Below, one piece after another: positions 1 to 32,752 of a stretch of DNA of 32,752 nucleotides (the first letter of the stretch is position 1; the number at the start of each line of letters is the position of its first letter). This DNA is from Microbacteriaceae bacterium (lineage in GTDB: Bacteria > Actinomycetota > Actinomycetes > Actinomycetales > Microbacteriaceae). The translations under genes were made by a program, and so were the position numbers. Under the pieces are notes generated by a model, which was given only the letters and a program-made list of their open reading frames with translations, made no database searches and was not told the origin of the DNA. The stretch is from contig CANBWO010000013.1 of NCBI GenBank assembly GCA_947373155.1, forward strand, positions 1 to 32,752. Reading direction: 5' to 3'.

Positions 1-788
1 TCTACCTTGCAATCCGCGGTCACATAGAAATGCGGAACGGTGGATTTGCTCTCGGTGAGGCGACGAGCAATGGCTCGGCGCATACCGGAGTGAGGAACAG
101 TGATGTAGCTGCTCGAGTGCTCCTGCTTAGCCAAAGCGGATACTTTAGCCGTGGACTCACTCGCAGCTGGAGCCGTGGACTCACTCGCAGCTGGCGCCGT
201 GCCGGAAACGCGATTAGCGAGGAAGTGCTCCAGGTCGCGTCTAACCACTCGACCGTCTGGTCCGGTTCCAACGATTTGACTCGGGTCCACACCGTTCTCG
301 GCGCAAAGCTTGCGCACGATTGGGCTGATGAAACGGCGAGCGTCGTTGGCAGAACCAGCAGTCTGAACGGCCGCCAAAGGGGCAACAATTGGAGTTGAAG
401 CCATCGGTGCGGCAATCGGGGTGGCAACAGGCGCCACTGGCGCAACCACTGGGGTAACCACGGGAGCCGCCGCAACCACTGGGGCCGCAGCCGGCTCAAC
501 GGGCGCAGCTGCGCCACCCAAGAGGGCGTCACCCACGGATGGGTCCTCCCCCGCGGCAAGCAAAATCAGAATTGGAGATCCAACTTCCACGGATGCGCCA
601 TCGGTGACCAAGATTTTATAAACCGAACCCTCGGCATCGGCCGAATAGTCAACAACCGCTTTTTCGGTTTCCATTTCGGCCAGAATGTCGCCAACTTTTA
701 CCTGATCGCCAACCTGTACCTGCCACTTAGACAAGACGATTTCAGTTGCTCCGGCAGCCACCTCTGGCATGCGAATTAGAGATGCCAT
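1..788 (-). CDS. E2 component of a 2-oxoacid dehydrogenase complex (dihydrolipoamide acyltransferase), 3' part missing
   Basis: Only the first 262 codons lie in the window; the gene runs off the left edge. The N-terminus is a lipoyl domain (residues 1-80) with the lipoylated lysine K43 in the context EMETEKAVVDY. An Ala/Pro/Val-rich linker follows (about 92-143), then a peripheral subunit-binding domain (about 150-190: FISPIVRKLCAENGVDPSQ, GPDGRVVRRDL), a second linker, and the start of the catalytic acyltransferase domain (HSGMRRAIARRLTESK). It would transfer the acyl group made by the upstream E1 to CoA, probably as the core of a large cytosolic complex. The start ATG shares one base with the E1 stop (TAATG), so the two are translationally coupled. 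The domain order is diagnostic of E2, but the acyl substrate cannot be read from it. No E3 gene is visible. Confidence 0.93.
   Translation of the reverse strand, partial: MASLIRMPEVAAGATEIVLSKWQVQVGDQVKVGDILAEMETEKAVVDYSADAEGSVYKILVTDGASVEVGSPILILLAAGEDPSVGDALLGGAAAPVEPAAAPVVAAAPVVTPVVAPVAPVATPIAAPMASTPIVAPLAAVQTAGSANDARRFISPIVRKLCAENGVDPSQIVGTGPDGRVVRRDLEHFLANRVSGTAPAASESTAPAASESTAKVSALAKQEHSSSYITVPHSGMRRAIARRLTESKSTVPHFYVTADCKV
147..194 (-). repeat. Perfect 24-bp tandem duplication inside the E2 linker
   Basis: Two identical 24-bp units (147-170 and 171-194) encode the octapeptide PAASESTA twice in a row in the flexible linker before the catalytic domain. The duplication is in frame and lies where length variation is tolerated in E2 proteins. 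Identity at DNA level suggests a recent event. Confidence 0.9.
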
Positions 789-2977
789 TAGTTCTTACCG
801 AATCCTTCAGCCGCCAACTGCAGCCCCTTGACCACTTCTTCGGTTTTGGCGATTGCCGCACGCTCTAGAACCTTGGAAATGCTGGGTGAAGCCTCGCCAC
901 CGTGCACTCGCTGCACCGGCTGGTCGAGGTAGTCAAAGTATCGACGCTGGATTTCATCTGATAACCAGGATCCGTAGCTGGTTCCCTGTGCGCCCTGCTC
1001 CACAATCATCACAGCATTGGTCTTTTTGATGCTTGCCTCAATTGTGTCCCAGTCGATGCTGGCGCGGTCTAGCCAACGTAGGTCGATTACCTCGGCATCC
1101 ACACCGGTCTGCTCAACGGCCTCTAGGGAGTGGCTCACCATGGATAGGTAGGTGAGGACGGTTAGGTCCTTGCCTTCGCGCTTCACAGCGGCCTTGCCGA
1201 AAGGAATCTGGTAGTCGTAGTCGCCCACTGCGATTTCGCCCTTAGAGGCGTATAGGTCAACGTGCTCGATAACCAAAACTGGGTCTTCCAATGCCAAGGC
1301 TGCGTTCATAAGACCGATGTAGTCAAACGGGTTAGAAGCGGCAACGATGCGCCAACCAGGAGCGGTGGCAAAGATGCCGGCCGGGTCCATGAGGTGCTGA
1401 GAGCCGTAACCGGAACCCATGGCAACCTTGGTTCGAATTACCACCGGAACAGTGGCGTCGCCGCCGAACATGTGACGAGCCTTGCCGATTTGGTTGAATA
1501 CCTGGTCGGCAGCTACCCACATGAAGTCTGGGTACATAAATTCGATAACGGGGCGGAAGCGACCATCCATGGCCATTCCTCCACCCAAACCAGCAAAGCC
1601 GTTTTCGCTGATTGGCGTGCCCAGAACGCGCTCCGGGTATTTCTCCACCAGACCCTTGGTGGCACCGTTGGTTCCGCCCTTGAGTCGGTGAACGTCCTCA
1701 CCTAGAACAACGATGCGCGAGTCGGTCTCCATGCGTCGGTCCATGACCGCAGCAACGGCATCCACGAAACGCACTTCTTCTTTTGGTCCGGTGTGAGTTG
1801 CAAATTCTGCAGTTCTTGCGCCACGGAGCTCGCTGGCATCGCCGCGAACACCCACGTTCACAAAGTCGGCGCTTGGCCACAGCTCGGCACGAATCTTGCG
1901 CGCGCCTGGCTTGCCGTTTGGATCTGCCTCAAGTAGCTGGTTTACAGCCAATTCCATGGCGGCCTGAGCCTGAGCGCGAACCTGGTCAACCTGAGCCTGG
2001 TCAATCAGACCAATCGCAATCATCTCGTTTGCAACGCGAACCAGTGGGTCGCGCTTACGCCAAGCCTCTTCTTCGTCCTTAGGGCGGTAACCGAATGCAC
2101 TGCCAGGGAATGGACCATTCTGGTGGAAGAAACGGTAGACCTCGGCCTCAATGATGGCGGGACCCTTGCCAGCGCGAACGTGGGCGGAGATCTCCTGCAT
2201 TGCCAGGTGAACCGCAAGCGGGTCCATGCCGTCTACGCGCCAGCTTGGGATACCAAAACCGGTTCCACGCCCCGAAAGACGTTCCTCGGCGGTTACCTCA
2301 GACACGTGAGTAGATACCGCGTATAGGTTGTTCTCTATAAAAAACACCAGCGGGATATCCCACGCTGCGGTTAGGTTCATGGTTTCTAGTACCGAACCAA
2401 TGTTTACGGCTCCATCGCCGAAGTAGCTAACGGTTAGGTCGCTGGTTCCGGAGTGCTGCTGCGCCCAGGCATTACCTGCACCCAGTGGAACACCGCCACC
2501 AACAATCGCGTTGGTACCAAGGGCTCCGGCTTCCTTCCACTGAAGGTGCATAGAGCCACCGCGTCCGCGGCAGAATCCCTGTGCCAGACCCAGGATCTCT
2601 GCCAAAGTGCGCTGCAAAACATCCTGAATGGCTGGGTTTACCAGGTTGGTCACATCTAGGCCGGTTGGGGCAACGTAACCGATGGCCTTAGCCAAGAACT
2701 GGTGGTGACCTCGATGTGAACCATTTACCGCGTCGGTGCCACGCAATCCAACGATGGAGCCCACAGCTCCACCTTCTTGACCAATGCTGGAGTGCGCTGG
2801 TCCGTGAACTAGTCCTTCGCCGGCTAGCTGAAGGACGGTTTCTTCGAATGCGCGAATCAAGTGCATCTGACCCAGCATGTTTTCCAAAAGGTGAGGATCT
2901 GCATTTCGCCAGTCTTCTGGCGTGGTACGCAGTTCAACCCAAGGTTCCTTTGGGGATAGTTGGATCTTCTCAGTCAT
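788..2977 (-). CDS. Fused E1 alpha-beta subunit of a thiamine-dependent 2-oxoacid dehydrogenase
   Basis: The 729-residue protein joins both halves of the heterotetrameric E1 in one chain. The alpha half (about 30-370) carries SHRGHHQFLA and the thiamine-diphosphate motif, GDGAVN at 187-192 ending in ENN at 215-217. The beta half (from about 400) has VRFVDAVAAVMDRRM, VLGEDV and ENGFAGLGGGMA. It decarboxylates a 2-oxo acid and passes the acyl group to the lipoyl lysine of the downstream E2. The ATG at 2977 was chosen because GGAG lies six bases upstream; a TTG four codons earlier is possible but lacks a ribosome site. Pyruvate, acetoin or a branched-chain 2-oxo acid are all possible substrates. 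Its neighbours (VOC enzyme, GntR repressor, aldehyde dehydrogenases) suggest an inducible catabolic role rather than the housekeeping pyruvate dehydrogenase. Confidence 0.9.
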   Translation of the reverse strand: MTEKIQLSPKEPWVELRTTPEDWRNADPHLLENMLGQMHLIRAFEETVLQLAGEGLVHGPAHSSIGQEGGAVGSIVGLRGTDAVNGSHRGHHQFLAKAIGYVAPTGLDVTNLVNPAIQDVLQRTLAEILGLAQGFCRGRGGSMHLQWKEAGALGTNAIVGGGVPLGAGNAWAQQHSGTSDLTVSYFGDGAVNIGSVLETMNLTAAWDIPLVFFIENNLYAVSTHVSEVTAEERLSGRGTGFGIPSWRVDGMDPLAVHLAMQEISAHVRAGKGPAIIEAEVYRFFHQNGPFPGSAFGYRPKDEEEAWRKRDPLVRVANEMIAIGLIDQAQVDQVRAQAQAAMELAVNQLLEADPNGKPGARKIRAELWPSADFVNVGVRGDASELRGARTAEFATHTGPKEEVRFVDAVAAVMDRRMETDSRIVVLGEDVHRLKGGTNGATKGLVEKYPERVLGTPISENGFAGLGGGMAMDGRFRPVIEFMYPDFMWVAADQVFNQIGKARHMFGGDATVPVVIRTKVAMGSGYGSQHLMDPAGIFATAPGWRIVAASNPFDYIGLMNAALALEDPVLVIEHVDLYASKGEIAVGDYDYQIPFGKAAVKREGKDLTVLTYLSMVSHSLEAVEQTGVDAEVIDLRWLDRASIDWDTIEASIKKTNAVMIVEQGAQGTSYGSWLSDEIQRRYFDYLDQPVQRVHGGEASPSISKVLERAAIAKTEEVVKGLQLAAEGFGKN

Positions 2978-3026
2978 CGTTGACTCCAATGTCAGGCAGG
3001 TTTGAATTCAGGCTTGCTTGTAACAA

Positions 3027-3101
3027 ATGTATCCAATCTGTGCAATAAAAAGCAAAAAATACTGCAATCCACTAGATTTAGAATCAAAGATGTATCCAAT
3101 C
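3027..3101. promoter_or_regulatory. Paired operator candidates (two copies of ATGTATCCAATC) between divergent E1 and VOC-gntR genes
   Basis: The 12-mer ATGTATCCAATC occurs identically at 3027-3038 and 3090-3101 in the 143-bp intergenic region. Its core TGTATCCA is one base from the palindrome TGTATACA, the type of site bound by FadR/FCD-class GntR proteins, and such a protein is encoded just downstream (3630). The left copy overlaps a possible -10 (TACATT on the minus strand) for the E1 gene. The right copy lies 5 bp downstream of a good -10 candidate (TAGAAT, 3079-3084) for the VOC gene. Repression of both promoters by the GntR protein is the simplest reading. The repeats are seen directly; binding is inferred. 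Confidence 0.6.
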
Positions 3102-3120
3102 GCTGATTCGAGGAGTCGAA

Positions 3121-3657
3121 ATGAGCAAAGGAATCCCCTCGCTTAGAGGAACCGACCACATTGGTTTCACCGTGCCCGACATCGAGGAAGCCACTGTTTT
3201 CTTTAGGGACATAATCGGTTGCGATCTGGTTTACAGCCTTGGCCCGTTTCAGAGCGAAGACAACTGGATGGCGGAGCACCTAAACGTGAATCCGCGGACC
3301 ATCATGAAGGAGATTCGCTTCTTTAGGTGCGCGTTCGGATCCAACTTTGAAATCTTCGAGTACCAATCTGCTGATTTAGATTGGCCTAAGCCGCAACCTA
3401 GAAACAGCGACATCGGTGGCCACCACCTTTGCTTCTATGTAGATGACATGGATGCGGCGGTTGCCTACCTAAAGGAAAACAACATCCGGGTTTTGGGCGA
3501 GCCAACTAAGAGTTCTAACGCCAGCCTTGGCCAAACCTGGGTTTACTTCCTGAGCCCTTGGGGAATGCAGTTCGAGTTATGCAGCTACCCCAGGGGCAAG
3601 GCTTACGAAATAGACGCAAAGGTAAAACTGTGGCATCCAGTTCACCCATCCGAGTAG
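3121..3657 (+). CDS. VOC (glyoxalase / extradiol dioxygenase fold) superfamily protein
   Basis: The 178-residue protein is built from two beta-alpha-beta-beta-beta modules. The four expected metal ligands are present: H13 (DHIGFTV), E77 (FEIFEY), H102 (HHLCFYVDD) and E152 (MQFELCSYP). A His/Glu/His/Glu set points to an active divalent-metal enzyme such as a glyoxalase I- or epimerase-like isomerase rather than a drug-binding protein, but the substrate is unknown. GGAG lies six bases before the ATG. The gene overlaps the following gntR by 28 bp, so the two are co-transcribed, and it is divergent from the E1-E2 genes. The context suggests it acts on a precursor or side product of the 2-oxo acid used by E1. 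Confidence 0.82.
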   Translation: MSKGIPSLRGTDHIGFTVPDIEEATVFFRDIIGCDLVYSLGPFQSEDNWMAEHLNVNPRTIMKEIRFFRCAFGSNFEIFEYQSADLDWPKPQPRNSDIGGHHLCFYVDDMDAAVAYLKENNIRVLGEPTKSSNASLGQTWVYFLSPWGMQFELCSYPRGKAYEIDAKVKLWHPVHPSE

Positions 3658-4271
3658 TCGAGACCCTTCGGGAAGAAATCCTCAACGGCACCTTGGTACC
3701 GGGGGCGAGGCTTAGGCAAGAAGACATCGCTGATCGTTTTGGTGCCAGCCGCCAGCCGGTTAGAGACGCGCTTCGGCAGCTAGAAGGCGATGGACTCATC
3801 ACCATGGTTCCCAATGCGGGAGCTTGGGTCTCTAAGTTATCCGAGAGCGAGTGCTACGAGGCCTATCAGGTGCGCGAGCGCCTGGAACCGCTGCTGCTAT
3901 CGCAGAGCATTCCGAACCTGACAGATACACAGGTAAAGCGACTTACCGAATTGGTCAGCGAGATTGAGAAGGCCACGGACTTGGAGCAATTTTTGCGCCT
4001 CGACCGCGAGTTCCACCTGCTTTCTTACGCGGGTGCCGCACCTGGCATGCTCCGCGAGTTTGTGGAGCGAATTTGGAACACCACCCAGCACTATCGCCGC
4101 GCCTTTGCCAAGTTGAGCGACTTTGCGTCTTCTGAGGTGACGCACCTGGAGCACAAGCTCATTCTGGATGCAATCGTTCGCAAAGACTCGCGCCAAGCTG
4201 AAAACGCTCTCGAGGGGCACATCAGAAGAACTCGAGTGACCTTGGCTCAGCACAAGGAACTTTTCAACTAG
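3630..4271 (+). CDS. GntR-family transcriptional regulator with FCD ligand-binding domain
   Basis: The 213-residue regulator has an N-terminal winged helix (about 5-70; RQEDIADRFGASRQPVRDALRQLEGDGLI is the helix-turn-helix) and a C-terminal helical FCD domain. The FCD domain keeps a likely metal-binding set: D and H in LDREFH, H in LEHKLI and H in EGHIRRT. I chose the GTG start because AAAGG lies seven bases upstream and the reading starts directly before the wing-helix domain; earlier in-frame starts would extend deep into the VOC gene. The start lies inside the VOC gene. It probably represses its own operon and the divergent E1-E2 genes through the 12-mer pair at 3027-3101, with an organic acid as effector. 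Confidence 0.88.
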   Translation: MASSSPIRVVETLREEILNGTLVPGARLRQEDIADRFGASRQPVRDALRQLEGDGLITMVPNAGAWVSKLSESECYEAYQVRERLEPLLLSQSIPNLTDTQVKRLTELVSEIEKATDLEQFLRLDREFHLLSYAGAAPGMLREFVERIWNTTQHYRRAFAKLSDFASSEVTHLEHKLILDAIVRKDSRQAENALEGHIRRTRVTLAQHKELFN

Positions 4272-4323
4272 GCACAAACCACCTGCAAACCAGCAAAAAA
4301 GTTAACTTAAGACGCACAATCCG

Positions 4324-4353
4324 TTGGTGAACCTAAGCATTTCTGCCTAAAAT
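4324..4353 (+). promoter_or_regulatory. Possible sigma-70 type promoter of the aldehyde dehydrogenase gene
   Basis: TTGGTG (4324-4329) and TAAAAT (4348-4353) are separated by 18 bp, 36 bp before the ATG at 4390. The -10 matches five of six consensus bases; the -35 is weak. It suggests that the dehydrogenase can be transcribed independently of the VOC-gntR pair. Confidence 0.35.
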
Positions 4354-4389
4354 GTTTAGTATTACTGAACGGCATCAAGGGAGATCCGA

Positions 4390-5871
4390 ATGGCGATTAC
4401 AGCTCAAGACGAAGCAAGAGTTCTAGCATCGGTGCCAAAAGGCATCTTGGTGGATGGAATCTGGCGTGACTCGTCAGACGGTTCCACTCTAGACGTGACA
4501 GACCCAGCCTCCGGCAAGGTTATTGCCACTATTGCCAGCGCTACCGCGGCAGATGGACAGGCCGCCATGGATGCAGCCGACCGCGCCCAAGCCGCCTGGG
4601 CCAAAACCGCCCCACGCTACCGAGCTGAAATCCTCAGGGCAGCATTCGATCGTGTGATGGAACTCGCCGATGATTTCGCAATTTTGATGTCGATGGAAAT
4701 GGGCAAGCCATTTGCCGAGGCAAGGGGCGAAGTTCTTTACGGTGCCGAGTTCCTGCGCTGGTTCAGCGAGGAAACCGCTCGCGTTGCCGGCCGATTTGGC
4801 ACCGCCCCAGACGGCAAGATGCGACTCATGGTTCAGAAGCGCCCGGTTGGTCCTTGCCTTTTCATAACCCCTTGGAACTTCCCGTTGGCCATGGCTACCC
4901 GCAAAATCGCACCGGCAATCGCGGCCGGTTGCACCATGATTCTTAAGCCGGCAGCGCTCACTCCCCTGACCTCGCTCCTTTTCGCAAAAGTCCTCGAAGA
5001 AGTCGGCGTTCCAGCCGGAGTCATCAATGTGATCCCAACCGCTTCCTCGGGTGCAGTGACCGGCCCAATCATCAAGGATGCCCGCCTACGCAAACTCTCT
5101 TTCACCGGATCAACCCCGGTTGGTCGCCGCCTGATTTCGGACTCGGCCGATCGCGTGCTGCGCGTCTCTATGGAGCTCGGCGGAAACGCTCCGTTCCTAG
5201 TGTTCGATGACGCCAACCTAGACAAGGCAGTGAGCGGCGCCATGTTAGCCAAACTGCGCAACATGGGCGAGGCCTGCACCGCAGCTAACCGCTTTATCGT
5301 GCACGAGAGCGTTCACGAGGAATTCGCCACCAAACTAGCGGCCAAGATGAGCGAACTAAAGGTTCAGCGCGGCCTCACTGATGGAGCCAACATTGGCCCA
5401 ATCATCGATGAAAAGAGCCGTGAGTCTATTCACGAGCTAGTCACCGATGCGGTTTCCAAGGGAGCCAAGGTGCTAACCGGCGGAAACGTACCAGCCGGAG
5501 AAGGTTACTTCTACCCACCAACCGTGCTCACCGGAGTGAGCTCTGACGCTCGCATTTTGCAGGAAGAAGTGTTCGGGCCAGTGGCGCCGATTGTGACTTT
5601 CAAGACCGAGGCCGAGGCAATCGCGTTGGCAAACAACACCGAATACGGTTTGGTTGCCTATGCCTTTACCCAGGACTTGAACCGTGGTTTGCGTCTGGCT
5701 GAAAGCCTGGAGATCGGAATGTTCGGTCTCAACACCGGCATTGTTTCGAACCCGGCGGCGCCATTCGGTGGAGTCAAGGCTTCCGGTGTGGGTCGCGAAG
5801 GCGGCCGCGAAGGAATCGAAGAATACCTCGAGACCGTGTACATCGGTATCGCGGATCCGTTCGACGACTAA
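4390..5871 (+). CDS. NAD(P)-dependent aldehyde dehydrogenase, succinate-semialdehyde dehydrogenase type
   Basis: The 493-residue soluble enzyme is a full-length member of the aldehyde dehydrogenase superfamily and oxidises an aldehyde to its acid. Visible landmarks are the cofactor-side motif TPWNFPLAMATRKIAPAIAAG, the FTGSTPVGR loop, the general-base glutamate in VSMELGGNAPF and the catalytic cysteine in GEACTAANR. The ELGGNAPF and GEACTAANR forms are typical of GabD-like succinate-semialdehyde dehydrogenases. A purine-rich GGGAG precedes the ATG. The gene follows gntR with a 118-bp gap. Succinate semialdehyde is the best guess, but related enzymes take glutarate semialdehyde or other aldehydes. 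The specific aldehyde in this cluster is not known. Confidence 0.85.
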   Translation: MAITAQDEARVLASVPKGILVDGIWRDSSDGSTLDVTDPASGKVIATIASATAADGQAAMDAADRAQAAWAKTAPRYRAEILRAAFDRVMELADDFAILMSMEMGKPFAEARGEVLYGAEFLRWFSEETARVAGRFGTAPDGKMRLMVQKRPVGPCLFITPWNFPLAMATRKIAPAIAAGCTMILKPAALTPLTSLLFAKVLEEVGVPAGVINVIPTASSGAVTGPIIKDARLRKLSFTGSTPVGRRLISDSADRVLRVSMELGGNAPFLVFDDANLDKAVSGAMLAKLRNMGEACTAANRFIVHESVHEEFATKLAAKMSELKVQRGLTDGANIGPIIDEKSRESIHELVTDAVSKGAKVLTGGNVPAGEGYFYPPTVLTGVSSDARILQEEVFGPVAPIVTFKTEAEAIALANNTEYGLVAYAFTQDLNRGLRLAESLEIGMFGLNTGIVSNPAAPFGGVKASGVGREGGREGIEEYLETVYIGIADPFDD

Positions 5872-5877
5872 GAGCTG

Positions 5878-6315
5878 CTAAACCACTTTCCAATCGCCGC
5901 TACCCAGCAGAATCGGCTTTTGGTAGAGCTCGAGGGCTTCTTCATCGCTGAATAGACGAGAACGAATGATGAAACGCATGCCCTCTGGCGTCTCCAACGA
6001 GAACCCTCCGCCGCGGCCGGGAACCACGTCGATTGTGATGTGAGTGTGTTTCCAGTACTCAAACTGCTCCAGGCTGATCCAAACCAGAATCGGCTGAGCA
6101 ATGCCATCGATGACAAACTCACCCAAAAGCACGTCGGCTCCACCCACCCGGAATTCACCGGCTAGGTAGCACATCGGTGCGGAGCCATCGCAGCAGCCAC
6201 CGGATTGGTGGAACATGAGTGGCCCGTGAATGTTCGTCAGTTTTCGCAGCAGTTCGTTGGCCGCCTCGGTGGTGGCAATTCTTTGGGGCAGAACGCCGTA
6301 AATGGGCGAGGTCAT
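5878..6315 (-). CDS. DUF779 family protein, partner of aldehyde dehydrogenase
   Basis: This 145-residue protein matches DUF779, a family found next to acetaldehyde-type dehydrogenases. The signature is a cysteine cluster, HQSGGCCDGSAPMC, followed by EQFEYWKHTHITIDVVPGRGGGFSLE and MRFIIRSRLF. The cysteines suggest metal or redox chemistry, but I know of no assigned reaction. The ATG at 6315 lies 28 bp beyond the upstream dehydrogenase stop and has GGGG just before it. Longer TTG or GTG starts exist at up to 6357 and would overlap the upstream gene. It ends 6 bp from the convergent dehydrogenase at 5871. Confidence 0.85.
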   Translation of the reverse strand: MTSPIYGVLPQRIATTEAANELLRKLTNIHGPLMFHQSGGCCDGSAPMCYLAGEFRVGGADVLLGEFVIDGIAQPILVWISLEQFEYWKHTHITIDVVPGRGGGFSLETPEGMRFIIRSRLFSDEEALELYQKPILLGSGDWKVV

Positions 6316-6343
6316 AAGACCCCGCCCACCCACGGTTTGCTCT

Positions 6344-7867
<1,524 letters not shown>

Positions 7868-7958
7868 TGCTTTTTTTCCTCTCGGTCAGCACCCTTGCTG
7901 ACTCAACATTTGGACACTACGCCTGGTTTGATTTCTTTTGGATAACGGCGGGGTCTGA

Positions 7959-8013
7959 CTAGCCGTTTGCACAACTAACGGTTAGGTAACTACCTAGCCA
8001 AACGGCTAGGTAG
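7959..8013. promoter_or_regulatory. Nested palindromes between exaC and the response regulator gene
   Basis: Three inverted repeats overlap here. CTAGCCGTTTG (7959-7969) is repeated inverted at 7999-8009. TAGGTA-AC-TACCTA is perfect at 7983-7996. CTACCTAGCC-AAAC-GGCTAGGTAG (7990-8013) is a perfect 10-bp stem with a 4-base loop. The arms share the element TACCTAG/CTAGGTA, reminiscent of the heptamers bound by NarL/LuxR-type regulators. The site probably controls exaC, the regulator gene, or both. No T-run follows, so a terminator is unlikely. Confidence 0.6.
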
Positions 8014-8018
8014 GAGAG

Positions 8019-8024
8019 TATTGT
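8019..8024 (+). promoter_or_regulatory. Possible -10 element of a leaderless response regulator transcript
   Basis: TATTGT ends seven bases before the ATG at 8031, which would put the transcription start at the start codon. No ribosome site lies at a useful distance (AGGAG at 8012-8016 is 14 bases away), which supports leaderless expression. There is no recognisable -35, so activation through the adjacent palindromes is plausible. Confidence 0.35.
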
Positions 8025-8030
8025 CAAAAT

Positions 8031-8717
8031 ATGGCCAACGATGGACGTTCAGATGTGCCGCTAGGGCGCCGCTCCCCCATGGCAACCACGCGGGTGATGG
8101 TAGCCGATCGCAACGTAATCACCAGAGTTGGCATTCGTTCGATTCTGGAGCGCAACGCCGGAATGGCTGTGGTGGCCGAGGCGACCACCTATGAGGCGAT
8201 CCTGGATGCAGTGGACGAACACGGCCCGGACGTGCTGATTATGGACCTGGACCTTGGTGACGACACCACTCGCGGGCTAAAGATTTGCGAAGAAATTACC
8301 GACCGCTACCCAGGCACTAAAGTGCTGGTTTTGGCCAACACCCTCAGCGAGATGATCGTGGTTGAAGCTCTGCGACGCGGAGCCACCGGCTACCTATGTA
8401 AAGACGACGTGAAAGCCGACGAACTGGGTAAGGGAGTAAAAGCCGTTCAAGACGGTGAGACCGTGTTGGGTAAGGGCGTTGGCTCTATGGTGGCGCGCGG
8501 GTTGGGATCTAGCCGGGGGCAAGCGGAACACCTAACTGATCGAGAGTTAGATGTGATTCGGGCTGTGGCAAAAGGGTTGAGCAATAAGCAGATTGCGGTT
8601 CAGATGTACGTGACCGAAAGCACCGTCAAGTTCCATCTGCAAAACGCAGCGCGAAAACTAAATACACACCGACGAGCCGAGCTAGTTCACAGAGCGGCAG
8701 CAGCCGGCCTACTTTGA
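8031..8717 (+). CDS. LuxR/NarL-type response regulator without a neighbouring kinase
   Basis: The 228-residue protein has a receiver domain (about 20-135) with the probable phosphoacceptor D72 (DVLIMDLDLGD), the acidic site D26 (VMVADRN) and the conserved lysine K124 (GYLCKDD). The usual Thr/Ser switch position after KVLVL is alanine. A LuxR helix-turn-helix follows (about 164-222: LTDRELDVIRAVAKGLSNKQIA, ESTVKFHLQNAARKL). No histidine kinase is encoded in the window. An alternative start at 8079 begins closer to the receiver domain but has no good ribosome site. The gene is divergent from exaC across a palindrome cluster, so control of aldehyde oxidation and of itself is a reasonable guess. 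Confidence 0.85.
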   Translation: MANDGRSDVPLGRRSPMATTRVMVADRNVITRVGIRSILERNAGMAVVAEATTYEAILDAVDEHGPDVLIMDLDLGDDTTRGLKICEEITDRYPGTKVLVLANTLSEMIVVEALRRGATGYLCKDDVKADELGKGVKAVQDGETVLGKGVGSMVARGLGSSRGQAEHLTDRELDVIRAVAKGLSNKQIAVQMYVTESTVKFHLQNAARKLNTHRRAELVHRAAAAGLL

Positions 8718-8803
8718 GGCACTTGTGTTTATGAGCGCTAGTTAGGTACGTTTTGGCTGAGTAAGCGCGCAAATGCGGGTATTTTCTGGCTTGATGTTGC
8801 ACA

Positions 8804-8901
8804 CAACACGCTTCACGCTTCACGAATCACGCATCGCGCAACACGCAACACGCTTCACGATTCACGCTTCACGCTTCACGCTTCACGCTTCACGCTTCAA
8901 A
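8804..8901. repeat. Degenerate heptamer tandem array (consensus CTTCACG)
   Basis: Fourteen consecutive 7-bp units can be read in one register: eight exact or near-exact CTTCACG copies plus variants AATCACG, CATCGCG, CAACACG and ATTCACG. The last four complete units (8867-8894) are identical, while the left half is diverged. That pattern is expected of a slippage-prone microsatellite growing at one end. No reading frame is maintained across it. Confidence 0.85.
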
Positions 8902-8994
8902 CCAAGGCTTGAGTTGCAAACCAAGGCTTGAGTTGCAATCCAAGGCTTGAGTTGCAAACCAAGGCTTGAGTTGCAAACCAAGGCTTGAGTTGCA
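8900..8994. repeat. Five tandem copies of a 19-bp unit
   Basis: The unit AACCAAGGCTTGAGTTGCA is repeated five times without spacers at 8900, 8919, 8938, 8957 and 8976. The third copy differs by one base. Each unit contains the near-palindrome CAAGGCTTG, and the unit junctions create TTGCAA. It abuts the heptamer array directly. The copies are contiguous, so it is a minisatellite and not a CRISPR array. Confidence 0.92.
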
Positions 8995-9070
8995 AAACGT
9001 ACCTAAATTTCGGTCATTAACTCAAGCAACCAAAACCCGCACACTCACCGGCCGAGGGTGAACTTCAAGC

Positions 9071-9454
9071 CTATTCAGAAGCCTTTTTGCGGGTTGGCTT
9101 TGCCGGTGGGGCCGGCCGGGTGCGCGTAGGTTTTGCAACTGGGGTGGCATCGGTGCTGGATTTGGCAACGGAGCGAGTAGATGCAGAGCTAGACGCCTTT
9201 GCTTCGGATGCAGCTTGTTCCTCGGCCAAACGCTCCTGAATCTGCGCACGGTAAGTCATGCGGCGAATGCGACGCACCAAATCAAAAATGATCACGATGG
9301 CGCCAACCACAAGGATGAAAGTGCCCAAAAAGCCTATGAGGCCCGGGCTGTAAAAAGTGTTTGCTGGGTCGGCGGAGACGCTTGGGTCTGGGTTTAGTGG
9401 GTCGCCGTGTGCGGTAGTGAGAACACCAATAAGCAAAGCCAACGAAAGAGTCAT
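9071..9454 (-). CDS. Small membrane protein with a basic, Ala/Ser/Lys-rich tail (unknown function)
   Basis: I do not recognise this 127-residue protein. It begins with a hydrophobic segment (residues 2-16) that may be a signal peptide or first membrane helix. A second clear membrane helix follows (about 37-60: LIGFLGTFILVVGAIVIIFDLV), then a juxtamembrane RRIRRMTYR and a low-complexity tail rich in Ala, Ser, Thr, Pro and Lys. The tail is presumably cytoplasmic by the positive-inside rule. It is divergent from the DUF4307 gene, with only 22 bp between start codons, so the promoters must overlap. Confidence 0.7.
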   Translation of the reverse strand: MTLSLALLIGVLTTAHGDPLNPDPSVSADPANTFYSPGLIGFLGTFILVVGAIVIIFDLVRRIRRMTYRAQIQERLAEEQAASEAKASSSASTRSVAKSSTDATPVAKPTRTRPAPPAKPTRKKASE

Positions 9455-9460
9455 GAGTTA

Positions 9461-9468
9461 AGTCTAAT
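9461..9468. promoter_or_regulatory. Overlapping symmetrical -10 elements for two divergent, probably leaderless genes
   Basis: Only 22 bp separate the two divergent ATGs (9454 and 9477). Rightward, TCTAAT (9463-9468) ends eight bases before the ATG. Leftward, TAGACT (9466-9461) ends six bases before the opposite ATG. Both matches use the same bases on opposite strands. Neither gene has a ribosome site, which fits leaderless transcripts from one bidirectional promoter. Confidence 0.45.
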
Positions 9469-9476
9469 CTTGAAGA

Positions 9477-9881
9477 ATGACCGACCAACCACAGAGCATC
9501 GAGGCGCGTTACGGGCGCAGCAAGCGTGCCCAACGCGATCGCAACCTCGTTATCGGTGTTGGTGGATTGCTGGGCATTGCACTGGTGATTTGGATCTTTG
9601 TGGTGGCGTTCACTCCCCCAAGCACCAACTCGCAGGCATCGGGGCAAATAAATAGCTTCACGGCAAACAGCAACATAAGTTCCATAGTTTCTGTAGTTAT
9701 CTCCAAGCCAGCCAGCGCCACCGTGGTTTGCCAGGTTAGTGCTGCGAACGAGGCCGGGTCATCGGTGGGTTCTAAGCAGTTCCAAGTAGCCACCCGCGGG
9801 GCAAACGTGAGCGTAAACCTGCAAATCACCACCACCCAACCAGCAACCCAGGGTGTGGTGGACTTTTGCCACTTGAAGTAA
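9477..9881 (+). CDS. DUF4307 family membrane protein
   Basis: This 134-residue protein fits DUF4307, an actinobacterial family often encoded beside greA, as here. A short basic N-terminus (ARYGRSKRAQRDRN) is followed by one membrane helix (about 24-45: LVIGVGGLLGIALVIWIFVVAF). The outer domain of about 85 residues has a beta-rich pattern and two cysteines (VVCQVSA and the C-terminal FCHLK) that could pair. The function is unknown. It is probably transcribed without a leader, and a hairpin ends the gene before greA. Confidence 0.75.
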   Translation: MTDQPQSIEARYGRSKRAQRDRNLVIGVGGLLGIALVIWIFVVAFTPPSTNSQASGQINSFTANSNISSIVSVVISKPASATVVCQVSAANEAGSSVGSKQFQVATRGANVSVNLQITTTQPATQGVVDFCHLK

Positions 9882-9897
9882 ACTTTTTTAAGTAAAA

Positions 9898-9917
9898 GCC
9901 CAGCCATTGCGCTGGGC
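9898..9917 (+). terminator. Hairpin after the DUF4307 gene
   Basis: GCCCAGC (9898-9904) and GCTGGGC (9911-9917) form a perfect 7-bp stem with a 6-base loop. Flanking AAGT and ACTT extend it imperfectly. No T-run follows on the plus strand; A/T-rich DNA precedes it. It may terminate or attenuate transcription before greA. Confidence 0.45.
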
Positions 9918-9974
9918 ACTTGAACATATTGGGCAAGGTGTGTGCGCATCTGCCCCAAACCTTTGGAGTAAATC

Positions 9975-10463
9975 GTGTCTAACGACGCCCCGACCACTTG
10001 GCTTACCCAGGACGCCTACGACCGCCTCGGCGGCGAGCTAGAACAGCTGATGAGCACCGGTCGCCACGAGATTGCCAAGAAGATTCAAGAAGCCCGCGAA
10101 GAAGGCGACCTAAAGGAAAACGGCGGCTACCACGCAGCCAAGGAAGAGCAGGGTCGCATCGAGGCTCGCATCGACCGCCTCCAGAACATTCTGGCAACCG
10201 CCACCGTTGGCGAGGCCCCTGCCTCGCACGGAGTCGTTGAGCAAGGTGTGATCGTTCGCGTTCTGCTCAAGGGCGAAGAAAAAGAGTTTTTGCTCGGCTC
10301 CGGCGAAATCGCCGAGGGAACCGACATCACTGCATATTCACCTACCAGCCCAATTGGCGGCGCCATCATGGGTAAAAAAGTTGGCGAAAGCGGCAGCTTC
10401 TACGACCCACGTGGCAAGCAGGTTGAGGTCAAAGTTCTAGGCGTTAGAAACTTCTCGCTCTAG
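9975..10463 (+). CDS. greA: Transcription elongation factor GreA
   Basis: The 162-residue protein has the GreA layout. An N-terminal antiparallel coiled coil (about 10-78) has the acidic tip GDLKENGGYHAAKEEQGR, whose Asp and Glu enter the RNA polymerase secondary channel to stimulate cleavage of backtracked RNA. A C-terminal FKBP-like domain ends in SPIGGAIMGKKVGE and VEVKVLGV. The GTG start has GGAG seven bases upstream. The KENGGYH variant of the tip is the form I associate with actinobacteria. A run of eight T lies just after the stop. Confidence 0.95.
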   Translation: MSNDAPTTWLTQDAYDRLGGELEQLMSTGRHEIAKKIQEAREEGDLKENGGYHAAKEEQGRIEARIDRLQNILATATVGEAPASHGVVEQGVIVRVLLKGEEKEFLLGSGEIAEGTDITAYSPTSPIGGAIMGKKVGESGSFYDPRGKQVEVKVLGVRNFSL

Positions 10464-10515
10464 AAACTTTTTTTTGGCACCAAAATTGGCCTGTTTATGT
10501 GACCCTTGGGCCGCT

Positions 10516-11769
10516 TTAGTCAACTCTCGGTTCGTTCAGCTTTGGGTTTAGCCCAGCATCCTTTAGGGCCTTCATCAGGCGCACGCGATGTTCGTGACCA
10601 CCGGTTTCAACACTTATGTTCAACTCGACAGCACTGATCTGAAGCGCGTTACCGTGGCGGGTGTGAACTACCTCAACCACGTTTCCACCGGCAGCCGCAA
10701 TGGCCTCTGCGGTGCGAACCAACTGGCCTGGGCGGTCTGGCAACATCACACTGATGTTGGTGTAGCGCTCAGAAGCCGCCAAACCGTGCTGGATTACCTT
10801 CTGCATCAAAAGCGGGTCGATGTTTCCGCCGCTAACGATTGCCACAGTGGTTCCCTTTGGCTTGATAGCGCCGCTTAGCAGTGCAGCCACTGGCACAGCA
10901 CCCGCTGGCTCAACGACCTGCTTGGCGCGCTCTAGAAGCATCAGCAGCGCCTTAGCGATCTCGTTCTCCGAGACGGTTACAACTTTGTCGATGTTCGCCT
11001 GGATTAACTCGAAAGGCACTCGCCCAGGCTTGGAAACAGCAATACCATCGGCGATGGTAGGAGTGGTGTGGATCTCAACCAGCTTGCCGGCCTTCAGGCT
11101 TGGCGGGTAAGCGGCCGCGTGCTCGCTCTGCACTCCGTAAACCTTTATTTTGCGACCCTGACGAGCCGCCTCCAGCTTGGTGGCAACTGCAACACCGGCA
11201 GCAAGGCCACCCCCGCCAATGGCAACAATGATGTTCTGGACGTCTGGAACTTGTTCCAGGATTTCCATTGCCACCGTTCCCTGACCCGTGATGATGTCGA
11301 TGTTATCGAAGGGCGCAATGAAGACCGAGTTGCTCTCTTTGGTGTACTCCTGCGCGGCCTTGAGGGCCTCCGCAAAGTTGGAACCGGTAAGCACTACCTC
11401 GGCTCCGTATCCGCGGGTGGCGTTCACCTTGGGCAGCGATGCGCCGTTCGGCATAAAAATGGTGGCTTTGATGCCCAGTTTTGCCGCCGCCAAAGCAACA
11501 CCCTGAGCGTGGTTTCCGGCACTTGCTGCCACTACCCCGCGGGCACGCTCATCGCTGGTTAATTTGGTCATGCGGTTATAGGCCCCGCGCACCTTATAAG
11601 CACCGGTGCGCTGCAGGTTTTCGGCCTTCAGGTAAACGTCTACGCCCAGTTCGGTGCTCAAAAAGTGGTTGTGCAGCACGGGAGTCACAATAGCTACGTC
11701 GGCTACGGTCTGGCGGGCGGCCTCAAAGTCCTGCAGGGTGGGGGCAACCACGGGTGCGTGAGTTGACAT
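10516..11769 (-). CDS. ilvA: Threonine ammonia-lyase with C-terminal ACT domain
   Basis: The 417-residue PLP enzyme deaminates threonine to 2-oxobutyrate, the first step towards isoleucine. The PLP lysine is K59 in TGAYKVRGAYNRM, and the phosphate-binding loop is IGGGGLAAG. A single ACT-type domain (about 335-410; YTNISVMLPDRPGQLVRTAE) is the regulatory part. That arrangement matches the roughly 400-residue class rather than the 500-residue two-ACT enzyme of enterobacteria. GAGG precedes the ATG. It is convergent with greA and divergent from the YcaQ-type gene. Serine dehydration is a likely side activity. Confidence 0.93.
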   Translation of the reverse strand: MSTHAPVVAPTLQDFEAARQTVADVAIVTPVLHNHFLSTELGVDVYLKAENLQRTGAYKVRGAYNRMTKLTSDERARGVVAASAGNHAQGVALAAAKLGIKATIFMPNGASLPKVNATRGYGAEVVLTGSNFAEALKAAQEYTKESNSVFIAPFDNIDIITGQGTVAMEILEQVPDVQNIIVAIGGGGLAAGVAVATKLEAARQGRKIKVYGVQSEHAAAYPPSLKAGKLVEIHTTPTIADGIAVSKPGRVPFELIQANIDKVVTVSENEIAKALLMLLERAKQVVEPAGAVPVAALLSGAIKPKGTTVAIVSGGNIDPLLMQKVIQHGLAASERYTNISVMLPDRPGQLVRTAEAIAAAGGNVVEVVHTRHGNALQISAVELNISVETGGHEHRVRLMKALKDAGLNPKLNEPRVD

Positions 11770-11879
11770 GAATGGCCTCGCTTAATCTTTATGCTGGTAA
11801 AAGTCTAGTTTGCGTTGACGCGGGCTGGTTTTAGGTGGTTGCTGGCCACCCGCAGGAATTTTCTAGGAGCGTGGCATAA

Positions 11880-13100
11880 ATGCTGGAACTGAGTGTTGCC
11901 GAGGCGCGCATGCTCACGCTGGATTCCATTGGGCTTCGCAGCAAGGCCGGTTCGGTCATCGATGTGGTGGATCGCCTTGGGTTGCTGCAAATCGACAGCG
12001 TGAACGTTTTTGAGCGCGCACACTACATGCCGCTTTTTAGCCGAATGGGCCGGTTCGATAAAGACGAACTGCATGCTCTGCAAGATTTTGACAGCGATGG
12101 CGGTCACCCGCATCTGATTGAGGCCTGGGCTCACGAGGCGAGCCTGATCAAGGCTGTGGATTTGCCGCTGTACGGATGGCGCCAAGAATATTGGCGAACT
12201 CGGGCACGCTGGGTGTCATGGGTTGAGGCTCATGCCGACCTACTGGTTTGGATCAAGAACGAGATTCGCACGCGCGGGCCGCTGACTGTGAGCCAGTTTG
12301 AGAACGCTCAAGATGGTCGCACCAAGCGCAAAGGTTCTTGGTGGGGCTGGAGCGATGTGAAGACGGGGTTGGAAGGCCTGTTCCTGTTTGGTGAGCTAGT
12401 AAGTGGTGGCCGCGATGGCTTTACCCGCAGGTATGCTCTACCAGAGCAGGTGCTGCACTCATCGGTGCTAGATGCCATGGCAAACTTTGAGGTGGAATCT
12501 GCGTGCAAGAATCTGCTGGTTCAGGCTGCTGGCGCACTTGGTGTTGCAACGGCCAAGGACTTAGAGGACTATCACCGATTCAAGCGCGGGGGCATTGGCA
12601 ATACCGGCACCTGGGTACAGGAACTAGCCGAGGCGGGAATTCTGACGCCCGCCAAGGTGGCCGGCTGGAAAGACCTGGCCTATTTGAGTGCGAACGCAGT
12701 GGCAGCCATGACCGCCGAGGGTGGGGCTGCCGGCACCAATCCCACAACAATTGTGAGCCCCTTCGATCCTTTGGTTTGGAATCGCGACCGCGCTTTGCGC
12801 CTGTTCGACCTGGACTACAAGATTGAGATTTACGTGCCGCAGGAAAAACGGGTTTACGGTTATTACTCGTTGCCGGTTCTTCACAATAGGCGCATTGTGG
12901 GACGCGTGGACCTAAAAAGTGATCGTCAGGCTGGTATTTTGCGGGTGCAGTCGGCGTGGGCGGAACCTTGGCTCAATGCCAAGCAGATCGACTCGGCGGG
13001 AGCCGCTATCTCGCGCCACTTGGTAGAGGTGCAGAAATGGCAAGGGCTCAACGCTGTTCACGTTGAGCCCGTTGGCACACTTGCTGCTGCTCTTGTGTAG
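11880..13100 (+). CDS. YcaQ-type winged-helix DNA glycosylase (HTH_42 family)
   Basis: The 406-residue protein matches the YcaQ/AlkZ family of glycosylases that remove alkylated bases and unhook interstrand crosslinks. The catalytic Q-x-D motif is present as Q37-I38-D39 in GLLQIDSVNVFERAHY. Further landmarks are LIEAWAHEASLI, FVSPFDPLVWNR-like VSPFDPLVWNRDR, and YVPQEKRVYGYYSLPVL near the C-terminus, followed by VGRVDLKSDR. AGGAG lies ten bases before the ATG. The family is also annotated simply as winged-helix DNA-binding, so enzyme activity is inferred from the retained motif. Confidence 0.82.
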   Translation: MLELSVAEARMLTLDSIGLRSKAGSVIDVVDRLGLLQIDSVNVFERAHYMPLFSRMGRFDKDELHALQDFDSDGGHPHLIEAWAHEASLIKAVDLPLYGWRQEYWRTRARWVSWVEAHADLLVWIKNEIRTRGPLTVSQFENAQDGRTKRKGSWWGWSDVKTGLEGLFLFGELVSGGRDGFTRRYALPEQVLHSSVLDAMANFEVESACKNLLVQAAGALGVATAKDLEDYHRFKRGGIGNTGTWVQELAEAGILTPAKVAGWKDLAYLSANAVAAMTAEGGAAGTNPTTIVSPFDPLVWNRDRALRLFDLDYKIEIYVPQEKRVYGYYSLPVLHNRRIVGRVDLKSDRQAGILRVQSAWAEPWLNAKQIDSAGAAISRHLVEVQKWQGLNAVHVEPVGTLAAALV

Positions 13101-13157
13101 TTTTGGTAGCCCCGCCATTGTCGTGCCACACGAAGTTACCGTGTCGGCAACCGGGCT

Positions 13158-14069
13158 TTAGAAGCCACTTCCGATCTTCTTGAGGCGCGCAATGCGCTCA
13201 GGAATCGGCGGGTGGGTACTAAAGGCACGTTCAACAAATCCAGGTTTGATTGGGTCTGCAATGTACATGTGGGCCATCGATGTGCTGTGCTTGCGCATTG
13301 GTTTGCCGTATTGACCCAGTTTCTCCAACGCACTGGCGAGACCCTCTGGGAATCGAGTGATTTCGGCTCCCGAGGCATCGGCTAGGTATTCGCGTTGACG
13401 CGAAACCGCTGCCTGAACCAATGGGCCAATCAAGAACGCAATTATGCTGGCCACAATCCCAATCAGAATCAGCACAAGGCCCATTCCGTTGTCTCCGCCG
13501 TTGCGGTCGCGGTCGCGGTTGCCGCCACCAAACATTCCACTCCAGAACGCTGCACGCATGGCCATGTCGGCCAAGATGCCAATTGCGCTAACCAGGCCGA
13601 ACACGATTGTGCTCACGCGGATGTCGTAGTTCTTGACGTGACTCATTTCGTGAGCCATAACTCCTTGGAGCTCGTTGTCATCCATGATTTCAAGCAAACC
13701 CGTGGTGGCAGCCACAATGGCGTGCTTTGGGTCGCGGCCGGTTGCAAAAGCGTTTGGAGCCGGATCATTGATGATGTAAACCTTTGGCATTGGCATGCCC
13801 TCGGTTATGGCCAGGTTCTCAACGGTGTTCCACAGGCGCGGGTTGTCGGATTTTTCAATCTGAATCGCACCGCTCATGGCAACGGCAAGTGAGCCGGCCA
13901 TGAAGTACTGGAACAGGGTGTAGAGCAACACAAAGCCAACAATCATGATTGAGCTTGATCCGTTGCCGGAGTAGTTGCCCCACCAGACCGCGATGGCGGT
14001 TAGTAGGGCAACAAACAAGCCAATGATGATGACAGTGTTGCGTTTATTCGCAGCGATTGCCTTATACAT
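13158..14069 (-). CDS. htpX: HtpX-like M48 zinc metalloprotease
   Basis: This 303-residue membrane protease is presumed to degrade misfolded membrane proteins. The zinc motif HEMSH is at 140-144 and the third ligand is E227 in SRQREYLADA. Two membrane helices lie near the N-terminus (about 11-30 and 41-60) and two flank the loop between the ligands (about 152-172, 197-220). That loop contains the Gly/Asn/Asp/Arg-rich stretch GGGNRDRDRNGGDNG. The start is six bases after the lemA stop, without an evident ribosome site, so it is likely translated by coupling. The lemA-htpX pair is common in bacteria. Confidence 0.93.
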   Translation of the reverse strand: MYKAIAANKRNTVIIIGLFVALLTAIAVWWGNYSGNGSSSIMIVGFVLLYTLFQYFMAGSLAVAMSGAIQIEKSDNPRLWNTVENLAITEGMPMPKVYIINDPAPNAFATGRDPKHAIVAATTGLLEIMDDNELQGVMAHEMSHVKNYDIRVSTIVFGLVSAIGILADMAMRAAFWSGMFGGGNRDRDRNGGDNGMGLVLILIGIVASIIAFLIGPLVQAAVSRQREYLADASGAEITRFPEGLASALEKLGQYGKPMRKHSTSMAHMYIADPIKPGFVERAFSTHPPIPERIARLKKIGSGF

Positions 14070-14075
14070 GTTGGT

Positions 14076-14648
14076 TTAGAACTGTACCTTTGGTGCGTCT
14101 TGGATGGCGGCCACATCGGCTACCTCAAAGAACTCGCGCACAGTGAAGCCCATGTTCTTGGCAAAGATGTTGTTTGGGAAGACCTTGATTTTGGTGTTGA
14201 ACTCGCGAACGCCACCGTTGTAGAAACGACGGGCGGCCATGATCTTGTCTTCCGTGTCGGTTAGCTGAGCCTGAAGTGCAAGGAAGTTCTGGTTAGCCTG
14301 CAGCTGAGGGTATGCCTCGGCAACGGCGAAAAGGCTCTTCATGGCGCCGGCGAACTGGCCTTCGGCTTTGGCTGCCTCGGCTGGGTGAGCCAAGTTGGCA
14401 GGCGAAACAGTGGCTGCCCGAGCGCGAGTCACGTTCTCGAAGACACTTGACTCGTGGCTGGCGTAGCCCTTTACGGTCTCGATTAGGTTAGGAATAAGGT
14501 CTGCACGGCGCTTGAGCTGGACAGTGATGTCGCTCCAGGCCTCGTCTACGCGAACGTTTAGGGTGACCAAACCGTTGTAGGTAGACCAAAGGTAAATAGC
14601 AAGAATTGCAACGATTACAACTGGGATTAGCCAGGCTGCGGTGTTCAT
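14076..14648 (-). CDS. lemA: LemA family protein
   Basis: The 190-residue protein has one N-terminal membrane helix (about 5-22) and a long helical body. It carries the family signature NVRVDEAWSDITVQLKRRADLIPNLIETVKGYASHE, and later FNTKIKVFPNNIFAKNMGF. LemA proteins form helical bundles anchored to the membrane; no reaction is assigned. AGGAG sits seven bases before the ATG. It is the first gene of a two-gene unit with htpX. Confidence 0.92.
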   Translation of the reverse strand: MNTAAWLIPVVIVAILAIYLWSTYNGLVTLNVRVDEAWSDITVQLKRRADLIPNLIETVKGYASHESSVFENVTRARAATVSPANLAHPAEAAKAEGQFAGAMKSLFAVAEAYPQLQANQNFLALQAQLTDTEDKIMAARRFYNGGVREFNTKIKVFPNNIFAKNMGFTVREFFEVADVAAIQDAPKVQF

Positions 14649-14832
14649 TCAGTTTCTCCTTGGATGCAGCGGTGGCGCCCACTTGGCGCCTACCCCACTC
14701 AAGGTGGTGCATCCGTCTCTAATGGTATTGCGGGGTTGCGACAGTTCAGAGAGTTCTCATGAAACTCTCAGTTTGCTTTGGGCGAACCGGTGCGTATAGC
14801 TCGAAACGCGGGTTTCGCACTAAAAACGACTC
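14649..14832. promoter_or_regulatory. Gap between the tubulin-vWA operon and lemA with two small inverted repeats
   Basis: GAGAGTT-CTCATGA-AACTCTC (14749-14769) and CGAAAC-GCGG-GTTTCG (14802-14817) are perfect small stems in this 184-bp gap. Both lie downstream of the RDD gene on its strand, where the operon should end. Neither is followed by a T-run on the minus strand. A further imperfect stem built on GGCGCC lies near 14674-14693, before lemA. The gap presumably holds the operon end and the lemA promoter, but I cannot assign either firmly. Confidence 0.35.
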
Positions 14833-15438
14833 TTAACCGCGGACAACTCTAGTGCTAAAAAATATGTCCATCAGCCTCTGACGCCTTGGCCCAAAAATGA
14901 AAAGTGAATCAACTAATGGGATTACAAAACTCGCAACCTGTAAGGCCCCCAACAGGAACGCAAATGCATACGGAAGGCTAAACCAACCAAGGATTGAAAA
15001 CGGTGCCAGAAATATTCCGATTACCAATGGTAGGTAATGCCGAAGGAATACCCTCCACCCCGGTGCAGGAAATCCGCCTTGAACATCCACAATTCGCATT
15101 CCCAAAATTTGTTTGGCAGGTGTCAGTCCTTTATTGGCGATGAAACAAAGCCATATAAACCAACCCACTCCGAAACTTATTGATGAGAGGAACCCGTCCA
15201 ATGCGGCGCCGGCTAACCTAAGCCACCTTGGAGCATCGGTAGATCCTTGAAGCATGTCAGCAGAATCCAAAAACTTTGGCTCGGACTCTACGAAATAGTA
15301 TTCAATGTTTTTCGGCTCTTGCGGTAGGCCTAATCTAGGCGGATGAAGGACAGTTAGATTCGTAGAACCACAAACGGCGCAGTGAAAATCCGAACCACTC
15401 ACTTTAGAGTTGCAATTTGCGCAAATTTTTTGCTGCAC
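14833..15438 (-). CDS. Zinc-ribbon RDD family membrane protein, last gene of the tubulin-vWA operon
   Basis: The 201-residue protein has an N-terminal zinc ribbon (C6-C9...C20-C23: CANCNSK, FHCAVCG), a linker, and an RDD-type membrane domain. That domain includes R74 and D81 in WLRLAGAALDGFL, TPAKQILGMRIVDVQGG, and a C-terminal RRQRLMDIFF. Hydrophobic segments lie at about 77-101, 134-153 and 158-181. The GTG start overlaps the stop of the preceding gene (TAGTG), so it belongs to the operon. RDD proteins are thought to be small transporters or membrane-associated modules; the substrate is unknown. The ribbon suggests contact with a partner protein. Confidence 0.85.
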   Translation of the reverse strand: MQQKICANCNSKVSGSDFHCAVCGSTNLTVLHPPRLGLPQEPKNIEYYFVESEPKFLDSADMLQGSTDAPRWLRLAGAALDGFLSSISFGVGWFIWLCFIANKGLTPAKQILGMRIVDVQGGFPAPGWRVFLRHYLPLVIGIFLAPFSILGWFSLPYAFAFLLGALQVASFVIPLVDSLFIFGPRRQRLMDIFFSTRVVRG

Positions 15439-17144
15439 TAGATTGCGCTCAATCCGCAGCTAGTCAACGAGGGGTTCGTTAGACGAGGGCAATGCGGCGA
15501 ACCGCAGTATACGCAAGTCTCTAGATGCAGGGATTCTGTTTCCTGATAAGTTTCAAAAGAGGCAACTCGAAGAGCACCTAGAGGTATCCCAGTTGTAATA
15601 CCCGACACGTCTATTCGAACAATTAAGTCAAACTCGTGGCCTTCATTTCTGGAACTTGAAATAAGTTTCGTTTGTTTGGGAATCTTTTGCCCAGATTCGG
15701 CAATCCTTTTGGCAATTCTGCTAGGCACAAATACCCACGATTCGACGTTTGCATGGTGCCCATCGAGCTGAAGTTTTTCAGTAAAGGCGAACTTCGCTAA
15801 CGCAGGCGAGCCAAAACTCAAATCCCCCATCGGCAAGGATAAGAATTGATCCCATTCGTACTCCGATTCCGCTGAACCTTGGGGTCCCTTCGCGCTAATG
15901 TCCGTCACTCGTAGCTCCGCGGCATCCAAGAGCGACCTCTCCACATCTCTTCTCTTGGATTCAACGTTCAAATCTCCAATGTGACCCAAGAAATCCTCGT
16001 CCTGAAGAAGCCTGAGCAACTCCGCTCGAGAACCATTTGGAGACACCGGGGTGTCCAAATCGAGAGCTTCCCAGTCAATGGCTCTGGCCGTACCCCTAAA
16101 CTTCTCTGACTCTTCTATAAGCGTGTCCAGAGCTCTGCTTCGCCATCCTGGCTCCGTAAGGCTTTCGATTGTGCTATTCACCATTCGGGACATTTGGATT
16201 GACCAAGAACCCGCCTCCGATTTCACATCGACAGCTTGACCTACATGCATAGAAATTGGGAGATTACTTGCTAGAAGGTTCCATTTAGAGTCTGCCTGAG
16301 GCGCATCCAACAGACGCCATGGAGTATACGCGTGCCTTGATAAAATAACTAACCAATCGATAACCTGTTGTCTTTGAATTCTCAATCTCGCTAATTCGTG
16401 ATGGGCCCGAACCGACGCCTCGCTGGCCCACTTCACTCGAACAGCTAGCACTTGCAGCTTGTCAAAATAGTCTCGATAGTCGAAATGGTACTTCAAAATC
16501 GCTTGAAGGAAAACGATTAAAAACAGTGCTGATAGAGCTACAACGGCGACGAATTTTGATGGCCAAACAGCGAGACGCAAAATCCAAAAAATGGCGATTG
16601 ACACCACAGGCCAAAACGAAATCGATAGGGCCAAAATGCCTGAGAGAACTAGCCACTTAGCAACTCTCTTGGCCGGCCACAACAACTTGCCTTTCTTCCT
16701 CTGGTTCCTTAGCACGATGCCTAAGACAAGACCAAAGGCACCAAAACCTATAAGCGGGTAGATAAGAAGCCCCCAAGGTGTAGCAAATGCCAGCGAATCC
16801 AGTAAATCTGTAACCCAAGAGAAGCCAAGTATCAATAAAATCGGCAATGCATAAGTCACAAATCGCCTTCCAACCGACTTGTGAAATCGCTTTCTAAATC
16901 CAATAAATTTGTCCTCTTTGTCCAATTGATCTTCAAGAGAAATGCTTGATGCCACAGAGTCTGCTTGGGCTCGACTCACTTCGCTATCTATCAAACCAAT
17001 TAGCTTGTAGAAAAAAGAGTTTTTGAAAGAATTTAGGTTCGTTTTAAGGAACGAATCGAAATCCACAAGCCTTGCACGTCTGTCCATGAGTATTTCAAGT
17101 TCAGCCTTAAGAGCCAATAGTTCAGGCGACTCGTCATTTGCCAT
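15438..17144 (-). CDS. Four-helix membrane protein with C-terminal cysteine motif (unknown family), tubulin-vWA operon
   Basis: I do not recognise this 568-residue protein. A charged helical N-terminus (1-90) precedes four predicted membrane helices (about 95-112, 124-146, 164-190, 198-217). A large hydrophilic part of about 330 residues follows. The last 27 residues hold four cysteines, C544, C547, C552 and C563 (CVYCGSPHC...C), a plausible zinc knuckle. The ATG at 17144 was chosen because GAGG lies six bases upstream; earlier starts (17171, 17195) would overlap the upstream gene further. It overlaps that gene by 11 bp and shares TAGTG with the RDD gene. The soluble part probably faces the cytoplasm beside the tubulin-like protein. 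Confidence 0.78.
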   Translation of the reverse strand: MANDESPELLALKAELEILMDRRARLVDFDSFLKTNLNSFKNSFFYKLIGLIDSEVSRAQADSVASSISLEDQLDKEDKFIGFRKRFHKSVGRRFVTYALPILLILGFSWVTDLLDSLAFATPWGLLIYPLIGFGAFGLVLGIVLRNQRKKGKLLWPAKRVAKWLVLSGILALSISFWPVVSIAIFWILRLAVWPSKFVAVVALSALFLIVFLQAILKYHFDYRDYFDKLQVLAVRVKWASEASVRAHHELARLRIQRQQVIDWLVILSRHAYTPWRLLDAPQADSKWNLLASNLPISMHVGQAVDVKSEAGSWSIQMSRMVNSTIESLTEPGWRSRALDTLIEESEKFRGTARAIDWEALDLDTPVSPNGSRAELLRLLQDEDFLGHIGDLNVESKRRDVERSLLDAAELRVTDISAKGPQGSAESEYEWDQFLSLPMGDLSFGSPALAKFAFTEKLQLDGHHANVESWVFVPSRIAKRIAESGQKIPKQTKLISSSRNEGHEFDLIVRIDVSGITTGIPLGALRVASFETYQETESLHLETCVYCGSPHCPRLTNPSLTSCGLSAI

Positions 17145-18942
17145 TTCTAGCCTCACTTTCACTGGAGCCATTTTGGTTTGGATCCTCAGATCCAAACAAT
17201 ATGGAATATTTTTTTGGCGCCATTGGCTTTTCTACTTCAGCTACAACTTTTCTAGTTGTCACATCGGATTGAGTTGGGTTGACGTTTTCCTCAACCGCCA
17301 GTTCTTCTTCATGGCCCATGACTTCATCAAAGTCATTAGCATCATCTCTAGAATTTTCGTCTTCGAGTTCTGTATCGTCGTCGTGATCATCTTCAGCAAA
17401 TTCAGGCTCTGATTCATCCTGAAATTCATTTTCAGTTTCAGCATGCAAATTAGCTAGTCTGAACTGCTCTCGTTGGACCTCTAGGTGAATATCGCGGATA
17501 TTTAAATCAACTTCCTTTACTCTCTCTGCAAGGGTCCCGTTCAGCTCGTAGATTTGCAAAGCACTCAAGGCTTCCGCGGAGCCTTCAATGAACTCCCTGT
17601 GTTCAGGAATTGTTTGAAATTGCTTATCTGGATCAGGGAAAACATTCTCAAGGAGCGGCAATACAGATTTCACATTAACGTCTGGTCCTCCATCTAATGA
17701 TGCAAAAACGATGCGCCGAAGTTCGCGCCAGACGTCCGGTTCTTGACGAAAGGATGCTGTGGAAGCTGCGTCCTGCGCTAGTTTCTCTTCTTGACCGAGA
17801 CCCTTCAAGAGCTCCGCCTTTAAACCAAGTACATCTTTGTCTAGGCCTGAGTAGCTCTCCGGATAAAAGTCACGAGCATTGCCCATGAGTTTGTTTACCA
17901 GACTCGAACCAAAGTTACTAATTCCGTACCAGGCAAAAAGGGGCAGAGCTGCAAGTGCTTTTATGCAAAATTGTCCAAAGAATTTCAAAGCTTCAATGGA
18001 ACTCCGGCTGAGATCCAAGTCACGGTTAGACGATCCGGTGTCGTATCTGAAGGCAGTTGAACTAAAACCGAGGACACGGTTTAGATACTTTTCTAATTCA
18101 GCATTGATTAAATCAACTTGAGATGGCGAAATTGCGCGCGGCCGCTCGGAGCCGTTATCTGAGGAATTCATGAAAGGAGAGGAATTGGGATCGGACGCTT
18201 TTCGAAGTGCCTCCAATACCACTTTTTCAGCAACGCCTTCGGCAACCACAATCGAGCCAATAGTTCGAACCACTAATGGCTGAGCCGTGGCTAATTGATC
18301 GGAATTCTTCTCAACAATAGAAAAAATCGAGTCGCTGAAGCCCGACCACAAACCACACACTGCTGCAATTTGCGCAACTACAAAGGGTCGGAAATTATCA
18401 TCAATTTTCAATGGCGCCGATGCCGCCCAAGGTTGGGCTCTTACTTCCGGCGAGCAGACCACGATGAGGTCGCTTCTGATCTTAGAAGCTAATGATGCCG
18501 ATTTTTCATCTGCACTCCAACTGAATGGGTAAACCGCCATTGCGATTGTTGCCAAGGGTCTTATCGGACGCCCACTCGCAGGGTCAACCCGTTGCGATAA
18601 GACATTTCGAAGTATTTCTTCCACACCCAATGTTGAATCAATTAGGTCTTGGCTTGGTTCTGCTTCACCCAGAACCCAAGTGGTCAATAGTTCAAGGCGG
18701 TCTGGTTGACTTCTTCCTAACTGTTCAAGTAAGTCGAAAGCATCAGAATCTATGCCTTCCGAGCAGCTCTTGACCTGAATCTTCCAATCTTTCTTGAAAT
18801 CTGGCCCTAGCAGTGATGGGGTAGTAAAGAAGAAATTTGAAATTAGCCCGCTTGAGATCCAACTCTGCGCAGTTTCAAGTACCTCAGCTGCAATTGGAAA
18901 ATCAGGAAGCACTATCAAAGCGATTTTTGATGTGAGGGCCAT
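17134..18942 (-). CDS. Cytosolic protein with long acidic tail (unknown family), tubulin-vWA operon
   Basis: I do not recognise this 602-residue protein. The start begins with an alternating hydrophobic strand (MALTSKIALIVLPDFP) that looks like the first beta strand of an alpha/beta fold. One hydrophobic stretch near residues 335-365 (FFGQFCIKALAALPLFAWYGI) could be a single membrane or monotopic segment. A mostly helical region follows. From about residue 520 the chain is very acidic (long D/E-rich runs such as AEDDHDDDTELEDENSRDD), then low-complexity to the end. Its ATG overlaps the stop of the tubulin-like gene (TAATG), which fixes the start. Tight coupling suggests a stoichiometric partner of the tubulin-like protein. 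Confidence 0.75.
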   Translation of the reverse strand: MALTSKIALIVLPDFPIAAEVLETAQSWISSGLISNFFFTTPSLLGPDFKKDWKIQVKSCSEGIDSDAFDLLEQLGRSQPDRLELLTTWVLGEAEPSQDLIDSTLGVEEILRNVLSQRVDPASGRPIRPLATIAMAVYPFSWSADEKSASLASKIRSDLIVVCSPEVRAQPWAASAPLKIDDNFRPFVVAQIAAVCGLWSGFSDSIFSIVEKNSDQLATAQPLVVRTIGSIVVAEGVAEKVVLEALRKASDPNSSPFMNSSDNGSERPRAISPSQVDLINAELEKYLNRVLGFSSTAFRYDTGSSNRDLDLSRSSIEALKFFGQFCIKALAALPLFAWYGISNFGSSLVNKLMGNARDFYPESYSGLDKDVLGLKAELLKGLGQEEKLAQDAASTASFRQEPDVWRELRRIVFASLDGGPDVNVKSVLPLLENVFPDPDKQFQTIPEHREFIEGSAEALSALQIYELNGTLAERVKEVDLNIRDIHLEVQREQFRLANLHAETENEFQDESEPEFAEDDHDDDTELEDENSRDDANDFDEVMGHEEELAVEENVNPTQSDVTTRKVVAEVEKPMAPKKYSILFGSEDPNQNGSSESEARNGK

Positions 18943-21900
18943 TATATTAGGCTCCCCTGCGAGCCAACCTGAGCAATTTGTGTTCGAAGTCCTGCGATTG
19001 CCTTGAGAATTTCTCGGCGCATCTCCCAAACCAATGAAGTATGTTTCACTCCAGGCGCTAGATCAAACGCATTTTTTGTGAAATCATCCTGCTCGTTCTG
19101 AAGGAAATTGAGAATTCGGGCTTTTCGCTGGTCAAGTGTCATGTTTGGGTTGCCAGCACGGTCATCACTTGGCATTGGGGCACCGTATGGAAGAGTTCCG
19201 GACTCAATCCACATTGCCAGGGCAGCGCTAATGGCACCTGGTAGCTCTGGTGTTCCGCTGGTATATGGTTCGACATCACCGCCTAAATCCATCACAGACC
19301 AGTAAGGAAACATTGGGTCCAGACGCTTAGTTTCGTTAACCTGTGCGAGCGCTAAAGAGACGCTCTGAGCAATGATTGGAATTACGTCTATGTTCTGAAT
19401 TTCTCCGGCGGTATATGACGGATGCGGAAAATCATTGTAGACAGGTGACGCAGGGTCTTGATTCCAAATTCCTAACTTTAATCCCTGCAGCGTCTGCTCG
19501 CTTTTCAACCGTCCAAGAGCCTTCGCTACAAACCAACCACGAATGAACTGATCTAGAACCTCAGGAGCCAAAGGGATCGTTTCCGGAATATTTCTCCCAC
19601 GACGTCGAAGGAGGAACGACTGCCTCTGTGCTTTATCTGGACTAGAAATCTTCCAAGCCTGCGAAATCGGAATCATCAAGTTATCAAACACAACATGATG
19701 AAGTGCTGAACTTAGAGTTACAAATACATCTACTTCTTTCACAGATGATTCAGGTTGAAAACGTTTTTCAACCTCTGTGTTCCACATACCTGCGGTGGAT
19801 AGAACGTCTTTTAACCTCCCCCCAATAGACCCTGAGTCTGCAGCGCTGAGTGCGATTGGAAGGGTCGATATACTCGATGAATAGCTGAGCGATGAATTTG
19901 GGTGAACCAATGGCAAAACTACATTGTTTACCTGAACAAATGGTTTTGCATTTTTCAAAACGGTAGAGAACTGTTCGACTAACGAATTCTCGCGCCTCTG
20001 CCTCTCAGACGCATCTTCATTTTCCGCGGCAAGCCACTGCGCGAGAGTCTGGCTTAGGTAGCGAGCCATTGATGTCTCTTTGCGGTGCACAAATCTTTGG
20101 GCGATGTCCTCCCATTCGTCAAGGTCACCCGCAAACGAGCCGCTCCAGGTTCGAGGCGCGGACTCACTTCCGTCACGAGGTATCCATCGACGAACTTCCC
20201 CGTCCTCAACATTCCATTCGTCATTTAGGTCTGTGGTGCGGCCAGAATAGGCGCCTTGGATCAGGAGCCTTACTGAAGTGTCTACTGCGGCACGCACCTT
20301 CCCCAACTCCCCGTTCACGCTTTCAACTAAAAGTTGACCAAAGACTGATTCAAATTCGGCCCAATCAATTAGGTAAAGTTCGTTTGGCGCTGGTTTGAAC
20401 TGATTTGGCACTCCATCTCCGCTTGGCCAGGTGTCAAAAATACTTTTACCCTCTGAATGGAATGATGGATCCATAATTTGACTCAATAACAGCTTGTATT
20501 TGCCGTCCAGTTCATCTATGAGGGGCTGGAGCATATTGCGAGCCAAGTCCGCTTCCAGGGCGTGGCCTAGTTTCTTCGTATCTTGCATCAAACTACTTGT
20601 TGCGCCTTTGCCAGACAGGTCTAACATGCTCTGAACTGCTTGACTATCAGAACCCAATTGAGCTTGGGCGGATGCGCCAGAGTTTCTCAAAATATCAGAA
20701 AGATCGTTTTGTAGAGACGTGTCAATTACAGACGCAAGAATGTCCTCTTGCTTGGAGTTGACTATTAGTTGATCTCTTAGCTGCTTCAAGAGCTGGATAG
20801 TTGGCCTAAGGCCAATTCTAGAAATTGATTCGTTTGTGAAGCTCAATATTTTCTTTTGAGTGTTCTCTGACCAAAGATCTACCTCGCGATAACTTCGCCA
20901 AGCGCGTTCTTGTTCATTTGTCAACTTCTTAGTGTTTCTCAAAATATCTTGCACCCAGGCTGCTGCCGATTTCAGACCTTTATTGTCCACTGCCAGACCA
21001 GATTGCCTTTGCAGGTCTCCTGTAAGGGAAGCTCGGAACATTTGGCGCTTAGCTACAGGTTGAATTTCTTCAACGATTGCCTTTGAATCAAGCTCTAGCT
21101 TGCCCCAGAATTTCTCCCATTCATCTGCAACAATCTTGCTTACCCACTGCTCCTCGTTGGCCTTGCCCATCCCCTCTCGATGTCCGTAGACAATTTGATT
21201 CACCGCGGCACGTGCTAATCTCTGGCCGGAGTAGCGAGCGAAAGACCTATCGCCCAAACTTACGCGAGCAAAACCAATTGCGTTGAACGGAGCCGAAAGG
21301 TGGTTGCTAACTTTGATTCTCAGAGGATCGCCGACAGTCTGCTCATTCATTTTGATGTAGTGGTCGATATTCTCACGAACACTCGAATCAACGACTAATT
21401 TGGCAAGGCTTACTGCGGCAGCATTGTAAACATCATCTTGAGAGTCAAAAGAAACTAGTCCATTGGTTTTACCTACCAGGTAGATACTCTTTGGCCCGAC
21501 GTTGAAGGTTCCATCTTCATTTTGAGCGAAACCAAATCGGTTATAGAGCGCCGCCGAAATGTCAGTTCTCTTCCTGCGCCAATATCCGCTAATCACCTCA
21601 TTCAAAGTTGCGAGCGAGTTTGGGGCAATTCCTGCCGATACGCTTATCTTTGGGTCGTTGAAGACATCTGGAGCAAAAAGAATCGCCGTTTGGTCGTTGA
21701 CCCAACCTTTGCCTGGGACTGCCGCTTTTACTGCTTCACAAACATCCATGAATTGCCCTGAGCCTGAACCTCCGGCTAGGGAAGAAACTAAATAGACTTT
21801 AGTTTGTACATCCTCAAGCTGTACCTGAGCGCCAAAAATGCGACCCAATTCCACCAACTGGGACTGCGCCCTTGCGCCTTGGATTTTATTATTTGCTAAC

Positions 21901-22325
21901 TCTACGCTCTGCTTGATCTGGTCAAGACGGGCGAGAGCCACCGTTCTTCCGATTCCTCTATATTGCCCGGCTCCCTTGTCGATTTGGCCTGTGTATTCAC
22001 CTCGTTTTGGAAGGGGAGTCAGAATTTCTTCACGAACAAGAGGCTCCCAGGGTTTGCTCTCAATATTTAGTATTACTGCATCAAGGGAACCGCCCGGCTG
22101 CACTAAACCCACATACTCATCTGGCCTTAGGAGCGGTGCCGGGAAGGACTGCCCATCTTGTATTGAAGGTGTATCGATGTGTAAGAATTGCCAAATTTCA
22201 GGAAATCCGCGGTCTGGTCCCCATTCCTTGGTAGCAAGAAGAATTTCGCGGAGTTCGCGCTTGATTGCTCGTAGAGTCTTACCGCCAGATCCTCCGACTC
22301 CGATGAAAATGTGTGGCGTGATCAT
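18942..22325 (-). CDS. Tubulin/FtsZ-like GTPase (Tubulin_2 type), core of the operon
   Basis: The 1127-residue protein opens with a nucleotide-binding start, MITPHIFIGVGGSGGKTLRAIKREL (G10-G15 loop), comparable to the GVGGGG of FtsZ. It has GAGQYRGIGRTVALARL at about 118-134 and the tubulin signature as SSLAGGSGSGQFMDV (G185-G190), with Ser in place of the usual Thr. About 900 mostly helical residues follow, far longer than FtsZ (about 350-400). I could not locate a convincing T7 catalytic loop, so hydrolysis and polymerisation are not certain. There is no signal peptide or membrane segment: the protein should be cytosolic. A strong AAAGGAGAG precedes the ATG, 17 bp after the vWA gene. Tubulin_2-type proteins with vWA partners have been proposed to remodel membranes. 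Confidence 0.85.
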   Translation of the reverse strand: MITPHIFIGVGGSGGKTLRAIKRELREILLATKEWGPDRGFPEIWQFLHIDTPSIQDGQSFPAPLLRPDEYVGLVQPGGSLDAVILNIESKPWEPLVREEILTPLPKRGEYTGQIDKGAGQYRGIGRTVALARLDQIKQSVELANNKIQGARAQSQLVELGRIFGAQVQLEDVQTKVYLVSSLAGGSGSGQFMDVCEAVKAAVPGKGWVNDQTAILFAPDVFNDPKISVSAGIAPNSLATLNEVISGYWRRKRTDISAALYNRFGFAQNEDGTFNVGPKSIYLVGKTNGLVSFDSQDDVYNAAAVSLAKLVVDSSVRENIDHYIKMNEQTVGDPLRIKVSNHLSAPFNAIGFARVSLGDRSFARYSGQRLARAAVNQIVYGHREGMGKANEEQWVSKIVADEWEKFWGKLELDSKAIVEEIQPVAKRQMFRASLTGDLQRQSGLAVDNKGLKSAAAWVQDILRNTKKLTNEQERAWRSYREVDLWSENTQKKILSFTNESISRIGLRPTIQLLKQLRDQLIVNSKQEDILASVIDTSLQNDLSDILRNSGASAQAQLGSDSQAVQSMLDLSGKGATSSLMQDTKKLGHALEADLARNMLQPLIDELDGKYKLLLSQIMDPSFHSEGKSIFDTWPSGDGVPNQFKPAPNELYLIDWAEFESVFGQLLVESVNGELGKVRAAVDTSVRLLIQGAYSGRTTDLNDEWNVEDGEVRRWIPRDGSESAPRTWSGSFAGDLDEWEDIAQRFVHRKETSMARYLSQTLAQWLAAENEDASERQRRENSLVEQFSTVLKNAKPFVQVNNVVLPLVHPNSSLSYSSSISTLPIALSAADSGSIGGRLKDVLSTAGMWNTEVEKRFQPESSVKEVDVFVTLSSALHHVVFDNLMIPISQAWKISSPDKAQRQSFLLRRRGRNIPETIPLAPEVLDQFIRGWFVAKALGRLKSEQTLQGLKLGIWNQDPASPVYNDFPHPSYTAGEIQNIDVIPIIAQSVSLALAQVNETKRLDPMFPYWSVMDLGGDVEPYTSGTPELPGAISAALAMWIESGTLPYGAPMPSDDRAGNPNMTLDQRKARILNFLQNEQDDFTKNAFDLAPGVKHTSLVWEMRREILKAIAGLRTQIAQVGSQGSLI

Positions 22326-22342
22326 GTGCTCTCCTTTGGTTT

Positions 22343-25075
22343 CTAAATGTCTGAATACGGATCTGCGCTTGCAGAATTCTGATTTTGTCCTGGGCTTGAA
22401 GAAGACGAAGGCGTACTGTATTCGTCGTAATCTTTAGTTACCTTTTCAATAGGCCCTTGTTGAGTTGCTAAAATCTTGGACTTAGGTTGCTTCTTTCCTT
22501 TTGGCTTATTTGCGGCGACGTTTCCCTTAGTTGCGCCGCTAGATCCAGGGTGGGCCGCTAATAATGAATCGACATTTTGGGCAAAGAATCCACCGGACAT
22601 AACGTTGGCTAATGCCCCGGCGTAATCGCCGGATTGATCAGCGTTGAAAACAACAAGTTCACCCGCGATTTGGCCGTTAGCTTTGGCCTTGGTTTGTGCA
22701 TCATTTTCCAAAATTACAAACGCCAAATTAGACAACTGCCCGTCAGTCAATCTCGAGTTTTCAAAAGTAATCTTTGTTGAGTCTGAGTTCTTTCCCACTG
22801 GAACTCCCAACTTGCCGAGCGGCGGAATGAAAACAAACTTAGGAGGGTTTAGAGGCCACTTCGCCCGGTAAGCCACTATTCGGGCACCAGTGTCATCGTC
22901 TGTGAATGAGGCCATACCTTGGATTGGCAAACTTCTTGAAAGTTGACTAAACAGCTTGCTCGCCTCTATGGGGTCGAATGAGCTTGAACCCGAGCTGTTT
23001 GCAACGTATTTGCTATCTGGATAGTAAGTGAACTTCGCTACTCCACGGTCTAAACCAGCCGAAGAGTAAATCCGAGCTGCCGGTGAAGAAATGATGTACA
23101 AAACTGAGTATGGAATCAGAATGCTGAGGATGCTTAATCCGATGAACCAAAGCCAAAAAAGGCCGCCTTGGGTATTTCTCTTTGTATTGAGGATGACGTT
23201 TTGGCTGTCACTCACTTGGAATCCGTCTCCTGAGGCGAGAGAGTAGTCAAACAGCAACTGAACCGAAGAATCAGCTTGGATGTCATTAGTGAAAACGGAC
23301 GCCAAATTCTTAGTGCTACCTTCAGTTACGGCAATGCAGCCTCTCTTGTCTAGGCTCTTAAAATTGATTTTCCAGTGCTTTGAACGAGGAGTTGCCCCTC
23401 CTGAGGATTGGTCCTGATTGTCGGCTAGAACTTTAGGCTGCGCGAAGCAGACAACCCCCTGTCCTCCAGTGTTGGGTGCCGAAACTAAAAATTTTGCGAT
23501 TGCCCGCCCCTTTGAACCCACTAGAGGTTTACGGAAAATGATCTTAGAAACCATTGGTAGTGACTGTGGCTGGAGTACTGGCTTTGTCAATGCAAAGTTG
23601 AGCGGAGCCAAATCTGGGTGGTGCTCGGTTTGGAGGCTAAGGGTGGCTTTGATAGCCAACGACTGCGCACCAGCTTCTGGAGTAAATGGATCAAGCTGAA
23701 AAACACCACTCGGCGTAATAGACGCCTTAGCTGGCTTGCCGTTTACCCACGCAGAAATATTTGCCTTTGTGAAATCCGATAGCGTCGCTGGGACACCAGT
23801 GCTCAGATTGCTCACAAACTGTCCGCTGATTGAATTCTTACGCCCCGAGAAAACAGCATTATCGTGCAGGCTCAAATAGAGTTCTGGATAAACAATGACA
23901 GTGAATGGGGAGTCGCTCTTGAACGTCCATGCTTGCGACTTGGTCAATCTTGGAATTTCCACTCGGCCTGTCGTGCCGAGGTATTGCGACCCTTCGGAAG
24001 TGGATTGAACCTTGCCCGTCGCATCGATAATTTGCCAATTTTTAGCGGATGTTAGAACTTCAAAGGATCGGATTCCAGGATCGAGCCAAAATTTACCCGT
24101 TGTTGAACCCTGTTGAGCTGTACCTCCGGCGACCTTGCTATTTAGAAGCAAGAAGCTATAGGCAATTTGAGCGGCGCTGACAGCTTTCAAAAATGCGCCT
24201 GTTGAATATGTTCGGTTCTCGCTAGAAGCAAGTTCTCCACACACGAGTTTCCCACCTGGAAGCCCATTAACGCTTTGAAGCTTCGGACCGGTCTCTTCGA
24301 TTACTGGCAACATTAACGATTTGTAATAGCCTTCATTTTTTTCACCAGTTGCCGAAGAATCAGCATTCGGAGACAGCATGATGCCGAAGACGTTGATTTT
24401 TGACTTACGTATTTTGGCCATAAGACCGTCGGCGCTTGGCGAGCTTGATATTGAGGATGGTGAAGTCCCTGGCCCGCACAAGGTGCTCAGGTCATTGAGG
24501 CTTTTCACTCTTGGGTCTTGCGACCAAAGACCACCATCTGTAAACCAAACAACAGCTTTGCAATCAGCAGACGAACCCTGAAGCTGGGAATAAGCCTCTT
24601 GCAGGCCGGCAGTCCAATTGGTGTAGTAGTCAAGCGCCTTTGCCTTGATTTTCTGCTTGAAAGATGAAGCAACGCTGCCGGCGTTAGTCGCGGTAAGGTC
24701 TGTCCAGCTCGTTAGAGGACTGGAACTTCCGGCGAAGAACGCACCCGCTACGCTTATTTGTAGTTTGGGTTGGATTTTAAGAATGTCGGACCATCGCTTG
24801 ATATCCTGAGCGACAATGTCTGCGCGCAAGAAACTTGGATCTGTTCCGGGAGAGCCGCTCTTTGGATCAGCACCTAAGGACTTTGAGTTATCTATTAGGT
24901 AAAAAACGTCCAATTTGTTTGCAGTCCTAAGGCAACTTGCCAAGTCCTGCATTGTTGAATCTCCATAAGGACTAAGCGCTGCAGGACCATCTGCCGCTAA
25001 AGCAACGTTTTGACCATTAATCAGCCCAGCAAAAGCGAACGAAATTCCCATTATTACTGACAGAATTTTCTTCAT
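22343..25075 (-). CDS. Secreted, membrane-anchored vWA-domain protein, partner of the tubulin-like protein
   Basis: The 910-residue protein has a signal peptide (cleavage probably near residue 28, ALA-ADG) and a vWA domain (about 50-290). The MIDAS is complete: D62-S64-S66 (LIDNSKSL), T155 (YTNWTAGL) and D180 (VVWFTDGG). A beta-rich region leads to one membrane helix (about 637-662, LFWLWFIGLSILSILIPYSVLYII). A cytoplasmic part of about 250 residues ends in a Lys-rich then Ser/Gln/Asn-rich tail. All six cysteines of the chain lie in the outer part, consistent with disulfides and this topology. The start overlaps the previous stop (ATGA). The vWA domain probably binds an external ligand through Mg while the tail contacts cytosolic partners. 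Confidence 0.87.
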   Translation of the reverse strand: MKKILSVIMGISFAFAGLINGQNVALAADGPAALSPYGDSTMQDLASCLRTANKLDVFYLIDNSKSLGADPKSGSPGTDPSFLRADIVAQDIKRWSDILKIQPKLQISVAGAFFAGSSSPLTSWTDLTATNAGSVASSFKQKIKAKALDYYTNWTAGLQEAYSQLQGSSADCKAVVWFTDGGLWSQDPRVKSLNDLSTLCGPGTSPSSISSSPSADGLMAKIRKSKINVFGIMLSPNADSSATGEKNEGYYKSLMLPVIEETGPKLQSVNGLPGGKLVCGELASSENRTYSTGAFLKAVSAAQIAYSFLLLNSKVAGGTAQQGSTTGKFWLDPGIRSFEVLTSAKNWQIIDATGKVQSTSEGSQYLGTTGRVEIPRLTKSQAWTFKSDSPFTVIVYPELYLSLHDNAVFSGRKNSISGQFVSNLSTGVPATLSDFTKANISAWVNGKPAKASITPSGVFQLDPFTPEAGAQSLAIKATLSLQTEHHPDLAPLNFALTKPVLQPQSLPMVSKIIFRKPLVGSKGRAIAKFLVSAPNTGGQGVVCFAQPKVLADNQDQSSGGATPRSKHWKINFKSLDKRGCIAVTEGSTKNLASVFTNDIQADSSVQLLFDYSLASGDGFQVSDSQNVILNTKRNTQGGLFWLWFIGLSILSILIPYSVLYIISSPAARIYSSAGLDRGVAKFTYYPDSKYVANSSGSSSFDPIEASKLFSQLSRSLPIQGMASFTDDDTGARIVAYRAKWPLNPPKFVFIPPLGKLGVPVGKNSDSTKITFENSRLTDGQLSNLAFVILENDAQTKAKANGQIAGELVVFNADQSGDYAGALANVMSGGFFAQNVDSLLAAHPGSSGATKGNVAANKPKGKKQPKSKILATQQGPIEKVTKDYDEYSTPSSSSSPGQNQNSASADPYSDI

Positions 25076-25392
25076 GACACCACGCTCAAAAGACTAGAAA
25101 TTCTCCAAGCATGCGCCAAACCAACGGCAATTGACAAGTATGCGAGCAATCTAAGTGTGGTTGTGTAACCCGGTTTGGCAATTAGGTAAGCTCGATTTTT
25201 TGGTGATTGCTGCATATTGGTGTCGATGCCGTACAAGGTAAAAAGCAGGACCGGTCCAAGAAACCAACCCGCAAAACTGGTGGCGTAGTTCGTGTTTGTA
25301 ACTAGGCGCATAAGCGGAAGCGCTGCCAAAAGGATGCTAGAAGTTACGGAAATTAAACCAAGGACAACTGGCCAGGATTTAGCGGGTCTCAT
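25072..25392 (-). CDS. Small three-helix membrane protein (unknown), tubulin-vWA operon
   Basis: I do not recognise this 106-residue protein. Three hydrophobic segments are visible (VVLGLISVTSSILLAALPLM, GWFLGPVLLFTLYGI, LRLLAYLSIAVGLAHAW), joined by short loops. I chose the ATG at 25392, 17 bp after the lipoprotein stop. TTG starts at 25407 and 25437 are possible and the latter would overlap the upstream gene. It overlaps the vWA gene by ATGA, so the two are coupled and the protein is a likely membrane partner of the vWA protein. Confidence 0.65.
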   Translation of the reverse strand: MRPAKSWPVVLGLISVTSSILLAALPLMRLVTNTNYATSFAGWFLGPVLLFTLYGIDTNMQQSPKNRAYLIAKPGYTTTLRLLAYLSIAVGLAHAWRISSLLSVVS

Positions 25393-25409
25393 TTTTATTT
25401 CATTCAAGG

Positions 25410-25802
25410 CTATTTCTTCATTTCTATGGAAATGCAATGGCGAAGGATCCTTGCCGCCTCTTCTTCAAGCAATAAAGTACCCGCGGCCTTAGAGAAAATT
25501 GATGATTGCTCGGTTTTCTTCTCGGCATCTATGAAGGCTTTGATTTGCCCGCCAAAATGCATCGAGGCTTTGGGTAAAGCTTGGTTCTCTAGCCTTTTGG
25601 AAAGCTCATGAAGATAACCGGCGTCTAATACGAGAGAACCGTCTGAGTTTTGAATTAGGTCAGATACTTCGTTGCAGGCAATTTGATCTTGCTTTGTGGC
25701 ATTCAAGGACGTAACAGAGCATCCAGAGGTTGAAATGCAAATCATGGCCAGTGTTAGCAAAGACACGGATGCAGTTGCCCTGCTAATTTTTGATACTTTC
25801 AC
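25410..25802 (-). CDS. Predicted lipoprotein, first gene of the tubulin-vWA operon
   Basis: The 130-residue protein starts with a basic stretch (KVSKISR) and a hydrophobic core (ASVSLLTLAMICI), then STSGC, a lipobox-like site with Thr rather than the usual aliphatic residue at -3. The mature part is about 100 residues, polar and largely helical, with two further cysteines (ACNEV, RHCIS). I chose GTG at 25802 because it gives a normal signal sequence; a TTG at 25838 would add 12 unlikely residues. No clear ribosome site is seen. I do not recognise the mature domain. It is the promoter-proximal gene, transcribed away from the LuxR gene at 26183. Confidence 0.62.
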   Translation of the reverse strand: MKVSKISRATASVSLLTLAMICISTSGCSVTSLNATKQDQIACNEVSDLIQNSDGSLVLDAGYLHELSKRLENQALPKASMHFGGQIKAFIDAEKKTEQSSIFSKAAGTLLLEEEAARILRHCISIEMKK

Positions 25803-25900
25803 GACGCGGTTACCCAATGTCGAGTGCAAAACAGACAACAGTCCATCCGAGAATCAAAAAATATTCTCATGTTTACTGATAGAACACTCAGGGCGCTTGT

Positions 25901-25946
25901 ATCTGAAAAGTGATCTGAAAAATTTACCCTCAAGGCGCTGAGGGTA
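25901..25946. promoter_or_regulatory. Direct repeats and palindrome upstream of the tubulin-vWA operon
   Basis: ATCTGAAAA occurs at 25901-25909 and 25913-25921, a 12-bp period. It is followed by the perfect palindrome TACCCTCA-AGGCGC-TGAGGGTA (25925-25946). They lie 100-145 bp before the operon start within the 380-bp divergent gap 25803-26182. The spacing is typical of activator sites. On the minus strand the stem is followed by AAATTTTT, so an attenuator is an alternative. No firm -35/-10 pair is visible. Confidence 0.5.
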
Positions 25947-26051
25947 TTTGGTCGCGCCAGGATAACAGCGTTCATTGCTCCTACCCCCAAAAATAATTTC
26001 CCTTTCGATAGTCTCTCGGAGTTCGGTATTACGCTTAGGGACTCGTTGCAT

Positions 26052-26091
26052 TTTTTAGCCAAAAGTTAGCCGTCTATTTATCAGCTAAAAA
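26052..26091. promoter_or_regulatory. AT-rich inverted repeat before the LuxR-type gene
   Basis: TTTTTAGC (26052-26059) and GCTAAAAA (26084-26091) form an 8-bp inverted repeat around an AT-rich centre. TTAGCC occurs twice, at 26055 and 26066. The segment 26041-26100 is only one-third G+C by hand count. It is a likely promoter or regulator-binding region for the gene at 26183 or for the divergent operon. Confidence 0.35.
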
Positions 26092-26182
26092 CGAACAAAA
26101 GGTACACAATGCACGATGTCATGCCGCCTTTGAAGAGAGCATAGTTTTAGTCGTGAACTTGCTGGGGGTGGCTTGAAGACCA

Positions 26183-26887
26183 ATGGAACCGAATAGCTAC
26201 GAATGGCAAGTGACAAGTGCCCTCTTTGAGTGCAGGACGATTGATGAAATTCTCGATCTGCTGGTTCTCTCTAATCTTGCAATCAAGGGATCACTATTCT
26301 CCGCTGTCGTAACAGTCAACACTGAGGGCGCTCTTGAAATCAGGCATTCAAAGCTGCTTTCATTTGTCATTCCCCGGACCCTTTCCTGCCCCCAAGATGA
26401 AATAGGTGCGTTAGCCAGACTTGCGGGAGTCGCGTTCCTGGATCCCCTTGAGTCAAGCCTGTCGAGTCAAATAGCTGACATCTCGGTTGCCAAAGCGAAG
26501 TGCGTAGCTGTTGTACCGATTTGGTTTTCGGGATGCTTTTATGGTTTTACGGTGACTGGTCTAAACAGAGGAGCCCAAGAAGGTCAGGCATTGGAGTCAT
26601 CGGTTTTCCTTCTGAGCGTTGTCGCCAAAGCAATTGCACGTTTCTTGCACAAACCAACTATGTGGTCAAGCATGAAGAGTCAGCCTCTAGAAAGATTGAC
26701 TGATAGGCAAATGCATATTTGCGACCTAATAGAGCGTGGCCTTAGCAATTCAGACATCTCCAGCGAGCTCCACCTAAGTTTAGGTTCGGTAAAACTTGAA
26801 GTCTCCAAAATACTTCGCAAACTTGGAGTCGCAAATCGTAAAGAGATTTATGTGCCTAAAGACAATGAAACCAAGATTTTGACTTAG
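26183..26887 (+). CDS. LuxR-type regulator with N-terminal sensory-like domain, divergent from the tubulin-vWA operon
   Basis: The 234-residue protein has an N-terminal alpha/beta region (about 1-155) without receiver-domain residues. Its hydrophobic strand pattern (SLFSAVVTVNTEGALEIRHS, CVAVVPIWFSGCFYGFTVTG) resembles a GAF-like ligand domain. The C-terminus (172-222) is a LuxR helix-turn-helix: LTDRQMHICDLIERGLSNSDIS, GSVKLEVSKILRKLGVANRKE. It is not a phosphorylated response regulator. It lies 380 bp from the lipoprotein gene, pointing the other way, and its base composition matches the AT-rich operon. The placement makes it the obvious candidate regulator of the tubulin-vWA genes. Confidence 0.78.
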   Translation: MEPNSYEWQVTSALFECRTIDEILDLLVLSNLAIKGSLFSAVVTVNTEGALEIRHSKLLSFVIPRTLSCPQDEIGALARLAGVAFLDPLESSLSSQIADISVAKAKCVAVVPIWFSGCFYGFTVTGLNRGAQEGQALESSVFLLSVVAKAIARFLHKPTMWSSMKSQPLERLTDRQMHICDLIERGLSNSDISSELHLSLGSVKLEVSKILRKLGVANRKEIYVPKDNETKILT

Positions 26888-26994
26888 CCATATCATTGTC
26901 GCGCCTTAGCGCCGGGCAATAAAAATGAAAATTGAGTGAATCAAAACAGAGTTACAAATAGCAAAATAAAAAACAGAAAGGGCGGAATTTAAAA

Positions 26995-27360
26995 ATGAAT
27001 TTCGGTAAGGCATTCGTTTCCTATTGGGGTAACTATGCAAAATTTGATGGGCGCGCAAGCAGATCAGAATTTTGGTTTGCGGCTCTAGCAAACGGCTTGA
27101 TTGGCCTAGTGGTCGTAGTTTCGTCGGTGAGTTTTGATGCAAATGGCCTGCCAAGCTATGGTCCTTTGTATTGGATTTGGCTATTGGCCACATTGCTTCC
27201 AAGTCTTGCGATCTACTCAAGGCGGCTCCACGACACCAACCGCTCGTTCACAAACTATTGGTTGACGTTGATTCCGATCGTAGGTGCAATTATTCTCCTC
27301 GTTTATGTTTGCCAGCCAAGCACTCCGGGTTCAAACAAATACGGTGAACTTGTTCGCTAA
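26995..27360 (+). CDS. DUF805 family membrane protein
   Basis: The 121-residue protein carries the DUF805 landmarks: FDGRASRSEFWFAALAN near the start, YSRRLHDTNRSFTNYW in the middle, and QPSTPGSNKYG at the end. Three or four membrane helices lie between. The function is unknown; such proteins are common single-gene membrane proteins. A purine-rich AAGGGCGG precedes the ATG by about a dozen bases. It follows the LuxR-type gene on the same strand after 107 bp and may be part of the same AT-rich cassette. Confidence 0.85.
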   Translation: MNFGKAFVSYWGNYAKFDGRASRSEFWFAALANGLIGLVVVVSSVSFDANGLPSYGPLYWIWLLATLLPSLAIYSRRLHDTNRSFTNYWLTLIPIVGAIILLVYVCQPSTPGSNKYGELVR

Positions 27361-27422
27361 ATAGTCCTAATCCCCAAAAAAGGCCTTTCAGGGTGGACGG
27401 AAAGGAAAAAGCAATCTGACTA

Positions 27423-27473
27423 AGCGCGCCAGGATTGCCCACCGAGCAGCGCGCCAGGGTCACCCATCGAACC
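27423..27473. repeat. Two diverged ~25-bp direct repeats at the edge of the AT-rich block
   Basis: AGCGCGCCAGGATTGCCCAC (start of unit 1, 27423) and AGCGCGCCAGGGTCACCCAT (start of unit 2, 27448) align over about 25 bases with five differences. Further GCGCC/GAACC fragments continue to about 27500. The core CGCGCCAGGAT also occurs once at 25953-25963. The composition changes here from AT-rich to strongly GC-rich. They may be decayed repeats or integration remnants; no function is visible. Confidence 0.5.
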
Positions 27474-27497
27474 GCGCCTGAGTAACTTGGCGAACCG

Positions 27498-27566
27498 CGC
27501 CCCACCCAGCCCGAATCACCGATTCGGGCTAACCCGGTGGGGGCCCGAGCGCAGTTGCTCGCGGGC
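27498..27566. other. Compact GC-rich multi-stem structure
   Basis: AGCCCGAATC-ACC-GATTCGGGCT (27508-27530) is a perfect 10-bp stem with a 3-base loop. It is enclosed by CCCCACC (27500-27506) pairing with GGTGGGG (27536-27542). Directly after, GCCC-GAGC-GCAGTT-GCTC-GC-GGGC (27543-27566) folds with a 2-base bulge. No T-run follows. It sits between convergent DUF805 and tRNA transcription units, so a two-way transcription barrier or a small structured RNA are both possible. Confidence 0.55.
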
Positions 27567-27579
27567 TAGGGGAAAAAGT

Positions 27580-27609
27580 AAAGATCCCGACCAAAAGGCC
27601 TGGATCTTT
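27580..27609 (-). terminator. Rho-independent terminator of the tRNA transcript
   Basis: AAAGATCC and GGATCTTT form an 8-bp stem (27580-27587 with 27602-27609) starting six bases after the tRNA 3' end on the minus strand. It is followed by ACTTTTT in that direction. Position, stem and T-run fit termination of the leftward tRNA transcript. Confidence 0.75.
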
Positions 27610-27614
27610 TCTTG

Positions 27615-27687
27615 TGCCCCCAGTCGGACTCGAACCGACACTGAAACGATTTTAAGTCGTCTTCCTCTGCCATTGGGATATGGGGGC
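27615..27687 (-). tRNA. tRNA with anticodon UAA (Leu codon UUA) but class I shape
   Basis: The 73-nt cloverleaf is complete. The acceptor GCCCCCA pairs with TGGGGGC, with discriminator A. There is a short 3-bp D stem with GG in the loop. The anticodon stem GACGA/TCGTT (one G-U) carries loop CTTAAAA with anticodon TAA, and the T arm GTCGG-TTCGAGT-CCGAC is perfect. The variable loop has only five bases (TCAGT), whereas leucine tRNAs normally carry a long variable arm. CCA is not encoded (CAAG follows). It lies downstream of ndh on the same strand and is followed by a terminator. By anticodon it reads UUA; the amino acid should be checked because of the class I shape. Confidence 0.85.
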
Positions 27688-27733
27688 GAGGCCCACATCG
27701 ATGCAAAAAAGCACACCGCTGCGGGAATGCAAA

Positions 27734-27761
27734 TGCCCGACCCTCTTACGAGACCCGGGCA
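27734..27761 (-). terminator. Hairpin downstream of ndh
   Basis: TGCCCG (27734-27739) pairs with CGGGCA (27756-27761), with CTC/GAG pairing inside around the loop TTAC. It lies 15 bp after the ndh stop. The following sequence on the minus strand (TTTGCATT) is only weakly T-rich, so it may be a partial terminator between ndh and the tRNA. Confidence 0.4.
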
Positions 27762-27775
27762 CCTGCCAAAACCTT

Positions 27776-29122
27776 TTAGGCCTTTGGACGAGACGCGAAG
27801 GTCTCGAACTGTAAGCGAGGCTCCAAGATTGCTCGGTCGCCTACGATGTCGCGGCCCAAGAAGAACTGCGAAACCCAGCCGCCAAATACGCGAAGCTTGC
27901 GCTCGAACATTGGCATAGCCATGCCGTGGTATCCACGGTGCATGAACCAAGCCAAGAAGCCCTTAATCGCAAGCTTGCGCCACTGGTAAACACCAACGCC
28001 AAGACCAAGACCAGCAACTGCACCCAGGTTCTCGTGGTAGTACTCGCGAATGCCCTCGCCGCGAAGCGAAGCAACGATGTTCTTGGCAAGCAACTTGGCC
28101 TGACGAACAGCGTGCTGTGCGTTAGGAACGCAGAAACCGCCAACACCCTTACCGGTTAGGTCTGGGATAGCAGAAACGTCTCCGGCGGTCCAGGCATCGG
28201 CCACAATTTCTTCGCCGTTCACGATCTGCAGGGTTGCCTTACCAGTAACGCGGCCACGCTCATCCAGCGGGAAGTCGGTGTTGCGAACGACAGGGTTAGC
28301 CATAACACCGGCGGTCCAGACGATTAGGTCCGACTCAAAAGTGATTCCCGTAGAAAGCTCGATCTTGCCGCCCACTGCGCTCTGAAGCTGAGTGTTTAGG
28401 TGAATCTTGGCACCGCGTGCGTCTAGGTTGTCGATAACCCACTCGCTGGTAGGAAGCGAAACCTCAGGCATGATGCGACCCATTGCCTCCACCAAGTGGA
28501 AGTGGGTGTCTTCGAAAGCCAACGTTGGGTAGAACTTGATCAGGCTGCTAGCAAACGAACGCAGCTCTGCAAAGGTCTCGATACCAGCGAACCCGCCACC
28601 AACAACGGTCACGGTTAGCAGGCGGTCGCGCTCAGGACCTGCTGGCAGGTTAGCTGCCTTGTCGAAGTTCTGAACCAAACGGTTACGAACCTCAACTGCT
28701 TCTTCGATGTTCTTTAGGCCAATGGCTTCGTCGGCTACACCGGGGATTGGGAAGGTACGCGATACAGCACCCGCGGTGACCACAATCTGGTCGTACTGCA
28801 TGGTGTAAGGAGCAAGACCTGGAACCTCGATGGTTGCAGTCTTGGTGGCGTGGTTCACATTGGTGACCTTGCCGGTGACAACGTTGGTCTTCTTTAGGTG
28901 CTGACGGTGAGAGACAATCGCGTGGCGAGCCTCGATCGAACCGGCTGCAACCTCAGGAAGGAAAGGCTGGTAAGTCATGTAAGGAAGCGGGTCGACCATG
29001 GTGACCTCGGCCTCGCCCTTGGCAAGGTGCTTCTCAAGCTTCTTTGCGGTGTAAAAACCGGCGTAACCGCCACCGACAATAAGGATTTTTGGCGCAGCTG
29101 CGCCCACAGTGTTTGCTGACAT
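27776..29122 (-). CDS. ndh: Type II NADH dehydrogenase (NAD(P)/FAD-dependent oxidoreductase)
   Basis: The 448-residue enzyme passes electrons from NADH to quinone at the inner face of the membrane without pumping protons. An N-terminal FAD site (ILIVGGGYAGFYTAKKL), the NADH site VTVVGGGFAGIETFAEL (about 180-196), and the second FAD contact AWTAGDVSAIPDL are clear, followed by VPNAQHAVRQAKLLAKNI. The C-terminal region (about 375-430; LGVYQWRKLAIKGFLAWFMHRGYHGM) is the amphipathic membrane-binding part of NDH-2 enzymes. The start is nine bases after the DUF501 stop, so it may be transcribed with that gene. Confidence 0.93.
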   Translation of the reverse strand: MSANTVGAAAPKILIVGGGYAGFYTAKKLEKHLAKGEAEVTMVDPLPYMTYQPFLPEVAAGSIEARHAIVSHRQHLKKTNVVTGKVTNVNHATKTATIEVPGLAPYTMQYDQIVVTAGAVSRTFPIPGVADEAIGLKNIEEAVEVRNRLVQNFDKAANLPAGPERDRLLTVTVVGGGFAGIETFAELRSFASSLIKFYPTLAFEDTHFHLVEAMGRIMPEVSLPTSEWVIDNLDARGAKIHLNTQLQSAVGGKIELSTGITFESDLIVWTAGVMANPVVRNTDFPLDERGRVTGKATLQIVNGEEIVADAWTAGDVSAIPDLTGKGVGGFCVPNAQHAVRQAKLLAKNIVASLRGEGIREYYHENLGAVAGLGLGVGVYQWRKLAIKGFLAWFMHRGYHGMAMPMFERKLRVFGGWVSQFFLGRDIVGDRAILEPRLQFETFASRPKA

Positions 29123-29131
29123 GCCTCTAGT

Positions 29132-29677
29132 TTAGCCGTTTGGCAGGGCGTTGGTGCCATCTCCCGGGCGTTCACAGACGCACACGCTTTGCTTCCAGCT
29201 GCATTCATCGATGGCAAGATCGCCCACCGGATTCAAGCCGCGGCCGGCGGCAAGTGCGTGACCAACCAGCGCGTGCAAACATTTCACACGGGTTGGCATT
29301 CCACCGGCACTGATTCCGGCAATTTCATCCACAGGTTTCATACCCGCGGCGGCGGCAATCGCATCGCGGTCACTAATGTAGGCGGCGTGGGCAGCCTGGT
29401 AGGCAGCCGCAAAATCCGCATCAACCGCCAAGCGCTCCTGGTACTGAACCATCAGGCCGGTTGCTTCCAGTGTGGACACGGCCGCGGTGGCCCCCGGGTG
29501 AGTCAGGTAGTAAACGGTAGGAAAAGGCGTGCCGTCGGCTAAGCGAGGCTTGGTCTGAACCACAAGCGGGTTTCCGCAAACACAACGGGCAGCAATCGCA
29601 ACGATATCGCGAGCTGGGCGGCCAAGTTGCAGCGATACCTCACGGATGTCGGAATCTGTGGCAGGAGTAAGAGGCAA
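29132..29677 (-). CDS. DUF501 family protein
   Basis: This 181-residue protein matches DUF501, an actinobacterial family located after eno and divIC. Its features are RCVCGNPLVVQTKPRLADGTPFPTVYYLTHPGA and a second cysteine region with GISAGGMPTRVKCLHALVGHALAAG. Further cysteines occur near the end (CSWKQSVCVCERP). CxC and KCLH..VGH suggest metal binding. The function is unknown. The start appears to be TTG, two bases after the divIC stop; no ATG or GTG lies before the conserved region. Confidence 0.85.
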   Translation of the reverse strand: MPLTPATDSDIREVSLQLGRPARDIVAIAARCVCGNPLVVQTKPRLADGTPFPTVYYLTHPGATAAVSTLEATGLMVQYQERLAVDADFAAAYQAAHAAYISDRDAIAAAAGMKPVDEIAGISAGGMPTRVKCLHALVGHALAAGRGLNPVGDLAIDECSWKQSVCVCERPGDGTNALPNG

Positions 29678-29679
29678 GA

Positions 29680-30285
29680 TCAGTTGGTCTTTCCGGTGAG
29701 TGGGTCGCCAGGTTTGGCGGCAACCGGTTCATCTAGGCCAGCGCGAACAAAGGTCTGCATCAAAGAGTTGACCCAATTCTTTTTGGCGTGGCTAATGCTG
29801 GTTGAAAAGTTGGTGGTGTTCCGGCTGGCAGCCAATTTTTGGCCCATGGTGCCGGAGACATCGCTGGTATTGATTCCGTTGGCGTCCATCACCAGGTAGC
29901 TAACCTCCCCTGGCATCACGTAGTAGAGGCGATCGCGGGCCTGGCTGCGGATGTAAACCGGGTCTTCCCAGCGCTTTCGCTCAACCTTCATATTGGCCAG
30001 GTCGGCTTTAGCCTGAGCCACCTGAGCCTGCAAATCTGCAATCTGTTGGCGCTGGTTGAACCAAATATTCACCTGAGGAGACAACGCAAAAACGCCAGCC
30101 ACCAGAATGACAAGAATCGTAACGATTTCGGCTGAGTAACTCATGCTGCTAAAAAACCGGCCGGCAGCAGAGGCAGCGGCGGCATCGCGCACGCGCGAGT
30201 TAGGGCTTTTGGCACCAACCGGGCGGGCTCCCTTTAAAGGCAAACGCGCCCCTCTAGTAGAGGGACGCGTCGGCTTTGAATTCAT
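29680..30285 (-). CDS. Septum formation initiator (FtsB/DivIC family)
   Basis: The 201-residue bitopic division protein has a basic, Pro/Arg/Ala-rich cytoplasmic N-terminus (1-50), one membrane helix (about 53-70, IVTILVILVAGVFALSP) and a coiled coil (about 76-107, QRQQIADLQAQVAQAKADLANMK). The family motif RWEDPVYIRSQARDRLYYVMPGE follows, then a variable tail. In the divisome it would partner FtsL and FtsQ. The position between eno and DUF501 is the conserved actinobacterial order. Confidence 0.9.
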   Translation of the reverse strand: MNSKPTRPSTRGARLPLKGARPVGAKSPNSRVRDAAAASAAGRFFSSMSYSAEIVTILVILVAGVFALSPQVNIWFNQRQQIADLQAQVAQAKADLANMKVERKRWEDPVYIRSQARDRLYYVMPGEVSYLVMDANGINTSDVSGTMGQKLAASRNTTNFSTSISHAKKNWVNSLMQTFVRAGLDEPVAAKPGDPLTGKTN

Positions 30286-30328
30286 CTAACTAGGTTAAGC
30301 CTGTGCTGCCGTTTTTAACGGAAGCGAC

Positions 30329-31705
<1,377 letters not shown>

Positions 31706-31800
31706 TCAAACAGTTTACTTGGTGTCGCAATAGCCCGTGGTTGCGGGGCGCGCCAAGGTTTACCTAATGTTTGGGTAAGTGGACGGCGGAGCCTTCGACG

Positions 31801-32172
31801 CTAACTTTTGACTAACTTGTACTTGGCTGGGACAAGAGCCATCTGAAGGTCGAGTGCAACCATCAGTTTGACCATTGTGTCGAGCGTGGGATTTGCGAGT
31901 CCGCCTTCAAACCGGCTTATCTCAGGCTGAGGAACGCCACTGATTTCAGCAAGTTGCTGTTGGCTAAGTTTTTTGACTTCGCGGCCCTCAACCAAAGCCA
32001 CTGCCAGAAGCGTTCGGGTGTGGTGACCCAAGACGCTGGTTTCGATTTCAGCTATTTCGTGGGGCTCTAAGGAGGCAATCTCACCCTGCAACTGGGCCAA
32101 AGCCTGATCGGCTGACATACGAATTCTCTTTTTGGGCATAGTTTGATTATTTATCATATTGGATAAAAACAC
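31801..32172 (-). CDS. XRE-type antitoxin (HigA-like)
   Basis: The 123-residue protein has a helix-turn-helix near its C-terminus (about 72-115: KLSQQQLAEISGVPQPEISRFEGGLANPTLDTMVKLMVAL). The N-terminal half is helical and probably binds the toxin. The GTG start overlaps the toxin stop (TAGTG), which supports translational coupling. ATGs at 32157 and 32139 are alternatives, none with a clear ribosome site. It follows the toxin gene, the order typical of higBA, and would repress the pair's own promoter. Confidence 0.82.
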   Translation of the reverse strand: MFLSNMINNQTMPKKRIRMSADQALAQLQGEIASLEPHEIAEIETSVLGHHTRTLLAVALVEGREVKKLSQQQLAEISGVPQPEISRFEGGLANPTLDTMVKLMVALDLQMALVPAKYKLVKS

Positions 32173-32522
32173 TAGATGCCTTTCGCAATATCTCTTGCCA
32201 ATGCGATCTCCCGCTGCTGCCGCTTGGCGCTCGCATCTCGCTTTTTGTCATAGGAACTAAGAATCAGAAATATCTGTTCGTCCTGGATTACAAAGAAACA
32301 CCTAACCAGCACGTTTGGGTCGAGTCTGTAGCGATACTCTGCTAACCCGTTGCCAAGCCATTTCGCCTTGTCCGACTTGAAGAGGCTTAGGCCAAGCTCT
32401 GATAAGTCAGTAGTTAGGGTGCTGAGCAAACCTAAGAACTCTTTGGTCGAAAGCCTCTTCAGGCTTTTCCTGAATTTTGGAAAGTCGACAAACTCGACCT
32501 TCCAAACGACTTCTGAATCCAT
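32172..32522 (-). CDS. RelE/HigB-like toxin (phage Gp49-like family)
   Basis: The 116-residue protein fits the Gp49/HigB branch of RelE-fold toxins, probably an mRNA-cleaving ribonuclease. Visible features are FRKSLKRLS near the start, KWLGNGLAEYRYRLDPNVLVRCFFVIQDEQIFLILSSYDKK in the core, and a basic C-terminal helix (KRDASAKRQQREIALARDI). The core arginines and the tyrosine in SSYDKK are in the places expected for the family's RNA contacts. It overlaps the antitoxin gene and is the first gene of the pair. Confidence 0.82.
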   Translation of the reverse strand: MDSEVVWKVEFVDFPKFRKSLKRLSTKEFLGLLSTLTTDLSELGLSLFKSDKAKWLGNGLAEYRYRLDPNVLVRCFFVIQDEQIFLILSSYDKKRDASAKRQQREIALARDIAKGI

Positions 32523-32573
32523 GTTCCAAAACTAGGAACTGGCACCTGACTGCAGCCCGTGGAAATGGGAACC

Positions 32574-32582
32574 TGTGGATAA
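32574..32582 (-). promoter_or_regulatory. Perfect DnaA-box sequence
   Basis: TGTGGATAA is the exact complement of the consensus DnaA box TTATCCACA. It lies in the 150-bp gap between the toxin gene and the following rightward gene. It is a single copy, with no AT-rich unwinding region or dnaA/dnaN nearby, so it is not an origin. It may be a regulatory site or a chance match. Confidence 0.4.
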
Positions 32583-32672
32583 TCGCCGCCCTGGCAGAAA
32601 CTCCCACTCGCCACCTCACCAGAAAGCCAAGCCAAAGCGGTAATTTCAAAACACGAAGCAACGGGGGTAGAA

Positions 32673-32752
32673 ATGAACGACCAAAATCCAGCGCCAACCA
32701 AAGATGCCGAACTAAGTTTCACGCTACAAGAAAGGCTTGTACTTTCGGCAAT
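32673..32752 (+). CDS. Start of an unidentified gene, cut by the window edge
   Basis: An open frame starts at an ATG preceded by GGGGG and runs uncut to the end (26 codons: MNDQNPAPTKDAELSFTLQE, then RLVLSA). The N-terminus is polar and the fragment is too short to identify. It is divergent from the toxin-antitoxin pair. Confidence 0.45.
   Translation, partial: MNDQNPAPTKDAELSFTLQERLVLSA

What the first reader, a model, noticed from the sequence alone, without database searches (positions are those of the whole stretch)
14833..25802. Seven-gene tubulin-like / vWA operon: candidate membrane-remodelling system in an actinobacterium
Seven leftward genes are locked together: 17 bp from the lipoprotein stop to the small membrane gene, ATGA into vWA, 17 bp plus a strong ribosome site into the tubulin-like gene, TAATG, an 11-bp overlap, then TAGTG. 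The tubulin-like protein shows GVGGSGGKT and AGGSGSG; the vWA protein has a complete MIDAS. From memory, Makarova and Koonin (Biology Direct, 2010) proposed that one new FtsZ/tubulin family works with a vWA protein, a distinct GTPase and OmpA-type proteins in membrane remodelling. Here no OmpA protein or second GTPase is visible. Instead there are two unrecognised large proteins, a lipoprotein, a small membrane protein and a zinc-ribbon RDD protein, so this looks like a Gram-positive version with its own partner set. The topology suggests an outside sensor (lipoprotein, vWA domain) coupled through one helix to a cytosolic filament-former.
Basis: partly seen in the sequence, partly recalled or inferred. 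Interest (0 to 1): 0.85.

Follow-up and report, generated by a model that had tools for sequence, protein, structure and literature searches.

The report
Tubulin-vWA membrane operon with exchangeable tail
A small-genome actinobacterium carries an operon for a large tubulin relative, a surface vWA protein and a membrane hub protein of unrecognised fold; related operons in many actinobacteria keep this core but differ in the last gene, which is sometimes an outward-facing nuclease or protease, a hint at an envelope defence or stress machine.

Summary
In detail: seven leftward genes with the junctions described. The 1127-residue protein is a Tubulin_2 (FtsZl1) protein (Pfam E 1e-40); its AlphaFold2 model (pLDDT 88) matches FtsZ, CetZ and tubulin. 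The vWA MIDAS is complete.

The survey corrects the reading. Five of the seven genes are a conserved core: small membrane protein, vWA, tubulin, and P631+P585, which are one fused protein in 67 of 71 named loci with both halves. The core is complete in 58 of 60 loci with 4.5 kb on either side. The lipoprotein has no relative in 100 loci. The RDD gene fills a variable tail slot: GmrSD_C nuclease 9, trypsin 5, both 1, of 46 loci.

Parent kinds are published (FtsZl1/vWA operons 2010; GAP1-N2 GTPase-tubulin systems 2020). GAP1-N2 is in 19 of 19 genomes searched of one clade, 0 of 33 on the window's side. A second diverged operon exists in this genome; the window's lies in a low-GC segment beside tRNA-Leu. 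Function is inferred, not shown.

The parts
25410..25802 (-). 130-aa predicted lipoprotein (weak lipobox STSGC, by eye); private to this locus
   Evidence: no relative at E<=0.01 in 100 Tubulin_2 loci; no Pfam match
25072..25392 (-). SM: 106-aa small membrane protein, conserved core component
   Evidence: homologue upstream of TUB in 69 of 80 named loci
22343..25075 (-). vWA protein, 910 aa: N-terminal hydrophobic signal, vWA domain with complete MIDAS, one TM (644-662), C-terminal tail
   Evidence: homologue in 74 of 80 named loci
18942..22325 (-). TUB: 1127-aa Tubulin_2/FtsZl1 protein; N-terminal FtsZ/tubulin GTPase fold plus long, mostly helical region
   Evidence: Pfam PF13809 E 1.1e-40; AF2 pLDDT 87.9; Foldseek matches to CetZ/FtsZ/tubulin
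17134..18942 (-). P631 (602 aa from the ATG): N-terminal half of the hub protein, no TM predicted
   Evidence: homologous to the N half of the hub, found in 77 of 80 named loci; TM scan
15438..17144 (-). P585 (568 aa): C-terminal half of the hub protein, 3-4 predicted TM by threshold, C-terminal domain
   Evidence: found in 72 of 80 named loci; TM; model of a fused homologue (L054, 22% identical)
14833..15438 (-). Tail module: N-terminal CxxC pairs (zinc ribbon by eye) + RDD membrane domain, 201 aa
   Evidence: Pfam RDD E 1.4e-6; RDD relatives in the flanks of L053, L055, L077, L084
26183..26887 (+). divergent LuxR-type (GerE HTH) regulator on the same low-GC segment
   Evidence: Pfam GerE E 1.7e-11
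27614..27687 (-). tRNA-Leu(taa) at the right edge of the low-GC segment (variable site)

Best explanation
Identity (about 0.9 sure): the branch without the partner GTPase of the actinobacterial tubulin-vWA (FtsZl1 / Tubulin_2) membrane systems. Core: small membrane protein, surface vWA protein, giant tubulin-like protein, and a hub protein (alpha/beta domain, helical part, coiled coil, TM helices, alpha/beta domain) that is here split into P631 and P585. Mechanism (inferred, about 0.4): the vWA domain sits outside and, by metal-dependent binding, senses an envelope event; its single helix and tail, with SM and the P585 helices, pass this to P631 and the tubulin-like protein, which cluster or polymerise with GTP under the membrane; the assembly then licenses a tail module. 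In other genomes the tail is often an outward-facing nuclease or protease; here it is an RDD membrane protein, and a SHOCT protein in the second operon. The best fit is an envelope-linked conflict or stress device of the kind Kaur et al. proposed for their GTPase-tubulin systems. Shown: gene content and order, co-occurrence, Tubulin_2 membership, predicted folds of TUB and of a fused hub homologue, tail exchange, position at a variable site. Inferred: polymerisation, sensing, direction of signal, effector role of the tail.
For: Core complete in 58 of 60 well-flanked loci, 66 of 80 in all. Hub fused in 67 of 71 loci, split in 4 named ones and both own operons. Tubulin fold and near-invariant glycine loops. 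A separate 394-aa FtsZ/Tubulin-family gene (PF00091, taken as the division FtsZ) elsewhere. GAP1-N2 in 19 of 19 genomes searched of one TUB clade, 0 of 33 on the window's side. Tail gene after P585: GmrSD_C nuclease 9, Trypsin_2 5, both 1, of 46 named loci outside that clade and not at a contig end; hydropathy and charge put the enzyme outside in the 4 nucleases and 3 proteases measured. Patchy: 0 of 35 congeners hold Tubulin_2, 12 of them at least 90% complete; variable site beside tRNA-Leu. A BLAST cluster near the core in 8 loci of the GTPase clade is TerD in the one member scanned.
Against: Of those 46 loci 20 show no adjacent same-strand tail gene by my rule and 11 have other or unrecognised ORFs (two of these, L064 and L066, not family-scanned), among them a PfkB kinase and a GNAT enzyme that look unrelated. 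The window's own tail is an RDD protein, not a known toxin. In L039 the trypsin domain is fused behind two TM helices and would lie inside by the same hydropathy count. PADLOC: no match for the window's four large core proteins, only weak ones (best E 0.005) for two others. The TUB tree follows families fairly well, and no phage record matches. The second operon has no clear GC contrast. No T7-type catalytic motif was established for TUB. The hub has no fold match, so its role is a guess.
Confidence: 0.42

Rival explanations
1. Membrane remodelling or vesicle machine, as Makarova and Koonin proposed for FtsZl1: the tubulin-like protein forms filaments on the membrane and, held by vWA and P585, bends it.
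For: Tubulin fold; SM, vWA, P585 and RDD have predicted TM helices; published proposal (PMC2875224: abstract, section 3 part 1, section 6 read).
Against: Proposed from gene context only; one reviewer objected to the topology (passage seen). Among the seven genes no known remodelling protein was recognised; it does not explain exchangeable nuclease or protease tails.
Confidence: 0.25
2. Scaffold or switch for export, anchoring or processing of surface enzymes: the core positions and releases the tail protein (nuclease, protease, Excalibur protein, RDD) for ordinary nutrient or wall work.
For: Several tails are outward-facing enzymes or carry surface domains.
Against: 20 of 46 loci have no adjacent tail gene; a giant tubulin looks costly for this (inference).
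Confidence: 0.17
3. Cell-shape or division accessory that helps the divisome.
For: Tubulin superfamily; a DivIC gene lies about 4 kb from the operon.
Against: Separate FtsZ/Tubulin-family gene; not found in 35 of 35 congeners, 12 of them at least 90% complete; the DivIC gene lies outside the low-GC segment.
Confidence: 0.08
4. Non-functional passenger in decay.
For: Long branch, odd composition, hub split.
Against: All frames open, near-invariant residues kept, a second diverged operon and four other split loci also with open halves.
Confidence: 0.05

Closest known systems
FtsZl1 / Tubulin_2 (PF13809) - vWA operons, Makarova and Koonin 2010 (PMC2875224)
   Same: Same tubulin-like family, N-terminal GTPase domain plus helical C-terminal part; vWA partner with intact MIDAS; membrane partners; present beside ordinary FtsZ.
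   Different: No OmpA, kinase or P-loop GTPase recognised among the seven genes; a conserved hub protein P631-P585 and small membrane protein that the text read does not name (its supplements list further families and could not be opened); exchangeable tail.
GAP1-N2 / DO-GTPase tubulin systems of Actinobacteria, Kaur et al. 2020 (PMC7159879, abstract, sections 27 and 29, passages)
   Same: Single tubulin gene with alpha-helical C-terminus next to a membrane-bound vWA protein; up to three versions per genome; the same SM-vWA-TUB-hub core precedes GAP1-N2 in Mycobacterium, Rhodococcus, Williamsia and others.
   Different: GAP1-N2 and DO-GTPase2 not found in the locus or the genome; a single small tail gene instead.
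Other Tubulin_2 loci in large-genome, unnamed actinomycetes (L027-L029)
   Same: Tubulin_2 domain.
   Different: TUB outside this subfamily (no hit at 1e-20); weak DO-GTPase matches below cut-off in L027 and L029 (L028 not scanned); no SM, vWA or hub hit with the seed profiles.

Membership tests
FtsZl1 / Tubulin_2 family | Match to PF13809 over its cut-off, full length | tested here: met
   140.5 bits against 27, profile 1-355 of 356
FtsZl1 / Tubulin_2 family | FtsZ/tubulin GTPase fold with glycine loops | tested here: met
   AF2 + Foldseek: 37 PDB chains at E<=0.001, all from FtsZ, CetZ or tubulin/microtubule entries, best 4.5e-5; superposition loose (TM on target up to 0.51, rmsd 5.5-13 A); glycines conserved
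FtsZl1 / Tubulin_2 family | GTP hydrolysis and filaments | not testable with these tools
   needs biochemistry
vWA/FtsZl1 operon | vWA gene with MIDAS in the operon | tested here: met
vWA/FtsZl1 operon | diverged P-loop GTPase, kinase or OmpA partner (frequent, not universal) | tested here: not met
   none recognised among the seven genes; DO-GTPase2, which I take as that GTPase, not in the genome; kinases and OmpA not searched genome-wide
Kaur GAP1-N2 GTPase-centric system | GAP1-N2 protein | tested here: not met
   0 of 1 own genome, 0 of 32 kindred genomes, 32 of 57 named ones given; positive control 19 of 19 searched, 20 of 23 given, one not held
Kaur GAP1-N2 GTPase-centric system | DO-GTPase | tested here: not met
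   own genome 0; 2 of 32 kindred genomes have one somewhere, 11 of 18 in the GTPase clade (at most 45 candidates per genome scored, so lower bounds)
Known anti-phage systems (PADLOC 2.0.0) | Match to a PADLOC model | tested here: not met
   7 proteins given; none for the window's four large core proteins; weak LeoA (0.006, L035 TUB) and CARF (0.005, LuxR gene) only

The most novel reading that the evidence does not exclude
A previously unrecognised, widespread actinobacterial machine: a membrane-tethered tubulin scaffold, switched from outside by a vWA receptor through a hub protein of unmatched fold, that fires exchangeable outward-facing effectors (HNH nuclease, trypsin-like protease, or both) as an envelope immunity device that has dispensed with the partner GTPase.
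Probability: 0.3. Interest if true: 0.85.

Novelty: new variant of a known kind. Interest (0 to 1): 0.58.

Why it matters
Tubulin_2 proteins have been known since 2010, and none of the paper listings seen here shows a tested function. This work defines a compact core complete in 58 of 60 well-flanked loci, shows that its hub is one protein split in two in this host, separates a GTPase-bearing from a GTPase-less side, and points to tail enzymes with predictable activities (HNH nuclease, trypsin-like protease). That turns a broad membrane-remodelling guess into tests in culturable relatives such as Subtercola, Microbacterium or Cellulosimicrobium.

Tried and rejected
P631 or P585 as a degenerate DO-GTPase or GAP1: no such match for the window pair or for 8 fused relatives (whose only strong hit is trypsin in L039). 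P631 as a second, dead tubulin domain: hhalign of A4 against A2 finds nothing. Fold search of the fused hub: no PDB or BFVD match at E<=0.001; long helices dominate the weak hits, so a match of a small domain could be hidden. Profile search of TUB against PDB sequences gave only weak matches, mostly to helical proteins, so the FtsZ link rests on Pfam and on the fold. The first genome scan, with the window protein alone, found nothing; alignment A1 did. The P631 profile was contaminated by shadow frames and was rebuilt. In one search my distance rule wrongly dropped L068, L075, L076, L088, L101 and L114; one search corrected this. Att repeats: none of 12 bases or more to the tRNA region within the window; no integrase among the genes scanned. 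Promoter scan: 1 site against 13 expected. Split hub as one clade: not shown (5 changes, shuffled mean 5.9). The SM match to DUF373 (E 0.0074, below cut-off) is taken as chance.
Full report
What is there. The operon runs from 25802 down to 14833. Beside it lie LemA and an HtpX-like M48 protease downstream on the same strand, and a divergent LuxR-type gene upstream.

The tubulin-like protein. Pfam Tubulin_2 matches residues 6-375 at E 1.1e-40; classical Tubulin only at 0.29. AlphaFold2 on an alignment of 80 sequences gives mean pLDDT 87.9 and pTM 0.84. Foldseek lists 37 PDB chains at E<=0.001, all from FtsZ, CetZ or tubulin/microtubule entries, best CetZ2 at 4.5e-5 with TM 0.51 on the target; the superpositions are loose, rmsd 5.5-13 A. 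The glycine loops are invariant or nearly so. The rest is mostly helical. I did not establish a catalytic T7 loop. A separate 394-aa Tubulin/FtsZ-family gene, taken as the division FtsZ, lies on another contig.

A second copy. The same 1.57-Mb, 91%-complete genome holds a second operon, L003, in the same order, SM-vWA-TUB-N half-C half, then a SHOCT protein in place of RDD. TUB identity between the two is 30%, vWA 28%, hub halves 22-23%. They are not sisters in the tree. Its GC contrast with its flanks is slight.

The synteny survey. Tubulin_2 is patchy: 0 of 35 congeners (12 of them at least 90% complete) and 3 of 23 other relatives; 16 of 395 other genomes over the phylum. A scan of named genomes with an 8-sequence TUB alignment found 140 relatives, of which the tool kept the best 80. 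In these 80, vWA is upstream in 74, SM in 69, the N half of the hub downstream in 77, the C half in 72, all four in 66. Strand and side were part of the counting rule; that SM precedes vWA was then checked, without exception. Most misses are contig ends. In the 60 loci with at least 4.5 kb on each side, 58 have the full core; the other two, L074 and L110, lack only SM. Just outside that cut, L067 lacks upstream vWA and SM and the hub, and L099 lacks a C-half hit with 3.7 kb downstream. The loci were chosen by TUB, so this says what goes with this TUB subfamily, not how common it is. Ten other Tubulin_2 loci lie outside the subfamily and show no SM, vWA or hub hit with the seed profiles.

P631 and P585 are one protein. 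In 67 of 71 named loci with both halves they share one ORF, though in two of these, L060 and L063, the last part of the C half lies in another frame. They are split in L045, L055, L069, L089 and in both operons of this genome. Split loci do not form one clade. The fused homologue L054 (21-22% identical to the window halves; alignment A4 with 58 of the 67 fused proteins) folds with mean pLDDT 87.6: N-terminal alpha/beta domain, helical part, long coiled coil, membrane helices, C-terminal alpha/beta domain. No Pfam, PDB-fold or viral-fold match, and no profile kinship to TUB. Hydropathy gives two or four TM helices in five of six hub proteins measured and three, one of them weak, in L121; at a stricter cut the window's P585 shows three. 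If the even counts are right, both alpha/beta domains lie inside.

The GTPase side. The 25-row TUB clade of Mycobacterium, Rhodococcus, Gordonia, Williamsia, Propionibacteriaceae and others has, after the core, BLAST clusters of a protein of about 670-830 aa and of a GAP1 protein in 22 of its 23 named loci; the GAP1-N2/GAP1-M and DO-GTPase2 names rest on scanned members in L121 and L093, DO-GTPase2 below its cut-off there. Genome-wide, GAP1-N2 is found in 19 of 19 such genomes searched and in 0 of 33 of the rest (32 of the 57 other named ones, plus this one). DO-GTPase2 is in 11 of 18 and 2 of 32, not in this genome (only part of the candidates scored). I read the abstract, sections 27 and 29 and passages of Kaur et al. 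2020 (PMC7159879): they describe actinobacterial GAP1-N2 systems with one tubulin and a membrane vWA protein. The window is thus on the side without that half.

The tail slot. Outside that clade 48 loci hold the C half and do not end there (46 named, 2 own). The gene after P585 is a GmrSD_C nuclease in 9 of the 46, Trypsin_2 in 5, both in one protein in L073; 11 have other or unrecognised ORFs (Excalibur L060, partial Septum_form L055, PfkB L070, GNAT L106, the rest without a match, L064 and L066 not scanned); 20 have none by my rule; own: RDD and SHOCT. L076 is counted by its nuclease although its ORF start lay outside the rule; L073 starts 66 bp off. Unnamed same-family locus L036 also has the nuclease. 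In unnamed L039 a trypsin domain is fused to the hub, behind two TM helices, so by hydropathy inside, which is against the outside pattern. In the 4 nucleases and 3 proteases measured, N-terminal TMs with positive inside put the enzyme outside. RDD relatives lie in the flanks of L053 and L055 (opposite strand), L077 and, farther off, L084.

The variable site. GC falls from 0.55-0.56 to 0.47 over the operon, and tRNA-Leu(taa) stands at the right edge. Of 39 congeners searched, 30 have LemA and the FAD oxidoreductase on one contig, all 30 in the same order with 192-5035 bp between, against 13130 here; two have them on different contigs, seven have neither hit. All eight sites read have the tRNA; four read for ORFs carry other genes, by eye pirin-like, transporter-like and an LPxTG-like protein, not family-scanned. 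So this is a site of gene gain; no integrase among scanned genes and no att repeat of 12 bases or more. On mobile records: two Rhodococcus plasmids over 1 Mb at 24% identity, no phage.

Reading. Identity is firm, function is not. The 2010 paper (abstract, section 3 part 1, section 6, passages read) proposed membrane remodelling from context. A constant core with an exchangeable, sometimes outward-facing nuclease or protease, patchy presence and kinship with the Kaur systems favour a conflict or envelope-stress device. Against it: many loci without an adjacent tail, no PADLOC match for the core, a fairly vertical tree.

Literature. Listings of searches showed no experimental paper on a Tubulin_2 system; long hit lists were seen only in part (for example 5 of 661). 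PMC9871819 (passages) sets the family aside. This holds for the held open-licence library only.

Noticed in passing
window 14650-27690: Variable site between LemA and tRNA-Leu(taa)/FAD oxidoreductase: 192-5035 bp in 30 congeners, with pirin-like, transporter-like or LPxTG-like genes (by eye) in four read, 13.1 kb with the tubulin operon here.
   Followed up: yes
L073:16807-18636: One tail protein with both a trypsin-like and a GmrSD_C nuclease domain, like a protease-armed nuclease.
   Followed up: no
L085, L087, L093, L102, L108, L109, L112, L117 upstream flank: BLAST cluster near the core on the same strand in 8 loci of the GTPase clade; TerD in the one member scanned, L112.
   Followed up: no
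L067: Apparent tandem of two operons: TUB followed by SM, vWA and a second TUB at the contig end; MAG titled Bifidobacterium breve, which I doubt.
   Followed up: no
L054: Record titled Planococcus sp., but its TUB sits inside Microbacteriaceae: perhaps a mislabelled genome.
   Followed up: no
window 26995-27360: DUF805 membrane protein on the same low-GC segment; DUF805 relatives also in the loci L082, L072, L040 and weakly L055.
   Followed up: partly
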